From Blastocatellia bacterium (GTDB lineage Bacteria; Acidobacteriota; Blastocatellia; HR10), in the NCBI GenBank assembly GCA_035573895.1, contig DATLZR010000021.1:1-64000 (forward strand): a DNA stretch of 64,000 nucleotides. Direction: 5' to 3'. Below, in pieces: positions 1-64,000 of the stretch; the first letter of the stretch is position 1, and the number at the start of each line of letters is the position of its first letter. The translations under genes and the position numbers were made by a program. Under the pieces are notes generated by a model, which worked only from the letters and a program-made list of their open reading frames with translations, had not been told where the DNA came from and ran no database searches.

Positions 1-318
1 GAAGAAGATCGCCGACCACGCCATATTGAGCACGAGCTGTCCGGCGAAGAGCGCGAGTTCGCGAGACCATCCGACCCGCCGCCACACGAGCCATGCGGCC
101 ACGGCCATGCTCGCATAGAGGACGGACCAGACGGGACCGAAAACCCAGTTCGGAGGAGTCCAGTCCGGTTTGCGCAACAAAGCATACCATCCTTCGATGC
201 GAGGAGTGGTGAACCAGGAGCCGATCCCAGCAGCCATGAAGCACGCTGCCAGGAAAACTCCGAGTGACGCCAGCTCATGGAGTCTGCCGCTTAACCATTT
301 CGCCGCTACTCCGATCAT
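1..318 (-). CDS. TspO/MBR family tryptophan-rich sensory protein, C-terminus cut by window edge
   Basis: Translation of the minus strand from an ATG at 318 gives a Trp-rich membrane protein with the TspO signature: W-Y-x-L-x-K-P-D-W-T-P-P-N-W-V-F-G-P, a Trp-Leu-Tyr helix, then a QLVLNMAWSAIFF helix that runs off the window start. About 106 residues are visible of a usual 150-170. TspO proteins bind tetrapyrroles and cholesterol-like ligands and act in tetrapyrrole or photooxidative stress handling. A GGAGG sits 6 nt before the ATG, which fixes the start inside the end of the upstream SDR gene (44-nt overlap, other frame). It is the last visible gene of the operon led by the fasciclin gene. 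Family assignment is firm; ligand is unknown. Confidence 0.88.
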   Translation of the reverse strand, partial: MIGVAAKWLSGRLHELASLGVFLAACFMAAGIGSWFTTPRIEGWYALLRKPDWTPPNWVFGPVWSVLYASMAVAAWLVWRRVGWSRELALFAGQLVLNMAWSAIFF

Positions 319-1765
319 GGTTAGCCTCCGCGCGTCGGGCGATCGCTCGTATGAGGTTTGAGAAGATCACCCGGTGAATCGGATACAACCCATACCAATA
401 GATCAGACCGAATAACCCCCTGGGGGCGAAGAAAGCTGTCTGCACAAGGAGCGTTCGTCCGCCGGATTGCGGTTTCGCCTCCCACTGGAGCCAGGCCGAG
501 CCGGGCAGTTTCATCTCGGCGCGTAACCTCAACAGGCGGTCGGGCACTATATCCTCGACGCGCCAGAAATCCACAACATCCCCTACGCGCAATTGATCCG
601 GATGGCGACGCCCCCGGCGGAATCCCACGCCTCCGACCAAACGATCCAAAGCCCCGCGCAGCCGCCAGACCCAATCCCCATAGAGCCATCCCCGCTCTCC
701 TCCTAATCTCGAGAAGATCTCAAAGAGGCGCTCTGGACTAGCGGCAACAATCTCACCCCTCCGCTCGATGATCATCCCCTGCTCATTTTTGAGAACGACA
801 GGAGGCACATCTCCTCGGCTAGAGGCCAGAGCATCGCCCCAACTGCTCTCGACGTGGTTACAGGCCAGTTCGTCGAGGGCGCGCCGAACGGCCTGCTCGT
901 AACCAATCGGCTCAATATGAGGAAACAAGCGCCGTGCCCTGTCATCCCGCACGATGACCTCATTGCGAAGTCCCTCGATCAAGGGCCGGGCCATAGTCGC
1001 CGGTATGGGCGTTATCCAGTGCACCCAGTAAGATGAAAGTCGCGGCGAGAGAAGCGGGACCGAGATGAGCACCCGCCTGAGACCTCGGACTCGAGCATAA
1101 ATCAGCATCATTTCCGCATAGGTGAGCACATCGGCCCCGCCGATCTCAATGATCTGATCGGCGCTCTCCGGGACCTCGAGCGCAGAGATCAGATACCGGA
1201 TCACGTCGTCAATGGCTATAGGCTGAATGCGCGTGTAGACCCAGCGAGGACAAATCATCACCGGCAGCCGCTCAGTCAGGTTCCGCACGATCTCAAAAGA
1301 CGCACTTCCTGAACCCACAATGATGGCCGCGCGGAACTCCGTAACGGGGATGCCCGCCCGGCGGAGGACATGCCCCGTCTCATGCCGCGACTGAAGATGG
1401 CGGGAGAGATTGGCGTTGGGGTCGCCCAATCCCCCCAGGTAGATCAACCTCTGCACCCCGGCTGAACGAGCCGCTTCGGCGAAGTTATGAGCGGCCACAA
1501 GGTCGCGCTTGTGAAAATCCCGGCTTTCGGTCATGCTGTGAATCAAATAGAACGCCGCGTCCACTGCCTTCATCGCCCGATGAATCGTCTCGGGCTTGAG
1601 CACGTCCCCAACCGCAACCTCAACTTCATCGGCCCAGAAACGACCCTGCAAGCGCCGTTGGTCCCGGACGAATACCCGAACCTGGTAGCCCGCCTTCAGC
1701 AGATGCGGTACGAGCCGGCTTCCAACGTACCCCGTAACTCCGGTGACCAGGACCCGCTTAACCAC
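275..1765 (-). CDS. SDR-type NAD(P)-binding oxidoreductase with C-terminal DUF2867
   Basis: The protein of 496 residues begins with a Rossmann start, VTGVTGYVGSRLVPHLL, typical of atypical/NmrA-like SDRs (TGxxGxxG). Residues 1 to about 300 are the nucleotide-binding domain and about 330-480 match the DUF2867 (START-like) tail that is found fused to these SDRs. The start is a GTG at 1765 with no strong ribosome site. The gene lies 80 nt after the DUF378 gene and overlaps tspO by 44 nt, so it is probably co-transcribed. In other bacteria this fusion type occurs in light- or stress-induced clusters with CarH/LitR regulators; that link is known from genome context, while the substrate is not known. 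Confidence 0.85.
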   Translation of the reverse strand: MVKRVLVTGVTGYVGSRLVPHLLKAGYQVRVFVRDQRRLQGRFWADEVEVAVGDVLKPETIHRAMKAVDAAFYLIHSMTESRDFHKRDLVAAHNFAEAARSAGVQRLIYLGGLGDPNANLSRHLQSRHETGHVLRRAGIPVTEFRAAIIVGSGSASFEIVRNLTERLPVMICPRWVYTRIQPIAIDDVIRYLISALEVPESADQIIEIGGADVLTYAEMMLIYARVRGLRRVLISVPLLSPRLSSYWVHWITPIPATMARPLIEGLRNEVIVRDDRARRLFPHIEPIGYEQAVRRALDELACNHVESSWGDALASSRGDVPPVVLKNEQGMIIERRGEIVAASPERLFEIFSRLGGERGWLYGDWVWRLRGALDRLVGGVGFRRGRRHPDQLRVGDVVDFWRVEDIVPDRLLRLRAEMKLPGSAWLQWEAKPQSGGRTLLVQTAFFAPRGLFGLIYWYGLYPIHRVIFSNLIRAIARRAEANHDRSSGEMVKRQTP

Positions 1766-1845
1766 TTTGCTGCCCGCGTCCCGCTAAGATCATGTATGTC
1801 TCCAGCCATCCAGACCGAGTTTCACAAGCGCGACCAAGCCCCGCT

Positions 1846-2055
1846 CTACGCCGCGTCTTTTGCCTTCTTGCCGAGCAAAGTCAAACCGTAAAGCCCAGCC
1901 AGCCCAACCAGGGTATAAATGACCCGGCTTAGAAAGGAAGCGTTGCCTCCAAAGATAGCCGCCACGAGATCGAACTGGAAGATCCCCCACAGACCCCAGT
2001 TCAATGCTCCGACGATTATTAACACCAAAGCGATCGTGTCTAACGGACTCTTCAT
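1846..2055 (-). CDS. DUF378 family small membrane protein
   Basis: A 69-residue protein with two hydrophobic segments (about residues 5-25 and 38-58) carrying the DUF378 pattern LIIVGALNWGLWGIFQFDLV. The start at 2055 is set by GGAGG 6 nt upstream; an upstream in-frame extension to 2103 would overlap the fasciclin gene and lacks a ribosome site. The gene sits 19 nt after the fasciclin stop, so both likely share one transcript. DUF378 proteins are short inner-membrane proteins of unknown function, often in stress-linked operons. Confidence 0.9.
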   Translation of the reverse strand: MKSPLDTIALVLIIVGALNWGLWGIFQFDLVAAIFGGNASFLSRVIYTLVGLAGLYGLTLLGKKAKDAA

Positions 2056-2074
2056 ATAGTCCTCCTTCATCGAG

Positions 2075-2566
2075 TTAATCCTTCGGTAAGAGCACGGCGT
2101 CAATGACGTGAATTACGCCATTGCTCGCCACGATATCCGTCTTGATGACGCGGGCACCATTCACTGTAACCCTGCCGCCCGCGCTCTGAATTTGCAGGCT
2201 CCCTCCGCTCAGCGCCTTCGCCGATTTCAGCTTGACCACATCGGACGCCATCAGCTTGCCCGATACGACATGGTATGTGAGTATCTTCGTGAGGCGATCC
2301 TTGTTCTGAGGTTTGAGAAGATCATCGAGCGTCCCCGGCGGAAGCTTCGCGAAGGCTTCATCTGTTGGGGCAAATACGGTGAAAGGCCCCTTGCCCTTGA
2401 GCGTCTCCACTAATCCAGCGGCTTTTAACGCCGTGACTAAGGAGTTGAATGTCCGAGCCTCAACGGCCGTATCCACAATGTCTTTACCCTGGCCGCTTTC
2501 CGACCCCACCACAGGGCCCAAAAGCAGAACGACGAAACAGGCAGTTGCTGCAATTCTCTTTAGCAT
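2075..2566 (-). CDS. secreted fasciclin (FAS1) domain protein
   Basis: The protein of 163 residues has an N-terminal signal peptide ([17 protein letters not shown] region) and one FAS1 domain covering residues 28-160, including the [15 protein letters not shown] motif, LTYHVVSGK and the terminal [13 protein letters not shown] motif. Bacterial FAS1 proteins are periplasmic or surface proteins of adhesion or unknown role. The ATG at 2566 has GGAGGG 8 nt upstream. It is the first gene after a consensus promoter (TTGACA-16-TATAAT) whose -35 is overlapped by CarH-like repeats, so it should be the most strongly controlled gene of the operon. Confidence 0.93.
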
Positions 2567-2614
2567 TGTTTGATCCCTCCTATTTGTTGGTTTTTCCACA
2601 ACACAAAGGCCACT

Positions 2615-2642
2615 ATTATACAGCTTGTCTATTTTTTGTCAA
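2615..2642 (-). promoter_or_regulatory. sigma-70 promoter of the fasciclin operon
   Basis: On the minus strand a perfect TTGACA (2637-2642) is followed after 16 nt by a perfect TATAAT (2615-2620). The fasciclin start lies 49 nt downstream of the -10. The match to consensus is complete in both hexamers, which implies that this promoter needs a repressor to be silent. Confidence 0.85.
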
Positions 2643-2657
2643 TGGTCTGTCTAATAT
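2625..2657 (+). promoter_or_regulatory. three 11-bp-spaced direct repeats, candidate CarH operator
   Basis: TGTCTA (2626-2631), TGTCAA (2637-2642) and TGTCTA (2648-2653) are spaced exactly 11 bp. The first lies in the spacer of the fasciclin promoter, the second is its -35 element, and the third lies just upstream. Tetrameric CarH is known to bind operators made of 11-bp direct repeats that overlap the -35. The repeats are seen directly; binding is inferred from the adjacent carH-like gene. Confidence 0.7.
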
Positions 2658-2691
2658 TTTTCACAAAGAGGTCAAAATCTTCGTCGAAAAC

Positions 2692-2720
2692 TAGACAGAT
2701 CATAGACACAGGCCTATACT
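2692..2720 (+). promoter_or_regulatory. promoter of the carH-like gene with two operator-like repeats
   Basis: TAGACA (2692-2697) acts as a -35, followed after 17 nt by TATACT (2715-2720). TAGACA recurs at 2703-2708, again at 11-bp spacing and in the opposite orientation to the fasciclin-side repeats. This suggests autoregulation. The predicted start site is about 3 nt before the ATG at 2730, so the mRNA would be nearly leaderless. Confidence 0.65.
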
Positions 2721-2729
2721 TTATCCGTT

Positions 2730-3683
2730 ATGAAATCCGAATCGCTTTTTCCGATTAAGGCTGTGGCGCAGCGGACCGGCCTGACGCCATACGTGATTCG
2801 AGCATGGGAGAGGCGCTATAAGGCGATAGCTCCGGCCCGGACCCGGACTAACCGTCGCCTCTATTCAGAAGCAGACATTGCCAGGCTTCTTCTTCTGCGC
2901 CGCGTCAAAGAGATGGGCTACAGCATTGGACAGATTGCGCAGCTGCCCACGGAAAAGCTCCTGGCCATGTTGAATGACTCGGCTGCCAAGACGAGGGCTC
3001 AAGAAGTGCCTTCGGATTCCGCTTTAGAGGCTCATTTGAAAGCCTGTCTTTCGGCCGTGGAAAAGTTTGATGCAGAAGAGCTGAGAAGAGCGCTCGCCCG
3101 CGCAGTTGTCACATTTGGATGGCCGGTTGTAATAGAACGAGTCTTCTTGCCCCTGATGCAGAAAATCGGGGAGTGCTGGCGCGAGGGTTCTTTGAGAATT
3201 GGGCACGAGCATCTGGCATCGGCCGTCATTCAAGCCTTCCTGGGAAATCTCGAAAGGGGGCAAGTTCCGCCAACCTCAGCGCCGGTTTTGATCGTCACTA
3301 CGCCCGTTGGCCAGCTCCACGAGATTGGAGCCCTGGCGGCCACAGCTATTGCAGCCTCAGAAGGGTGGAGTGTCACGTACTTAGGTCCGAACCTCCCCGC
3401 CGAGGAGATCGCCCATGCGGCGCACCGGAGCCAGGCGAGGGTGGTAGCCTTAAGCATCGTCTATCCACCGGACGATCCTCATCTCCCGGCCGAGCTTGAG
3501 AAGTTGCGCCACTACCTTCCCGAGCATGTGACGATTTTAGTCGGGGGGCGCAGCGCGCGTGCCTACGCAGATGTCTTGGACCGCATAGGAGCGGTTCAGG
3601 TATCTGATTGGGCGAGCTTCCGTACTCTGTTGGAATCGCTGAGGCCTCATGGCCCGGCAAATGTCGCTCAGCCTGGCCCTTGA
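2730..3683 (+). CDS. carH: CarH/LitR-type MerR regulator, B12-dependent photoreceptor
   Basis: The 317-residue protein has an N-terminal MerR winged helix (residues 5-80, with T-P-Y-V-I-R-A-W-E-R-R-Y), a cap/four-helix region (about 95-180) and a cobalamin-binding Rossmann domain (about 183-305). The photoreceptor hallmark W-x9-EH is present as W150 and E160-H161. His197 in LHEIGA is the expected lower axial cobalt ligand, and a GG motif follows near residue 270. CarH with adenosylcobalamin tetramerises in the dark and represses; light breaks the tetramer. No ribosome site is seen, in line with a leaderless start. It is divergent from the fasciclin-DUF378-SDR-tspO operon, its likely target. 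B12 binding is strongly supported; light response is inferred from the motif. Confidence 0.9.
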   Translation: MKSESLFPIKAVAQRTGLTPYVIRAWERRYKAIAPARTRTNRRLYSEADIARLLLLRRVKEMGYSIGQIAQLPTEKLLAMLNDSAAKTRAQEVPSDSALEAHLKACLSAVEKFDAEELRRALARAVVTFGWPVVIERVFLPLMQKIGECWREGSLRIGHEHLASAVIQAFLGNLERGQVPPTSAPVLIVTTPVGQLHEIGALAATAIAASEGWSVTYLGPNLPAEEIAHAAHRSQARVVALSIVYPPDDPHLPAELEKLRHYLPEHVTILVGGRSARAYADVLDRIGAVQVSDWASFRTLLESLRPHGPANVAQPGP

Positions 3684-4059
3684 GAGGACCTCGCCGCGTG
3701 CAAATGAGCGCCCGTTTTTCCCGAGTTCTTGATTTGATCAAAGGCTTGCGGGGGACAGGGGCCACCTCACCGGAGGTTCAAACCCGCCCGATTCCTAAAT
3801 TCAGCCACCCGTCCATAATCTCCTCCACACCCCGCTTCATTCGCTCCCATCGGGATCTTTTCGACTCTCCTTCAAACGTTGATCTTGTAGCGGCGTAGTA
3901 ACGCGCGAGCGCCTCTCGCGTTTTCCCGTTGGATACCATGCATGAAGGCTGGCGCACGTGCTTCCATCTCACTGCCAAGCTCACAAATTTATCCTGTTAC
4001 CGATCTCGTCGAAGGTGCGAGGGTTCCTAAATTGCACGTTAGAGCCCTGTGCACAGGAA
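3684..4059. other. intergenic stretch without a supported gene
   Basis: A 68-codon minus-strand reading frame (3778-3984) exists, but it shows no family resemblance and no clear ribosome site, so it is not called. No tRNA, terminator with a T tract or repeat was recognised here. Confidence 0.5.
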
Positions 4060-4088
4060 TTGACTTGCCTGGAGCGTTTCGATAGTAT
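4060..4088 (+). promoter_or_regulatory. candidate sigma-70 promoter
   Basis: TTGACT (4060-4065), 17-nt spacer, TAGTAT (4083-4088). It would start transcription near 4095, about 24 nt before the Cys-rich protein start at 4119, and could serve the two small exported protein genes that follow. Confidence 0.45.
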
Positions 4089-4118
4089 GGCAGTTGTCTC
4101 TGAGAGGAACAGGCGCAG

Positions 4119-4595
4119 ATGATTTGCGGTGGGCAAAAGGAGGTGCAGCAGGCAAGTGAATTCGCCGGTCTCCGTGCTCACGCACTGACGCGCCTGCGAG
4201 TGAAATTCTCCCTTCGAGTACTCGCCTTTTTTATCCTTGGCGCCCTGATCGCTTTCGGAATTAGCCCCTTGGCGTCCGCCTCAGCGACGACGTGCCGGAT
4301 GAGTTGCTGTGCGCGGATGGCGACTTGTTGCTGTCGTCCGTCACAGAAAGATTCTGCTGCGCCGTCGAGGCAAGCATGGCATCGGCCCCAGGCCGTCACC
4401 TCCTGCCCTCGCACCTGCGCGGGAGCGACGACGGCGACATGGCAGCGTCAGTACGTATCGGTCGGGGATTCGGCTGACCTCCCTGACCTGTCATTCTCGT
4501 CACGTTTCCCAAGAGGGGCATCACCTGCTTTTAAAGAACCTTTGCTTTCCCTCCCCTCCACGCGATCCCCTCCGGCCGCACCTCTTACCTCCTGA
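4119..4595 (+). CDS. exported cysteine-rich small protein of unknown function
   Basis: The frame of 158 residues has a long N-region, a hydrophobic segment (about residues 29-55) and then a dense cysteine cluster, C-R-M-S-C-C-A-R-M-A-T-C-C-C. The rest is Ser/Pro/Arg-rich and low in complexity. The start may be the ATG at 4119 or an internal GTG near 4199; neither has a strong ribosome site. The cysteine cluster could bind metal (copper or zinc); this fits the later CuA oxidase and SCO genes but is inference. The tail may be disordered. Coding status is likely but not certain. Confidence 0.5.
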   Translation: MICGGQKEVQQASEFAGLRAHALTRLRVKFSLRVLAFFILGALIAFGISPLASASATTCRMSCCARMATCCCRPSQKDSAAPSRQAWHRPQAVTSCPRTCAGATTATWQRQYVSVGDSADLPDLSFSSRFPRGASPAFKEPLLSLPSTRSPPAAPLTS

Positions 4596-4717
4596 AAGCT
4601 CTCACATCAGACCAAGAGGCCCCGGCTCCGGACCGTCCTCTTGCACGCATGTGGTTTCCGTGACCCTCCTGTGATCTCTTGTGGAGGGCAAGTCTTCTGA
4701 CCGGAGGAGGAACGTGT

Positions 4718-5533
4718 ATGAGGAAGAAATCCCTTCCGCGATATGCCTTGATCATCCTTGTCTTTTTGATCGCCTGGCCCTTTGGGACGTCTCGGGTCCC
4801 GGCGGTTGTTTCTCTCTCACCCCACACTGCTTATGCGGTGGATTGGGACGGAAATCTCATCGAGTTCAATACGCACACATTAGACGTGCGTGTGATCGGG
4901 CCCACGCTCCCCTTCGCGGAGCTTGACTTTCGGGTCTCCGATGGTCGGCTCTACGGGGTCGCCGACAAAGAAACTCCGCAGCTTTACTGGATCTCTCTGC
5001 AAACGGGAGTGTCAACGCCAGTAAGCGCTCCTTTCGAACAACCCCTGCCTGGAGACGTTTTTGGTTTTGATTTCAATCCCGCCTCCGATCGCCTGCGCAT
5101 TGTCAGCGATGCGGACGCGAACTGGCGGATTGATGTCGGATCGGGTCGCCTCTGGCAGGACGGCCGCTTGCATTACGAAGATGGGAGAAAGGCGAACATT
5201 GTGGCCATCGCACACGGTCATAATCACGGGCCATCTCCGCGAGAGGAAGTGGTTCCCTGCTATGGGATTGATGCCCTGCACGATACCCTGGTCCTCCTGG
5301 ATCCCCCAGGGGATGGAATGGTGCGCACCGTAGGCCCTTTAGGGGTGGATGTCGGACCTTTGACCCACTTCGACATCGCTGGGCACGACACGGCCTATCT
5401 GGTCACGGTCTTGCCCGGCGAGCGCTGGAGTACCCTCTTCGAGGTGAACCTGGAGACGGGTCGAGCAGAGAAGGTCGGACAGATTCAAGCACGGGGACCG
5501 CTCCGCGCTTTCGCGCTTGAGCTTGAGCACTGA
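4718..5533 (+). CDS. exported DUF4394 domain protein
   Basis: The protein of 271 residues has a signal peptide (residues 1-25) and a DUF4394-like beta-propeller-type body. The typical motif FGFDFNPASDRLRIVSD, followed by N-W-R-I-D and D-G-R-L-H-Y, is clear. A short His-rich loop (HGHNHG) lies near residue 170. The start ATG at 4718 has GGAGGAGG 7 nt upstream. DUF4394 proteins are secreted, repeat-rich and of unknown function. It sits between the Cys-rich protein and a TonB receptor and could belong to the same metal-linked group. Confidence 0.85.
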   Translation: MRKKSLPRYALIILVFLIAWPFGTSRVPAVVSLSPHTAYAVDWDGNLIEFNTHTLDVRVIGPTLPFAELDFRVSDGRLYGVADKETPQLYWISLQTGVSTPVSAPFEQPLPGDVFGFDFNPASDRLRIVSDADANWRIDVGSGRLWQDGRLHYEDGRKANIVAIAHGHNHGPSPREEVVPCYGIDALHDTLVLLDPPGDGMVRTVGPLGVDVGPLTHFDIAGHDTAYLVTVLPGERWSTLFEVNLETGRAEKVGQIQARGPLRAFALELEH

Positions 5534-5545
5534 AGTCAAGCAATC

Positions 5546-5587
5546 GGGGAGGGCAGTCTTTTCCAGTAAGAGAATGCCCTCTCCCCC
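5546..5587 (+). terminator. GC-rich hairpin between DUF4394 and TonB receptor genes
   Basis: The left arm GGGGAGGGCA (5546-5555) can pair with TGCCCTCTCCCC (5575-5586) with a 2-nt bulge, followed by ATTTTA. It is a plausible intrinsic terminator or attenuator 12 nt after the DUF4394 stop, just before the ribosome site of the receptor gene. Confidence 0.55.
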
Positions 5588-5606
5588 ATTTTAGGAGACG
5601 GGGCTT

Positions 5607-7940
5607 ATGTTCCTTCGCCACGTTCTTATAGTTCTCACCATCAGCATTGGTGTTGCCCCTGGGATTGTCTCAGCTCAAGTGTGGGGAACGCTCGCCGGGC
5701 AAGTACTAACCAGGCTGGATCGTCGCCCGCTGTCAGACGTCTCTGTTGAGGTTGAGAATGTGGAGACTGGCGAACGAAATCGCTCGGTCACTGACGAAAT
5801 GGGGCGTTTCACCTTCCAGCGCCTTGTTCCGGGCCATTATCGCTTCAGCGCCGCCGCTGCGGGACTTCGACCCGAACAGCGAATCTTCAGGCTCGCTCCC
5901 CGCGAACTGCTTGTGCTCGACATCCTGCTGGAAGTTGAACCTCTGCGCGAAGCTGTGACTGTCGAGGCCCCCGCGGCTTCCCCGCCTCAAGGATCTCCAG
6001 GTGGGACTGTTGTTGAGGGGAAGCGAATCGCTGCTCTCCCGGAGCCTATTCAAACTCACCTTCCCGAGACCATAGCGGCCCTCGTCCCCGGAGCCGTACG
6101 AAGTCATGATGACCTCGTTCATGTCCGAGGGAGTGAGCTGGCGCTCAACGCGATGCTCAACGGCGTCTTTTTCTGGGAAAATCCCCACGCCCTTTTCTCG
6201 GCTGGTCTCGATCCGGGGATTATTGAATCCGTGAACGTCGTCACCGGCCCATTTTCCGCGGAGTATGGGAATCGCCTCGGGGGCGTTCTGGACATCGTTA
6301 CCAAGTCGGGATTCGGGCACCCTTCCGGAGGAGCCGTGACGCTCAGCGCGGGAACGACGCTCCGAAATCACGCGACCGTTGAATATGGTGGACAGCGGGG
6401 ACGTTTTGGTTATTACGGTCGGGTCATGGGGTGGCAGTCGGCGCGATTCCTGAGCCCACCAGAACGCGATGCCCATCACGATCTCGGACGTGGGCTTCGC
6501 ACCTTTCTTCAGTTCGATGTCCAACCCAGCGCGCGCGACCTCTTGCGCTTCACCCTCATGGGGAACGGACTCAATTTTGAAATCCCCAACACGGCCGAGG
6601 AGGAGCGCTACGGCCGCGACCTGCGCCAGCACGGGCGTGAACAGACGTTGATCGCCGTATGGGATCGCGTCGTCTCTCCCCGCGCCACTACTCACATAGC
6701 CTTCTATCAACGGGTCAGTCGCACGAAACTCTTTCCTTCGTTTGATCCGCGCTCGGTCTGGGCACAATACTCCCGCCAGTTGGACACGCTCGGCGTCAAG
6801 GCCGATGTCGCCTACGTGAATTCTCCTCACGGAATGAAGATGGGAGTGGACGTCGTCTCGCTGCGTCCGCGCGAGACGCTTGTTCTGGATCCGACCACCT
6901 ATGACCGCTACTGCGCCCGTTATGATCTTTTCTGTCTTGAGTTCTTCCACACGACGTGGCAAGCGGAAAAGCGAGGCCGACAGGTGAGCGCTTACTTCCA
7001 GGATCGCCTTCGGGTGAGGCCATGGCTGACGCTGGATGCAGGGCTTCGACTCGATGCCCACCGCCTCGTCACTCGTTCAAACCAATGGAGTCCCCGCATC
7101 GGCTTATCCCTTTTCATCCCAAAGACGGAAGCTATCTTTCACCTGAGTTACAATCGTTTCTTCGTCCCTCCGCCAGTGGAAGCAATCCTTCTGTCCAGCG
7201 CTAAGCCTGGCGACCTCGTTCGCGATTATGCGCGTGTGCCCGCTCGTCCGGTACTTTCTGAGAGGGCTCACCAGTTCCATGTCGGCATCAGCCGAACGTG
7301 GGTCGAGAGCCTTCGCGTTGACGTCATGACGTTTTATCGGGTGGGTGATCTCCCTGTCCACACTGTTCGGTTCCCGGGACTGTGGATCTTCCCCTATGTC
7401 AATTTCGATCAAGAGCGCGTGATGGGAGCCGAGCTTTCGGTAGAGATCCCGCGGCTGAAGAGAATTGGTCTGTCGGGATTCTTCAATTATTCCGCCTCAC
7501 GCGCCTACTATTACAATCCGGTGAGAGGGGGATTCACCGCGGTCACCCACGGCGAAGGGCGATTCCTCGCGCCCTTCGATCAGACGCATACGGGGACGGC
7601 CGGCATCATCTATTCTCCGCAGCGACGCGGATTCTGGACGGGTGTGTGGATCGAATATGGAAGCGGGACACCCATCCATCACGGAGGAGGACATACCCAT
7701 ACCCACGATGGTACCGCAGGAGCAACTGCTCCTTCTCCGCAACGTGTGCCGTGGCATCTGGTTATGAACCTCAGCATGGGGATTGATTTGCTCCGGCGTT
7801 CGCGCTCTAGAGTTGCCCTCCAATGGGCCATCGAAAATGTCACAAATAACGTCTACGTCGTGGCACGCGAAAGTCTGTTCACGCCGGGGCAGTTTGCCCT
7901 TCCCCGTCAGGTTTCGGCTTCCGTGAAGGTTTCTTTCTGA
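5607..7940 (+). CDS. TonB-dependent receptor with N-terminal carboxypeptidase-regulatory-like domain
   Basis: The 777-residue protein has a signal peptide (1-23), a carboxypeptidase D regulatory-like beta-sandwich (about 27-115), a plug domain (about 130-240, including VHVRGSELALNAMLNG and SAEYGNRLGGVLDIVTKSG) and a 22-strand barrel to a C-terminal ending in SVKVSF, with Phe last as expected for an outer-membrane barrel. A histidine-rich loop (H-H-G-G-G-H-T-H-T-H-D, about residues 690-702) is unusual and could help bind metal ions. The ATG at 5607 has AGGAGA upstream. The ligand is unknown; nearby Cu-related genes suggest copper or another metal. Confidence 0.92.
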   Translation: MFLRHVLIVLTISIGVAPGIVSAQVWGTLAGQVLTRLDRRPLSDVSVEVENVETGERNRSVTDEMGRFTFQRLVPGHYRFSAAAAGLRPEQRIFRLAPRELLVLDILLEVEPLREAVTVEAPAASPPQGSPGGTVVEGKRIAALPEPIQTHLPETIAALVPGAVRSHDDLVHVRGSELALNAMLNGVFFWENPHALFSAGLDPGIIESVNVVTGPFSAEYGNRLGGVLDIVTKSGFGHPSGGAVTLSAGTTLRNHATVEYGGQRGRFGYYGRVMGWQSARFLSPPERDAHHDLGRGLRTFLQFDVQPSARDLLRFTLMGNGLNFEIPNTAEEERYGRDLRQHGREQTLIAVWDRVVSPRATTHIAFYQRVSRTKLFPSFDPRSVWAQYSRQLDTLGVKADVAYVNSPHGMKMGVDVVSLRPRETLVLDPTTYDRYCARYDLFCLEFFHTTWQAEKRGRQVSAYFQDRLRVRPWLTLDAGLRLDAHRLVTRSNQWSPRIGLSLFIPKTEAIFHLSYNRFFVPPPVEAILLSSAKPGDLVRDYARVPARPVLSERAHQFHVGISRTWVESLRVDVMTFYRVGDLPVHTVRFPGLWIFPYVNFDQERVMGAELSVEIPRLKRIGLSGFFNYSASRAYYYNPVRGGFTAVTHGEGRFLAPFDQTHTGTAGIIYSPQRRGFWTGVWIEYGSGTPIHHGGGHTHTHDGTAGATAPSPQRVPWHLVMNLSMGIDLLRRSRSRVALQWAIENVTNNVYVVARESLFTPGQFALPRQVSASVKVSF

Positions 7941-8017
7941 GATGGGCTTCGCGAGATCTTACCGAACGCAGGCTGCATACTTTCTTCTCAGTAACCTGGT
8001 GACTAAAAAGTGAGTAC

Positions 8018-8045
8018 TTGACGCTCGGTCGGACCCACGTATAAT
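8018..8045 (+). promoter_or_regulatory. sigma-70 promoter of the haem-copper reductase operon
   Basis: TTGACG (8018-8023), 16-nt spacer, TATAAT (8040-8045). The subunit II start codon is 27 nt downstream of the -10 and has a good ribosome site (GGGAGGTGAGGGG). Confidence 0.8.
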
Positions 8046-8072
8046 GGGCTGCGAGATCAGGGAGGTGAGGGG

Positions 8073-8633
8073 ATGTCACCTGTTCAGATCTTTTATTTCT
8101 TCTCAGGCCTTGCAACGCTCATTGCCCTTGTCTTCTTTCTTGTCTGGCGAAGCACAAAGCGAACCCGCCAGGTGGACTATCGCGCGGCCACCCAAGCGCG
8201 GAAGGTTTTCTTTTTCACGCTCACGGGGATTTTGACTGCCTTTTTGGGGATCACGCTGCCGCGCATGCCGTATCCGGGAGGAGGGCCGCTCCCGGACCGA
8301 GTCATTCACGTCGTGGGGAAGCAGTTCGCCTTCGCGATCTCAGAAACGCCGATCGAAACCGATAAGCAGTGGGAGGAGATTGCTTCATTTGCGCTGCCGG
8401 TCAAAATCCCCGCGGGGAGCTTGGTGGAGTTCCGCGTGACCAGTTTCGACGTGAACCACGGCTTCAGCATCTATGCCCCCGACGGGCGGCTTATCACACA
8501 GACACAAGCCATGCCCGGATATGTGAATCGTCTTCGCGCGCGGCTGAATGAACCCGGGCGTTATACCGTTTTGTGCCTGGAATTCTGCGGTCCGGCGCAT
8601 CACCGCATGCGAGGAGTGCTCCTCGTGGAATGA
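8073..8633 (+). CDS. haem-copper reductase subunit II with CuA centre
   Basis: The 186-residue protein has two N-terminal membrane helices (about 5-25 and 45-62) and a cupredoxin domain. CuA ligands are present: H129 in VNHGF, then C168-x3-C172-x3-H176-x2-M179 near the C-terminus. It accepts electrons from a soluble cytochrome or cupredoxin and passes them to subunit I. It is shorter than usual A-type subunit II (no cytochrome c tail). It is first in an operon with subunit I (22-nt gap) and SCO, which fits copper centre assembly. Confidence 0.92.
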   Translation: MSPVQIFYFFSGLATLIALVFFLVWRSTKRTRQVDYRAATQARKVFFFTLTGILTAFLGITLPRMPYPGGGPLPDRVIHVVGKQFAFAISETPIETDKQWEEIASFALPVKIPAGSLVEFRVTSFDVNHGFSIYAPDGRLITQTQAMPGYVNRLRARLNEPGRYTVLCLEFCGPAHHRMRGVLLVE

Positions 8634-8654
8634 AGCGCATTGGGAGGAGAGGAT

Positions 8655-10142
8655 ATGGCGGAAGGGGTTGTCATCTCACCCGCGTGGTCGGAGATGGAGC
8701 AACAAGGATGGAAACGGTTGACTGGCACATGGATAATGGTGATGTTGCTTCTGTTTCCGATCCTCCTGCTCCTTGGTGCCTTCATGCGAACCGTTCAGGC
8801 GAATCTATGGCCCACGCTGCCGCCGGAATGGTTTTATGCCGTCATGACCCTCCATGGGTTGGGGATGGTTGGGACGTGGTTTGTGGGCGCGATGGCGGCA
8901 GTGAGTTACGTCCTGACTCAATATGTGCGTCCCAGCCGGGTCATCTCCTGGGCGGCATTGGGAGCCACGCTCCTGGGCGTCCTGATGCTTCTGGCCACGA
9001 CGCTCATCGGGCGATTTGGCGTAGGATGGTACTTCCTCTACCCGCTTCCTTTTTACTCGGGGGGATACTGGCCCCCGTGGGCGACGTGGACTTTCCTCTT
9101 TGCCCTGACGATCCTGGGCGTGGGGTGGACGATATGGGCGGTTGATCTCCTGCGAGCGATCGCGCAACGGTATTCGTTGCGGGCGGCTTTGGCCTGGCAC
9201 TATATCCGCGGGAAGACCGAGCCGGAGATCCCCCCGGCTGTTTTGATCACCACGGTCAGCCTGATTTCGGCCCTCTCTGGTTTCCTCGCGGCAGTGGTCA
9301 TTCTCGTGCTCTCGTTCCTGGAATGGGCGGGGACTGGATTCACCAACGATGCCCTCCTCATGAAGAATCTCATCTTCTTCTTCGGGCACGTCTTGGTCAA
9401 CATCACGATGTATCTCGGCGTCGTCCTCATCTATGACGTTCTTCCTCAATACAGTGAGCGGCCTTGGAAGACGAATCGCCTGGTGGCGATCTCATGGAAC
9501 ACGGTGTTGTTTTTGGTCCTCTTCGCTTACTTCCACCACCTCTACATGGACTTCGTGCAACCGAAGTGGATGCAGGTCTTCGGACAGGTGGCCTCCTACT
9601 TCATCTCGGTGCCGGCGGCCGTGGTGACCATCTTCAGCACGCTCCTGTTAGTCTATGGGGCCTCCATGCAGTGGACGCTCAGCTCGCTCCTGATGTATCT
9701 GGGCGTCATGGGATGGGCCATCGGCGGCGTGGCGGCCGTCATTGATTCGACGATTGCCGTGAACCTGCGGTTCCACAATACGCTCTGGGTGCCGGCCCAC
9801 TTCCACACATACTACTTGATGGGAGTCGTACTCATGCTCTTGGGGTTTGCGGCTCACTTCGGACGCGAGGTGAGCGGGCGACCCGAGAACGGCCGGCTCG
9901 CGAAGCTGATCGCCGCACTCTTTGTGATCGGAGGATACGGTTTCCTCTCGATGTTCTATCTCGGTGGAGCGCATTCAGTTCCGCGACGCTACGCCGTATA
10001 TCCGCAGGAGGTCATACAGGGAGTGGACTACGCGCGGATCGCGCTCGGATTCATTGCCGTCCTGTTGTTGGGCGTCCTGCTCTACCTTTGGGAGACGGGG
10101 AGGCGATGCGCCCTCGCCTTTCGCACATCGGAGCCATCGTGA
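8655..10142 (+). CDS. haem-copper reductase subunit I (b(o/a)3-like), lacking the active-site tyrosine
   Basis: The 495-residue protein has about 13 membrane helices. Low-spin haem ligands are H67 (TLHGLGM) and H384; the high-spin haem ligand is H382 in HNTLWVPAHFH. CuB ligands are H245, H294 and H295 (YFHHLYMD). In B-type oxidases the first CuB His is followed by Tyr four residues on (H-P-I-V-Y); here it is H245-V-L-V-N249, so the redox tyrosine is replaced by Asn. Several NO reductases derived from this family are known to lack this Tyr, so the enzyme may reduce NO rather than O2. ATG at 8655 is chosen from GGAGGAGAGG just upstream; the 3' end overlaps the SCO gene by 37 nt. Confidence 0.9.
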   Translation: MAEGVVISPAWSEMEQQGWKRLTGTWIMVMLLLFPILLLLGAFMRTVQANLWPTLPPEWFYAVMTLHGLGMVGTWFVGAMAAVSYVLTQYVRPSRVISWAALGATLLGVLMLLATTLIGRFGVGWYFLYPLPFYSGGYWPPWATWTFLFALTILGVGWTIWAVDLLRAIAQRYSLRAALAWHYIRGKTEPEIPPAVLITTVSLISALSGFLAAVVILVLSFLEWAGTGFTNDALLMKNLIFFFGHVLVNITMYLGVVLIYDVLPQYSERPWKTNRLVAISWNTVLFLVLFAYFHHLYMDFVQPKWMQVFGQVASYFISVPAAVVTIFSTLLLVYGASMQWTLSSLLMYLGVMGWAIGGVAAVIDSTIAVNLRFHNTLWVPAHFHTYYLMGVVLMLLGFAAHFGREVSGRPENGRLAKLIAALFVIGGYGFLSMFYLGGAHSVPRRYAVYPQEVIQGVDYARIALGFIAVLLLGVLLYLWETGRRCALAFRTSEPS

Positions 10143-10930
10143 GAGCCGCGATCTTGGCCGGGACGTTCCTGATCCCGCCTGTTGTGATGGCTCAGGTCGT
10201 GGGGGAGAAGTCGAATTCCCCGCCCAACGAAGGGCGGTACCTCTACAGGCCCGTTCCGGACATCCTCGTTCGCTCCTGGCGCGAGAGGTCCTTCCGCTTA
10301 TCCGAGCTCTGGCGGGAGCGGCCGATACTTTTGACTCTCATCTTCACACGATGCGCGGGAGTATGTTCTCCTCTGCTCCGGTCCCTTAAAGCGGCTGCCG
10401 CCTCCGTCGGAGGAGCGGGACGGGATTATACGCTCCTTGTCCTGAGCTTCGACGCCCGCGATACCACCTCGGATATGGCGGAGCTGGCGGAGCATCTGGA
10501 ACTCTCGAAGGATCAAGCGTGGATTTTCGGAATCGCGCCGGCCCAAGACATCGCTCAATTGATCCAGGCGACGGGATTCTGGTTCGAGTGGGAGGAGGCT
10601 TCGCGCCAATACGATCACCCGGCTATGGTGATCGGCATCCGCGATGGGCGCATCGTGCGGTTCCTGATCGGAGGAGCCGTCTCCCCCGTCCGCCTGCAGG
10701 AGGTTGTTCGGGAGATGCGCGGAGAGTTCGTCCCCGCATATCCCCTCCCTCGCCGCAACGTCCTCTTCCGATGTTTTCAATATGATCCGACGACCGGGCG
10801 ATGGAAGCCGGATTGGGGATTCGTCCTCCTGCTCATCCCCGGAATGATGACGATCCTCGCCACAGCCTGGATTTTCCGGCGAGGGCGAAAGCATCGCGCC
10901 CGGGAAGATCGAGCGAGAGAGTCGCCCTGA
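10106..10930 (+). CDS. SCO1/SenC family copper chaperone, membrane anchored
   Basis: The 274-residue protein has a signal-like helix (10-30), a thioredoxin-fold SCO domain (about 48-215) and a C-terminal membrane helix (about 240-262) with a basic tail. The copper-binding set is complete: C83-A-G-V-C87 and H171 in QYDHPA. SCO proteins deliver copper to the CuA site of subunit II, which fits the operon. The start overlaps the end of subunit I by 37 nt and has GGGGAGG before it. Confidence 0.92.
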   Translation: MRPRLSHIGAIVRAAILAGTFLIPPVVMAQVVGEKSNSPPNEGRYLYRPVPDILVRSWRERSFRLSELWRERPILLTLIFTRCAGVCSPLLRSLKAAAASVGGAGRDYTLLVLSFDARDTTSDMAELAEHLELSKDQAWIFGIAPAQDIAQLIQATGFWFEWEEASRQYDHPAMVIGIRDGRIVRFLIGGAVSPVRLQEVVREMRGEFVPAYPLPRRNVLFRCFQYDPTTGRWKPDWGFVLLLIPGMMTILATAWIFRRGRKHRAREDRARESP

Positions 10931-10944
10931 TCCCGCGCCCGGCG

Positions 10945-11427
10945 TCAGCCGGTTTTCCTCAACTCTTCGAGGTCCCGCAAGACTTCCTCGGCGTGCGTCT
11001 CCGGTTTCACCCGATCGTAGATTTTGGCGATACGCCCTTCCGGATCCACGAGGAACGAGATCCGATGCGTGCCCATCGTCGTGCGTCCCATGAAGGACTT
11101 CTGCCCCCAGGCGCCGTAGGCGCGGACGACCGCCTTCTCCTCATCAGCAAGCAAGATGAAGGGGAGGTCATACTTCTCGGCGAACTTCTCGTGGCTGCGG
11201 ACCGAGTCCGTGCTGATGCCGATGATCGCTATCTTTCGCCGTTGAAACTTCGGGAAGAGATCGCGGAAGCCGCAGGCTTCCTTCGTGCAACCGGGCGTAT
11301 TGTCCTTCGGGTAGAAGTAGAGGACGACCCATCGCCCCCGAAAGTCCGACAGCCGTCGCCGCTCCCCCTTTTGATCCAACAACTCAAAATCCGGAGCCAC
11401 ATCCCCCGTCTTCAACTTTGTCGCCAT
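10945..11427 (-). CDS. bcp: thioredoxin-dependent peroxiredoxin of the Bcp/PrxQ type
   Basis: The 160-residue protein has the peroxiredoxin fold. The peroxidatic Cys is in YPKDNTPGCTKEACGF, where the second Cys five residues later is the typical PrxQ/Bcp resolving Cys. The TTM-G-T-H-R-I-S-F-L-V-D motif follows. It reduces H2O2 and organic peroxides in the cytoplasm. The start at 11427 (MATKLKTGD) is the family start; an 80-codon in-frame extension upstream has no resemblance. It is convergent with SCO, 14 nt apart. Confidence 0.95.
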   Translation of the reverse strand: MATKLKTGDVAPDFELLDQKGERRRLSDFRGRWVVLYFYPKDNTPGCTKEACGFRDLFPKFQRRKIAIIGISTDSVRSHEKFAEKYDLPFILLADEEKAVVRAYGAWGQKSFMGRTTMGTHRISFLVDPEGRIAKIYDRVKPETHAEEVLRDLEELRKTG

Positions 11428-11654
11428 AGGTCGCTTACTGTAGCACTCGCACGCCCGCCCTGTCGAGAGGGCATGGAAAACCAAAGAGAAGTGATCACAT
11501 GGAGAACGGAACTGGCCCGCGATATGAGCGAGGAAGGTTTCCGCCCCGCCGCCCACGACACTACCTTCCGCATCCGATCTGGATACGCCTCCCCCACCCA
11601 GAGGCGCTTCCCCTCTCTCAAAAGCGGGGTAGACCCTTTCGGCGAGTAACTGAT

Positions 11655-12370
11655 TCAGTGTTGGCACGACGGGTCATGCGCGTCCTTGAGTTCGGAGCAT
11701 TGGCCAAAAAGGGCATCGGCTTCGTCGAAAAAGAGAATGGCATTGCTGGTTTGAGCTGTGGCGAATATTTTGCCCATATTTTTGCCGATGATTCAAAAGT
11801 CCCTGTGGCTTCCATGCCCGGCGCGGCCAAGTTGTCATTCGAGAAAAGGTCCGATCCACCGTATGGCAGGGAGGTCCAGCACCAAGTCAACGCTTGGTTT
11901 TTTGCGCGTCACGTCGTCCTGAAGGTAGGCATAGAGTTTCTCATACTTGCGATCCAGTTCAGGCGCCAGACAGATCAGTAGGCACTGCCTTTCAAAGGAG
12001 TCAAGTGGAAAAGCCGAGAGAGGTGCGGCAACGACAGATAGATCCCCTCTCTCTGAGGCTGGCGGCTCGCCGCTCCTGGATTTGAGCTTCGAGCTGGCTT
12101 AAAGCCTCAACTAGCATCTAATGTTGTGAACCGTCGGGGCCTAAAAGATTTCTCATCGGCCAGCGGGCTGACAGCACCAGCCAACAACCCGTCAATCTCT
12201 TGTTCGGACAGAACCAGCCCTTTGAACGGGTCTAACGGGTTTCGGTCGCTGCCGGGCTCGCTGTTGAAGCACCTGCAAACGAATGAGCAAGTCCAGACAC
12301 TTCAGTTCATCCGCAAGATGCTCCCCACTGGTAGCGTAAGCCACTTCGCTCTCAACTCCTCTTTGTCCAT
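11655..12370 (-). pseudogene. decayed AAA+ ATPase, contractile-injection-system type
   Basis: Pieces of one ATPase are readable in shifting frames on the minus strand, in the correct order: an N-terminal piece (DPFKGLVLSEQEIDGLLAG, about 12180-12230), then S-F-E-R-Q-C-L-L-I-C-L-A-P-E-L-D and YEKLYAYLQDDVTRKKPSVDL (about 11890-12010), then a Walker B segment, SNAILFFDEADALFGQ (about 11700-11750). The Walker A region between them is missing. The LYAYLQDDVTR and FFDEADALFG patterns are typical of AAA+ ATPases in extracellular contractile injection (phage-tail-like) loci. At least two frameshifts and a deletion make it non-functional. Confidence 0.7.
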
Positions 12371-12522
12371 TTAGCTGCCACCTCTGGCATAGCTGCCATT
12401 GTCAACTTGGCAGACACTGTGAAATTCTCAAACATGCAAGCTGCCGCTCTGATCGCCTTCACGTGTTTGTTTCGATTGAAGATCAACACAGTACTGATGC
12501 TGCGGCTCATGAGCCTGATCAA

Positions 12523-13224
12523 TCAGCGAATCTTCCTGTGTATGCCTCTAGCTTCACTCAGGAGCCGGTCTACCCTATCGAGGTCTTCTAAATCCAGAAT
12601 AGCCTTTCCTGCCTCGAAGGCCAGTGTCCTACTTCCCGGTGGGCTGGTTGATGCCGTGACGATCTTACTCTTTAGATCGGTAAAGGCCTTAATTACCTCG
12701 TCCACCTTGGCACTCATCCTCTCAGCCTCGGCCATAGCGTCGGCGGCATCCTTCTGAGCCAGGGATGCCAAGAGCCGGTCCTGCAAGGAACGGAAGACCG
12801 ACATACCAGCGGAGCCAGCAACGACCGCCGTAGCTAACAGCCCAAAATTCGTGTTAGGTGATAAAACAAACACAGCGGCGACGGCAGCCAGAGCCCCGAT
12901 GATGACTCGTGCCCAGATACCCAGATCGTACATATACTTGGCGATGGCATAGGGATACTTCTCCGTAATTTCCTCTTCAAGCGGCTTGTGCGGAAACTCG
13001 ATGTTGCCCTGCAAAATGAGTAGTTCGTAAACGACGCCCCCCACAGCCCCAGCAACCAGTGTCACTAGGAGGGTTATCCAGAAAGATACGTCAGCAAAAC
13101 CGGCGGCCATGGAGGCAGGATCAGTTCTGATTGTCGGCAGAGGACTCTGCTGAGCGTTGACCAGCGTGGGACTCAAGGCCATAGTAATAAGCAGTTTGAA
13201 CGTAGTGACACGCAGTTTAAACAT
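12523..13224 (-). CDS. membrane protein of unknown function with signal-like N-terminus
   Basis: The 233-residue protein has an N-terminal hydrophobic segment (about 8-25, ending A-Q), two further membrane segments (about 48-72 and 104-123, then a small-residue helix to 140) and a charged C-terminal helical part (150-233) that may form a coiled coil. I do not recognise a family. ATG at 13224 is chosen by GGAGG 7 nt upstream. It lies 23 nt after the winged-helix gene, so the two probably form one transcript. The pair next to a ruined injection-type ATPase suggests a shared origin, but the role is unknown. Confidence 0.75.
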   Translation of the reverse strand: MFKLRVTTFKLLITMALSPTLVNAQQSPLPTIRTDPASMAAGFADVSFWITLLVTLVAGAVGGVVYELLILQGNIEFPHKPLEEEITEKYPYAIAKYMYDLGIWARVIIGALAAVAAVFVLSPNTNFGLLATAVVAGSAGMSVFRSLQDRLLASLAQKDAADAMAEAERMSAKVDEVIKAFTDLKSKIVTASTSPPGSRTLAFEAGKAILDLEDLDRVDRLLSEARGIHRKIR

Positions 13225-13247
13225 AATGATCCCTCCCCTTAATCGCG

Positions 13248-13535
13248 TCACCGAGACCCTTGCTCAAGAAGTGCTCGGATTTTCCTCAACCTACGCCGAT
13301 TGATTCGATAATGAGTGCGCGAATTCATCCCCTGACGCTCAACGACTAACCCCTTGGCCACAAGCTCGGCCAGCGCATCTTTGCCTTTCGCCGTCTGGCG
13401 CTTGATCCTTTCGTCTAAAAACCACCATTCTATGATACCCTCCAGCGTATCCTGAGCATCGGGATTCTCAACCAAATAAGCCAAAATCTCCTGAGCCATT
13501 TCCGATACTGTGATTGTACTCTCCGCACGCTTCAC
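13248..13535 (-). CDS. small winged-helix-like protein of unknown function
   Basis: The 95-residue protein begins at a GTG (13535) with GGGGGAG 5 nt upstream. Residues 5-85 are predicted helical with a wing, with a pattern (ILAYLVENPDAQDTLEGIIEWW, then KDALAELVAKGLVVE) like a helix-turn-helix domain that ends in a basic helix (RRRLRKIRALLEQ). It may bind DNA or serve as an adaptor. It is co-directional with the membrane protein downstream and the sigma-54 activator upstream. Confidence 0.75.
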   Translation of the reverse strand: MKRAESTITVSEMAQEILAYLVENPDAQDTLEGIIEWWFLDERIKRQTAKGKDALAELVAKGLVVERQGMNSRTHYRINRRRLRKIRALLEQGSR

Positions 13536-13846
13536 ACGCTCTCCCCCGTCAACCCAAAATGGCAATTCCCGGCAGCCACCACCAGCGCTCGATAGATAGC
13601 AACCACCATGCCACTGGCTAAGTACTTATTTTTCACCTTCGCCGAACGCCCTGGTAGGATCTTTTTGTCCTCGCCCTTCTGGGGGAGGAGTGGCAATGCC
13701 TTTTGCTTTAGAGATATAGTGCTCGGACAAATTTGTCCTAGCTCGACGAGCAGATGTGCTGGCTGTCACCTCAGAGTTCGCAGAGAACGGGAGAGTCAGA
13801 AACATCATTTGCCGTTACATGGCAGCGGTTCCCGCACCCCCAGTGA

Positions 13847-15274
13847 TCAACAGACAAGGTCTTCTGGGACCCTGGGCTTGAAGCTTTGCGCAACGATCCC
13901 ATGCTTGCGCATCAGTTGCCAAAACGCCCGCCGATTCTTCCCCGCCGCCTGGGCCGCTTTAGTAACATTGCCGTGATAGGCCCGCAAAAGCCCCTGAATG
14001 TAGGTTCTCTCGAATTGTGCGACGACCTTGGCTTTCGCTTCCCGGAATGATACTTCGCGCCTGGTGACTTCCAACCGTGGTAAGATGATGTCAGCAGCTC
14101 GGATGACCGGTTGCTCCGAGAGCACCACGGCTCGCTCGACCACGTGCTCTAGTTCCCGCACATTGCCCGGCCAGTCATAGAGCATGAGCCTATGCATGGC
14201 GTCCCCGGAGAAATCGGTCACAGGCTTGTTGAACTCGGCCGCATACTTGGCCAGGAAATGGCGAGCGAGAAGCGGGATGTCCTCTCGCCGCTCTCGCAAC
14301 GGTGGCAGTGTGATTGAGATCACGTTTAACCGATAGTAAAGATCCTGGCGCAGTTTCCCGTTGCTCACCGCCTCCTCAAGGTTGATATTCGTTGCTGCGA
14401 TGACGCGTACATCCGCCTTAACAATCTTCGTACCGCCCAGTGGTCGGTACTCTTTCTCCTGGAGAAACCGCAAGAGTTTGGCCTGGGCCGGGAGTGGAAG
14501 ACAATCAATCTCGTCCAAAAACAGGGTGCCCCCGTCGGCCTCGCGAATGAGGCCAAACTGTGTGCGAGAGGCCCCCGTGAAAGCGCCCCGCTCGTGTCCG
14601 AATAATTCGTTCTCCACCAACTCTACCGGGATCGCTCCGCAACTGACGGGGATGAAAGGTTTACCTGCCCGCGGGCTGAGGTAATGGATCGCCCGGGCAC
14701 ACAACTCCTTTCCTGTTCCTGTTTCTCCCGAGATCAGGACACTCGCACTGCACTTGGCCACCAGGGGGATTTTTTGTATTTCCGCAAGGAACGCAGGGCT
14801 CATCCCGACCAGTTGCTTCAATCCACGCCTTTCTCTCAGCGTGCAGGTCAGCCCCTCCCTCCGGTGAGACTTTTCCAGCAATCGCCAGACGCGCGGGAAG
14901 ATGTCAGTAGCCTTCAGCGGTGGAGTAATAAAGTCGGACGCTCCAAGTCTGAGCAACTTAAACACCTCGTCTGGCTCACCCGCTTCCATAACGACAATGA
15001 TCGGCGAATCCAGCAGTTCTTCTCTCACGGACTGAAACAGTGTCCCGGCGTGCTTCAGCAAGTTCAGAGGCAAGACAAGGAAAACCACGTCTGGATTAAA
15101 GCCCGAGACGGCTCTGGACAGATCACCATCGCCCACAGTAACTCCCCAGAATCCGACAGAAACCTGCCGGAGCTGAACGTCTTGACGGACAGAGGATTGG
15201 AGAATCCCGCGCAGTGTGTCCCCCAAGCCTCCCACCAAGTCCAAATCAAGCAACAATATTTTTGCTTGTTTCAT
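13847..15274 (-). CDS. sigma-54-dependent transcriptional activator with degenerate receiver domain
   Basis: The 475-residue protein has a receiver-like N-domain (1-125), an AAA+ sigma-54 interaction domain (about 152-390) and a Fis-type helix-turn-helix (about 425-465). Walker A is GETGTGKE (173-180), GAFTGA is intact, and Walker B is GTLFLDEID. The receiver keeps an early acidic pair but has Val/Leu where the phosphoacceptor Asp should be (PDVVFLVLPL, about residue 66), so it is unlikely to be phosphorylated. ATG at 15274 has AAGG upstream. Targets are unknown; the remnant injection-type locus next to it is a candidate, since such loci are often driven by such activators. Confidence 0.9.
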   Translation of the reverse strand: MKQAKILLLDLDLVGGLGDTLRGILQSSVRQDVQLRQVSVGFWGVTVGDGDLSRAVSGFNPDVVFLVLPLNLLKHAGTLFQSVREELLDSPIIVVMEAGEPDEVFKLLRLGASDFITPPLKATDIFPRVWRLLEKSHRREGLTCTLRERRGLKQLVGMSPAFLAEIQKIPLVAKCSASVLISGETGTGKELCARAIHYLSPRAGKPFIPVSCGAIPVELVENELFGHERGAFTGASRTQFGLIREADGGTLFLDEIDCLPLPAQAKLLRFLQEKEYRPLGGTKIVKADVRVIAATNINLEEAVSNGKLRQDLYYRLNVISITLPPLRERREDIPLLARHFLAKYAAEFNKPVTDFSGDAMHRLMLYDWPGNVRELEHVVERAVVLSEQPVIRAADIILPRLEVTRREVSFREAKAKVVAQFERTYIQGLLRAYHGNVTKAAQAAGKNRRAFWQLMRKHGIVAQSFKPRVPEDLVC

Positions 15275-17603
15275 AAGCCTTCCCCTCTCTCCGATATCAT
15301 GATTTCCGCTGTCACACATCGGTGTTTTAAAATCGAGGATGGTTCATCTCCCCTGAGAACTGGTTGACACTTTTGTGCGTCGCGGAAACTTCATGCCAGA
15401 GGTGGTGTCAATCCGAGATTCCATTGTGCAGCAAGCTCTACCGCTGGCTGCTTCACCGACAATAGACAGATTGACCGGGGAGCCCGAGCAGCTGCTCCAG
15501 CGCCTCGGTCAGGGGCAGTGGTTTCCCATTGCCCGCGAATTCAAGCCGAGTTTGACCGGCGCGCTTGCCTCGCTGAAACCGATTGTTGTTCCAGAAGCAT
15601 TGCCACACGGGCAACAACCAGCCAAGGATCCCCTTGTGGATTTGCAAGAAGAGCGGAACCCAACTGTGCAGCATTCGGCCAGACTGCAAGAGCGATGAAA
15701 CACGCCAATGGTTCCCAGAACGCCCGTGACCGCCCGAGCGCTGGAAAGTCTTTCTTGTTGTCTGGAGTCAATCCATGGCGGTGCTAGTGCACCCAAGCGA
15801 TCAAGGAAGCGGTCTGAATATTCGGGTTAGCGCGCCAAACGCTCATGCTCTGCTCCATCTGGGTCAGGGGTACTACCGGTTCTTCCAAGCGCTCGCTCAG
15901 TTTCTGGGCGAAGACCACAATCTCCTCGTTGCCGAATTTCAGGAGCAAGGCTAGTGCATCCTCTACCAGTGCCCATTAGTTGAGCGACCGTGGTCAAGCG
16001 GACCTCTACATCGGAGGGCTCCCTGCTGGCCGGATTGTCGGTCGCCCTACCGTTAACCGGATCTTGAAACCGGATGCATCGGGCTTGCATCTCGGGCATG
16101 GTCACTCCCCAGGTATCGCTCGTTCCTGCCTGCCCCAAATGCAGCACCAAATAAAGAGGAGTCATTCATCAGGACCAGGCAAGGTCGCCGTCGTTCCGTC
16201 CGCTTCGCCTAGCACCCGCAGCGGCGGCAAGAGGCCGTCGTTATGCTGCGCTGCAAGCCGCGCCGATCCCCGTGGAGAGATTGGCTGATATAGCGTGCGG
16301 AGCGCGTAACAGCAAAGAGCAGGGCCAATAATCCGAGTTGGACGTCCCGGATGGTTCCTTTCTGCATAGTCCGTACGGGGGCGAGGCCCCAATAGCCCCG
16401 ATCCACCGCGACTGATGGGGCTTGCGGTTGTGAATCTGGTCGTCATGGTAAGAAAAGCGGCTTTTGGCTGCCTTTGAGCACCCAATCGCGTACTTCGTAA
16501 GGGACCTGGAGACATACCCAGAGTTCCGGAATCTCCGCTAGCATCTCCGCCGCGAGCGCTAAGCAAATTGAGAAATCAATCTCAGGATAGTTATTTTGAC
16601 CAGTACCTTCAGGCCCGAGGACATCGGTGTCCTGAGTGATGCCAGTGCTCTCCCCGTATAGGATACCCTTGGAAAGTGCGAGTTGTTAAAGTGTCAACCG
16701 ACAAGTGAACCATCCCGGCTTCACATCATGAAAGACCATGTGCCCCCACAACCTAATTACCCTGCCCTACACATTCTCGGAAGGCATTGTGCCGTCGCGC
16801 AACCTGGTCCGGATTGATTTACGAACTTCATGGCGACCGGTTCGCACACCCGCGAAGCGATCTACAAGCGAGCAAACCTTTGCGGAAACCAAAATTTTTA
16901 TCGAACCGCCCGGCGCAAGGGTCCACTAGATTATGCCGCAAAAGGTTCACCTGAGTTCACATTGGCGACTACCACCGCAACTATTGGGTTGTGATAATTA
17001 CCAAAATTGAAGCAAAAAACAAGCGCTTCTTCGCTTCGTAAACACGGTCCGTTTGTAGTACTCCGTTCTCGCACCGACTTGAACTACAAACCCCGGCAAA
17101 TGGCGCAGGATGATCGAGCCAGAACAGATCGGCACTCCCGGAGGACACCCCAAGATCCGTTTGATGGTTCGGGGGCAGAGCCAATTGATCTATCTACAAA
17201 AGATGCCGTTTTGCCCGGGCGACCATCAGAGCCATCATCAGAAAAACAGCCACCCAGAGCTACTGCACTCTCGATCTGCTGATATCGCCCATCACCAAAA
17301 CCATCACCAGAAAAACAGCCTCCCGCTGGAATCTCCGGCCACTCCCGCCAGGGACATTTTTGATCTTGGTCCTGGTCTCGGTTAACCGATCCTTCCGTCG
17401 GCCGCCTTCTTCGTCACTGGGTCAGAGGCCCTCCTTTCTTTCTATCTATCAAACCGACCCCCTCTTGCCCTCTAGGAATTTCTGCCATCAGGTATCCCTT
17501 GCTTGACTCCGTGTTGGTCATTGCAGGAATTCAGAGTCCATCATAAGTTTCAAATCGAGATTCGATCGTAGAGCCGGCTACGCTAGGTCTTAATGTCTTT
17601 AAG
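15275..17603. other. 2.3-kb stretch without an intact gene
   Basis: Only short open frames occur on both strands, with no ribosome sites and no recognisable domains. Short segments look like former coding DNA on the minus strand (for example 16440-16560, with EMLAEIPELWVCLQVPYEV), interrupted by stops and frame changes. A 17-bp repeat, CAGAAAAACAGCC with flanks, occurs near 17235 and 17305. The stretch is best read as gene debris. Confidence 0.6.
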
Positions 17604-18240
17604 GTGATTGCCAGCAGGAGCAGGCCTAAAAAAAATGCAAGCGGGCGGGTGGGTGACATGATCCGGGATGCGGTGTCTGCGGGAACCCTCAAGCCCCGGG
17701 ACCGGCTGGCCGAAGGCAAACTGGCCAAGGAGCTTGGCGTTGGCCTCTCCCCAGGTAGTGATGCCCTCTGTCAGTTTGAGCAACCGGGACTCGTGACACG
17801 TTGCTCGAATCGAGGGACTGTGGTGACCCAACTCAGGCCCACCGAAGTCAACCAAATCTTCTGACATCGCGCTGAACTTTAACCCCTTTGCGTCAAGTTC
17901 GCCATTGAGGGTGCAAAACCGGTTGGATCGGAGAACCTCCAGGAATGCGCCAATCACATTCTGGGAGATAGTCTATCACGAGACTCCGCGAAACTTCTTT
18001 GAAGGGGACCTGGAATTTCACAACCAGGTCTGTCGCATGACCGCCAATCCATTCTTGGAAAGTGGATGAGCAGGTAATCATGACCCACGGGTCTTGGCAT
18101 GAGTCCAGTGATTCGGGAATATTTCACGCATCGAATCGGCCACCGACTGCAGCCTTAGCTTCACACGAATTTCTTCGTGCGGGGTCAGGAGGGCTCTGGA
18201 ACAATCTGAATGGCGCCTTACTTGGGATGTGGGACAACAC
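17604..18240 (+). pseudogene. broken GntR-family (FCD-type) transcriptional regulator
   Basis: The start reads as a GntR winged helix: I-R-D-A-V-S-A-G-T-L-K-P-R-D-R-L-A-E-G-K-L, then K-E-L-G-V, and V-T-R-C-S-N-R-G-T-V-V-T-Q-L. The FCD ligand domain continues in other frames (LCVKFAIEG near 17885, FHNQVCRMTANPFLEKWMS near 18018). A stop at 17862 and several frameshifts break it. The family call is clear from the N-terminal part; the gene is not functional. Confidence 0.75.
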
Positions 18241-18504
18241 CGCGAGGGTTCACCTCCGTGACAGTCAAGGCAATCCCATCGGAGTACCCCCTCGGAGACG
18301 CCCTCTGTCTGGAAACAGTGGCAACTGTTCGGCTCTGATGTATGGTGCGTCAAGCCTTCGCTTACGCTCATCTACCGCTTGAAGCTGCTCCTCGAAACGT
18401 CGCAGCCGAAGGCCGACGATCAGCAATTCTTTCGGGTTGACTGCCGCAGTGGCGAATTGATCGGCCCTCGCAACTGCTGCAGCAGAAGGCCACGGTTGCT
18501 ACTG

Positions 18505-18830
18505 AAGGGAAAGCATTCAACCGAGAATTCGGCTACGTGCCTCGCCAGACATAAGACCGAAAGTTGTATCCAGGAATTGTCGAAGCCGGTCCGCGTGCCG
18601 CGCTGGCTTGGAATCCTTTGTACAAGGCCGGTGTGCGAGATAGGCTCTTTGGGGGTTAGCAGACGGTCTTTCGCGGCGGCTATTCGCTGCTATTCAATCA
18701 GATCACCACGGTCCAGACGAGCATTGCTGGGGAGCTGGTCAATCAACTTCGTGGGACAGGCTTTAGCGTGCGGGCGCGGGTTTATGATGCGGTCGGGAGG
18801 CCGCGACCGGGCTGTGCTGCCGGCGTGCCT
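18505..18830 (+). pseudogene. fragment of an Oar-like TonB receptor barrel
   Basis: One frame contains P-R-A-A-L-A-W-N-P-L, a stop, then TVFRGGYSLLFNQITTVQTS and AGELVNQLRGTGFSVRARVYD. The pattern of a Pro-Arg-x-G-F-A-W-D-P strand followed by T-x-x-R-G-G-Y-x-x-x-F-N is typical of Acidobacterial Oar-like TonB-dependent receptors. Only this central barrel part is readable and it is broken by stops. Confidence 0.5.
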
Positions 18831-19133
18831 TTCCCGTGCGGGCGCGTCGGTGCGGCCTTTATCTCCGCTCGGGGACCATTGAGCATTCGCTTTGTACCAC
18901 TAACGCGCAAAATCTGCACGCCGCTGAGATTTGGCGTTGTTACCGGTCTTGCTCTTGACTCCGAATACGTGGTGGGCTTCATTTACGCCGCCAACTTCAC
19001 GCCGCGACGCTAGCTTCCAGGCCACATTCCTATAGGGGCTGGACGGATCGGGCGTTGGGGCAGCCGGCTTTCTGTTACGGTCAACGTTCAATGCACCGGC
19101 GTGGGACTTGAAAGATCCAGGCTGTCGTTCCAA
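18831..19133. other. decayed DNA without a supported gene
   Basis: Short frames only. This piece may continue the TonB receptor remnant on the left, but no motif could be placed with confidence. Confidence 0.4.
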
Positions 19134-19592
19134 TCAAACGTTCGCGCAGGTGCTTAATGCTGTTGTTACGGAACTGCGTCGGGATGTTGCACCGTCACCG
19201 GTGACACCTCGGTCTTCGTTTGAAAGCAGTCTCGGCACAGGCGCAATTCGTCCCCTCGACGTCCGAGAGCCACACGGCCTTATGTCCGGGTCTTTGCCGA
19301 AGTGGGAGACAGTGTTTGTGCACGGAGTGATAGCAAGGTAGTTCCGCGACACCTCGACGAGCTTGCCATCCCCGGTTTCTCGTTCCTGGACCATTGGTGT
19401 TTCAACTCTAGAGACTGTTTTCGTCTCATCCAGCACGGTCATCGCCAAGCGCTCGCCTCCTCTTTCAAAAGACCAAATGATAGCGAGGCTCCAAAATGAA
19501 ATGCGGGTTCCGCCCGATAGAAGACAACTTACCTTGATCCCTGCGAACTCGGCTGCCCTTGAACCGTCCGCTCTTTTTGTTCGTTCGCCCAC
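19134..19592 (-). pseudogene. remnant of an uncharacterised protein
   Basis: A minus-strand frame of 152 codons contains TVLDETKTVSRVETP, G-D-G-K-L-V-E-V-S-R-N-Y and a T-N-T-V-S-H-F-G-K-D segment. These recall a family of secreted bacterial proteins with an E-V-S-R-N-F-F-A-I-C / Y-F-G-E-D-V-D pattern. The conserved part ends abruptly and the rest is low-quality sequence, and there is no ribosome site. I read it as a fragment; the family name is not known to me. Confidence 0.35.
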
Positions 19593-19856
19593 GCGGTCAT
19601 TTGGTATGCCAGCATCCTAGCCGTGATAATCAGCGGGAGCAAAAGTAGCGACACGACTATCCTCCGATGTGTCCGACCGAGAGAGATTTTATTTACCCGC
19701 CCCTGTGAACCGTGAATTGCAGTTCATGACAGACAACACCTCTGACCACTGGACACTGACAGTGGCATGGGAAATAATGGGGCAGCCGTGGCTCATGTGG
19801 TGAGGGAGATTTGCAACGAACACTCTTAAGAGAACTTTCAGCGTGAGAGGGAGAGG

Positions 19857-21101
19857 ATGGAGCTGCCGATCAACCTGAAGCTGGACATCATTCAATCGCT
19901 GGCGCTGGCCAGCCTGGTGCTGATGCTGGGCACCTGGGTGAAACGCCGAATGACGATGCTCGACCGACTCAACATTCCCGCAGCAGTTGTCGGAGGGCTT
20001 TTGTGTTCGTTGCTGCTTCTGACGCTCCGAGGACGGGTGCTCAATCTGGAGGCCGATACCACGCTTCGCGACTTATTCATGATCGCCTTTTTCACGACCA
20101 TCGGCTTTGGCGCAAGCCTTCAACTGCTGAGAATTGGTGGCGTACAGGTGCTCCTCTACTTTGGCCTGGCGACGGTCGTCGCCGTGGCGCAAAACGCCAT
20201 CGGGATCGGGATCGCTCAAGCGTTCGGTCTGCATCCGCTGTTGGGCATTATCGCCGGATCGGTGAGCTTGGCTGGTGGGCCCGCGACGAGCCTGGCCTTC
20301 GGCCCAACGTTCGAGCAGTTGGGAGTTGCCGGGGCGACGACGCTTGGACTCGCGTCAGCCACCTTCGGCATCACGCTTGGCGGCTTGATCGGCGGCCCGG
20401 TCGGCACTCACTTGATTCACCGGCATCGGCTGCTGGCTGCGCCGTCATCGCGAAAAGCCCCGGCGTTTGATCCGATTCTCGAAGTTCCGTCGGCGAACGA
20501 ACTCAAAGACGAGGTCGCCGCGCTCAGCGAAGAAGGCGCGGAGCGGTCGGAGGTGCTTCATAGCATTCTGCTCATCGCCCTGGCAATGGGCATCGGCACT
20601 GTCATCAGCCAGTGGTTCAACGCACACCGCATCGTGCTGCCAGCCTACATCGGCGCGATGCTCGTGGCGGCGCTCTTGCGCAACCTGGATGATCGGTTCA
20701 AATTCGTCCGCCTCCTGCCATCCCAAATCGAAGCCATCGGCAACATCTCGCTCTCGATCTTCATTGCCATGGCGCTGATGAATTTGAGATTGTGGGAGCT
20801 GGTGAGATTAGCCCTGCCGCTCGTTGTGATCCTGGTAGCGCAAGTGATCCTTGTCCTTTTGGTCTCCTACACCATCTCGTTTTATTTGATGGGCCGGGAT
20901 TACGACTCAGCGGTGATGGCTGGCGGTTTCGTCGGCTTCATGTTGGGAACGACGGCCAACGCGATGGCATGCATGGATGCGCTCGTCCAGAAGTTCGGTC
21001 CGGCCCCGCGAGCGTACCTGGTCGTCCCCATTGTCGGTGCATTTCTGATTGATTTCACTAACGCCCTGATCATCACCACGATGTCGAACCTCTTCCAGTG
21101 A
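19857..21101 (+). CDS. gltS: sodium/glutamate symporter GltS
   Basis: The 414-residue protein has about 11 membrane segments and GltS-type motifs in both halves: GGPATSLAFGPTFEQLG with GSVSLAGG in the first, and GFMLGTTANAMACMDALVQKFGPAP-like residues near 360-385 in the second. Family length is about 400. It imports glutamate with Na+. The ATG at 19857 has GAGAGGGAGAGG upstream. It is the first intact gene after the decay zone and is followed by a secreted protein gene, 198 nt away. Confidence 0.93.
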   Translation: MELPINLKLDIIQSLALASLVLMLGTWVKRRMTMLDRLNIPAAVVGGLLCSLLLLTLRGRVLNLEADTTLRDLFMIAFFTTIGFGASLQLLRIGGVQVLLYFGLATVVAVAQNAIGIGIAQAFGLHPLLGIIAGSVSLAGGPATSLAFGPTFEQLGVAGATTLGLASATFGITLGGLIGGPVGTHLIHRHRLLAAPSSRKAPAFDPILEVPSANELKDEVAALSEEGAERSEVLHSILLIALAMGIGTVISQWFNAHRIVLPAYIGAMLVAALLRNLDDRFKFVRLLPSQIEAIGNISLSIFIAMALMNLRLWELVRLALPLVVILVAQVILVLLVSYTISFYLMGRDYDSAVMAGGFVGFMLGTTANAMACMDALVQKFGPAPRAYLVVPIVGAFLIDFTNALIITTMSNLFQ

Positions 21102-21299
21102 CGCGGGCCGGCTACGCACCGACAGCCCTTCTGAATCCGAATCAGGGCCAAAGAAATCGAGCATTCCACAATGTCGCCCTTTTCCAAAATTCGGACGGCG
21201 TTTCTGAGAATCTGGAAATCCGGAAAAGGAGGCCGCCAATCTGCTATAGAGTGCACGTCAGAGGCGTGCGTTTCTGGGGATTTTCCGAGGAGGCCAGTC

Positions 21300-22364
21300 A
21301 TGAACATCAAGCGCATCAGAACCACTTTTTGTATCACAGGCTGGCTGCTCACGGTGATTCAATCACCGACGATTGGGAATCAACAGCCGGCATCGGTGGC
21401 TCCGAAAGCGCCTGAACCGAGCGCGGTGAAGCAGGCTAACCAGCCCGCCCCGATCAACACGATTTGGTTCGCTCCGGCGACGCTGTTGACGAGCGGAACG
21501 GAAAAGGAGCTGACCACAAAACTGAAACAGTGGACAACGGCGGGTCCTTTCGATGGCTTTCCCATACGAATCCTGCCGCCGACGTTTGCCGATCCCCAGG
21601 ACTTCATCCCACGCGCTAATGCCCTGGACGAAGTCCTGGGCGGCACGCTCATCATCGGGACGTTCGCCGTCGGCAAGGACGGATGGGAGACGAGTTTCAA
21701 CGAGCGGTTCGCGCGCCAGTTCGGATTCAACTATGATGCCAGCAAAGCCGTGACCCAGAGCGAGTGGCTGAAGACGATGAGCGCGCTCACGGCCAACACC
21801 TGGGCATGGGTCTTGGAGCAGCCGGCCCAGATGCCGCCGCCGTTGGAAGCCACGGCCCGCTCAGCAGCCGAGTTCGCCGAGATCGCCAAAGCCCAAAACA
21901 GAAAGGTCATCATCTGGATTTCGGCGATGGGGCTGCAACCGGAGCCGCTGCTTGCGATCCTGCGCCGTGTCATTGAAGCGACTCGCGCGCAGGCCGACTA
22001 TTTCGTCTGGATGGATTTGCCCGGTGTGGTGCTCCAACAAACGCTCGGGCGCCGTCCTAATTCGCCGGAGGAAGGGCGGATGACACCGCAGATGCTGGCC
22101 ACGATGGAGAAATTGCTGGATCAGATTGTGACACTGACGCCGCCGGAGAAGACGCTCATTCAGTGGACGCACAGCCCTTTTCTTCCCACCCAAGACGTGG
22201 AGGGAACGGTTGCGTACATCACAGCCTGCCAGCGCAAGGGGATCAACCGCTTCGTTCTCTTCTTTTCGCTGGAAGGGCTGGAGCAAGAGCCCTGGCGGTC
22301 GTTCTACCAAACGCTTCCAAAGGTGAAACGAGCGGATCGTCGTCCTGCCCCCTCTGACTCATAG
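21300..22364 (+). CDS. secreted protein of unknown function
   Basis: The 354-residue protein has a signal peptide (about 1-25), a Pro/Ala-rich linker (28-48) and a globular part that alternates hydrophobic strands and helices: G-T-L-I-I-G-T-F-A, KVIIWISAMG, YFVWMDLPG, LIQWTHSPF and NRFVLFFSLEG. The pattern suggests a beta/alpha barrel such as a glycosidase-like fold, but no catalytic motif is recognised. ATG at 21300 is chosen because of GAGGAGG 6 nt upstream. It lies downstream of gltS in the same direction. Confidence 0.75.
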   Translation: MNIKRIRTTFCITGWLLTVIQSPTIGNQQPASVAPKAPEPSAVKQANQPAPINTIWFAPATLLTSGTEKELTTKLKQWTTAGPFDGFPIRILPPTFADPQDFIPRANALDEVLGGTLIIGTFAVGKDGWETSFNERFARQFGFNYDASKAVTQSEWLKTMSALTANTWAWVLEQPAQMPPPLEATARSAAEFAEIAKAQNRKVIIWISAMGLQPEPLLAILRRVIEATRAQADYFVWMDLPGVVLQQTLGRRPNSPEEGRMTPQMLATMEKLLDQIVTLTPPEKTLIQWTHSPFLPTQDVEGTVAYITACQRKGINRFVLFFSLEGLEQEPWRSFYQTLPKVKRADRRPAPSDS

Positions 22365-22591
22365 AGGGTTCGCCAAGGCATGGTTTAGCCGGTCAGAGGC
22401 TCTTTTTCCGGAGGGAATACGGCTCGCTCCTTGACCCGGAGAGACGTGTTGAGAAAATTGGGGCTGGTTCCGCTGGCGGCTCCTTCGCTGGCTGGCGAGC
22501 GCGTGCCAGCCGTCCCGGAAGCCCAACGAGCGCTTCCCTCCGCCGGGGCCACCTATCGCCGGCTGGTGAGGATCCCACGATCATCATAGCG

Positions 22592-23668
22592 ATGGGCTTT
22601 CACACTCACCTGAGCGGATCGCTCATTTCCGGCCGCAAGTCACCTAAGCGATGGAGGAGGGATCACGCCACTTCGTGCGCATGGACCTTCTGCAACGGAA
22701 GGTCGGCGAGCGCCCGGCTGAATTGACCGGAGCGAAAGTAGCACTTGTGACCGCCGGAGCGGCAGTAGCCATTACGCTGGGCACGCTGCCTGCATAACTG
22801 GCAAAGAGCCGGAGAAGATCAAACGCTTGCCCGATACCACCCGCATGAGGAACGATGTGATCATCCAAAAGGCCCACCCAAACCCTCATGATCACGCTGA
22901 ACGGGTGACGGGCGCTCCGCTCATCGAAGTCGTGACGGTAGAGCAATATCGCGCAGCCTTCACGGACAAGACAGCCATGCACCTGGTTGCTGACCGTCAC
23001 TTTTATTATCCCGGATGCGGACGTTCCAAACTCCCGGATGCCCTGGCTATCGCGAAAGAGCACGGGGGTCCCTTACCTTGTGGATACAGCGGCTGAAGTA
23101 CCACCTGTGACCAATCGCACCTACTTCACGCGCCTGGGAGTGGACCTGGTCTGTCTCAGCGGCGGCAAAGGTTTGATGGGACCGCAACGCACCGGGATGC
23201 TGCTTGGGCGACGTGATCTTTGTCGAAGCAGCTTATTTGAACGGATCGCCGCACTCGGATTCCATCGGGCACGCGGCCAAAGTCGGCAAGAAATCGCGGG
23301 ACTCTTCGTGGCGCTGGGACTCTACTTTGAAGCGCAACCACACCCCCCAATGGAAGGAGTGCGAACAGCAGGTCGTGTTCAGTCTGAAGACGGTGCCCTA
23401 TATGCCGCGCGTCAAGAAAGCAGAGATGCTTGTTTCACCTATTGCCAGCGTGATGCCACACGCCCGAATCCTTTGGGACGAAGGCATCATTCTCCTCAAA
23501 CGCGCTGACGTTGCCAAAAGTCTCGGAGAGGGTGAGCCGTCAATTGAGGTGCGACTGTCACGGGACAACACGCCGATGCTCGAAGCGGCCGTGTGAATGC
23601 TCCAGCCCGGCGAATATCGGGTCGTGGCCCATGGCATCCGTGACGTCCACGGCCAAGGAGCGCAATAG
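22592..23668 (+). pseudogene. broken SelA-like PLP-dependent lyase (DgaE type)
   Basis: Pieces of a fold-type I PLP enzyme are readable in order across frames: HTHLSGSLISG at the start, VGERPAELTGA with V-T-A-G-A-A, a central L-V-D-T-A-A-E-V-P-P-V-T-N, then GVDLVCLSGGKGLMGPQ containing the PLP lysine, then GRRDL, AKVGK, and a tail ending in LQPGEYRVVA. These motifs belong to the SelA-like family that includes D-glucosaminate-6-phosphate ammonia lyase. Many stops and frameshifts inactivate it. A RidA gene follows, which fits a former PLP-enzyme partner. Confidence 0.75.
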
Positions 23669-23846
23669 CCTTGAAGAACGATCTATTTTTAAGCATGCTT
23701 TGTCAGCCGATTCGTCCTGGAGGGGCAATAGAGGGTAGTCCAGGGCCGATCGTTGTCGCCTTGGAGCCCATGCCCCGACGTAAGTGAGCCCCGGAAGGGG
23801 CGGTAAAAGAATGGGCTGAGATCTTATCGAAGAGAGGAGGGCTCAG

Positions 23847-24359
23847 ATGAGCGAGAAGCGAAGGAATCGAAACGTCACGCGTCGCAAATTCCTGGGTCAG
23901 GCCGTGGGTGGGACGGCCGCTACAGCCGTGGCTCTTCCTCTGACCGGTTCCGTCCAGAGACCGAGGCAGAGAGTCGGCAAGAAAGTCATCTACAAAGCAG
24001 GTGAGAAGCCTGAACCCAATCGGGTCTATAGCTCCGGAATTCAGTTCGGTCAACTGCTCTTTGTCTCCGGCCAGGGGGCTCACGACCCGGAGACGCGCAG
24101 ACTCGTCGAGGGACCGTTCTCCAACCAGGTGCGTCGCTGTCTTGAGAATGTCAAAATGGTGTTGGAGGCGGCAGGTTCTTCGCTTGACCGCGTGCTGAAG
24201 TGCACGGTCTTTTTGACCGACATCGCCAAGTTTCAGGAGATGAACGAGGTCTATCGCACGTTTTTCCCGACCGATCCTCCAGCGCGTACGACTGTAGCCG
24301 TCACGGCACTGCCGGGAAATTCGCCCATCGAAATCGAGTGCATCGCTTATGTGGAGTGA
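23847..24359 (+). CDS. Tat-exported RidA family (enamine/imine deaminase-like) protein
   Basis: The 170-residue protein has a twin-arginine signal (TRRKFLG, residues 11-17, with a hydrophobic stretch to 36) before a complete RidA domain (about 50-170). RidA landmarks include FVSGQGAHDPETRRLVEG and the ARTTVAV segment with the catalytic-type Arg. RidA hydrolyses reactive enamines and imines released by PLP enzymes. Export of a RidA protein is uncommon and would act on imines outside the cytoplasm. The ATG at 23847 follows GAGAGGAGGG. The neighbouring SelA-like lyase is dead, so its source of substrate is unclear. Confidence 0.88.
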   Translation: MSEKRRNRNVTRRKFLGQAVGGTAATAVALPLTGSVQRPRQRVGKKVIYKAGEKPEPNRVYSSGIQFGQLLFVSGQGAHDPETRRLVEGPFSNQVRRCLENVKMVLEAAGSSLDRVLKCTVFLTDIAKFQEMNEVYRTFFPTDPPARTTVAVTALPGNSPIEIECIAYVE

Positions 24360-24570
24360 AAGGCTGACAGAGTCGAAACGTAGCCCAAACTCTCCAGTCT
24401 GCGACCGTGCGCAGGCTTGAGGATCCGCGCTAGATTTTTCGGAGGATCTTTACGTGGCGCCGGGTCATGCCTCAAAAATGATCAACTCCCGGAGCGCCCG
24501 CTTCCACGGTGCCGGGCTTCCCCTCCTCACGAGCCCCGTCAGAGGTGTGCGCTCGCGGCAAGCTTCACAA

Positions 24571-24698
24571 GAATCGCCTATGTGCTTATGCCGCGCCACG
24601 AGGGATGAACACGGGTTCGCCAACGGATAAAAAGTGCCAACTGATAGGTGATCCGTTGGAACCTTTCATCCGTTGGGAGATCATTCTCAAGGAGAGAG
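24571..24698 (+). repeat. leader repeat copy 1 with hairpin, upstream of serine hydrolase
   Basis: About 125 nt match 26125-26250 at most positions. Each copy holds the inverted repeat CCAACGGAT (24620-24628) and ATCCGTTGG (24651-24659), able to form a 9-bp stem, and both end right at the ribosome site of the next gene. The two copies precede different genes, so it is likely a 5' untranslated element. Confidence 0.75.
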
Positions 24699-24703
24699 GT
24701 AAA

Positions 24704-26095
24704 ATGACGAATCGGAGATTCCTGCTCATTGTCGCTTGCCTGCTTCTTTCGGTCGCGTCGGTCGCTGCACAGACCGACAGAGTGGACGCCTATGTCCGAT
24801 ACATGATGGAGCGATTTCACATTCCGGGTCTGGCGATGGCCGTGGTCAAGGATGGTCAGGTCATCGCGGCCAAAGGCTATGGTCGAGCGAGCCTCGAACT
24901 CGACGTGCCCGTGACGCCAGAGACCGTCTTTGAGATTGGTTCCATCACCAAGCAGTTCACGGCGGCAGCCATCATGCTGCTTGTCGAAGAAGGCAAAGTC
25001 CGATTGGACGACAAAATCAGCACCTATCTTCCGGGGCTTCCTGAAACTTGGTCCAGCGTGACGGTGCGACACCTGCTCACACACACATCGGGGATCAAAA
25101 GTTACACCTCGGTGATGGACTTCCTCACGCTCTGTCGAAACGATCACACGTCCGATGAGATCATCCGAATGGTGTCGGGATTTCCGCTGGAGTTTCAACC
25201 GGGCGAGAAGTGGGCCTACAGCAACACGGGCTATTACCTGCTCGGCCTTATCATCGAGAAGGCAAGTGGCAGATCCTACTGGGACTTTCTCGATGAGCGC
25301 ATCTTCAAACCGCTGGGGATGACCGCGACGCGAAGCAGCGAGCCAAAAGCAATCATCCCTCATCGCGCGCGGGGTTATAGCTGGATGGGAGATCGTTATG
25401 TGAACATAGACCCGCTGACCACGACCGCAGCCGGAGCGGCCGGAGCCATCGTCTCGACGGTCCTGGACATGGCCAGGTGGGATGCGGCGCTGTACACCGA
25501 ACGTGTGCTCAAGAGATCGAGCCTGGACCAGATGTGGACACCGGCCACGCTCACGAGCGGTCAGACGACCGATTATGGCTTCGGCTGGCGCGTGGGCGAA
25601 ATTCGCGGTCACCGGTTCGTCCAGCATGGCGGCGGCACGCCCGGATTTCGCAGTCATTTTCTTCGCCTGCCGGATGACCGCCTCACCATCATCATCTTGA
25701 CCAATCGCGGCGGTTCAACGCCCGCCGGCAGCATCGCGCAGGGCATCGCTCGCCTCTATCTGCCCGACTTGAGAGAAGAACCGATTGAAGACAAGGATCC
25801 GACGACGACGGCGATGTCCAAAAACGTACTGCTTGCTCTCAGAAACGGAACTCTCGATCCCGACCTGTTCACGGCGGAAGCGCGGGCCGCGCTCTTCCCC
25901 GACCAAGTTAAAGAAATGCGCGAGCTGCTCGAACCGGCAGGCAGGCTGCGATCCTTCCACTTGCTTGAGCGAAAGGACGAAGGTCGGCTGCGCCACTATC
26001 GCTATCGCGCCAGCTTCGAGAAGGAGTCGTGGATCCTGACACTCACGCAGAACGTCGAGGGGAAAATCGAGGCGTTGAATCTCTGGATCGAGTAG
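24704..26095 (+). CDS. secreted serine hydrolase of the beta-lactamase/DD-peptidase (class C, S12) family
   Basis: The 463-residue protein has a signal peptide (1-22, ending A-A-Q) and a beta-lactamase-fold domain (about 25-355). The catalytic motifs are S80-I-T-K83, Y172-S-N174 and H-G-G near residue 309. The last 110 residues form a separate domain of the type found behind S12 peptidases (lipocalin-like). It may act as an esterase, D-aminopeptidase or peptidase; sequence alone does not decide. The ATG at 24704 has AAGGAGAGAGG before it. The repeat leader is shared with the sulfatase gene, suggesting common control. Confidence 0.9.
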   Translation: MTNRRFLLIVACLLLSVASVAAQTDRVDAYVRYMMERFHIPGLAMAVVKDGQVIAAKGYGRASLELDVPVTPETVFEIGSITKQFTAAAIMLLVEEGKVRLDDKISTYLPGLPETWSSVTVRHLLTHTSGIKSYTSVMDFLTLCRNDHTSDEIIRMVSGFPLEFQPGEKWAYSNTGYYLLGLIIEKASGRSYWDFLDERIFKPLGMTATRSSEPKAIIPHRARGYSWMGDRYVNIDPLTTTAAGAAGAIVSTVLDMARWDAALYTERVLKRSSLDQMWTPATLTSGQTTDYGFGWRVGEIRGHRFVQHGGGTPGFRSHFLRLPDDRLTIIILTNRGGSTPAGSIAQGIARLYLPDLREEPIEDKDPTTTAMSKNVLLALRNGTLDPDLFTAEARAALFPDQVKEMRELLEPAGRLRSFHLLERKDEGRLRHYRYRASFEKESWILTLTQNVEGKIEALNLWIE

Positions 26096-26124
26096 GAACA
26101 AGCATCGGCCTGAACCTGAGTGAG

Positions 26125-26250
26125 GAATCGCCCATGTGCTATCGCACGCCACGAAGGGTGGAAAAGGGTTCGCCAACGGATGAAAAGGGCCAACTGATGA
26201 GTGATCCGTTGGAACCTTTCATCCGCCGGGAGATTATTTTCGAGGGAGGA
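26125..26250 (+). repeat. leader repeat copy 2 with hairpin, upstream of sulfatase
   Basis: It is the second copy of the leader element described at 24571-24698. The stem is CCAACGGAT (26173-26181) with ATCCGTTGG (26204-26212); the stem is conserved while the loop differs by a few bases, as expected for a selected RNA structure or a recent copy. Confidence 0.75.
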
Positions 26251-26256
26251 TCAACC

Positions 26257-27780
26257 ATGAGGAAACCTATGAGTCGCCGTGAGGTGATAAAGGGAGCAGC
26301 CTGCAGCCTGGTTGTTGCACCGTTTGTGAGATTGACTGGAACCGTAGCACCGAGACAACAGCAGCCGCCGACTCGGGCCCCCAACATCGTCTTCTTTATG
26401 CCGGATGATCAGGCGCAGGAGGCCATGAGTGCTTACGGCAATAAAATTCTCAAGACTCCCAACATGGATCGCATCGGCCAAGAAGGCATTCGTTTCACCG
26501 AAGCGTTTGTCACCAATTCACTCTGCTCGCCAAGCCGCGCCTCGATCCTCACCGGTCTCTACTCGCACACGCACGGCATTCTCAGCAATGGCTCCGGACC
26601 AGTCTTCCGCAACCAGCCGGGACTGCGCGATGATCAGCTCACGTTCGTTCATCTGCTTCGACAAGCAGGCTACCAGACGGCGCTCGTCGGGAAATGGCAC
26701 ATTCGTTCCTGGCCGACCGGCTTCGAGCATTGGGTGATCCTGCCGGGACAGGGCGATTATGAGGACCCTGATATGATCGCCAACGGCGTATGGGTGAAGA
26801 TGCGTGGTCACGTAGATGACGTTGTGGGCGATCAGGCACTGACCTTCCTGCGACAGCGCGATAAGAATCGTCCGTTCTGTTTGCTCGTACACTTCAAATC
26901 GCCTCATTGGGATTGGCGACCGGCTAAACGATTTGAGAAGGCTTTTGAGGACGTGGAGATTCCGATTCCGCGAACCTTCGCCGACCGACTGGAGGGACGA
27001 CCGGCCGCCGTCCACAATGCCAAACTCGATCTGGCCGATCTGCCCGTCTTCCGCGATCAGGCGCCCGAATCGCTACCGCGCGAGGAGCGGCGACGGCGCA
27101 ACTATCAACTGCTTCTGAAAAATTTCTACCGCGTGCTGCTCAGTGTGGATGAAAATGTGGGCCGCGTACTCGATTTCCTGGATAAGAACGGGCTGACGGA
27201 AAACACGATTGTCATGCACACTTCGGATAATGGCTTCTTCCTCGGCCAGCATGGGTTCTTCGATAAGCGACTTATGTATGAGCCTTCGATCCGCGTGCCG
27301 ATGGTCGTGCGCTTCCCGGCGCGGGTGAAAGCGGGGCAGGTGGATACCAAGCACATGGTTCTGAATGTTGATGTAGCCCCGACCCTGTTGGAGTTGGCGG
27401 GTGTGCCTGTGCCGTCCTGGATGCATGGTCGAAGCTGGGTACCGCTGCTTGAGGGTCAGGATGTGCCCTGGCGCGATGCCTTTCTCTACGAGTATTACGA
27501 ATATCCGGCCGAGCACTGCGTGCGCAAGCATCGCGGCGTGCGAACCGACCGTTGGAAGCTGATTCACTTCTGGGAACAACCCGAGGAGTGGGAGCTATAC
27601 GATCTGCAAAACGACCCCGATGAGTTGAACAACCTCGCCGGTCGCCCTGAGCATGCCGCTCGAATGCGGGAGTTGCAGGCGAAACTGGCGGCGTTGCGGC
27701 GCGAAGTCGGCGATGTGGATCCACCGGGTCCGCCGCCCGTAGCCGCTCCCTGCACCATCAAAATCGGGCAGGAGTTTTGA
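26257..27780 (+). CDS. Tat-exported sulfatase (formylglycine type)
   Basis: The 507-residue protein starts with a Tat-like signal (S-R-R-E-V-I-K, residues 6-12) and has the type I sulfatase domain (about 42-480). The modified Cys lies in C90-S-P-S-R94, the metal-binding Asp pair is D50-D51, and GKWH and S-D-N-G-F-F-L-G-Q-H-G follow. Activation needs a formylglycine-generating enzyme, which is not in this window. It hydrolyses sulfate esters in the periplasm; the substrate is unknown. The ATG at 26257 has GAGGGAGGA. It follows the serine hydrolase, with the copied leader between them. Confidence 0.95.
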   Translation: MRKPMSRREVIKGAACSLVVAPFVRLTGTVAPRQQQPPTRAPNIVFFMPDDQAQEAMSAYGNKILKTPNMDRIGQEGIRFTEAFVTNSLCSPSRASILTGLYSHTHGILSNGSGPVFRNQPGLRDDQLTFVHLLRQAGYQTALVGKWHIRSWPTGFEHWVILPGQGDYEDPDMIANGVWVKMRGHVDDVVGDQALTFLRQRDKNRPFCLLVHFKSPHWDWRPAKRFEKAFEDVEIPIPRTFADRLEGRPAAVHNAKLDLADLPVFRDQAPESLPREERRRRNYQLLLKNFYRVLLSVDENVGRVLDFLDKNGLTENTIVMHTSDNGFFLGQHGFFDKRLMYEPSIRVPMVVRFPARVKAGQVDTKHMVLNVDVAPTLLELAGVPVPSWMHGRSWVPLLEGQDVPWRDAFLYEYYEYPAEHCVRKHRGVRTDRWKLIHFWEQPEEWELYDLQNDPDELNNLAGRPEHAARMRELQAKLAALRREVGDVDPPGPPPVAAPCTIKIGQEF

Positions 27781-28132
27781 GGGAGTGGCGAGGAAATCCC
27801 CTTCGGCGGTGGACAACTTATACCAATTCGCTAAACAGATCGCACGAATTTTGGCTTCACTTGGCCGCAGATGGATGCGTGGGTGACAGGCAACTCGCAA
27901 CTATCGGGAGTTCGATTTAAATGAGACAAGCGTTTAGCCCCGGAGGAGCAGCAGGGAGTGGGCCAGGAGGGCGAAGCACTGCCCTGAGTCCGCGTGCCCC
28001 CGTGAGAAAGTTGTGGAAGGGGCGACCAAAACGTCTGACCGAAATCAACTCACTTGACGGAAGGATCACTGTTACACCGAGAATATTCAGTTCACGCACG
28101 AGATCACGAAAGCGGTCATTGAGGGGACACCG
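27781..28132. other. intergenic stretch, nothing recognised
   Basis: A 71-codon plus-strand frame (27921-28136) is basic and low in complexity, with no ribosome site and no family. TTGACG near 28053 might be part of a promoter for the permease gene, but a convincing -10 was not found. Confidence 0.4.
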
Positions 28133-29524
28133 ATGAACCAAACTTCTGAACCGCATTTGACGCGAGGTTTTGGCCTATTACAGGCGACGGCGCTCAATAT
28201 GTCGAACGTCGTGGGCATTGGACCGTTCATCACCATTCCACTCATGATGGCCACGATGGGCGGGCCACAAGCCATGCTCGGCTGGTTTCTTGGCGCCTTG
28301 CTGGCCATTTGCGACGGGCAGGTCTGGAGTGAGTTGGGCGCGGCTTGGCCAGGTTCCGGCGGCAGCTATCGTTACCTCCGCGAAGCATACGGCCCGGAGC
28401 GATGGGGGCGGCTCATGGCCTTCCTGTTCATCTGGCAATTTGTGCTTAGCGGTCCGCTAGAAATCGCTTCCGGCCTGATCGGCTTCTCTCATTATGCGAG
28501 CTATCTCTGGCCCGAAATGCCGCCGCTTGCGCGAAAGCTGTTAGCCGCCGGGATCGGCGCGGTGGCGCTTTTGCTGCTCTACCGGCGCATCACCTTTCTG
28601 GGCAAAGTAACGGTCACACTCTGGGTGGGCACGGTGCTGACGATGGGGAGCATCCTGGTTCTGGGGCTGCCGCACTTCGATCCCAAGCTCGCGTTCTCCT
28701 TCCCGCCGGGAGCATTCGATTTCACAACCGGATTCTTCCTGGGTCTCGGCAATGCGATGCTGATTGCGATGTACGACTTCCTGGGCTACTACGATGTGTG
28801 CTACATCGGTGATGAGGTTCGTGATCCGGCGCGAGTGATCCCGCGCTCGATCCTGTATTGCATCATTGCCTGCGCGGTGGCCTACTTCTCCATTAATCTG
28901 ACCCTTATCGGGGTCGTGCCCTGGTGGGAGGCGGTGAACTCACAATTCATCGTCTCGGATTTCATGCAGCGGCTCTACGGACGCCCGGCGGCGATGGTCG
29001 TCACGCTGATGATTCTGTGGACGGCCTTCGGATCGGTATTCGCTCTGACACTCGGCTATTCGCGCATCCCCTATGCGGCGGCGCGTGATGGCTATTTCTT
29101 CCGCCCATTTGCCCGCGTTCATCCGACAAAGAACTTCCCTCACGTCTCGCTTCTGGTCGTGGGTGCGGTGGCCATCGGCGCGGCGTTCTTTCGACTGGAA
29201 GAAGTCATCAGCGCGTTGATCACGACGCGATTGCTCGTGCAGTTCATCGCTCAAATCTTCGCCGTCGCGCTGCTCAGGCGACGATTGCCGGAGGCGGCGC
29301 GACCGTACAAGATGTGGCTCTATCCGGTTCCGGCAGTGATCGCGTTCTTCGGCTGGAGTTATGTCTTTCTCACGTCGGGCTGGCGCTACATAGCGCTGGG
29401 ATTGCTCACGCTCGGTCTCGGTGTAGGCGTCTTCTTTGTGCGGGCGCGGCTCCAGCGGACCTGGCCATTTGCTCGACCTGAACCGGTGTCGGTCACGCCG
29501 ACCGCTGAGGCCGAGGAGGCGTGA
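28133..29524 (+). CDS. APC superfamily amino acid permease
   Basis: The 463-residue protein has about 12 membrane segments, with the APC signature in helix 1 (ATALNMSNVVGIGPFITIPL) and ELGAAWPGSGGSYRYLREAYG after helix 2. It most likely imports an amino acid or related amine by proton coupling. The ATG at 28133 has GAGGGG upstream. The stop codon overlaps the start of the broken MFS gene by one nucleotide (TGATG), so it once formed an operon with an MFS transporter. Confidence 0.92.
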   Translation: MNQTSEPHLTRGFGLLQATALNMSNVVGIGPFITIPLMMATMGGPQAMLGWFLGALLAICDGQVWSELGAAWPGSGGSYRYLREAYGPERWGRLMAFLFIWQFVLSGPLEIASGLIGFSHYASYLWPEMPPLARKLLAAGIGAVALLLLYRRITFLGKVTVTLWVGTVLTMGSILVLGLPHFDPKLAFSFPPGAFDFTTGFFLGLGNAMLIAMYDFLGYYDVCYIGDEVRDPARVIPRSILYCIIACAVAYFSINLTLIGVVPWWEAVNSQFIVSDFMQRLYGRPAAMVVTLMILWTAFGSVFALTLGYSRIPYAAARDGYFFRPFARVHPTKNFPHVSLLVVGAVAIGAAFFRLEEVISALITTRLLVQFIAQIFAVALLRRRLPEAARPYKMWLYPVPAVIAFFGWSYVFLTSGWRYIALGLLTLGLGVGVFFVRARLQRTWPFARPEPVSVTPTAEAEEA

Positions 29525-29687
29525 TGCGACCGTCACGAATTTGTTGGTTCATGGCGGCGTCGCTGCTTCTGGTCGCCAGCCTGACCTAGCCAGATCGGCT
29601 CAAGTATGATGGTGGCAGCCGCCCGCACCCGGGGTGAGTGTGGGTTGACCACTGTGCAGATCGAAACGGTGCTCAGCGCATTTGTCC
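29512..29687 (+). repeat. 176-bp direct repeat, copy 1
   Basis: This stretch, from the end of the permease gene into an MFS gene, recurs at 31041-31215 with few differences (one indel and scattered substitutions). The two copies flank a 1.35-kb segment carrying the vapBC-like pair. Confidence 0.85.
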
Positions 29688-29822
29688 TCGGCTATGCGCT
29701 CCTTCAAATCCCTGGAGGATCGTTGGTGGATGGAGTGAGGGCCAGCCAGCTTGGAACATTGTCGGGCCCTGGCGCAACGGATGCTGCACCGGTAGTGCTC
29801 GCGATGTCGCAGGCGATATGAC
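29524..29822 (+). pseudogene. truncated MFS transporter, N-terminal part
   Basis: The frame begins MRPSRICWFMAASLLLVASL as in a first MFS helix, then meets TAG at 29587. After it, GLTTVQIETVLSAFVLGYA and L-Q-I-P-G-G continue, typical of helix 2 and the loop motif of the anion:cation symporter branch. A frame change follows near 29725 and the remaining ten helices are absent. It is a remnant. Confidence 0.75.
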
Positions 29823-29966
29823 CTACCCGCACCCCTACAAGACTCGATCCCTAAGCGTTTCTCATCTGCCGCGTTTCCTATCTCATCAACCGTCATTACG
29901 AGCGTGCGTCAGGACTCAGCTGGAGAAGTCACGCTTGAAGAATCTCCAGAGATCCGCCGGGCAGAC

Positions 29967-30449
29967 TTACTGAGAAGTAGCTTGACTTGGGGTCAGCAAA
30001 TCATCCAGTAGCAGGACCTCGATTTCGGTCACGCGCCTGAAGTTCGGATCATTGGTGAGAAAAGCCGTTCCACCGGCGGACTGTGTCGCAGCAACCTGAA
30101 TGGCATCAGGCGTTTTCAGATTGTACTTCGCCCTGAGGTCCGAGGCGATCTCAGCAACTCTCAGATCCAGGTTAACCAGTTGCAGATTTGGGTAGGTCGT
30201 CAGCATCTCTTGATAGTCCCGCGCCGCCTGCACATGTCCTTCGCGTTTCGGTTTGACCAGGATTTCCAACAGCGTGATCACAGACGTCACACCTCGCGTC
30301 GTTCCCGTCTCCCAGGCCTCGAAGATCACCTGTGTCAACGGAGCATACGTCGGATGGTCTTCCAAGTGATATATGAACAGCATCGTGTCAGCACCAACCA
30401 ATCGGTGCCGGGCGAGGAACTCTTCCAGGCGCGTGGTATCTACCCCCAA
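29967..30449 (-). CDS. PIN-domain toxin, VapC type
   Basis: The 160-residue protein has a PIN fold: an N-terminal acidic site (V-G-A-D-T-M-L-F-I-Y), a central Glu (LLEILVKP), and TPDAIQVAATQSAGGTAFLTNDPNF with the last acidic residues. PIN toxins cut RNA. A TTG at 30449 with AGGAGA 8 nt upstream is the likely start and overlaps the antitoxin gene by 10 nt, as usual in VapBC operons. The longer in-frame start at 30497 is less likely. Confidence 0.85.
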   Translation of the reverse strand: MGVDTTRLEEFLARHRLVGADTMLFIYHLEDHPTYAPLTQVIFEAWETGTTRGVTSVITLLEILVKPKREGHVQAARDYQEMLTTYPNLQLVNLDLRVAEIASDLRAKYNLKTPDAIQVAATQSAGGTAFLTNDPNFRRVTEIEVLLLDDLLTPSQATSQ

Positions 30450-30676
30450 GACTCTCTCTCCTGGCGGACATACACCGTGGCGTCCACATCTTTCCACACT
30501 TCTTTATGCAAACCTCTGAGTCGCCGAGCATATCCGGGGGACTTAGGGCGCAATACGACCTTCATCCCTTCGATTTCGACGAATAGCTCGTCACCCGGAC
30601 GAAGGTTCAACACCTCCCGGATCTCATCAGGAAGGAACAATTGGCCATCGTTCCCGATTGTGGTTGTTCTATTCAT
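30440..30676 (-). CDS. AbrB-type antitoxin partner of the PIN toxin
   Basis: The 78-residue protein has a swapped-hairpin AbrB/SpoVT fold in its first 47 residues (QLFLPDEIREVLNLRPGDELFVEIEG) and a basic C-terminal tail that would wrap the toxin. It should neutralise the PIN protein and bind its own promoter. The ATG at 30676 has AAAGGG before it. It is first in the two-gene operon. Confidence 0.88.
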   Translation of the reverse strand: MNRTTTIGNDGQLFLPDEIREVLNLRPGDELFVEIEGMKVVLRPKSPGYARRLRGLHKEVWKDVDATVYVRQERESWG

Positions 30677-30695
30677 AGGGCACCCTTTACCAGGA

Positions 30696-30711
30696 GGACA
30701 TTATAGTGTCC
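30696..30711 (-). promoter_or_regulatory. -10 element inside a palindrome, antitoxin operator
   Basis: GGACA-N6-TGTCC arms (30696-30700 and 30707-30711) enclose TATAAT on the minus strand (30700-30705), 24 nt upstream of the antitoxin ATG. A repressor bound here would block RNA polymerase, as known for AbrB-type antitoxins. Confidence 0.6.
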
Positions 30712-31040
30712 GCAGTGGCAAAATACCAAAACTCATCGCTGAATACTTGCAAAAGCCAGGACGGCCTCGGGCGCTTAGTCGGGCCGCGCACGTCTTATCT
30801 TTTGTCATCCTCGGGTTCCATCCGGATTCCGTTACCGGACAAGAGCCCTTAGCCATAACGCCAGTCTCCGCAAATACTGCGATCACTGACCAGGGAATGC
30901 ATGACATGAAACGGACAGTGGACACTGGAACGAGCCAACTATCGTTGCTGGGGACTCAATCGGGCGCACGATCTTCATCCTAAGTCATCGCTGGATTCCG
31001 CCCTAAAAATCTCTCGCCCGCCTGCGCGGGCTCAGCAAGT
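30712..31040. other. intergenic stretch without a supported gene
   Basis: No coding frame with a start and ribosome site was found. A short GCCCGC/GCGGGC hairpin lies near 31015-31030 just before repeat copy 2. Confidence 0.4.
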
Positions 31041-31215
31041 CGAGGAGGCGTGATGCGACCGTCACGAATTTGTTGGTTCATGGCTGCGTGCTGCTTCTGG
31101 TCGCCAGCCTGACCTACCCGGATCGGCTCAAGTATGATGGTGGCAGCCGCCCGCACCCGGGGTGAGTGTGGGTTGACCACTGTGCAGATCGAAATGGTGT
31201 TCAGCGCATTTGTCC
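31041..31215 (+). repeat. 176-bp direct repeat, copy 2 (MFS gene remnant)
   Basis: Matches 29512-29687, including the MRPSRICWFMA start and the VQIE-M-V-F-S-A-F segment, with an extra frame break in the first helix. This copy lacks the stop at the same place but is equally truncated. Confidence 0.85.
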
Positions 31216-31585
31216 CGGGCTGAGATTTCGCAGGAGAAAGAATGTTGAGACGCGGGCCAATTTTTGCACCGCGCTTCAGCAGCTCGGCCGAACTGAGCAG
31301 ACCAGTGACAGCGCGACTCGACCACTTCTTCAACACCCGCTCGGTACGATGTTCGATCCTCGCCGGCCGTTTGGCAACACTGGGCGAAACATTTTGCGTG
31401 GACCGGATGAGCGCAATCCGGATTTGATCCGCGAGACGACGCAACATGAATGTCGCACGGACCTCACGAACAGGGCGAGCTTCGGCAACCCCGACTCGAA
31501 TGTGGTGGCGGCAGCATTCGGGCGAATTTCCAGCACGGGCACGCGGCCGCCGGTCATCCAATTTCTGCTGAAGCTGAACCGGTGA
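31216..31585 (+). pseudogene. C-terminal fragment of an Oar-like TonB receptor
   Basis: The frame that ends at 31585 reads F-G-N-T-G-R-N-I-L-R-G-P-D, then N-P-D-S-N-V-V-A-A-A-F-G-R-I-S-S-T-G-T-R-P-P, then Q-F-L-L-K-L. This is the usual last 100 residues of an Acidobacterial TonB receptor (GRNxLRGP, then the FGRIxSTxxRPPVIQFxLK tail). The rest of the gene is missing, presumably removed when the segment next to it was rearranged. Confidence 0.65.
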
Positions 31586-31648
31586 ACCGAGCGAAGCTTG
31601 CCACCTGCCCCATGAACCGTTAAAACTGCGGAGCGGAGGAGGTGAACT

Positions 31649-33073
31649 ATGACGAAAGAGTATCCCTTCATAATCGGCGGCGAGCATCGCACGTCGGCGG
31701 AGAAAGTGGAGATTCGCAATCCGTACAACCAAGAGGTGATTGCTGCGGTCAACTATGCATCGGCGCACGATGCGCAGGAAGCCATCGCGCGGGCGGCCTC
31801 GGCGTTTGAGATGACGCGGCAGTGGCCATCCTACAGGCGGGCCGACGTGCTCCGTCGCGTGGCTAATGAGCTTACGGAACGCAAAGAGGAACTCGCCGAG
31901 CTGATCACGCTGGAGGCGGGAAAGCCCATACGGGATGCGCGCACTGAGGTCGCGCGCGCCATTCAGACGTTCACGGTCGCCTCCGAGGAAGCCAGGCGAT
32001 TGGGTGGAGAACTGCTGCCCCTGGATTGGCTTGCGGGTTCGGAAAATCGCTGGGCCGTCGTTCGCCGATTTCCCATCGGGCCGATTCTCGGCATCACGCC
32101 CTTCAATTTCCCCTTGAATCTGGTGGCGCACAAGGTGGCTCCGGCGCTGGCCTCAGGCAATCCCATCATCATCAAGCCGGCGCCGCAGACGCCGCTATCA
32201 GCCCTGCGGCTGGGTGAGATCGTGTACGAGGCGGGCTGGCCGGAAGGGGGCTTGAGTGTCCTTCCCTGCTCCAACGACGTCGCCGGGCTGATGCTCACCG
32301 ATGAGCGCATCAAGAAGCTCTCGTTCACCGGCAGCGCCGCTGTCGGGTGGATGTTGAAAGCGCAGGTGCCGAAGAAGAAGGTGACGCTGGAACTCGGCGG
32401 AAATGCCGCCGTCATCGTGCACGAAGACGCCGATCTGGACTGGGCGGCCAAACGTTGCGTTCAAGGCGGCTTCGCTTACGCGGGTCAAACCTGCATCTCG
32501 GTCCAGCGGATCTACGCGCACGAGGCCGTGTATGAGCCATTTCTCGAACGCTTGTTGGAGGGCGTGAGGAACCTCGTCGTCGGCAATCCGAGAGATGAGA
32601 AGACTGATGTCGGCCCAATGATCAGCGTGGCCGCGGCCGAACGTGCCGAGAGCTGGATTCGGGAAGCGGTTCAGGCCGGGGCGAAAGTCCTCATCGGCGG
32701 CGAGCGCAGTGGAGCATTTTTGATGCCGACGGTTCTCACAGATGTCGCGCCGGAGATGAAAGTGAGTTGCGAGGAAGTCTTTGCGCCGGTGGTCATCGTG
32801 AATCGCTACGCCGATTTTGACGAGGCCATCCGCCAGGTCAATAGTTCGCGCTACGGATTGCAGGCGGGCATCTTCACCCGGAATGTGAACCGCATCTTTC
32901 ATGCCTACCAGGCGATTGACGTGGGCGGGCTAATCATCAACGATGTGCCCACCTATCGTGCTGATCACATGCCCTACGGAGGCGTCAAAGACTCCGGGTT
33001 TGGCCGCGAGGGCGTCCGCTCGGCCATCGAGGAGATGACCGAACCGCGCGTGCTCGTCCTGAACCTGGGGTGA
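31649..33073 (+). CDS. NAD(P)-dependent aldehyde dehydrogenase
   Basis: The 474-residue protein is a full-length ALDH. The catalytic Cys is in YAGQTCISVQR (about residue 287), the general-base Glu in TLELGGNAA (about 251), and the Asn of the active site in TPFNFPLNL. It oxidises an aldehyde to an acid; the sequence resembles lactaldehyde/succinate-semialdehyde-type members, but the substrate cannot be read out. The ATG at 31649 has GGAGGAGGTG before it. There is no encapsulation-type extension, so it is not obviously a microcompartment enzyme. Confidence 0.92.
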   Translation: MTKEYPFIIGGEHRTSAEKVEIRNPYNQEVIAAVNYASAHDAQEAIARAASAFEMTRQWPSYRRADVLRRVANELTERKEELAELITLEAGKPIRDARTEVARAIQTFTVASEEARRLGGELLPLDWLAGSENRWAVVRRFPIGPILGITPFNFPLNLVAHKVAPALASGNPIIIKPAPQTPLSALRLGEIVYEAGWPEGGLSVLPCSNDVAGLMLTDERIKKLSFTGSAAVGWMLKAQVPKKKVTLELGGNAAVIVHEDADLDWAAKRCVQGGFAYAGQTCISVQRIYAHEAVYEPFLERLLEGVRNLVVGNPRDEKTDVGPMISVAAAERAESWIREAVQAGAKVLIGGERSGAFLMPTVLTDVAPEMKVSCEEVFAPVVIVNRYADFDEAIRQVNSSRYGLQAGIFTRNVNRIFHAYQAIDVGGLIINDVPTYRADHMPYGGVKDSGFGREGVRSAIEEMTEPRVLVLNLG

Positions 33074-33250
33074 CTTGGTAGCTACTCCACTTCTGCCCAC
33101 GGAAGATGCGAACAGGCACGACAAAACATGGAGGAAGCTGGACTACCGGGCGTCACGCGGGCGGCCTTCCTTCGGCATCCGTTACCTTTTAGTTTTTGGT
33201 GTGTTTCGTGGGCTCCAGTAGTTACTTTAACCGAGCGGGGGAGTGGAAAC

Positions 33251-34052
33251 ATGCCTCGGATCACAGTTGGCAACATCGAAATCTACTACGAGACTCATGG
33301 TGCTGGCGAGCCGCTACTGCTCATCGCCGGATTGGGGTTTGGCGCCTGGAGCTGGTATCGGCAAATCCCCGCGTTCGCCAGAGAGTTCATGACCATCGCT
33401 TTTGACAATCGCGGCGCGGGCCAATCGGACAAACCCGACGTCGAGTACACGATCAAGATGATGGCGGATGATGCCGCCGCTCTGCTTCGGGCCTTGAAGA
33501 TCGAACGCGCGCGTTCTCGGCCATTCGATGGGGGGCTACATCGCGCAAGAGCTGGCGCTGAGTGATCCCGATCTGGTGGCCAGTCTCGTGCTCGTCTCGA
33601 CGAGTTTCGGCGGAAGGAACGCCGTACGCATGTCGGCGGAGACGGCGACACAGATGCGCTCGGAGCTAGAAGCCGATGACCCGGAGGTCGCTTTGCGCAG
33701 GGGTCTCTCGCTCCGGTTCAGCGACCGATTCATCGCCGAGCATCCCGATCTCATTAACGAGTTCGTTGCCGTGCGGAAAGCGAATCTGCCGCCGCGTGTG
33801 GCCTGGCTGCGACAATTTGCCGCCTGTCTCATGTTTGAGACCGAGTCGCGCCTGGCATCTCCCCGCGTGCCCACATTGATCCTGACTGGAGATGATGACC
33901 CGATTGTTCCGGCGGAGAACTCGCGCCATCTGGCCGCGAGAATCTCCGGTTCGCGGCTCTGCGTGCTGGAGGGTGCGCGGCATCTCGTTTTCATCGAGCG
34001 GGCCGAGGAATTCAATCACCTCGTGATCGAATTCTTAAAGGCGGCGAGTTGA
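33251..34052 (+). pseudogene. alpha/beta-hydrolase with a frameshift
   Basis: The first frame (from ATG 33251) gives GNIEIYYETHG and A-F-D-N-R-G-A-G-Q-S-D-K-P up to about 33510. The nucleophile elbow V-L-G-H-S-M-G-G-Y lies in a shifted frame, and the rest of the domain (to the catalytic Asp in TGDDDPIVP and the His in ARHLVF) continues in that frame to 34052. Total length, about 266 codons, fits the family. The single frame change near 33515 could be a mutation or a sequencing error in a CG-rich run. All catalytic residues are otherwise present. Confidence 0.8.
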
Positions 34053-34063
34053 AACCCGGAAGC

Positions 34064-34080
34064 GCCCGCTGCGAGCGGGC
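34064..34080 (+). terminator. short GC hairpin after the hydrolase gene
   Basis: GCCCGCT (34064-34070), three loop bases, AGCGGGC (34074-34080) form a perfect 7-bp stem 12 nt after the stop. No T tract follows, so termination is possible but weakly supported. Confidence 0.4.
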
Positions 34081-34134
34081 TGGTTCGCAGCCGGAAGAAT
34101 TGGCCATGCCTGAAAACCATGAAGATCTCGCCCC

Positions 34135-34200
34135 TGATGAACACGGATAGACACCGATTAGTCGCCCCCATCCGTGTTGATCTGTGTCCATCCGTGGTGA
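34135..34200. repeat. imperfect inverted repeat in the intergenic region
   Basis: The left arm (34135-34160, GATGAACACGGATAGACACC core) pairs with the right arm (34169-34200, core of GTGTCCATCCGTGGTGA) over about 22 bp with a few mismatches. The right arm itself holds the ATCCGTG word twice. Elements of this kind are spread in many bacterial genomes between genes. Confidence 0.65.
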
Positions 34201-34220
34201 TTTTTGGAGGAGGATGAGTT

Positions 34221-35279
34221 ATGGCAACAGCGAAAGCAGCCGTCATGACGGATTTCCATCACCCCTTCGAGATTCGCGAGTACCCGCCGCCGGATGAAGT
34301 GGAGCCGGGCGCGGCGCTCGTGCGCGTCGAGATGGCCGGCATCTGCGGCACCGATGTGCATCTTCGGAAAGGGCAGCTGCCGATCCCTCGCCCGATCATT
34401 CTGGGCCACGAAACGGTAGGGACGGTCGTGAAACTCGGCGAGGGACTGGAGACGGATTGGACGGGCGCACCACTTCGGGAAGGAGATCGGGTGGCCTGGT
34501 ATGCCGGACGACTTTGCGGCGAGTGTTACTACTGCGTACAGAAACGACAGCCGACGCGCTGCCTGAAGCGCAAAGCCTACGGGATCACGTACAACTGCGA
34601 TGTCAGCCCGCACTTCCTGGGAGGCTACGCTGAGTATCACCACCTCTTGCCCGGATCGGCCATTTTTAAGCTGACCGACTTATCCACGGAAATGGTCGTC
34701 GGCGCGGGCTGCGCGCTCAATACGGCCATTCACGGCATCGAGCGCATGGGCATCGGTTGGGGCGATACAGTTGTGATTCAAGGGAGCGGACCGGTGGGAC
34801 TGGCGGTGGCCAAAAGCGCCGGCGCGCTCACCACTGTCATGATTGGCGGCCCGGCGCATCGGCTCGAACTGGCGAAAACCTTCGGCGCCGATCACACGAT
34901 CAACATCGAGGAAGTCACAGACGCCAGCGAGCGCATCGCACGCGTCAAGCAGCTTACGGGCGGCTACGGCGCCGATGCAGTGATCGAATGCGTGGGGATG
35001 CCAGGGGTGGTCCCCGAAGGATTGGAGATGTGCCGCGACGGCGGGAAATACCTCGTGCTCGGCCACTACGGGGATGCGGGGGCGACGGCGATCAATCCCC
35101 ACGTCATCACCAAAAAACAACTGACCCTGTACGGCTCGTGGGCGAGCGAGCCCCGCCACATGGCTCTGGCCATTGAGTTCCTGGGAAAGGACGGCGAGCG
35201 ATTTCCTTTTGATCAACTGGTCTCGCACCGTTTTCCGCTTGATCGTGCCTTCGAGGCGCTGCAAAGCACCGCCGGGTAG
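34221..35279 (+). CDS. zinc-dependent alcohol dehydrogenase (MDR family), possibly shortened
   Basis: The 352-residue protein has the MDR fold: catalytic zinc Cys in AGICGTDVH, the zinc-binding GHE motif (ILGHETVG), four structural-zinc Cys in CGECYYCVQKRQPTRC, and the NAD site GSGPVGLAVA. It oxidises an alcohol or polyol. The TAG stop at 35277 is followed in frame by 9 further codons ending S-V-I-V-P and TGA (35309), the usual family tail, so a Trp codon probably became TAG. The ATG has GGAGGAGGATG upstream. Confidence 0.88.
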   Translation: MATAKAAVMTDFHHPFEIREYPPPDEVEPGAALVRVEMAGICGTDVHLRKGQLPIPRPIILGHETVGTVVKLGEGLETDWTGAPLREGDRVAWYAGRLCGECYYCVQKRQPTRCLKRKAYGITYNCDVSPHFLGGYAEYHHLLPGSAIFKLTDLSTEMVVGAGCALNTAIHGIERMGIGWGDTVVIQGSGPVGLAVAKSAGALTTVMIGGPAHRLELAKTFGADHTINIEEVTDASERIARVKQLTGGYGADAVIECVGMPGVVPEGLEMCRDGGKYLVLGHYGDAGATAINPHVITKKQLTLYGSWASEPRHMALAIEFLGKDGERFPFDQLVSHRFPLDRAFEALQSTAG

Positions 35280-35355
35280 GGGTCGAGAAAAAGCGTGATT
35301 GTGCCGTGACCATCGGCCGTGAGTTTGATTCGGCAGCAATTACTCACTCGCATGA

Positions 35356-36360
35356 TTACTTCCCGTCAGACACGGGGCAGGATGACATGGGTCCTGTGAG
35401 GGATTCCCTGCGCCCCCGGGACAGCGCCGAGAAAACGATCAGGACGGGAATTTCCAAGATCGGTTCAATCAACTGACTGAGGGCCACGACCGGATGCGCT
35501 GGAAACAAGACCACCGCCAGCGGCAATGCCAGCGGCGAGTTACGCGCGGTCGTCGTACAGGCCAACGCGACAAATCTCTCCCGTGGATACCGTAGCCGCC
35601 GGGATACGAGCCAGGATAGAGAAAGGGAAATCAGGTAGAAGCTCAACATGGGCGGCGCCATTCTCAGAAAGAGGGCGGGGCGCTTGAGAGCGATCTCCCC
35701 GTGACTGGTAAACATGGCCATCACCACCAGTGCCAGCGCCACAAATCCGAGTCGCGCCAGCCATACGGAGGCAGCCGCCTGCGGGCGATACCGACGCATG
35801 AGCTGGCCAGCAACGAGGGGAATTGCCACATACACGGCGAAGGCCCGTACAACTGTGCTCAGCTCCACCGGCACCAGGGTTTGCGTGAAGACCAAAAGGT
35901 AGACCGGCAACAGGACGAGTTGCAGAACCAGATTCCAGGGCAGCAGCGCCAGATTTCGGTGGACGTCACCCCCGGCGAGATCCGTGAAAATCAAATACCA
36001 GTCGGTGCAGGGTGTGATCAGCGCCAGCACGAGTCCCACCCAGAGTGCTGGCTCATCCCGCAAAAACGCCCAGCCCAGGAAAAAGGCGATGAGAGGTGTG
36101 CTCACAAAGTTCAGTCCCACGGCCGGCAACAGGTAGCGCCAATCGCGAGCAGCTTCCCGCAATCCCACAAGCGAGATGCGGGCAAAGAGCGAAAACAACA
36201 CGACCATCAACAAAGGCGTGATGATCTGCGTGGCCACATCTCTCGCTTCATGTAGGCCGGCGGAGAACATCACTCCGATGCCTGCCGCTCCCAACAACAC
36301 GATTGGATCAGCAACGTCACGAAGAGCTGAAGTCGTCTTTCGTCCCGGCTCTAAGGTCAA
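35356..36360 (-). CDS. ACR3/bile-acid-sodium-symporter family transporter
   Basis: The 334-residue protein has about 10 membrane segments. Motifs of the arsenite carrier and bile acid:Na symporter superfamily are present: LITPCTDWYLIFTDLAGGD with the conserved Cys, LALLPWNLVLQ, and T-T-T-A-R-N-S-P-L-A-L in the second half. It could export arsenite or carry an organic anion; the TPCTDWYL motif points to the arsenic-resistance branch. The start is a TTG at 36360 with GAGG 6 nt upstream. It is divergent from mtnA. Confidence 0.8.
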   Translation of the reverse strand: MTLEPGRKTTSALRDVADPIVLLGAAGIGVMFSAGLHEARDVATQIITPLLMVVLFSLFARISLVGLREAARDWRYLLPAVGLNFVSTPLIAFFLGWAFLRDEPALWVGLVLALITPCTDWYLIFTDLAGGDVHRNLALLPWNLVLQLVLLPVYLLVFTQTLVPVELSTVVRAFAVYVAIPLVAGQLMRRYRPQAAASVWLARLGFVALALVVMAMFTSHGEIALKRPALFLRMAPPMLSFYLISLSLSWLVSRRLRYPRERFVALACTTTARNSPLALPLAVVLFPAHPVVALSQLIEPILEIPVLIVFSALSRGRRESLTGPMSSCPVSDGK

Positions 36361-36596
36361 GGAAGTCCTCGGTCTCTTTCAGCCTGTTGTGGCGGCAGCC
36401 GTCGGGCTTTGTGTTTAATTAGACTTGCGTGGATGGAAAAGCATCTGAACATGGCTTCCTCTTTTTAGGGCAAACATTATAGGCGCTGGCGTGGAGAGAG
36501 AGTCAAGCGGCAAAACTGACCTGATTTGCCACCGGCTCGTCGTTGCGATTCAGAGGTGGCTTGGATAAGATAGAGCATTGCCTGTGAGGTGCTCGA

Positions 36597-37685
36597 ATGA
36601 TCAAGACGGTTGAATGGACAGACGAAGGGGTTCGCTTGATTGACCAACGGAAGTTGCCGCAGGAGGAGGTCTACCCCGTCTTTCGCACGCACGCCGAGGT
36701 CGCTCAGGCCATCAAAGACATGGTCGTCCGGGGTGCTCCGGCCATTGGAGTGACGGCTGCTTACGGAGTGGCTCTGGGGATCAAAAACTCACGGGCGACG
36801 ACCCTCGATGAACTGGCAGCGGAAGTTGAGGAGATTTGTCGGGTCTTACGGGCCGCGCGGCCCACAGCCGCCAATTTGTTCTGGGCTGTCGAACGGATGC
36901 GGCAGAGTTTCATGACGGCCTGTCGGCACACGCGCTCGCTGGAGCACGTCAAACAATGGGTCATCGCAGAGGCCGAGAAGATGCATCGGGAGGACATCGA
37001 AACCAACTGGCGCATGGGCCATCAGGGAGCAGATCTGTTGCCCGATCCTGCGACGGTATTGACCCACTGCAATACAGGGGCGCTTGCCACATCTGGCGGT
37101 GTGGGAACGGCTCTGGGTGTTATTCGCGTGGCCGTGCTTCAAGGCAAGCGCGTGCATGTCTACGTGGATGAGACGCGTCCTTTCCTCCAGGGCGCCCGAC
37201 TGACGGCCTGGGAACTCGTGAAAGAGAAGATCCCGGCGACGCTCATCACCGACAGCATGGCCGGTTATTTCATGCGTCGGGGGGTGATTGACGCAGTGCT
37301 CGTCGGAGCCGACCGTATCGCTGCCAACGGGGATGTGGCCAATAAGATCGGAACCTATTCGCTCGCTGTTCTCGCCCGTGAGAATCAAATCCCGTTCTAC
37401 GTCGTCGCTCCGACTTCGACGCTCGATCTCACGCTGGCGACGGGCGAGGACATTCCGATCGAAGAGCGATCCGCCGAAGAAGTCACACACATCAACGGCG
37501 TGCGGATCGCGCCCGAAGGGATCGCCGTGGCCAACCCGGCGTTTGATGTGACGCCGCACGAGTATGTGACCGCGATTGTTACGGAGCGAGGGATCGCCCG
37601 CGCCCCCTACAGCGAGAGCCTGCGTGCTCTGATGAGCAACCTGTTGGCGGACGAAGCGCCCGCGCCGGCACGTGAAGCATGTTAA
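36597..37685 (+). CDS. mtnA: S-methyl-5-thioribose-1-phosphate isomerase
   Basis: The 362-residue protein is a full-length MtnA. Catalytic C158 lies in [13 protein letters not shown] and the catalytic Asp in VGADRIA (D239). It converts 5-methylthioribose-1-phosphate to the ribulose form in methionine salvage, in the cytoplasm. No other salvage gene lies in the window. The ATG has GAGGTG upstream. The end overlaps tsaD by 7 nt, so they are translated together. Confidence 0.96.
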
Positions 37686-38740
37686 TTCTTGGCATTGAGA
37701 CATCGTGCGACGAAACGGCGGCTGCCGTCGTTGAGGATGGTCGGCAGATCCGCTCCAGTCTCGTGGCCACCCAGTTCACCGTCCACCAACCCTACGGGGG
37801 GATCGTCCCGGAACTCGCCTCGCGGGAACACCTGAGAAATATCGTCCCGATCGTCGAAGGGGCCCTGATGCAAGCGGGAGTCACTGTATCGGACATTGAT
37901 GCGGTGGCTGTGACGCAGGGGCCGGGATTGATCGGATCGTTGCTCGTGGGGATTTGTTATGCAAAGGCCCTCGCCTACGCTCAGCGGAAGCCGCTCATTG
38001 GCATCAATCATCACGAAGGGCACATTTTTTCCGTCGTGTTCGAACACCCATCGCTCAGGTATCCCTCGCTCGCGCTGATCGTCAGCGGAGGAGATACGAG
38101 CTTGTTCTGGATTCCTGAGCCGGAGGTTTATCAGGTGCTGGGTCACACTCGCGACGATGCTGCGGGCGAAGCGTTTGACAAAGTGGCCAAGCTGCTCGGT
38201 CTCGGCTATCCCGGCGGGCCGATCATTGATGAACTGGCCCGTCGCGGTGATCCCCACGCCATTCCCTTCACGGTTCCCCGGATGAGTGACGGAAGGATTG
38301 ATTTCAGTTTCAGCGGCCTGAAAACCGCCGTCCTGCGCTATGTCCGCGAGCACCGAATCGAACCCGTCACGGATCGTGCCCATCCCTCCCAGCAGGTTCT
38401 CGATCTTCTGGCGAGTTTTCAGAACACGGTTGTGAGGACGCTCATGAGTCGGTTGAGGAAGGCGATGGAGACCTATCGGGCCGAAACGATCATCCTCGCG
38501 GGGGGCGTTGCCTGTAATAGCCAACTCCGGCAGGAGGCCCGCCGTTTCGCTGAGGAACGAGGCATCGCCGTCGTCTATCCCTCGCCGCATTTGACCACGG
38601 ACAATGCCGCCATGATTGCGGCAGCGGCCTATCCCAAACTGCTGCGGGGGGAGCACGCGGACTTTGATCTCACTGCTGATCCGGGACTGCGGCTTGGTGT
38701 GAGTCAGCGGTCTGGCCCAAGGGATGGGCGCTCAGGATAG
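37679..38740 (+). CDS. tsaD: tRNA threonylcarbamoyladenosine biosynthesis protein TsaD
   Basis: The 353-residue protein carries the Kae1/Gcp signatures: [18 protein letters not shown] at the N-terminus, HHEGH (iron ligands), and VSGGDTSLF plus [10 protein letters not shown]. With TsaB, TsaE and TsaC it forms t6A37 on tRNAs reading ANN codons. The length fits the family. It overlaps mtnA by 7 nt and ends 6 nt before the HD gene. Confidence 0.96.
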
Positions 38741-38746
38741 AGGCGC

Positions 38747-40054
38747 ATGGGTGAACGCATCTACCGGGATCCGGTCCACAACATCATTTCGCTCAACGAC
38801 TCGAACCCTCATGATCGCGTTCTCATCCAGTTGATAGACACGCCGGAGATGCAGCGCCTCCGGCGCATCAAGCAACTGGGCCTCGCGCTTTTCACCTATC
38901 AAGGGGCCGAGCATAGCCGGTTCACTCATAGTCTCGGCGTACTGCATCTGATGCGGCGCACGTTGGGCTTGCTGGCCCGTCGCCATGCGATTGACGATCA
39001 CGTCATTTTCCTGGCGGAGTCGGCCGCTCTGCTTCACGATATTGGACATGGGCCGTTCTCCCACGTTGTCGAGGCGGTGCTCGGGTACCGGCATGAGGAA
39101 TGGACGCGCACCATTATCACCGATGAAACAACCGACGTGAACCGCCTTCTCAGCAGTATTGATCGTGAGCTTCCGGCGCAAATCGTGGCCATCCTCGAGC
39201 ATCGCTTCCGCCCCAATTTCATCTGTCAGCTCATTTCCAGCCAGATGGATGTGGATCGGTTCGATTATCTGCTGCGCGATAGCCTCATGACGGGCGCCAA
39301 ATACGGCTTCTATGACCTGGAGTGGATCATTCACAGCCTCGACGTGGATCCCGACACGGATCGGATTTATGTTGTCGGCAAGGGCCTCTACGCCGTTGAA
39401 GAATATTTGCAGGCTCGCTACTACATGTACCGTCAGGTCTATTTCCATCGGAATCTCCGTGCCGCAGAGGTCCTGTTGAAGCGAATCTTCCTGCGGGCGA
39501 GCGAGCTGGCTTCCGCCGGGGAACTCCGGTTTCTTGTGGCTGACTCGCCGATGGCCGGAGTTCTTCGGCGTCAGCCCCTCACCCCCGCGCAGTACGTTGC
39601 CTTTGATGATCATGATGTCATGTTCCACATCAAGCAATGGGTCCATGAATCGGACCCGATTCTGAGCAGCCTGGCCCAGCGGTTTCTCCATCGGCGCGTT
39701 TTCAAATCGGTTGATCTCACATTCCCCGCCGAAGCAAAGCGGGAGTTCATCGAACGCGCCCGAAAAATCGTCGAACGCGCCGGACTCGATCCCCGGTATT
39801 ACCTGGCCGAGGATCGGGTTTCGGATGTCCCCTATTTTGGGCCGTATTCGCCGGAGGCTTCGGGGGCGGAGAATCACATTTTCGTTGAAGTGGATCATGA
39901 TCACAGGCAGTTGAAGGAGATCACGGAGGTATCCCCCGTCGTTCGTCGGATGCGACGGTTTCACATTGATCGCCTCTGCTACCCGGAGGAAGTGAGTGCC
40001 GAGATCCATGAGCTGCTTCGCTCAAAACCCTTTCGCAAGGAGAAGCAATCATGA
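38747..40054 (+). CDS. HD-domain phosphohydrolase (SAMHD1/dGTPase-like)
   Basis: The 435-residue protein opens with IYRDPVHNIISL and has the HD metal site: the first His near residue 64 in SRFTHSLGV, H-D in LLHDIGHGPFSH, and the final Asp in MDVDRFDYLLRD. It resembles the SAMHD1/YwfO branch, which hydrolyses dNTPs or (p)ppGpp-like nucleotides. The ATG at 38747 is preceded by AGGATAGAGG. The stop overlaps the next start by 4 nt (ATGA), so the two proteins are translationally coupled. Confidence 0.9.
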   Translation: MGERIYRDPVHNIISLNDSNPHDRVLIQLIDTPEMQRLRRIKQLGLALFTYQGAEHSRFTHSLGVLHLMRRTLGLLARRHAIDDHVIFLAESAALLHDIGHGPFSHVVEAVLGYRHEEWTRTIITDETTDVNRLLSSIDRELPAQIVAILEHRFRPNFICQLISSQMDVDRFDYLLRDSLMTGAKYGFYDLEWIIHSLDVDPDTDRIYVVGKGLYAVEEYLQARYYMYRQVYFHRNLRAAEVLLKRIFLRASELASAGELRFLVADSPMAGVLRRQPLTPAQYVAFDDHDVMFHIKQWVHESDPILSSLAQRFLHRRVFKSVDLTFPAEAKREFIERARKIVERAGLDPRYYLAEDRVSDVPYFGPYSPEASGAENHIFVEVDHDHRQLKEITEVSPVVRRMRRFHIDRLCYPEEVSAEIHELLRSKPFRKEKQS

Positions 40055-41049
40055 CGGGATGGTCTCGACGACATTTTCTCGAACAGACGCTTCGGGCGGG
40101 CGCGGGTCTGGCCCTGGGAGTCCGCCCGCCGGTCATGGCGCACACGGGCTCTCGGCAACAGACGACGGAGACGCGGATCACCATCTTGCACACTAATGAC
40201 ACGCACTCCCGGCTAGAGCCTTTTCCCCCCGATGATCGGCGGTATGGAGGCCTCGGTGGAGCGGCCCGGCGCGCGACGCTCGTGCGAAAGATTCGCCAGG
40301 AAAATCCCCACACGCTGCTTGTGGATGCGGGAGATGCTTTTCAGGGAACGCCCTTTTACAACTTTTATCGTGGCGAAGCGGACTATCGCGTTATGTCAGC
40401 CATCGGCTATGACGTGGTGACGCTGGGCAATCACGAATTCGACAGCGGTCTTGATGCGCTGGCGCGGGCCATCAACTTCGCCACGTTCGACATCGTCTCG
40501 GCCAATTACGATTTTCAGCAAACGATTCTGCGGGATCGCATCAAGCCCTATGTCGTGAGAGAACTCGCCGGCATCAGGGTCGGGATCTTCGGCCTGGGAA
40601 TCGCACTGGATGGACTCGTCGTGGAGTCGAATCGCCGGGGAGTGATCTACCTCGATCCCGTCCAGACGGCGCGAGCCATGGTGCGGACATTGAAGTTGAA
40701 GGAGGAAGCAGTGCTCGTCATCTGCCTCTCGCACCTCGGTTACTATCCGCGGAAGGAGGGAGTTCCATCGGACCAGAGGAAACCGGAGTTGGGTGATGTC
40801 GAACTGGCCGAACAGGTCGAAGGGATTGATGCGATCATCGGCGGCCATACGCATACCTTCATGCGCGAGCCGGTCGTCGTTCGTCGGCCCGGTGGAGGAA
40901 CGACGGTCATCTTCCAGGTGGGATTTGGGGGAATCAATCTCGGTCGCCTCGATTTCTTCATCCGGGAGCGATCCGTCGCGCGATGGTCGGCGGAAGTGAT
41001 TCCGGTGTCACCTTCGGTGGAGGGAGTGACGGCGATGCGCGAGGGATGA
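40051..41049 (+). CDS. Tat-exported metallophosphatase, 5'-nucleotidase-like
   Basis: The 332-residue protein has a twin-arginine signal (SRRHFLE, residues 5-11) and a calcineurin-like metallophosphatase domain (about 45-320): LHTNDTHSRL, V-D-A-G-D-A-F-Q-G, LGNHEFD, a His in CLSHLGY and GGHTHTF. The C-terminal nucleotide-binding domain of UshA-type enzymes is absent, so it may be a phosphatase of other substrates. It is coupled to the HD gene upstream by ATGA overlap. Confidence 0.93.
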   Translation: MTGWSRRHFLEQTLRAGAGLALGVRPPVMAHTGSRQQTTETRITILHTNDTHSRLEPFPPDDRRYGGLGGAARRATLVRKIRQENPHTLLVDAGDAFQGTPFYNFYRGEADYRVMSAIGYDVVTLGNHEFDSGLDALARAINFATFDIVSANYDFQQTILRDRIKPYVVRELAGIRVGIFGLGIALDGLVVESNRRGVIYLDPVQTARAMVRTLKLKEEAVLVICLSHLGYYPRKEGVPSDQRKPELGDVELAEQVEGIDAIIGGHTHTFMREPVVVRRPGGGTTVIFQVGFGGINLGRLDFFIRERSVARWSAEVIPVSPSVEGVTAMREG

Positions 41050-41180
41050 GCCGATGTGTGTCTCGCGCCTGCGCTGATCTCCCTCGGATAGGCCGACACG
41101 CGGGGCGAAACACAGGCGCGTCGGCCAGGCGGGAATTGCCCCATAAATTCCAACCAACCGTGAGGTCCGACGGAGAAACG

Positions 41181-41795
41181 ATGCAGAAGAAGGTTCTTAC
41201 CGAAAGCGATCTCGCGGGCGTGCGCTCGCGCAGCCGTATCTACATCCCGCCGGAGACCATTGTGACGCCCTCGGCGCGAGATGCCGCCGCCGAACGGCAC
41301 ATCGAGATCATTCGCCTGCCCGCGCGGGCCCGTGAGACCATCGCCCTCGGAGCCGACCATGCCGGATTCTCCCTGAAGGAAGAAGTGAAGAAGCTTCTGG
41401 TCGAACTTGGCTATGACTTTCACGACTTTGGGACCTATGACGACCGTCCGGTAGATTATCCCGACATCGCCTACAAGGTCGCGGCGGCGGTCTCCCGGGG
41501 CGAGTACGGTCGTGGGATCATCCTCGATGGGGCGGGAATCGGCTCGGCCATCGTGGCCAACAAACTACCGGGCGTTCGGGCCGCTCCCTGTTACGATGCT
41601 GCCACCGCCCGCAACAGCCGCGAGCATAATGACGCCAACATCCTCACCCTCGGAGCAAGACTCATTGATCCGATCAAGCTCCGCGAGATTATTCCTGTCT
41701 GGTTGTCGAGCACCTTAACGGAGGAGCGCCATCGCCGTCGCGTCGAGAAGATCCTCGACATCGAGCGGAAACATCTCCGGGGAGAATCTCGGTGA
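41181..41795 (+). CDS. RpiB/LacA/LacB-like sugar-phosphate isomerase with microcompartment-type N-terminal extension
   Basis: The 204-residue protein has an RpiB domain from about residue 52 (LGADHAGFSLKEEVK, DYPDIA, ANKLPGVRAAPCYD, SREHNDANILTLGAR). The first 50 residues are an extra segment with VLTESDLAGV and I-V-T-P-S-A-R-D-A-A, a motif seen on several enzymes of BMC loci (for example EutT-like proteins). The catalytic Cys of E. coli RpiB is replaced by Asp (D116 in ILDGAGIGS), so activity may differ. ATG at 41181 follows GGAGAAACG. It lies 1.1 kb from the shell genes and converges with them. Confidence 0.87.
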   Translation: MQKKVLTESDLAGVRSRSRIYIPPETIVTPSARDAAAERHIEIIRLPARARETIALGADHAGFSLKEEVKKLLVELGYDFHDFGTYDDRPVDYPDIAYKVAAAVSRGEYGRGIILDGAGIGSAIVANKLPGVRAAPCYDAATARNSREHNDANILTLGARLIDPIKLREIIPVWLSSTLTEERHRRRVEKILDIERKHLRGESR

Positions 41796-42712
41796 TGCCC
41801 CGCAAGCCGACTTCGACTCGAGCCTCTTACCTTCCCTGTGACCTGTGCGGATGCTCTGACGCCCACTTCATTCTCGAATCCGACCGATTGGATGGACCGC
41901 TTGTCAGGTGTCGGAACTGCGGGCTCGTGTATGTTGGAGTGCGGGGGGAGGACTTCACCTTCGCCTCGAGCGACGAAGAGAAATCTCGGCGTTTGAAGGA
42001 GCGGGTTGATGCCCTGGGACTGGTGGATGAGGCAGTGGAAGCACATGAAGCACCCGTTCGTCGGGCCCTGTTTGCCCATCGGCTTCGCTGGCTCCAGCGC
42101 TTCGTTCCATCAGGTCGGCTTCTGGAGGTGGGGTGCGCCGAGGGGGAATTTCTCGTCCTGGCTCGGTCCGCCGGATTCGATGTTGTTGGGATCGAGCCGG
42201 ACCCGGTAACGAGCGCGCGCGCCCGCCAGGTTCATCACCTCGATGTCATTACCGGAACCCTGGCTGACTCTCTCTTCGCGGCCGCATCGTTTGACCTCGT
42301 CGTGATGTTCCATGTCATCGAACACGTCAATTCTCCCCGCGCAGTTCTGGAGGAAATCTCTCGGCTTCTCAGACCGAGGGGGTTCCTCATCATAGAAACG
42401 CCGAATATCGAGACGCCCTGGCTTCGAATCTTTCGACACCGGTGGCGGCATTTCATCCCCGATCACTACTATTTCTTCTCGCCCCGCACCCTCCGGCAGG
42501 CGCTGGAGGCGACCGGATTCACCGTGCGATGCATCGAGCGCGTGGGCAAGCTCGTCAGCCTGCGACTTTTGGCCGACCGCCTTCGCCGGATGAACTCGCT
42601 CGCAGGAAAGCTCTTATCGGGGTGCGTCGAGCGGTTAGGCATCGCCCATCGAACGATCTGGCTCAACCTGGGGGACATTCTTCTTGCCTGCGCCCAGAAG
42701 CCTGACCACTGA
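41795..42712 (+). CDS. class I SAM-dependent methyltransferase with N-terminal zinc finger
   Basis: The 305-residue protein has four Cys near its N-terminus (C-D-L-C-G-C, then V-R-C-R-N-C-G-L) that suggest a zinc knuckle, then a methyltransferase fold with LLEVGCAEGEFL (SAM motif I), VVGIEPDP, and FDLVVMFHVIEHV. The pattern fits the methyltransf_23 type that modifies sugars or small molecules. The start ATG at 41795 overlaps the RpiB stop; a GTG three nt earlier is also possible. Substrate and link to the microcompartment are unknown. Confidence 0.85.
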   Translation: MPRKPTSTRASYLPCDLCGCSDAHFILESDRLDGPLVRCRNCGLVYVGVRGEDFTFASSDEEKSRRLKERVDALGLVDEAVEAHEAPVRRALFAHRLRWLQRFVPSGRLLEVGCAEGEFLVLARSAGFDVVGIEPDPVTSARARQVHHLDVITGTLADSLFAAASFDLVVMFHVIEHVNSPRAVLEEISRLLRPRGFLIIETPNIETPWLRIFRHRWRHFIPDHYYFFSPRTLRQALEATGFTVRCIERVGKLVSLRLLADRLRRMNSLAGKLLSGCVERLGIAHRTIWLNLGDILLACAQKPDH

Positions 42713-42851
42713 CTCGCAAACCCTCCCTCTCTTTGAACAGGCGCGCGGACGGTTTTTCACCATCACCGATGACTCTCGCGGGGCTCTTTTGAGGGGGAGC
42801 GCACCCTATTCACCCTTGATCGGAGAGCACGGGTTCGGTGAGGGAAACGAT

Positions 42852-43301
42852 TCAACCGAGATATCGCTCCACCCGCATTCGCCGAAAGGCGAAGATCGCG
42901 TCGAGCTGCCGCCGGATGACGATCCGGTGAACGATTCGCCCGAGGAAACCAAAGGGAATCTCATACGTAACGTCATCCGCGATGAGCGTTCCCGTCGAGA
43001 GAGGGTAGAAGTGATGCACATGCCGCCACCGTCGGTAGGGGCCTTTGACCTGCTCATCGGTGAATCGAAAGGGGGGATCGAACTCGGTGATTTCGCTCAC
43101 CCATCGGAGGGGAAGAACGAACGGGCGAATTTCATATTCCAGGCGCTGGCCTGGGCCCCAGATTTTCGTCTCCGTGCTGAGGATACGGAGCCGGACAAAG
43201 GGAGGCGTCAACTGCACGAGGGTGTTGAGGTCGGTGAAGAAGTCGAAAACTCTTTCGATGGGGGCTGCGACCGTTTGCTCCGCATAAAGAGAGTATGTCA
43301 T
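42852..43301 (-). CDS. SRPBCC (START-like) family protein
   Basis: The 149-residue protein has a helix-grip fold pattern: SLYAEQTVAAPIERVFDFFTDLNTL, a central strand set, and a C-terminal helix. Relatives act as cyclases, dehydratases or lipid/aromatic binders, and some are described as cell-division inhibitors. It is the last gene of the microcompartment operon, 32 nt after the EutN gene. No microcompartment role is known; it may be a fortuitous partner. Confidence 0.85.
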   Translation of the reverse strand: MTYSLYAEQTVAAPIERVFDFFTDLNTLVQLTPPFVRLRILSTETKIWGPGQRLEYEIRPFVLPLRWVSEITEFDPPFRFTDEQVKGPYRRWRHVHHFYPLSTGTLIADDVTYEIPFGFLGRIVHRIVIRRQLDAIFAFRRMRVERYLG

Positions 43302-43333
43302 CCCGGTGACGCCCGTGACTGGCTCAGGCTGGC

Positions 43334-43606
43334 TTATTGCGCCTCTACCCGGACGGTATCAACAATCCCGACAATGGCGGCATCAACCGGGCAATCTTTG
43401 CAGCCTTGAGCCATCCGGGCCGAGCTGCCGGAGACGACCACCACCGTTTCACGAAAGCCCGCGCCCACCGTATCCACGGCCACGAGATACCCCGATTCAT
43501 CCCGCCCGTCGGGGCTGACGGGCCGAACGACGAGCAGCTTTTTCCCCTGAAGCCGCTCGTCCTTGCGCGTGGCGACGACGGTTCCCAAAATGCGGGCGAG
43601 GATCAT
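43334..43606 (-). CDS. EutN/CcmL-family microcompartment vertex protein (BMC-P)
   Basis: The 90-residue protein is a complete EutN/CcmL domain: MILARILGTVVATRK at the N-terminus, L-L-V-V-R-P-V-S, V-A-V-D-T-V-G-A-G-x-x-E-T-V-V-V-V-S-G-S-S-A-R, and D-A-A-I-V-G-I-V-D. Such proteins form pentamers that close the vertices of BMC shells. Start ATG at 43606 has GAGAAG upstream. It is next to the BMC-H gene in one operon. Confidence 0.95.
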   Translation of the reverse strand: MILARILGTVVATRKDERLQGKKLLVVRPVSPDGRDESGYLVAVDTVGAGFRETVVVVSGSSARMAQGCKDCPVDAAIVGIVDTVRVEAQ

Positions 43607-43679
43607 AGCTTCTCGGAAAAATATGCCCTGCGCCAGAGCGCAACGACCGAAGGCCGCTCGCTCCCGCCAGAAGGTATCA

Positions 43680-43973
43680 TCAAACCGATTGGCCTCGTGA
43701 CTTCGGCGTCACCGGCAGGGTTTCATCCACTGACTGATGCGGTCGCGGGATCACGTGGACGCTGACGAGTTCGCCGACGCGACGGGCGGCGGCGGCACCG
43801 GCATCGGTCGCAGCCTTCACGGCGGCCACTTCCCCGCGCACGATCGCCGTGACGTAAGCGCCACCAATCTTCTCATACCCGACCAGGGTCACATTCGCCG
43901 CCTTGACCATGGCGTCGGCAGCCTCAATCATGGCCACCAATCCTCGTGTCTCGATCATTCCCAGTGCTTCCAT
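43680..43973 (-). CDS. hexameric bacterial microcompartment shell protein (BMC-H)
   Basis: The 97-residue protein has a single BMC domain (residues 1-80): [39 protein letters not shown], and [11 protein letters not shown], ending in V-H-V-I-P-R-P. A short charged tail follows. ATG at 43973 is set by GGAGGG 2-3 nt further upstream and by the family start; an in-frame 16-codon extension is unlikely. It is the main shell tile of the locus; no BMC-T gene is in the window. Confidence 0.95.
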
Positions 43974-44063
43974 GTTCCCTCCCCTCTGGCGTGAGTCTGT
44001 CCTGTTGCTGGACGGATGCAATCTACACCGACAGGCCGCCCGCAGGCAAGCGGGAACAATCCA

Positions 44064-44882
44064 TCAGCTCCGGGCTCCCAACAACCGGGCCACGATCTCA
44101 ACGGATTCGGCAATCAACTCGACCAGCTCCTTCCGCGTGAGAGTGATCGTCTCGTCGGCACCATCGGACCCGACAGACGAAGCGGGGGATGTCGGGGCTG
44201 GTCTGGGCCCGGGTAACCCGCAGAGTGCGGGCGAGGGTGACTTCAAACCGGCACGCTGACGGAGCGTGAAGAGTTTCTCCACCGCATCCGGCGGTAAGGG
44301 CTTCTCTTGTCCGAGCAGTTTGGCGACGAGCGAAATCCGGGCGAAATGTTCCAGCGTCTCCATGCGGAAGTAGGCCGTTTCCAGATCCGGCCCGTAAGTC
44401 AGCGCGCCGTGGTTTTCCAAAAGCAATGCATCATAGTGCGGGATATAGGGGGCAATCGCTTCCACCAGTTCGGTGGTTGATGGCGTACCATAACGGGCCA
44501 GCGGAATGCACCCGAGCGTCAGTACGACTTCCGATACAAGGGGCTGATCGAGCGCCATTCCCGCTGCGGCAAAGCCGGTCCCGCATGGGGGATGTGCGTG
44601 AACCACCGCCTGAACATCCGGTCGTCCCCGGTATATGGCCAGGTGCATCGCCAGCTCCGAAGAGGGGTTCAATCGGCCTTCGAGTTTGCGCCCGTCGAGG
44701 TCCACAACCGTCAGCATATCGGGTGAGAGATAGCCTTTGCAGACACCGGTCGGCGTCGCCAGAATGCGCTCTCCATCGGGCAGGCGCACGCTCACATTTC
44801 CGTCGGTGGCAACGATATAGCCTCGCTCGTAAAGCCGTCGCCCGATTTCAACAATGGCGTGCCGATAACTCTGATCGTTCAT
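44064..44882 (-). CDS. class II aldolase with C-terminal encapsulation-like peptide
   Basis: The 272-residue protein has a class II aldolase/adducin domain (1 to about 212): a Zn set in VVHAHPPCG (HxH) and LLENHGALTYG, and N-P-S-S-E-L-A-M-H. It resembles fuculose-1-phosphate aldolase, which gives DHAP and lactaldehyde. After about residue 215 come a Pro/Ser/Gly/Ala-rich linker and an amphipathic helix (TRKELVELIAESVEIVARLL), the design of BMC encapsulation peptides. It is first in the shell operon. The ATG at 44882 is chosen because the upstream TTG start has no ribosome site. Confidence 0.92.
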   Translation of the reverse strand: MNDQSYRHAIVEIGRRLYERGYIVATDGNVSVRLPDGERILATPTGVCKGYLSPDMLTVVDLDGRKLEGRLNPSSELAMHLAIYRGRPDVQAVVHAHPPCGTGFAAAGMALDQPLVSEVVLTLGCIPLARYGTPSTTELVEAIAPYIPHYDALLLENHGALTYGPDLETAYFRMETLEHFARISLVAKLLGQEKPLPPDAVEKLFTLRQRAGLKSPSPALCGLPGPRPAPTSPASSVGSDGADETITLTRKELVELIAESVEIVARLLGARS

Positions 44883-44989
44883 CTCGTCAACCAAAATACC
44901 GTTGCGGTACTCCTTGCGTCAAGCTCAAGCTCATGACTCCGACATCCTCGGGCAGGACCCCGCTCTCCGGCGCGCACGAGCCGGTACGA

Positions 44990-46096
44990 TTAAAACACCT
45001 TGACCGACGTGAGGCGTCCAAGGGACTCCGTCAAATGCGTCCCTTCGGCGCGGATGAAGAAACTATGCAGGGGGACAACCGACCAGCTTTCTCCCTGATC
45101 GGTCGAGGTGAAGGATTGCCGCCGATCAAGGCCATATCCGTCAGCCCAGATCGAGAGAGTATTGCGCGGGACCGTGGCGGGGATCTGAAAGCCGATGTAC
45201 AGGACTCCCTGAGTGATCACTGGCAGCGAGACCGGATAGACGCTAAAGCTCCCGGACTCTTGGACCGTCTCCGTCCGATCAACGAGAACCGTTGCGTGAC
45301 CAAGCACTGGGGGAACCCTCCCACCGGATGGATCATGAAGCACAAGGAGCCGAATCAGTTGACCGACCGGACTGGGCTCGCTCTGTGAGCGCCGAAAGAA
45401 GAGTATCAGAACCCGCTCCAGGCGAAAGGGGTAACCCACCGGAACGAAACGATTGAGCACAATCCGTCCCGGCGCTGTGGCAAAGTAACGATCAATCGGG
45501 AGCCCATTATCCAGTGCAAGCAATTGCCGATTCCCACCGCGCGTGAGAGTGAGAACAAAGGATGTGCCGGGACCGGGAGATGTCGCGGCATCTCCATCAT
45601 AATTGCTGATGCCGACAAAGTAGGTGCCCGCTTCGAGCAGAATTCCCGGATCCCACCCTTCCGGGTTATTGACGCCGAAGGAGCTTTGAACCACTCGACC
45701 CTCTCCCGTGAGCAAATACAGATCGAGGTCCCCACCCGATGTGAGGATCGAGAGAATTGCCGAGACCAGATCGGGCCGATCGAGAGTGAACCGACCGAAC
45801 CACTCGATGTCATCAAAGCCTCCTTCCAGGCCAAAATCGGTCGCATCGAAGACTTCGCCGGTGACTCGGTCGGCGCGATCAATCGTCCCGCGAACTTCGA
45901 TGGTCGCAGAGGCGGGAAGCGTCAACGGGAGTGCCGTCGCGCGGCTATTGTTCAATCCATTGGAGGATGATACAGCCGCTCTCGGCCCTTGAGCCGGGCA
46001 GAAAAGAAGGAGAGCCAGCACCATCATACCTGCTCCCGGCACAAGAAACCGGTGGCTTGAGGGAATGTGGCCGGGGTGAACATGACTCGCCCGCAT
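44990..46096 (-). CDS. secreted protein with bacterial pre-peptidase C-terminal-like domain
   Basis: The 368-residue protein has an N-terminal signal (hydrophobic core about 24-40 after a long N-region) and a beta-sandwich (about 45-170) with the pre-peptidase pattern: GGDLDLYLLTGEGRVVQSS, L-E-A-G-T-Y-F-V-G-I. The rest (180-368) is beta-rich, with no enzyme motif. It is likely an extracellular or outer-surface protein. The ATG at 46096 has GGAGG 5 nt upstream. Function is unknown. Confidence 0.8.
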   Translation of the reverse strand: MRASHVHPGHIPSSHRFLVPGAGMMVLALLLFCPAQGPRAAVSSSNGLNNSRATALPLTLPASATIEVRGTIDRADRVTGEVFDATDFGLEGGFDDIEWFGRFTLDRPDLVSAILSILTSGGDLDLYLLTGEGRVVQSSFGVNNPEGWDPGILLEAGTYFVGISNYDGDAATSPGPGTSFVLTLTRGGNRQLLALDNGLPIDRYFATAPGRIVLNRFVPVGYPFRLERVLILFFRRSQSEPSPVGQLIRLLVLHDPSGGRVPPVLGHATVLVDRTETVQESGSFSVYPVSLPVITQGVLYIGFQIPATVPRNTLSIWADGYGLDRRQSFTSTDQGESWSVVPLHSFFIRAEGTHLTESLGRLTSVKVF

Positions 46097-46225
46097 AAAA
46101 GCCTCCAGGGGATGATCACGGACTCATGTCGGCAGGAGATCCGCTCAAAGGGGTCAGCCCAGGAGAGCGTTTCCCTGTGCGATGAAAGAGCCGATCTGAT
46201 GGATCGTCTTGAGCGGCACCGCTCA

Positions 46226-46798
46226 TTAGCCTTCCGGGACCATGTCAATGATCACTTCGATTCCGGCGCGGCGGAGAATCGTCTCGATTCCTTTGCCGAC
46301 AGCATCTCCTGCCGCCACTCGCCGGGGATTGAGACCGATGACGACGAGGTCCGCATCATGATCGGTGACAACGCGGAGGACGCCACGACCCACGTCGCGA
46401 TCCCTCTCGATGACGGGGATGGATTTCAGCCCGTGCAACTTGACGATTTCCGACGCGCGTTGAATGGCCTCGCGGGCCTTCTTCTCCTCCTGATCAAGCG
46501 GTGTTCCCAGGGGAAGCGACAACGGAACCTCGATGATATAGGCGAGGATCATCTCGGCTTGCTGGTCATAGCCGAGGCGACAGGCCAATTCGACGGCACG
46601 ATCGCTATAGCTCGTGCCTTTGACCGGCACGAGAATGCGCTTGAGCGCGCTCACTCCGCGAAAGGCGCGGGCCACCGCCGGCCCGATGGGAGCCGGGGGA
46701 TGAAGCATCCACCACAAGAGCCCACCGAGCGACAGAGCGAAAATCAGAGCCAGAAGAGTTCCCAGCCAGGAGATGTGAACTTCGGCCGGAGACATCAT
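46226..46798 (-). CDS. membrane-anchored universal stress protein (UspA)
   Basis: The 190-residue protein has one N-terminal membrane helix (about 10-31) followed by a UspA domain (about 52-190): I-L-V-P-V-K-G-T, A-V-E-L-A-C-R-L, and VIGLNPRR with G-D-A-V-G. The ATP-binding G-x2-G-x9-G(S/T) pattern is only partly kept. A membrane-bound Usp is less usual than the cytosolic type. The start overlaps the end of the small membrane protein (ATGATGA region), so translation is coupled. Confidence 0.88.
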   Translation of the reverse strand: MMSPAEVHISWLGTLLALIFALSLGGLLWWMLHPPAPIGPAVARAFRGVSALKRILVPVKGTSYSDRAVELACRLGYDQQAEMILAYIIEVPLSLPLGTPLDQEEKKAREAIQRASEIVKLHGLKSIPVIERDRDVGRGVLRVVTDHDADLVVIGLNPRRVAAGDAVGKGIETILRRAGIEVIIDMVPEG

Positions 46799-47043
46799 CT
46801 CCTCCGTCGAAAGAAAATCCAGATTGCCCTTAGCCGGTAGAACCCGAAAAGCAGAAATCCGGCCCCGACAATGACGCCCATGACGGTGATCTGGCTGAGC
46901 GCCAGTCGAATGAGGATCACAAGCCCCAGAACGATGAAGAATCCCGTGTTGATGATCTGGATGTAATCGTACCAGTTCAGGAGCCGACGCCTTGGCTCCC
47001 CGGACTGAGGGAAGGTGCGGTTTGAAGAATACGGATCCCTCAT
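46795..47043 (-). CDS. small membrane protein of unknown function
   Basis: An 82-residue protein with two membrane segments (about 28-48 and 52-72) and a strongly basic C-terminus (FFRRRR). It starts inside the last codon of the permease gene and ends inside the start of the UspA gene; both overlaps are 4 nt. Such coupling suggests a complex of the three products. No family was recognised. Confidence 0.8.
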   Translation of the reverse strand: MRDPYSSNRTFPQSGEPRRRLLNWYDYIQIINTGFFIVLGLVILIRLALSQITVMGVIVGAGFLLFGFYRLRAIWIFFRRRR

Positions 47044-48626
47044 GAATCGAGACCTCTCTCCGCGCTGTGTGCCATTCGGCGATACCAGCGGTCGCGCTCG
47101 GCCAGAGCAAGGCGATACTGTTCCAGCAGGTCATACTCTTCGGCCGATTCGAGAACGGCCTTCTGCTCCGATTCCCAGTCGCGTTCGACCCGACGCAACA
47201 CGGGCAATCTTCGCCGTCGCCGGTACCAGGCGTAATAGAGAAAGCACAGGGCCACCCAGGATGGGCCCGCAATGGCGGCAATGCGATGGGTGAGAAGGAC
47301 GATGACGAAGATGCTGGCAACCCCTATCAATCCCACCAGCCCAAGGAGAGGGAAATGAACGGTCACACCTTGACGGCGAAGGGCGATGTTGAAGGGAACG
47401 CGATAGGGTCGGGGAGTATAGGGGTCCGAGAACCGAAGGCGAATGAGGGAGACCATCACCAGCAGATAGCCGAGCGTGGCCCCGAAGGCATACATGTTTG
47501 CCAGGGTATCAATGGCACTCTCGGTGAGCGAAGCCAGAATGACCTGGATTGCACCGATAGCCGAGAAGATCACAATGGTTCGCGCGGGGGTGCGGAATCG
47601 AGGATGAACGTGCTCGAACCAGGAAGAGATGAAGTCGAACTTGCTCATCGAAAAGGCCACCCGAGAGACACTCATCACCCCCGAATTGGCGGAGATCGTC
47701 AGCACAAGAGCCGCCAGCACCGCCACGAAATCCTCCGCCAGTGGACCGATCCAGGGAAGACCACTCGCCACCAACGTGACGGACTTCCCGACATTTCTCT
47801 CATCGAGGAAAACGCGCCAGTCCACCATTCCCAGCGTGAGAACCGACAGTGAAAGGGCAAACAAAAAGACGGTGAAGATCAGGGCAACGGACGTTCGAGG
47901 AACAACCGTCGCCGGTCGCCGCGTCTCCTGAGCCGCCTGCGAAATGGATTCCAGGCCGACAAAAGAGATGATCGCCAAGGACGCACCGTAGAAAAACTGG
48001 CCGGTGTCAAACGAGGAGAACGTTTCGCTCCATTGACGGGCCAGCAGCTCGGGCTTCCAGGCGAAGATCAATCCCATGCAAATGATCGCCGTTTCCGTCA
48101 AGATGACGAGCACGCCCACGACCTCGTTGAGTAAACTCGACTCCCGCATGCCCCGGACATTGAGCCACGTCAAAAAGGCAATCAGAGCCAGCGTCGCTAA
48201 AGCGAGCCCGATGCGGACATGATGAAAGGGGCCGAGGGCGATCGTCATCTCCGAAAGCGCCGGCACGAAGTGGGCGAAATAGGTGACAGCAAAATAAGCG
48301 AACAGGGCGATGTCAATCGTGTAATCGAGGATGAGAGCGGCGCCCGAGACGAATCCCCAAAAGTCCCCAAGGCCACGCAGGGCGAAGTACTGTCCACCTC
48401 CAGCGACTGGGTAGGCCGATGCCAGCTCGGTGTAGGCGAGCCCGATGAGGATATAGACCGTGCCGGCGAGCAAAAAGGCAAGGGGCGAGGCTCCCTGAGC
48501 ATAAGCAAAGACCAGACCGAGAGCCACAAACGTATCGGCTCCAACATCGGCAAATCCCCACATGTAGGAGCCCCAGACGGTCACATCCCGTCGAAGCTCA
48601 GCCTTTACCGGTTGTGCTGCGGCCAC
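47040..48626 (-). CDS. APC superfamily amino acid permease with long C-terminal tail
   Basis: The 528-residue protein has 12 membrane segments, typical APC motifs (GSYMWGFADVGADTFVALG in helix 1, AYPVAGGGQYFALRGLGDFWGF after helix 2, and G-L-E-S-I-S-Q-A-A-Q in helix 6), and a charged tail of about 60 residues (RRRRRLPVLRRVERDWE). The start GTG at 48626 is weak but the alternative frames are worse. Together with the small membrane protein and the membrane-bound UspA, it resembles transporters regulated by Usp-type domains. Confidence 0.9.
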   Translation of the reverse strand: MAAAQPVKAELRRDVTVWGSYMWGFADVGADTFVALGLVFAYAQGASPLAFLLAGTVYILIGLAYTELASAYPVAGGGQYFALRGLGDFWGFVSGAALILDYTIDIALFAYFAVTYFAHFVPALSEMTIALGPFHHVRIGLALATLALIAFLTWLNVRGMRESSLLNEVVGVLVILTETAIICMGLIFAWKPELLARQWSETFSSFDTGQFFYGASLAIISFVGLESISQAAQETRRPATVVPRTSVALIFTVFLFALSLSVLTLGMVDWRVFLDERNVGKSVTLVASGLPWIGPLAEDFVAVLAALVLTISANSGVMSVSRVAFSMSKFDFISSWFEHVHPRFRTPARTIVIFSAIGAIQVILASLTESAIDTLANMYAFGATLGYLLVMVSLIRLRFSDPYTPRPYRVPFNIALRRQGVTVHFPLLGLVGLIGVASIFVIVLLTHRIAAIAGPSWVALCFLYYAWYRRRRRLPVLRRVERDWESEQKAVLESAEEYDLLEQYRLALAERDRWYRRMAHSAERGLDS

Positions 48627-49005
48627 ACTCGCTGCGCGCTCCTTGCCTTCATCAAATATGGTTTACCGAGCCGATAACGTTTCGCCAGAACCCTTCCCCG
48701 GGGCTGCACGCTGGTAAGAAAAGTCGAGAGGTCAGGGTCTGCATACTCCGAGAGGGGAGCCAGGACCTGGCGGCGTTCCGGTCGTAATTTACGACAACCT
48801 CCATGTCGGTTGACGAAGTGCTATATGTTAGTGGCCCCCTCTAGTCCAGGCAAGTCATGCAACAATGGCTCCATCAGATGCTCAGAGGTTAGACCGCTGA
48901 CACGGTGGGCACGGAGGCCAGACAGCCCAACCCGGTTGCTTTCTTCCGCGCAACAGGAGAGCCCGACGGTTGACCGGAAGACCGATCGTGGGGAAGACTT
49001 CAACT
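48627..49005. other. divergent intergenic stretch, nothing recognised
   Basis: This separates the permease operon from the small zinc-ribbon gene. Short frames occur on both strands without ribosome sites. No promoter hexamers of good quality were found. Confidence 0.4.
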
Positions 49006-49212
49006 ATGAGCCAACTGACGCTGAATCTTTGTCCTGTCTGCCGTATCGGCGTGCTCAAACACTGGCGCGAGCTGACCGACGGGGAGAAGACGGTCGTCCT
49101 CGCCCGACCGTCGCCGGATGACAATCGGCCGGATCACCGCATTCGCTGTCACGTGTGGTGCCTGCATTGTGGAGCGGAGATTGATCTCTCGTCACTTCGC
49201 CTTGACGCCTGA
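49006..49212 (+). CDS. small zinc-ribbon protein
   Basis: The 68-residue protein has two Cys pairs, C-P-V-C near residue 8 and C-H-V-W-C-L-H-C near residue 49, which can form a zinc ribbon. Such small proteins are often nucleic-acid or protein-binding adaptors. The ATG at 49006 has GGGGAAG 9 nt upstream. It stands alone, convergent with the TPR gene 24 nt away. Confidence 0.7.
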   Translation: MSQLTLNLCPVCRIGVLKHWRELTDGEKTVVLARPSPDDNRPDHRIRCHVWCLHCGAEIDLSSLRLDA

Positions 49213-49236
49213 CGAGTGAGCCAGGTCCTCCGCCCA

Positions 49237-51063
49237 TTAGGGTTTGGGAGTTTGCAGCAGTCCCGTGAGTGTCTTTTGAAGGGAAGCGGCCTCAGCGTTC
49301 CCCGGGTCCATGCGCAACACCTGCTCGATCAGACGACGAGCTGACTCGCGTTGACCAACAGTCAGGTAAATCCGGGCCAGGCGAAGATAGGCGGGAATGA
49401 ACGTAGAATCCCAGAAGATAGCGGCCTGAAATGAGGACACGGCCTGGGCTACGTTTCCCTGCCTCTCATGGATGCCCCCGGCCAGAAAATGGGCCCGCGC
49501 GCTCATCGGCGCAGCATGAAGCACCTTAGCGAGAAGATCCAGGGCCTGCTGATCTCGTCCGGCAGCAATCAAAGCCTCAGCTTCATTGAGAGCACCTTCG
49601 GTTTCATTGCGGTGCATCTGACGGGTCACGGCTATTGTTGCACCGGGCCGCCGAAGGGAGAAAAGGGCGGCGCGATTGAACGTGGTCTTCAGTCGCACGG
49701 CGACCGGTGGCTTCTCGACTTTTTCCCAGTCGCTGGCCCGCGGAAGGTAATGCCGCGCCTGAGCCAGAGGGCCTTGAGCTTCGTCCGAACGCCCCAGCTT
49801 CTGGAGACTCCGCCCGAGGAGAAAATGAGCTTCGCCATCAGCGAGGCGGCGTCGAAGAACGTGACGGAATTGTACAACGGCATTCTCAAAATCCCCCGCC
49901 AGCCACAGGCCATACCCATAGTTAAACCGAATGTCGGGATCTTCAGGCGCTCGTGCGACAGCCGCCGAATAATGAGCCAGGGCCTGACCGAGGAGCTGAT
50001 TCTCCAGCTCTATCGCCGCGAGATTGTTGTAGACATCGGCCAGAGGGAGTCGTTCGACGAGCATCTGATACGTTGCCTGAGCGGCCGCTCGGTCCCCGGC
50101 GAAATACTCACACAATCCCCGGTAGAAGAGAGATTCCTCGAAGACAGGGGCAGTGGAAGGGACTTGCCGCAGCCATCGCAAGGCCTCGGCGTACTCCCTG
50201 CGCTCGAAATAAAGTCGCCCCATTTCAAAGAGGGCGGGCACAAAGGGACCGCCCACTTTCGCCCGGGCGTACTCGTTCAGGGCTATCGTTAACAATCGCA
50301 TCCGAGTTGCCGGGTCCTCCACCATCCGGGCTTTTACATAGGCGCTATAAGCGGGCAATGGGATTTGCTGGACGGCCTTGCTGAAGTCGGCCATTGATAC
50401 TGATACGCCCGGATAACTCCGTGAGCTGATCTCCCAGGCAATGGCCGCTTGGAGCTGAAGCAAATCGCTCAGAGGTCCTCCCGATTGAATTTCCGGACCG
50501 ACCCACCTTCCCTGGTCAAGGTCCAGAAGCCGCGCCCGGATAAGGATTCGCTCCTGACCTCGTACCCCACTGATCTCATAGGATCCCAAGGCGGCATATC
50601 GAGAGGCTGCCGCTTCGGCAATCTGAATCGCCGACGCCTGAGATAAAACCGCTGCATCGGAAAATCCCATCTGCCGGTACAACCAGCGCCGATCATCGGC
50701 ATTGACGGTCGGGACATTGGCCGAAGCCAATAACTCCGTGAGCATGAGGGCGCAACTTTCGCCCACCCAGTTGTAATCAAGCTGTTGCGCCGTTCGATTC
50801 TCAAACGGAAAGACTATGATGGGACGCGCCGCCGGCAAAAACAGCGGCGAAGTGGGAGGCTGCGAAGACTGGTTTCGCCACGGAATGGAAAGAGCAACAT
50901 CACCCGACAGGCTGAACAAGATCAGGAGAACGAAAGCATGGGCGCGCTTTCTCCACCTGGCAGTTCGGTAGAAGCTACCGCTTGAAAAGAAGCTGCTCAG
51001 AATCTCTGGGCAGCGGATCTCCCCGGGAGGTCGGCTCGGACGACTCTTGTTCCACTTCCTCAT
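49237..51063 (-). CDS. exported TPR-repeat protein with N-terminal adenylate-cyclase-type TolB-like region
   Basis: The 608-residue protein has a long basic N-region then a hydrophobic signal (about 42-60), a beta/alpha domain (about 78-200, with I-I-V-F-P-F-E-N-R-T and A-S-R-Y-A-A-L-G-S-Y-E-I) like the FlgO/TolB N-terminal domains of Acidobacterial TPR proteins, and at least eight TPR units from about 240 on (PALFEMGRLYFERREYAEAL; DVYNNLAAIELENQLLGQALAHY; A-H-F-L-A-G-G-I-H-E-R-Q-G-N-V-A-Q-A). It is a periplasmic scaffold. The ATG at 51063 is 10 nt after the tRNA-Lys 3' end and has no ribosome site, so the start is uncertain. Confidence 0.85.
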   Translation of the reverse strand: MRKWNKSRPSRPPGEIRCPEILSSFFSSGSFYRTARWRKRAHAFVLLILFSLSGDVALSIPWRNQSSQPPTSPLFLPAARPIIVFPFENRTAQQLDYNWVGESCALMLTELLASANVPTVNADDRRWLYRQMGFSDAAVLSQASAIQIAEAAASRYAALGSYEISGVRGQERILIRARLLDLDQGRWVGPEIQSGGPLSDLLQLQAAIAWEISSRSYPGVSVSMADFSKAVQQIPLPAYSAYVKARMVEDPATRMRLLTIALNEYARAKVGGPFVPALFEMGRLYFERREYAEALRWLRQVPSTAPVFEESLFYRGLCEYFAGDRAAAQATYQMLVERLPLADVYNNLAAIELENQLLGQALAHYSAAVARAPEDPDIRFNYGYGLWLAGDFENAVVQFRHVLRRRLADGEAHFLLGRSLQKLGRSDEAQGPLAQARHYLPRASDWEKVEKPPVAVRLKTTFNRAALFSLRRPGATIAVTRQMHRNETEGALNEAEALIAAGRDQQALDLLAKVLHAAPMSARAHFLAGGIHERQGNVAQAVSSFQAAIFWDSTFIPAYLRLARIYLTVGQRESARRLIEQVLRMDPGNAEAASLQKTLTGLLQTPKP

Positions 51064-51072
51064 AAATGATCA

Positions 51073-51148
51073 TGGTGAGCCGTGCAGGAATCGAACCTGC
51101 GACCCTCGGGTTAAAAGCCCGATGCTCTGCCGACTGAGCTAACGGCCC
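51073..51148 (-). tRNA. tRNA-Lys (anticodon TTT)
   Basis: Minus strand: acceptor GGGCCGT pairs with ACGGCTC (one G-U), D arm AGCTCAGTCGGCAGAGC, anticodon loop CTTTTAA within a CGGG/CCCG stem, T arm GCAGGTTCGATTCCTGC, discriminator A and encoded CCA (51073-51075). The structure is complete. The TPR gene begins 10 nt downstream, so they may share a transcript. Confidence 0.95.
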
Positions 51149-51477
51149 ACCTCAGCTTATCTTCCGGCTTGCGGCTTCACTTTTTCGGTTGCCGCATTCT
51201 TTTTGTGTGCCCCGCCCTCGCCCGGATGCTCCGTTATCACGCTTGCATCCGCGACATCAGAGGGAGAGACTACGCTATCACCCGTCCACTCGTCAAGCGG
51301 TTGACAGTCCGCTCCCTCCCCGATTTGCACTTCGTTGCCGCCAGGAATGGGCCTTGGTCGTAATAGAGACGGTCGCGGTAACGGATCTGCAAGCTAAACG
51401 AACCCGGATGGGAAATTTTTCTGGCATCTGATGCGGTGCTTGTCCCCGGCTAAGCGAGAACCGTTTTACAGTTCAAC
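51149..51477. other. region upstream of tRNA-Lys, no supported gene
   Basis: Two short plus-strand frames are basic and without ribosome sites. Together with the next entry, this is a tRNA-flanking spot with decayed DNA. Confidence 0.4.
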
Positions 51478-52204
51478 GTGGGGCTGGAATTCATCAGTCG
51501 CCGCATGGATGCCGTAGTGTGGGCGCGCAGCGTCATTCAAGGTGAGTTCCTCTTGTTGACCGAGGTACAGTTGCGCTATCACCGCGAGATGCCCTTTCGG
51601 ATGAATGGCTACGCCGGACTTGTTGAGGAAAAGTATCGGGTCCGGCTTATCCGGTGCTCATCAATATCCTTCCTGCCGCAGAAACCACGGTCATTCCCAG
51701 CCGGTAGGAGTCCGTGGGCCTGGGATTGGTCGTGCGGCAGGACTATCGTGTGATTAATCTCCGGGAGCTGGATGCCGAGACGGTTTTGAGCCAGCGCTTG
51801 TCGGTCGTTGCCTCGTTTGTGCCGGTCATGGGCGGGACAGAGAGAGATGGCGGTTTGGTGGGCTATCGAGTTGGGGCGTACCGATGAGCGGATGACCGAT
51901 TCGAGGGGCTGCTCGGATCACTCTCCGAAATTCAGCTCCCCGATCCATCATCAAACAAATCGTGAGGATTGGATATGAGCCTGGTTTGAAGAAGCCCTGG
52001 CCGAAGGTCGCCAACAGAAGCTCCAGGAGGGGTTGCAACAGGGTTCCACAGCAGCAGTCATTGTGGGTGCTGCGGAATCGGGTACGAGCCGTCAGTTCGG
52101 ATCTCGTTGAACGCCTCAAGACGCTGGAACCGGCCCGTCTGGAGGAGCCGATGGATGTGGCACTGGCGGTGGATTCGGTAGAAACAATTGAGCGCACCCT
52201 CTGA
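51478..52204 (+). pseudogene. broken Rpn-family recombination-promoting nuclease with DUF4351 tail
   Basis: The first piece reads V-V-W-A-R-S-V-I-Q-G-E-F-L-L-L-T-E-V-Q and R-E-M-P-F-R-M-N-G-Y-A-G-L, the core E-x-Q and P-x-R-M-x-x-Y pattern of Rpn PD-(D/E)XK nucleases. A later frame gives EEALAEGRQQKLQEGLQQG. The end (about 52060-52204) reads V-L-R-N-R-V-R-A-V-S-S-D-L-V-E-R-L-K-T-L, typical of the C-terminal DUF4351 domain. Frame changes and stops break it. Rpn nucleases are often in accessory DNA. Confidence 0.65.
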
Positions 52205-52564
52205 TAGGGCCATCGTCAGCCAGCGTCCTGGCGACAAGGAGCGCCAAACGCCTCCTTGCGCTGCTCGATGATCAGGTCAGCGCAAAGTCAGGCCATGATG
52301 AAGGCCGTGCGGAAGCAAGGGATGTTGGCAACTCTCCTTTTCCCCTTTTACTGCCTCAGTCGGTGTGGTGTCTCCTCCTTAACTGGAAGGCGAGAACACG
52401 TCGAGCGACACCCTGAGCCGGTGCGGAAAAGCGAGTCGCTGATCCTGTCTGCTTATCAGGGCCTCTCGGTGGAGGACGAGCAGGCCGACGCTTCTTTTCA
52501 TTGACACCGGCAGCGTTCGTGATATGCTAGAGGCGAACCCGGTGAACAGAAGGAGTTGCACGCA

Positions 52565-53305
52565 ATGGGTGAAAACATACACTACGACCGTCTTCATCAA
52601 AAGCCGCCGGATTTGATCGAAACAATCTACGATGATTTCCTCGCCCGACTCGAGGAGAAGCTGGCTGATCCGCGCTGGGATCGGAATGATATCGTCCGGG
52701 ACATCCTCTACGAGCTTTACATGGGAGATGTCCCCGATTTTCGTCGGTTGACCGATTATAAATTCCCCGTTGGGGCGCGTGCTCTCATGGCATGTTTTGA
52801 TCCTCGCCATGTGATCCTGGAAGCGGAGTATGCCGATGAACTTGATGTGAACAGGTACAGGGAGCGAAAGCCGCTGTTGTGGTTGTGGCAAGTGGTTGAT
52901 CGTTCTCCGCTAGGGGCGAATGCCTATCTCGGATTGAAACTGCGACGACTCCTTGCGCCCTACATTTTTCAACGGGTCGGTGAAGGGTTCACCTGCTGGG
53001 AGGGTGTGTCGCTTCGATTCGGCTACAACATTTCGCTCGGTGATCGGGTCACGATTCACCGCCAGGTCGTCCTCGACGACGGGGGAGAAATCGAGATCGG
53101 GCATGACGTCATTATCGGCGAGTATGCCCGCATCGGCGTGGCCCGTGAAGGACGATCCCCGTCTTCCGCGCAAAGAAAAACAATTATCGGCGATGGGGCG
53201 GTCATCGGATCCGGAGCGACAATTCTGGCCGGTGCCGTCATTGCGCCCGGCGCTAAAGTGGCCGCAATGGGCCTGGCCGCTCCCGAACGAGCGAGCGCAG
53301 AATGA
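52565..53305 (+). CDS. left-handed beta-helix (hexapeptide) acyltransferase-like protein
   Basis: The 246-residue protein has an N-terminal alpha domain of about 120 residues and then hexapeptide repeats: LGDRVTIHRQVVLDDGGEIEIGHDVIIGEYARIG and T-I-I-G-D-G-A-V-I-G-S-G-A-T-I-L-A-G-A-V-I-A-P-G-A-K-V. Such proteins transfer acetyl groups or act as carbonic-anhydrase-like enzymes. His and Asn in the repeats could be catalytic, but the substrate is unknown. The ATG at 52565 has AAGGAG; an upstream TTG at 52556 is less likely. The next gene starts 10 nt on. Confidence 0.8.
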   Translation: MGENIHYDRLHQKPPDLIETIYDDFLARLEEKLADPRWDRNDIVRDILYELYMGDVPDFRRLTDYKFPVGARALMACFDPRHVILEAEYADELDVNRYRERKPLLWLWQVVDRSPLGANAYLGLKLRRLLAPYIFQRVGEGFTCWEGVSLRFGYNISLGDRVTIHRQVVLDDGGEIEIGHDVIIGEYARIGVAREGRSPSSAQRKTIIGDGAVIGSGATILAGAVIAPGAKVAAMGLAAPERASAE

Positions 53306-53315
53306 ACGAACCGCC

Positions 53316-53900
53316 ATGAAGCATCGGCTCGCATGCTGTCTCTTGCTGAGCATATCTCTGGGCGGAATATCTTTACCGCTCGCCGTCCCGGCTCAGGAAT
53401 CAAAGCCGCCGCCCAAACCGACTGAATCGTCTCCGCCTCAGCCGGAGAAGCAAAGAGAAACCAGGGAATCGGCGCGGGATCCCACGGTTGACCCCGAGAA
53501 GGAAATGCTCGACCGTGCCGCCATCGAAATGCGGCAGTCAGATTTTCGTCGGGCGGTCACAGCATCCGAGCAGATCCTCAAGCAGGTGAGCCAGCTTCAG
53601 GAGAAGATGGCGTCGGGACGATCCCGGAGACAATCTGAGGATCTCCTGACCGAGATCGAGAAACTGGCCAAGCGGATCAAATCCCTGAGCGGTGCCGGAT
53701 CGCTCGAACAGGAGGAGCGGCTGCCGGAAAGTCCCCAACAGGCCCTTGAGCAACTGAAGGTATCTGCTGAAGCACTTCACCAGGCGATGAAGAAGCTCAA
53801 CGCCTATGCCATTTCGGTCGAAGTCATAATTCGCTCGGATCAGATCATTCGCCTGTCGCGGGCTCTTCGGCAGATGATCCGGGGAGAATCCGGTTCCTGA
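53316..53900 (+). CDS. exported coiled-coil protein of unknown function
   Basis: The 194-residue protein has a signal peptide (1-26), a Pro/Ser/Glu-rich linker (28-62) and long charged helices (68-190), with heptad-like spacing (SEQILKQVSQLQEKMASGRS; EQLKVSAEALHQAMKKL). No enzyme motif is seen. It starts 10 nt after the acyltransferase and is followed 53 nt later by the VWFA gene, so the three may be one operon. Confidence 0.8.
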   Translation: MKHRLACCLLLSISLGGISLPLAVPAQESKPPPKPTESSPPQPEKQRETRESARDPTVDPEKEMLDRAAIEMRQSDFRRAVTASEQILKQVSQLQEKMASGRSRRQSEDLLTEIEKLAKRIKSLSGAGSLEQEERLPESPQQALEQLKVSAEALHQAMKKLNAYAISVEVIIRSDQIIRLSRALRQMIRGESGS

Positions 53901-53953
53901 AAGCGCAGACGGGCGCTCGTGCGGTGAGAGTGAATCGGGATCGAATACCGGCG

Positions 53954-54859
53954 ATGAAGGTCACGGCATGTCTTCTCATCCTCAGCCTTACAGGCGTGGG
54001 AGCGGGTTCGCAACGACCCGAACAGGAGCCCATCATTCGATTGGAATCGTCGCTCGTTCTCGTCAATGTGACGGTCACGGGAAAGGACCGCAGCTATATC
54101 TCCCGCCTCACGGCTAAAGATTTCACCGTGCTCGACGATGGGCAACCGCAGGAGATTGTTTTTTTCAGCGCCGAAGAGACCCCGTTTGTCGCGGCCATCT
54201 TGCTCGATGTGAGCGGGAGCATGGAGCGGATGCTCCGGATCGGTCAGGCCGCCGCACGCGGATTCGCCCACGGCATTCGCTCGGAGGATGTGTTTGCCGT
54301 CTACGTGTTTTCCCACCGGTGCGCACGAGTCCAGGACTTTGGCTCTTACCCCGAAGTGGATCCCGATCTCTGGCGCATTCGCGCCGAAGGATACACGGCG
54401 CTTTATGATTGCCTGGTCCAGGCCGCTGAAGACCTCAAGGGGCGAGAGGAAACGCGCCGAGCCATCCTGCTTTTGTCGGATGGGGCGGATACAGCCAGCC
54501 GCGCTTCGCTCGATGATGCTCTTCGGGCAGCCTCGGATGCTGCCGTGACCGTTTATGCCGTTGATCTGATAGACGAGAAGTATACGTCGGCGGCGGAAGC
54601 TCTCCGGGCCAGAGGGGCCCTTCAAACGCTGGCCGAGAAAACCGGTGGCCGCTACATCCGTGATCCTGGCGGAGTCACGTTGTACGCGACTTTCGCCCAG
54701 ATCGTCGAAGAACTTGGGCACCAGTATACGCTTGGCTACTACCCACCGATGGCCCGCCGGGATGGCCGCTGGCACCAGATTCGGGTCAGTGTCTCGCGCC
54801 CGGGGGCTACTGTTCGCGCCCGAACCGGCTATCGCGCGCTGACCCCCAAGGGCCCTTGA
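53954..54859 (+). CDS. secreted VWFA-related protein of the Acidobacterial type
   Basis: The 301-residue protein has a signal peptide (1-22), a beta-rich segment (about 28-80, with LVLVNVTVTGKDRSYISRLTA, K-D-F-T-V-L-D-D-G) and a VWFA domain (about 87-280) with the MIDAS motif A-I-L-L-D-V-S-G-S-M and L-L-S-D-G-A-D-T. This layout is that of the VWFA-related Acidobacterial domain family, the main taxonomic clue of the window. Role unknown, probably a surface or periplasmic binding protein. Confidence 0.88.
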   Translation: MKVTACLLILSLTGVGAGSQRPEQEPIIRLESSLVLVNVTVTGKDRSYISRLTAKDFTVLDDGQPQEIVFFSAEETPFVAAILLDVSGSMERMLRIGQAAARGFAHGIRSEDVFAVYVFSHRCARVQDFGSYPEVDPDLWRIRAEGYTALYDCLVQAAEDLKGREETRRAILLLSDGADTASRASLDDALRAASDAAVTVYAVDLIDEKYTSAAEALRARGALQTLAEKTGGRYIRDPGGVTLYATFAQIVEELGHQYTLGYYPPMARRDGRWHQIRVSVSRPGATVRARTGYRALTPKGP

Positions 54860-54959
54860 TCAATTCCCCGAACCCCGTCTTTCATTCATGACCCATTTCT
54901 CATCCATCCTCGACAGAGAACAGACGGGGTGAATCACTCTTGGAGAGGAGAACTCAACC

Positions 54960-55379
54960 ATGAAGCGGTTGCCGAAAAAGATGAGAGCATTCTGTCAGGA
55001 ACAAAAGGTGATGCGTCTTGCCTTCGTTGATGCCCACGGCTATCCTCGCGTCGTCCCGGTATGGTTTGTGATGCGCGGGCAGGAATTTTTCTTCGGCACC
55101 CATCGGAACAGCGCCAAGGGGCGACTTATCCAGCAGAATCCCAGAGCGGGTTGGGTCATTGATGGCGGCGCGAGCCTGCGCACGTACAAGGGCGTGTCCT
55201 TCTGGGGCAGAGCCGAGGCGGTGACAGACGCGCACATGTGGAAAACGGTCTGGCGCGCCATCGGCAAGAAGTATTACGGGTCCTGGCAGGATCGCAACTT
55301 TCAGCAGTTGTACACGCCGGACACGTTGATCTTTCGGCTGACGCCGGAGAGGGTTTTCTACTGGGACTACAGCGAATGA
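54960..55379 (+). CDS. pyridoxamine 5'-phosphate oxidase-family (F420/flavin-type split barrel) protein
   Basis: The 139-residue protein has a split-barrel pattern: VMRLAFVDAHGYPRVVPVWFV, GQEFFFGTHRNSAKGRLIQQNP, and L-I-F-R-L-T-P-E-R-V-F-Y-W-D at the end. These are flavin or F420-binding reductases of the PPOX superfamily. Substrate is unknown. The ATG follows GAGAGGAG. It stands alone between the VWFA gene and acpS. Confidence 0.85.
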   Translation: MKRLPKKMRAFCQEQKVMRLAFVDAHGYPRVVPVWFVMRGQEFFFGTHRNSAKGRLIQQNPRAGWVIDGGASLRTYKGVSFWGRAEAVTDAHMWKTVWRAIGKKYYGSWQDRNFQQLYTPDTLIFRLTPERVFYWDYSE

Positions 55380-55423
55380 GGCATGCTCGCGCAACGGTTG
55401 GCGGAAGACAACCGCAAGAGGAA

Positions 55424-55801
55424 TCAGCCTTCAATAATCACGGCAGCAATGGCGAGGTCGCGCCCGTGCGAGATGGAGACGTGAACCCGTTCTCCCCGTA
55501 AAGTCCGAAGGCGCTCCCGGGCGCGACCGTGAAACTCGATGCGGGGTTTTCCGCCGGGGGATGATAAAATCTCCACGTCGCGCCAGCGAATGCCGCCGCT
55601 TTTGCCGGTACCGAGGGCTTTCAAGGCGGCTTCCTTGGCCGCGAATCGGCCAGCCAGATGCGGAGCCGGATGGTGTTTGCGACGAGCATAGGCAATTTCG
55701 TCGGGCGTAAAGACCCGATGGAGGAACCGCTCGCCATACCGGGTGAGCGCCGCCTCGATTCTCGAAATCTCGATGAGGTCAATCCCAATCCCGATGATCA
55801 T
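55424..55801 (-). CDS. acpS: holo-[acyl-carrier-protein] synthase
   Basis: The 125-residue protein has the AcpS signatures: MIIGIGIDLIEISRIEAAL, FTPDEIAYA, LAGRFAAKEAALKALGTG and VHVSISHGRDLAIA. It transfers 4'-phosphopantetheine from CoA to ACP. The ATG at 55801 fits the family start; a GTG at 55813 would add four residues. The start is only 3 nt from that of the divergent pgeF gene, so the two promoters must lie inside each other's coding region. Confidence 0.93.
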   Translation of the reverse strand: MIIGIGIDLIEISRIEAALTRYGERFLHRVFTPDEIAYARRKHHPAPHLAGRFAAKEAALKALGTGKSGGIRWRDVEILSSPGGKPRIEFHGRARERLRTLRGERVHVSISHGRDLAIAAVIIEG

Positions 55802-55804
55802 ACG

Positions 55805-56617
55805 ATGAACCACTTTCGTCTGACAGCTTGCAACGACCTTCTCCTTGTTCGCATTCCATCCCTGGAACGCTTCGGTCTTGTTGCGGCCACGAGCACGCGC
55901 GTCGGAGGCGTGAGCCCGCTCCCTGAGAATGCCTTAAATCTCGGATATTTTCAAGGCGATCTTCGGGAGAACGTCGAGGAGAATCGGCGTCGGTTCCTCC
56001 GGGCGCTCGGGGCCGGGACAGGCAATCTCTTCACCCTGCGTCAGCAGCATTCCGATCGCCTTGTGGTCGTTGAAGACGGAACGACATGCGCGAGTCCCCC
56101 GCCGGAAGGGGATGCTCTGGTGACAGCACGACCGGGCGTTCTTCTGGGCGTGTTGACGGCCGACTGCCTGCCCATCCTCATCTTCGATGCGCGCACGCGG
56201 GCACGGGCGGCCGTTCATGCCGGCTGGCGAGGGACGCTCGCCCGCATCGTCGAGAAGACGCTCGACCTGATGGCCTCTCGATTCGGTACCCGCGGCCACG
56301 ACTGTTATGTGGCCATCGGACCGGCGATCCAGAAATGCTGTTATGAGGTTGGGCCGGAGGTCATCGAGCTGTTTCGTCGGGAGTTTCCGCAAACACATGT
56401 CCTTTCCTCCGCTCGCCCATCGGGCAAAGCGCATCTCGACCTCATCGAAGCCACACGGGCGCAGCTTCTCGCTCGCTCCGTTCCCCCGGAGCAGATTTAT
56501 GTCTGCTCACTTTGTACCGCCTGTCACGGCGAACTCTTCTTCTCTTATCGGCGCGAAGGGAGATCGAACAATCACGTCGGGCGGATGATCACCGTCATCG
56601 GAGAACTCAATGCGTGA
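55805..56617 (+). CDS. pgeF: peptidoglycan editing factor PgeF / laccase-domain (YfiH) protein
   Basis: The 270-residue protein has the multicopper polyphenol oxidase (DUF152/YfiH) fold: T-S-T-R-V-G-G-V-S, LRQQHSDRLVVVEDG with catalytic His, V-L-T-A-D-C-L-P-I-L, HAGWRGTLARI, and G-P-A-I-Q-K-C-C-Y-E-V-G. Known activity is purine nucleoside phosphorylase/adenosine deaminase or removal of misincorporated L-Ser in peptidoglycan precursors. ATG 55805 is chosen by family start; no ribosome site is seen. Confidence 0.93.
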   Translation: MNHFRLTACNDLLLVRIPSLERFGLVAATSTRVGGVSPLPENALNLGYFQGDLRENVEENRRRFLRALGAGTGNLFTLRQQHSDRLVVVEDGTTCASPPPEGDALVTARPGVLLGVLTADCLPILIFDARTRARAAVHAGWRGTLARIVEKTLDLMASRFGTRGHDCYVAIGPAIQKCCYEVGPEVIELFRREFPQTHVLSSARPSGKAHLDLIEATRAQLLARSVPPEQIYVCSLCTACHGELFFSYRREGRSNNHVGRMITVIGELNA

Positions 56618-56818
56618 AACCTTTTCGCCTGAGCCTTCACGCCCGCGGAAGCGGGGCCACCGGAACGCGCTCTGCGTCGTCCCCTCCACCGGAAATGTGG
56701 CGCAGGATTTCCCGCCTGTACTTTTTGCCGACGCGAGAATCCGCGCCGCCTTTCATCGCTCCCGAATGTCGTCACGGATGAGGGGGGTAATTCTCCGACA
56801 TCAACGCTCGAGGGTTCT

Positions 56819-57763
56819 ATGATCTCCTTTGCCCGACGACGGCGAGACTCCCGGCGCTCACGACTCGGTTTTCCCCTTCCCTCGACGGACCTGCTTCTGC
56901 TCATGATGTCAATGATCTGGGGGGTTAATTTCACCGTCATCAAGACGGCGCTCGACGATTTCTCGCCGCTCAGTTTCAATGCCGTGCGCTTCCTCATCGC
57001 CTCGACGGCTCTGTACCTGTTTTTTCGACACCGGCAGTCATCGTTCACCATTCAACGCGAGCACCTCGGATCACTCATTGGCCTGGGAATTCTCGCCAAC
57101 ACGATCTATCAGGTAGCTTTCATCGAGGGCGTGGCTCGCTCGCGGGCCGGCAATGCGGCGCTGATTCTGGCGACGACGCCGATTTTTGTCGCTCTGCTCA
57201 GTGCTGTTCGCGGCCACGAGAGGCTCGATCTCCGATCCGTCGTCGGCGTCCTTTTATCATTCACCGGCATCGCCCTGATCATGGGCGACAAGGTGCGAGA
57301 GATCGCCTTCGGGCAAACCCTCTTTGGCGATCTTCTTTTACTTTTGGCCACGCTCTGCTGGGCAATCTACACGGTGGGACTGAAACGATTCACGCTTCAA
57401 TACGGCGCGGTCCAAAGCACGGTGGTGACGATGATCGCCGGGACGGTGCCGCTGGTGATGATTTCGCTCCCCTCGTTGCAGGCGCAATCCTGGGCGGCGA
57501 TCCGGCCGATAGCCTGGGCGGCACTTCTCTTCAGCGCGCTGGGAGCGATCGTCTTTTGCTTCGTCGTGTGGAACTACGGCGTCGAACGGCTGGGAGGGAC
57601 GCGAACGGCCGTTTACTCCAATGTGAGTCCGATCATCGCCATGATCGCTGCCGGGATCGGTTTGAATGAACGTCCCACGCCCGGCCAACTGGTGGGAGCG
57701 GCAGTGATTCTCCTGGGTCTTTATCTCGTTCGCGCCCGGGAGGAAGTTGAAATCACCACTTAG
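56819..57763 (+). CDS. EamA/DMT-family exporter
   Basis: The 314-residue protein has ten membrane segments in two EamA domains (about 27-155 and 165-305), with a basic N-terminus. Segments such as MMSMIWGVNFTVIKTALDDFSPLSFNAVRF and V-W-N-Y-G-V-E-R-L-G-G-T-R-T-A-V-Y-S are typical. It likely exports amino acids or small metabolites. Its stop overlaps that of the convergent M20 peptidase by 4 nt. Confidence 0.92.
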   Translation: MISFARRRRDSRRSRLGFPLPSTDLLLLMMSMIWGVNFTVIKTALDDFSPLSFNAVRFLIASTALYLFFRHRQSSFTIQREHLGSLIGLGILANTIYQVAFIEGVARSRAGNAALILATTPIFVALLSAVRGHERLDLRSVVGVLLSFTGIALIMGDKVREIAFGQTLFGDLLLLLATLCWAIYTVGLKRFTLQYGAVQSTVVTMIAGTVPLVMISLPSLQAQSWAAIRPIAWAALLFSALGAIVFCFVVWNYGVERLGGTRTAVYSNVSPIIAMIAAGIGLNERPTPGQLVGAAVILLGLYLVRAREEVEITT

Positions 57764-59148
57764 AGAACTCGCGCCAGCTCCACCAGCAAATGGGCGACGC
57801 TGACGATTCCCTGATGATAGTTTTCCAGGCTGAGCCATTCGTTGGGCGCGTGCGAGTTCTCATCCGGCAGACCGAAACCAAGCAGCAGGCAGGGTCGCGC
57901 GAGAATCTGATGGATTGTGGCAACGAAAGGAATCGAACCCCCTTCGCGGATGAAAACGGCCTGACGCCCGAAACCCTTCGCCAGAGCGCGACTGGCCGCT
58001 TGAAAAGCCGGGTGCTCATAAGGAGCGAGGAAAGGACGGCCCGTCGAGAGCTTTCGGACCTCGACCGTCACCGTGGGCGGGGCAATCTGGCGAACATAAT
58101 TCTCGAACAGGCGAGCAATCTCCTCAGGGTCCTGATCCGGGACAAGCCGCATGCTGATCTTGGCCAGCGCACGAGCGGGGATGATAGTCTTCGCTCCTTC
58201 GGCCGTGTGGCCGCTCACCAGGCCGTTGACATCGAGCGTGGGACGCGCCCAGATGCGTTCGAGCGTCGCGAAGCCCCGTTCGCCCGTCAGCGCGGGCGAT
58301 CCGGTCAGGCGTAAAAATTCCGACTCAACGAAGGGGAGCTGCCGCAGTTGCGCGCGCTCGCGGCGGCCGAGACGCCGGACCCTGTCATAAAATCCCGGAA
58401 TCTTCACCCGACCATCGGGCCCTTTGAGCTGCGCGATGATCTCACATAGCACATTCGCCGGATTGGCTACCGCTCCGCCAAAGGAGCCGGAATGCAAATC
58501 CACCGACGGTCCACGCACCTCCACTTCCATGTAGGTCAATCCTCGCAGGCCATAACAAATCGAAGGGAGCCCGCGCTCGAGCATCGGCGTATCCGAGATC
58601 ACGACGATGTCGGCCTGAAGAAGATCACGATGCGCCGCCAGGAACTCTTCCAGGTGTTCGCTCCCGATCTCTTCTTCTCCCTCCACGATGAACTTGACGT
58701 TGAGCGGAAGCGACCCTGCTGTCCGCAACCAGGCTTCGACGGCCTTGAGATGGATGTAGACCTGACCTTTGTCATCGGTGGTTCCCCGGCCGTAGAGGGC
58801 TCCGTCGCGCACTGTCGCTTCAAAGGGCGGTGTGATCCATTCCGACAACGGTTCGACCGGTTGAACGTCGTAGTGACCGTAGATGAGGATGGTCGGCTTT
58901 CCCGGTGCCCCGAGCCATTCCCCGTAGACCACCGGATGACCGCCGGTGGGCATCACCTCGGCTCGGGTGAGGCCGCTTTCCACCATCTTCTGTCGGAGAT
59001 ATTCGGCGCAGCGCCGCACATCCTCACGGTGAGCGCTCGATGAACTGATGCTCGGAATGCGAACGATCTCGACAAGCTCATCCACATAGCGCTGCCGATT
59101 CTCCTCGATGTAGGCCAGGACTGCTTCCAGATACGACTCTTCCACCAT
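57760..59148 (-). CDS. M20 family dipeptidase (metallopeptidase)
   Basis: The 462-residue protein has the M20 metal site: IYGHYDVQPVEP (His, Asp), GRGTTDDKGQ (Asp), VEGEEEIGSEHL (Glu-Glu), D-T-P-M-L-E-R-G, and a terminal His (GFGLPDENSHAPNEW). It is a cytoplasmic dipeptidase of the CNDP-like branch that splits short peptides. The start at 59148 is the family start (MVEESYLEAV); an 18-codon extension is rejected. The gene follows the VKOR-DsbA gene after 75 nt, in the same direction. Confidence 0.95.
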   Translation of the reverse strand: MVEESYLEAVLAYIEENRQRYVDELVEIVRIPSISSSSAHREDVRRCAEYLRQKMVESGLTRAEVMPTGGHPVVYGEWLGAPGKPTILIYGHYDVQPVEPLSEWITPPFEATVRDGALYGRGTTDDKGQVYIHLKAVEAWLRTAGSLPLNVKFIVEGEEEIGSEHLEEFLAAHRDLLQADIVVISDTPMLERGLPSICYGLRGLTYMEVEVRGPSVDLHSGSFGGAVANPANVLCEIIAQLKGPDGRVKIPGFYDRVRRLGRRERAQLRQLPFVESEFLRLTGSPALTGERGFATLERIWARPTLDVNGLVSGHTAEGAKTIIPARALAKISMRLVPDQDPEEIARLFENYVRQIAPPTVTVEVRKLSTGRPFLAPYEHPAFQAASRALAKGFGRQAVFIREGGSIPFVATIHQILARPCLLLGFGLPDENSHAPNEWLSLENYHQGIVSVAHLLVELARVL

Positions 59149-59223
59149 AGGTAAAACCCTCGGAAATTTTGCTGCAGGATGTGCCCGCCGGCGCGGGCAC
59201 ATGCGAAAGTCGGCGCGAGGGCG

Positions 59224-60408
59224 TCACGGTTTTCCCGTCAAAAACGATAAGACGATGGATTCCAGCCGGTCGAGCGGAGCGTATCCCCGAAAGACCTTCC
59301 CGTTGATGATCAGCGTTGGGGTCGAACGGACCTCGGCGAAGTCGGCCAGGGACAGGTCCCGGATCAATCGCTCGGTGACACGAGGATCGCTCACAACCTG
59401 ATCAACGGGCAAACGAAACTGGCGAGCGACCTGTCGAATGACATCTTCGGTGAGCGTCTCCTGCCGCTTCCAGATCTCCTCGGACCACGGGACGAAGACG
59501 CCGCGGCGCTGGGCTTCGATGGCCAGCCGGGCGAGCCAGCAGGCAAAGCGATGGCGGCCCTGCGGCACGCGAGGGTTGCATGAGGGATCAAGAGGAAAAT
59601 GCCGGTAAATCACCCGCACTTCATCCGGTCGCCGCTGGCGCAACTGGCGGAGGGCTTCCGTTTGCAGCCGACAATAGGGACATTGAAAATCGGTGAAATA
59701 GACAATCGTCACCGGAGCCGACGGATTGCCCAATACGGGCGTGAGGTCGTCGGTGACCGTCAACTCGTCAAACCGGGCGACGCCGGGAGCGCGCTCGATT
59801 CGTGCGCGCGTCTCGGGCGGCGTCGTCGGTCGCGCTGGAGTCGTGGTGAGCACGGCGAGAAAAACCATCCCCATAACACCCACGCCCACGGCCGGAGCTA
59901 GCGATCGGAGCGAGAAGGCCCAACCCCGATCATGCGCCCGCATGTCTTTGACGAGCATGATCCCGCAGAAGATCAATCCCAGGTCGGCCAGCCAGCTCAC
60001 GGCACATCCCAGACAGAGCGCCCGGACCACAGCGAAGGAAACAATCGGTAAGACGATCACACCGATGGCGAAAGGAACAATGAGCAGCAGCGTGGCCAGA
60101 GATCGCTGATAGAGATCACGCGCTCGCAGCGCCAGCGAAGTCTGTACCAACAGCGCCAGATAGCCCCCGGCTCCCCATACCGAAAGGGGAATCCCCCACA
60201 GCCGACTCCAGGAGGAAGCGGCGATCCGATCGCAATTAACGACTTCGCTGACGTTACAGAGCGCCTGATCCCCCTCCCCATGCAAAAACAACCAGTAATG
60301 CCAGGTGAGATAGAGCGCCGCGGCCAGACCCAAAAGTGCCGACCACCGCATCCACCGGTAGCTGCGAAGTGCGATGACTGTTGGTTGGCTCTCGCGTTTC
60401 TTCTTCAC
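59224..60408 (-). CDS. VKOR-DsbA fusion, disulfide bond formation
   Basis: The 394-residue protein joins a vitamin K epoxide reductase domain (about 15-165, four helices, with C-N-V-S-E-V-V-N-C-D before and C-L-G-C as the quinone-facing redox pair) to a DsbA/thioredoxin domain (about 215-394, with D-F-Q-C-P-Y-C as the CPYC site, cis-Pro in TPTLIING). VKOR passes electrons from the DsbA part to quinone, so one protein does what DsbB and DsbA do in E. coli. A GTG at 60408 just 10 nt after the -10 is the likely start, so the mRNA has almost no leader. Confidence 0.92.
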   Translation of the reverse strand: MKKKRESQPTVIALRSYRWMRWSALLGLAAALYLTWHYWLFLHGEGDQALCNVSEVVNCDRIAASSWSRLWGIPLSVWGAGGYLALLVQTSLALRARDLYQRSLATLLLIVPFAIGVIVLPIVSFAVVRALCLGCAVSWLADLGLIFCGIMLVKDMRAHDRGWAFSLRSLAPAVGVGVMGMVFLAVLTTTPARPTTPPETRARIERAPGVARFDELTVTDDLTPVLGNPSAPVTIVYFTDFQCPYCRLQTEALRQLRQRRPDEVRVIYRHFPLDPSCNPRVPQGRHRFACWLARLAIEAQRRGVFVPWSEEIWKRQETLTEDVIRQVARQFRLPVDQVVSDPRVTERLIRDLSLADFAEVRSTPTLIINGKVFRGYAPLDRLESIVLSFLTGKP

Positions 60409-60418
60409 GGTCGGGCGA

Positions 60419-60447
60419 AGTATAGTTTCACGGGACCAAAATTTCAA
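60419..60447 (-). promoter_or_regulatory. sigma-70 promoter of the VKOR-DsbA gene
   Basis: TTGAAA (60442-60447) and TATACT (60419-60424) on the minus strand are 17 nt apart. The predicted start site falls near 60411, only about 3 nt before the GTG start, consistent with leaderless translation. Confidence 0.7.
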
Positions 60448-61069
60448 TGCGGGCACTGGAGGACAGCCCCAGGGCTTCACCCAGTGAGGGATATAGTTGG
60501 ACCATTTGAGGGAAACCGCCAGTCAACTGTGATCCGGGCCTCTTTATTGCCGGCACCGGCATGACGTTGTGTGCAGGACCTTCCCGACTGCCTCCGGGCA
60601 GTCGGTGTAAGATTCATCGCCGCGTCTTCTTGACCAAGGACTCATGGAACTGCCGCGGATCTCCTCAGGACAGCTATAGTATGCATTCACTCACCGGGTC
60701 AAACCGGCTCAATTTCTACGTCCTCTCCGACGAGCGTCCTGGTCGGTATTTCGCGTCGGCGAGGAGTGCGGTCCAGGTATGCCGCTCAGCTTCCCGAGTA
60801 ATGCGCGACGTCTTCTGCGACTGCCAGTGCTTCATCCAATGACGAATGGGCGATCCCGGGAATCCGGATCAGCGGCGGAGGCGGATCGTTTTTCTCCCTC
60901 TCTCAGGAGGAGCTGGGTCGAGCATCTTTCATCCCTGACCCATTTCGGCAGAACCTCAAAGTGACAAAGCCTCAGACGCGGAGCGATTCACTGCAGGCCG
61001 TCACCGCTCGAGAACAGGTAACCGTCAAGGAGGAATTTCTGCGAAGCTCATCCCCGCTCTCTGCCATCA
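60448..61069. other. 620-bp stretch without a supported gene
   Basis: Several short plus-strand frames occur without ribosome sites or domain matches. It is probably an intergenic region or old gene debris. Confidence 0.4.
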
Positions 61070-61453
61070 TCATGAGTTGTGCGTCTCCGCAAACACGCGG
61101 TGAGCCACGGTCAATCCCTCCCAGGCGGCTGGGAACCCGGCGTAAGGGGCAATGTGTAGCAGCGTCTCGACGATCTCCTGCTCAGTGGCTCCGTTTCTCA
61201 ACGCCATGCGGATGTTCAGCTCAAGTCCCTGGGGACGCCCGAGCGCCGTGAGCACCGCAATAGTCACCAGACTCTTCGTCCGCCGATCTAACCGGGGACG
61301 ACTCCAGATCTCGCCGGAGAGGAATTCAACGACATACTGTTCGAAGTCGGGTGACATCCGTCGCCAGGCGGCGCGCGTTTCTTCCGCCCGCTCGCGTCCG
61401 AGCATTTCCTCGAGCAATCGTTCCCCTCTCTGAAATCGTTCTGAGTTACTCAT
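61070..61453 (-). CDS. carboxymuconolactone decarboxylase family protein
   Basis: The 127-residue protein has the CMD fold: R-R-T-K-S-L-V-T-I-A-V-L-T-A-L, GLELNIRMALRNGATEQEIVETLLHIAPYAGFPA with the conserved G-A-T and H-x3-Y region. The catalytic Cys pair of AhpD is absent, so it is closer to the gamma-carboxymuconolactone decarboxylase type. The start at 61453 has GAGG upstream. Role in aromatic catabolism is possible but unproven. Confidence 0.88.
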   Translation of the reverse strand: MSNSERFQRGERLLEEMLGRERAEETRAAWRRMSPDFEQYVVEFLSGEIWSRPRLDRRTKSLVTIAVLTALGRPQGLELNIRMALRNGATEQEIVETLLHIAPYAGFPAAWEGLTVAHRVFAETHNS

Positions 61454-61597
61454 CACCTCACTTCCTCCCTCAATAACGGGACTCTCATCGCACATTCGGC
61501 CGCGGGGCCGACGACTCCGATGAGAGAAACGGCACGCAGCACTCGCCCTGATCGCCTCAGAAGTCCCGTCCTCTGAAACGCGTCTCCTCCCAACCTG

Positions 61598-62374
61598 TCA
61601 GAGTCCATACCCGGCGGTGACGTCGAAGATGGCTCCGGTGATATTGTTTCCATCGTCCGAAGCGAGAAAGAGGATCAGGGCGGCGACATCGCGTTCCTCG
61701 ACCATCCGGCGCAAGGCGGTGCGTTCGACAAATTGACGGGTCGTCTCTTCGATTGAGAGGCCGGTCTGGCGGGCTCGCATTTCGATCACATGGCGCATGC
61801 GCTCCCCGGCCACCGGACCGGGACAGATGGCATTGACCTGAATATTGTACTCGCCGACCTCGGCGGCCAGTGTTCGGGTGAGCATGAGCAATCCTGCTTT
61901 GGAAACGGCATAGGGAGCCCGCAGAGGATAGGCCCGCCGCCCGCCAATCGAAGAGATGTTGATGATCTTGCCGCTTCGACGAGCGATCATCTGCGGCAGG
62001 ACGGCGCGACAGCAAAGAAACGGTCCCGTGAGATTCACGGCGAGCGTCTCCTGCCATTCGGCCAGCGCCACATTCACCACTGGAGCGGTCGGACCCATGA
62101 TGGCCGCATTGTTGACCAGCACGTCAATCCGGCCAAAGTGATCGAGGGCCTGTTCGACGGCCCGCTGCACATCCTCCTCTCGTGAAACATCGGCCCGATA
62201 GGTGAGACAGCGGCGGCCCCCGGTCCGGACTTCGTCGGCGACGCGGTGCAATCCCTCCTCATCGAGACCGAGGAGAACGAGGTCGGCTCCTTCGACCGCA
62301 AGAGCTAACGCCGCCGTCCGTCCGATGCCGCGATTCCCACCGGTAATCAGCACGACGCGATCCTTGAGCTTCAT
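61598..62374 (-). CDS. short-chain dehydrogenase/reductase (3-oxoacyl-ACP reductase-like)
   Basis: The 258-residue protein is a classical SDR: T-G-G-N-R-G-I-G-R-T (NAD(P) site), N-N-A-A-I-M-G, I-I-N-I-S-S-I-G, and Y-A-V-S-K as catalytic Tyr-Lys. The substrate is not known. Its start overlaps the stop of the upstream response regulator gene by 4 nt (ATGA), so the two proteins are translationally coupled. Confidence 0.93.
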   Translation of the reverse strand: MKLKDRVVLITGGNRGIGRTAALALAVEGADLVLLGLDEEGLHRVADEVRTGGRRCLTYRADVSREEDVQRAVEQALDHFGRIDVLVNNAAIMGPTAPVVNVALAEWQETLAVNLTGPFLCCRAVLPQMIARRSGKIINISSIGGRRAYPLRAPYAVSKAGLLMLTRTLAAEVGEYNIQVNAICPGPVAGERMRHVIEMRARQTGLSIEETTRQFVERTALRRMVEERDVAALILFLASDDGNNITGAIFDVTAGYGL

Positions 62375-63300
62375 GACTCGGTCGCCTCCTCTGTGCCCAG
62401 ATCTCCGTACAGCCTCTCCATGCACTCGGGGCAGATGCTGTGGCTGAACTCGGCTTCGGAGTGCTCGCGGACGTAGGACTCGATTTGTTTCCAGTAGCCC
62501 TGATCATCGCGGATTTTCTTACAGGAGGCGCAGATCGGCAGCAAGCCCCGTAACGTCTTGATGCGGGCGAGTGCCTCTTGAAGTTGCTCGATGAGGCGCT
62601 CCCGTTCCTGCTCCGCCCGCTTCCGTTCGCTGATGTCCCGGGCGGCGTAGACGACCGCCTTCGGCCGTCCCCGGTCGTCCAACACGAACGAACGCGAGAG
62701 CAAGACAGGGAATTCGCTGCCATCCTTGCGCCGATGAAGGACCTCCCCCTCACTCGTCACGTCGCCGAGCAGCTCGCAGCTTCTCCCCTTCACTTCCGCG
62801 TCCTCGTAGCCGTAGGTCTCACAAAAAGCTCCGTTGGCAAAAAGGAATCGGCCTTCGAGATCGGTGATGAAGACGCTCTCACTGATGCTCATCATTGCCT
62901 GAGAGAGCATTCGCGCCTGATCTTCCGCCCGCTTGCGGATGATCGCATGCTCGACGGTCAGGGGTAGAACCTGAAGGTAATGGCTGTAGAGGTCTTTGAC
63001 CAGGTAGTCGTACGCGCCCGCCTTGAGAGCCCGCACAGCGGTCTCCTCGTCTCCAGCACCGGTGACGATAATGACCGGAGCATCAATTTCGAGATCGAAA
63101 ATATCGAAGGCCGTTCCATCGCCGAGAAAGTGATCGGTGATAACGACATCGAAATTCTCGGACTGAAGAAGATGCTTGGCTTCGGCCACTGATCCGGCAA
63201 TGCGATAGTCGTAGGGCAAATTCTCGTGGACGACGAGTTCGATGAAGGCCCGCTGATCGCCGGGATTATCCTCGACGAGAAGAATGCGCGTTTTTGTCAT
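62371..63300 (-). CDS. response regulator with PAS domain and C-terminal zinc-like motif
   Basis: The 309-residue protein has a receiver domain (1-125; L-L-V-E-D-N, D-V-V-I-T-D-H-F, V-T-G-A-G-D-E-E-T, then K at V-K-D-L), a linker coiled coil, and a PAS domain (about 140-255). The tail has LLPICASCKKIRDDQGYW and F-S-H-S-I-C-P-E-C, a four-Cys motif found on many such PAS proteins whose function is not known. It has no DNA-binding or enzyme output. It is followed without a gap by the SDR gene. Confidence 0.9.
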   Translation of the reverse strand: MTKTRILLVEDNPGDQRAFIELVVHENLPYDYRIAGSVAEAKHLLQSENFDVVITDHFLGDGTAFDIFDLEIDAPVIIVTGAGDEETAVRALKAGAYDYLVKDLYSHYLQVLPLTVEHAIIRKRAEDQARMLSQAMMSISESVFITDLEGRFLFANGAFCETYGYEDAEVKGRSCELLGDVTSEGEVLHRRKDGSEFPVLLSRSFVLDDRGRPKAVVYAARDISERKRAEQERERLIEQLQEALARIKTLRGLLPICASCKKIRDDQGYWKQIESYVREHSEAEFSHSICPECMERLYGDLGTEEATES

Positions 63301-63539
63301 GATTCCCCTTCCACGACAGGAGGTCATCCCCCTGGGACTTCGGTTTGGACACAAGGCGCAGTATTCTACTCCCTCAACCCTGGGTTTTCTAGACGAATCG
63401 GCGATTGCACGCACGCCGGGTGGAAGCACACGCCAGTGGAGACAGCGACAACTACCCGACCGGGAAGGCGAACATCAGATGGCTGAGTCTTCCCTCGCCG
63501 GCATCGCCCGTTAGCTGTCAGGCGCGCGAGCGCCTCACA

Positions 63540-64000
63540 TTACTCATCGGATGCATCGAGGATAAGGCGGACCCTCGCGGCCAATGCCTCAGGTGTGAAC
63601 GGCTTGGTGAGAAACATCGCCGGCGACTCCAGCAAAGCGAGTGATCGGCCGGCCCGACTGGTATGGCCTGACATGAACAGAACCTTCGTTCCCGGGCGCT
63701 CGCGTTGAAGCTGGGCGGCCAGCTCGGTTCCGCTCATCAGGGGCATCACGACATCCGTCAACAGAAGGTGAATGGGTCCGGGATGGCGACGCGCGGCCAG
63801 TAATGCCTCCACCCCGTTGGAGGCTTCCAACACAGTGTATCCCTTGCGCTGGAGGACCTCGCGGATCAGCTCGCGCACGAGCGGTTCGTCCTCGGCTACC
63901 AGGATGGTTTCCGTTCCTCCACACGCGCATCGGGACGGCGCGGCTGTGACTTGTTCATCGCGCGGAGGGATGATCCGGGGAAGGTAGATTTTGAAAGTGG
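63540..64000 (-). CDS. hybrid sensor histidine kinase, C-terminal receiver part only, cut by window edge
   Basis: The minus-strand frame is open to the window end. Its visible start, T-F-K-I-Y-L-P, is the usual last strand of an HATPase_c domain, followed by a linker (R-D-E-Q-V-T) and a full receiver (ETILVAEDEPLVRELI, then LLLTDVVMPLMSG with the phosphoacceptor Asp, MSGHT, and K in L-T-K-P-F). So this is the last 153 residues of a hybrid kinase. The gene is upstream of and in the same direction as the PAS response regulator, and could act in the same phosphorelay. Confidence 0.9.
   Translation of the reverse strand, partial: TFKIYLPRIIPPRDEQVTAAPSRCACGGTETILVAEDEPLVRELIREVLQRKGYTVLEASNGVEALLAARRHPGPIHLLLTDVVMPLMSGTELAAQLQRERPGTKVLFMSGHTSRAGRSLALLESPAMFLTKPFTPEALAARVRLILDASDE

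Follow-up and report, generated by a model that had tools for sequence, protein, structure and literature searches.

An operon in the 64,000-nucleotide window (the whole stretch of DNA analysed), which comes from an acidobacterium, probably encodes a nitric oxide reductase of the sNOR family, with activity towards NO as the predicted function (Table 1). The first-pass annotation had proposed an NO reductase with CuA lying outside the cNOR and qNOR types; family membership, phylogeny and gene context make this the best-supported reading, although an enzyme of this kind has already been described. The window enzyme widens the proposed sNOR family; it does not establish another.

Table 1. Features of the operon and its signals in the window
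Feature	Position	Strand	Description
Candidate sigma-70 promoter of the operon	8018..8045	+	TTGACG-16-TATAAT, 11/12 consensus matches
Subunit II (NorS-like)	8073..8633	+	CuA domain, two N-terminal TM helices
Subunit I (NorY-like)	8655..10142	+	495 aa, 12 TM helices, haem-copper oxidoreductase
H245-V-L-V-N249	9387..9401	+	CuB ligand, then Asn at the cross-linked Tyr position
SCO/SenC copper-assembly gene	10088..10930	+	C-x3-C, C-terminal TM helix; likely start ATG ~10106
Terminator-like weak hairpin	10939..10952	+	3' of SCO, ahead of the convergent Bcp peroxiredoxin gene

The active site of subunit I carries Asn in place of the cross-linked Tyr

Subunit I matched PF00115 with 178 bits in a profile search. 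Its AlphaFold model (mean pLDDT 86) contained 12 long helices, and Foldseek matches were to bo3, aa3 and ba3 structures. Residue numbers count from the ATG at 8655; the TTG start at 8640 would add five residues. All six His ligands that had been read from the sequence are present (H67, H245, H294, H295, H382 and H384), and they align with those of ba3 and aa3 enzymes, represented by the T. thermophilus ba3 oxidase (reference sequence checked against 1EHK) and the A-type enzymes of the same genome. The claim that H245 (codon cac, 9387-9389) is accompanied by Asn249 (codon aac, 9399-9401) in place of the cross-linked Tyr was exact to the codon. In the alignment, the residues in register with Asn249 were the cross-linked Tyr of HPxVY motifs (HPIVY, HPEVY), the Gln of two plasmid-borne eNOR-like proteins (HGAQQ, HSSQQ) and the Glu of the qNOR from the same genome (HLWVE).

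Subunit I therefore lacks the H-x3-Y Tyr of A- and B-family O2 reductases, and membership of these families, ba3 included, was rejected. The alternative Tyr site of cbb3 oxidases, on helix VII six residues before the HH pair, is occupied by Val288 (82 of the 84 family members have V or I), and cbb3 membership in the C family was rejected on this position. Among K-channel residues, Ala321 stands at the position of ba3 Ser309, Thr325 aligns with ba3 Thr312 and the Lys of A-type enzymes, and Y260 aligns with ba3 Tyr248. Table A4 of PMC8756737, which follows Hemp and Gennis 2008, assigns the families an active-site residue: Tyr for oxidases, Glu for c/qNOR, Asn for sNOR and for the Bacillus CuA-NOR, Gln for eNOR and Asp for gNOR. 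The window protein has Asn rather than Asp, and gNOR was rejected.

A CuA subunit II and SCO are encoded on either side of subunit I

A CuA subunit II and SCO had been assigned to one operon with subunit I, and both genes do flank it. Subunit II matched PF00116 (E=1.3e-6) and scored 66.6 bits, under the cut-off, with the CoxB model; its transmembrane segments span residues 2-28 and 44-63. The CuA motif is complete (C168-L-E-F-C172-x3-H176-x2-M179, plus His129 upstream), its letters C-L-E-F-C-G-P-A-H-H-R-M following the pattern C-x-E-x-C-x3-H-H-x-M. The SCO reading frame, which overlaps the 3' end of subunit I, matched PF02630 with 26.8 bits, above the cut-off. The candidate promoter ends 27 bp upstream of the subunit II start; it is not proven, because shuffled sequences yield about one site of at least 9/12 matches per region. 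Terminator-like hairpins did not exceed the shuffled count. No orf1 follows senC in the window, where the next gene is that for the convergent Bcp peroxiredoxin.

Asn249 is conserved across many phyla

With one genome per GTDB species searched, 234 relatives were found, of which 80 were kept for analysis; these came from Acidobacteriota, Bacteroidota, Planctomycetota, Pseudomonadota, Spirochaetota, Calditrichota, Kryptonia and other phyla. Asn249 was present in 83 of 84 aligned family members from many phyla, the remaining one having Glu. Judged by this alignment, Asn at position 249 is not a chance occurrence. Ten residues (K237, N238, H245, H294, H295, D299, Q311, H374, N375 and T376) were invariant in the same 84 sequences. 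Y253, one helical turn past N249, and Y386 hardly varied in the family, and neither occurred in the A, B or eNOR-like rows used for comparison. Most relatives had the gene order II-I-SCO, and orf1 was missing from most of the window-side sister lineage.

The Glu-bearing protein (L015/L131, G067:C4:122491-123951; GHVTAE) is a subunit I nested inside the sNOR clade with support of 100/97. It has lost Y253, Y260, Y292, D364, N370 and Y386, has HLH in place of HFH, and no counterpart turned up in two further genomes from its order. This single sequence suggests that Y253, Y386, D364, Y260 and Y292 may work together with Asn249. A second unusual copy, on Parasedimentitalea marina plasmid pW43B (L021, 5866-7337), has subunit I split into two overlapping ORFs; the gene is probably frameshifted, since the two ORFs lie in different frames. 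Its neighbouring genes are annotated as intact.

The window lineage is sister to classical sNOR

The best plasmid match to the window subunit I was from Ruegeria pomeroyi, a species previously placed in Silicibacter, at 43% across the BLAST alignment; its locus has the order Rrf2, II, I, SCO, orf, FNT. sNOR has been listed for Betaproteobacteria, Silicibacter, Deinococcus and Geobacillus (PMC8756737), and the Nitrosomonas operon is norSY-senC-orf1 (PMC4940428). In the order of a burkholderialean relative, homologues were found in 9 of 399 genomes, the starting genome included. Of the other eight, two contained amoA and were taken as ammonia oxidisers on that account, being known by order and amoA alone; both had II-I-SCO-orf1 with FGHVFIN or FGHVVIN at the active site.

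A maximum-likelihood tree was built with few references per family and without bNOR, gNOR, nNOR or named Nitrosomonas rows; it was rebuilt without qNOR and cbb3 rows because these gave very long branches. The window lineage, R. pomeroyi and the amoA-positive homologues formed one clade (100/100), separate from the A, B (ba3) and eNOR-like rows. A phylogeny of subunit I among B-family oxidases and related NORs had been suggested as a check; in this tree its clade lies beside the B-family oxidases, not inside them. The window system thus combines Asn, six His ligands, an adjacent CuA subunit II, a downstream SCO and monophyly with named sNOR; orf1, an accessory sNOR gene of nitrifiers that does not define the family, is lacking.

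Within this clade, the window lineage (28 rows) was sister to classical sNOR plus Thermomicrobium (97/93). It shares 34-39% identity with classical sNOR over aligned columns, usually lacks orf1, and carries Y126, Y297 and Q302, which are absent from the classical sNOR rows. These differences would fit a NOR family in its own right, lying inside or beside sNOR and perhaps corresponding to nNOR, that uses its own donor and is regulated separately. We consider this unlikely: the two groups have in common the signature Asn, the II-I-SCO order and a single 100/100 clade, the tree being one without nNOR rows. It is similarly doubtful that the lineage in Acidobacteriota, Bacteroidota and Planctomycetota is a functionally distinct CuA-linked NOR family, sister to sNOR, which together with clade II NosZ would make NirK/NirS-less organisms NO-to-N2 scavengers. 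Read as sNOR, the window enzyme is modestly new as a member of a deep sister lineage of the classical enzymes in Acidobacteriota, Bacteroidota, Planctomycetota and other phyla, and the family occurs in many phyla beyond nitrifiers. Standard profiles (Pfam, NCBIfam) show only COX1/CtaD for the window protein. Since such profiles annotate sNOR-type enzymes as cytochrome c oxidases, predicted NO-reducing capacity is overlooked.

Predicted function and its genomic context

In the proposed mechanism, a cytochrome c or cupredoxin would pass electrons to the CuA of subunit II. A soluble donor is likely; the B. azotoformans CuA-NOR also accepts menaquinol (PMC3475470). Electrons would then move to a low-spin haem (H67/H384) and on to the haem-CuB site (H382; H245, H294, H295), the haem types being presumed. 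At this site, with NO as the predicted substrate, 2 NO + 2 H+ + 2 e- would give N2O + H2O, Asn249 taking the place of the cross-linked Tyr that oxidases need for O2 splitting. SCO would load the copper of CuA, and the N2O would be reduced by a NosZ encoded elsewhere in the genome. The physiological role would be NO detoxification or respiration beside qNOR. The literature searched yielded no report of a purified sNOR or of an NO assay with one.

The genome itself encodes three A-type oxidases, a qNOR (C101:30-2351) and a full-length Sec-type (clade II) NosZ (G000:C20:6784-8505; 931 bits, cut-off 625). The sole NirK match in this genome was the cupredoxin inside NosZ, and NirS gave no match; because the assembly is about 97% complete, the absence of both is likely rather than certain. 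As neither was detected in the genome, NO would have to be supplied externally or by a source that escaped detection. This set of genes is that of an NO/N2O consumer, as expected for a user of NO and N2O made by others. The operon had been thought to give the organism an NO sink; sNOR would be a second such sink, not a lone one, as an ordinary qNOR is also encoded.

Within ~5 kb, four of the 80 loci of relatives encoded a qNOR, eight the RIC iron-centre repair protein (ScdA_N plus hemerythrin), 10 a regulator of the Rrf2 type and 15 an FNT channel. A background rate calculated for RIC alone, 24 copies in ~117 Mb of 30 of the relatives' genomes, predicts 0.14 copies in the 683 kb of flanks; the observed count of eight is inflated because the Bacteroidota relatives are kin. 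The Rrf2 proteins of L050 and R. pomeroyi, the two that were scanned, had NsrR as their best NCBIfam model, with scores below its cut-off. The gene context of the relatives fits NO chemistry or NO stress. Two further genes recurred in these neighbourhoods. An HPP-family membrane protein is encoded directly 3' of the sNOR operon in two loci (L086 7562-8077; L093 7536-8075), and a nitrite-type transporter may accompany sNOR, since FNT is similarly placed in 15 other loci. A small DUF488 protein is encoded near sNOR in eight of the 80 loci (L074 8709-9068, L098 10069-10404 and others), often beside RIC.

It is also conceivable, if improbable, that the enzyme is a high-affinity O2 reductase or a bifunctional O2/NO enzyme, perhaps using Y253, Y292 or Y386. 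In N. europaea, sNOR genes were up 2.7-10.8 fold under O2 limitation (PMC6967387), and from this induction and the lack of the NorB glutamates the same study argues for a possible role as a high-affinity oxidase, though indirect evidence for NO reduction in Nitrococcus is cited there as well. The three tyrosines are family-wide and could in principle substitute near the CuB site, and the two that are nearly invariant, Y253 and Y386, are not shared with the A, B or eNOR-like sequences compared. Against O2 as the substrate, however, Asn stands where oxidases have their diagnostic residue (PMC3475470), Val288 occupies the cbb3 alternative, the neighbouring genes of relatives indicate NO stress, and the genome is already equipped with three A-type oxidases. 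NO reduction by an sNOR-type enzyme is therefore our preferred reading, and the broad lineage described here could help settle whether NO or O2 is the sNOR substrate. A decayed oxidase or an assembly error, in which the Asn would reflect recent loss of function or faulty sequencing, would account for a single residue departing from oxidases at the motif position, but was ruled out by the conservation of Asn249 (83 of 84) and by open frames in four same-family genomes at 85-92% identity.

Comparison with named systems

The window system resembles the sNOR of ammonia oxidisers and R. pomeroyi (NorSY-SenC-orf1) in its Asn, its CuA motif (C-x-E-x-C-x3-HH-x-M) and its adjacent SCO. Unlike classical sNOR, it belongs to the sister group and has no adjacent orf1, FNT or Rrf2 gene; no NO-linked neighbour gene or regulator was found at the window operon.

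The purified B. azotoformans CuA-NOR and its type II relative likewise combine the Asn with SenC and a CuA subunit II (PMC3475470). The latter, qCuANOR type II (BAZO_04705-04710, PMC3475470), was compared through its published description alone: like the window system it has a shorter 12-helix subunit I with Asn, two N-terminal helices in subunit II and a linked SenC/SCO; it differs in a linked polypeptide of 4-5 TM segments that is absent from the window operon. bNOR, the qCuANOR type I obtained in pure form from B. azotoformans, shares Asn, CuA and SenC, but is a ba3-like protein of ~568 aa and 13 helices with a small CbaC peptide. It was rejected for the window subunit I, which has 495 aa and 12 helices and lies outside the B (ba3) clade.

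Similarity to the T. thermophilus ba3 oxidase (1EHK) extends to the six His ligands, the CuA subunit II and the fold (Foldseek E ~1e-9), whereas Tyr237 faces Asn249, identity is ~21% and the clades are separate. qNOR and cNOR share the presumed reaction; they differ in having Glu at the site, FeB in place of CuB and no CuA, and were rejected on the Asn and on the presence of a CuA subunit II. The eNOR-like proteins (HGAQQ, HSSQQ) likewise have an amide residue in place of Tyr, but this is Gln rather than Asn and they grouped with the B family in the tree; eNOR was rejected on this residue. One eNOR-like subunit I gene, on Thermus thermophilus plasmid pHB5018d (L108, 2321-4003; HGAQQ), lies beside genes for an Rrf2 regulator and a RIC-like DUF542 protein, and its product has HFK in place of HFH, the second His being replaced by Lys.
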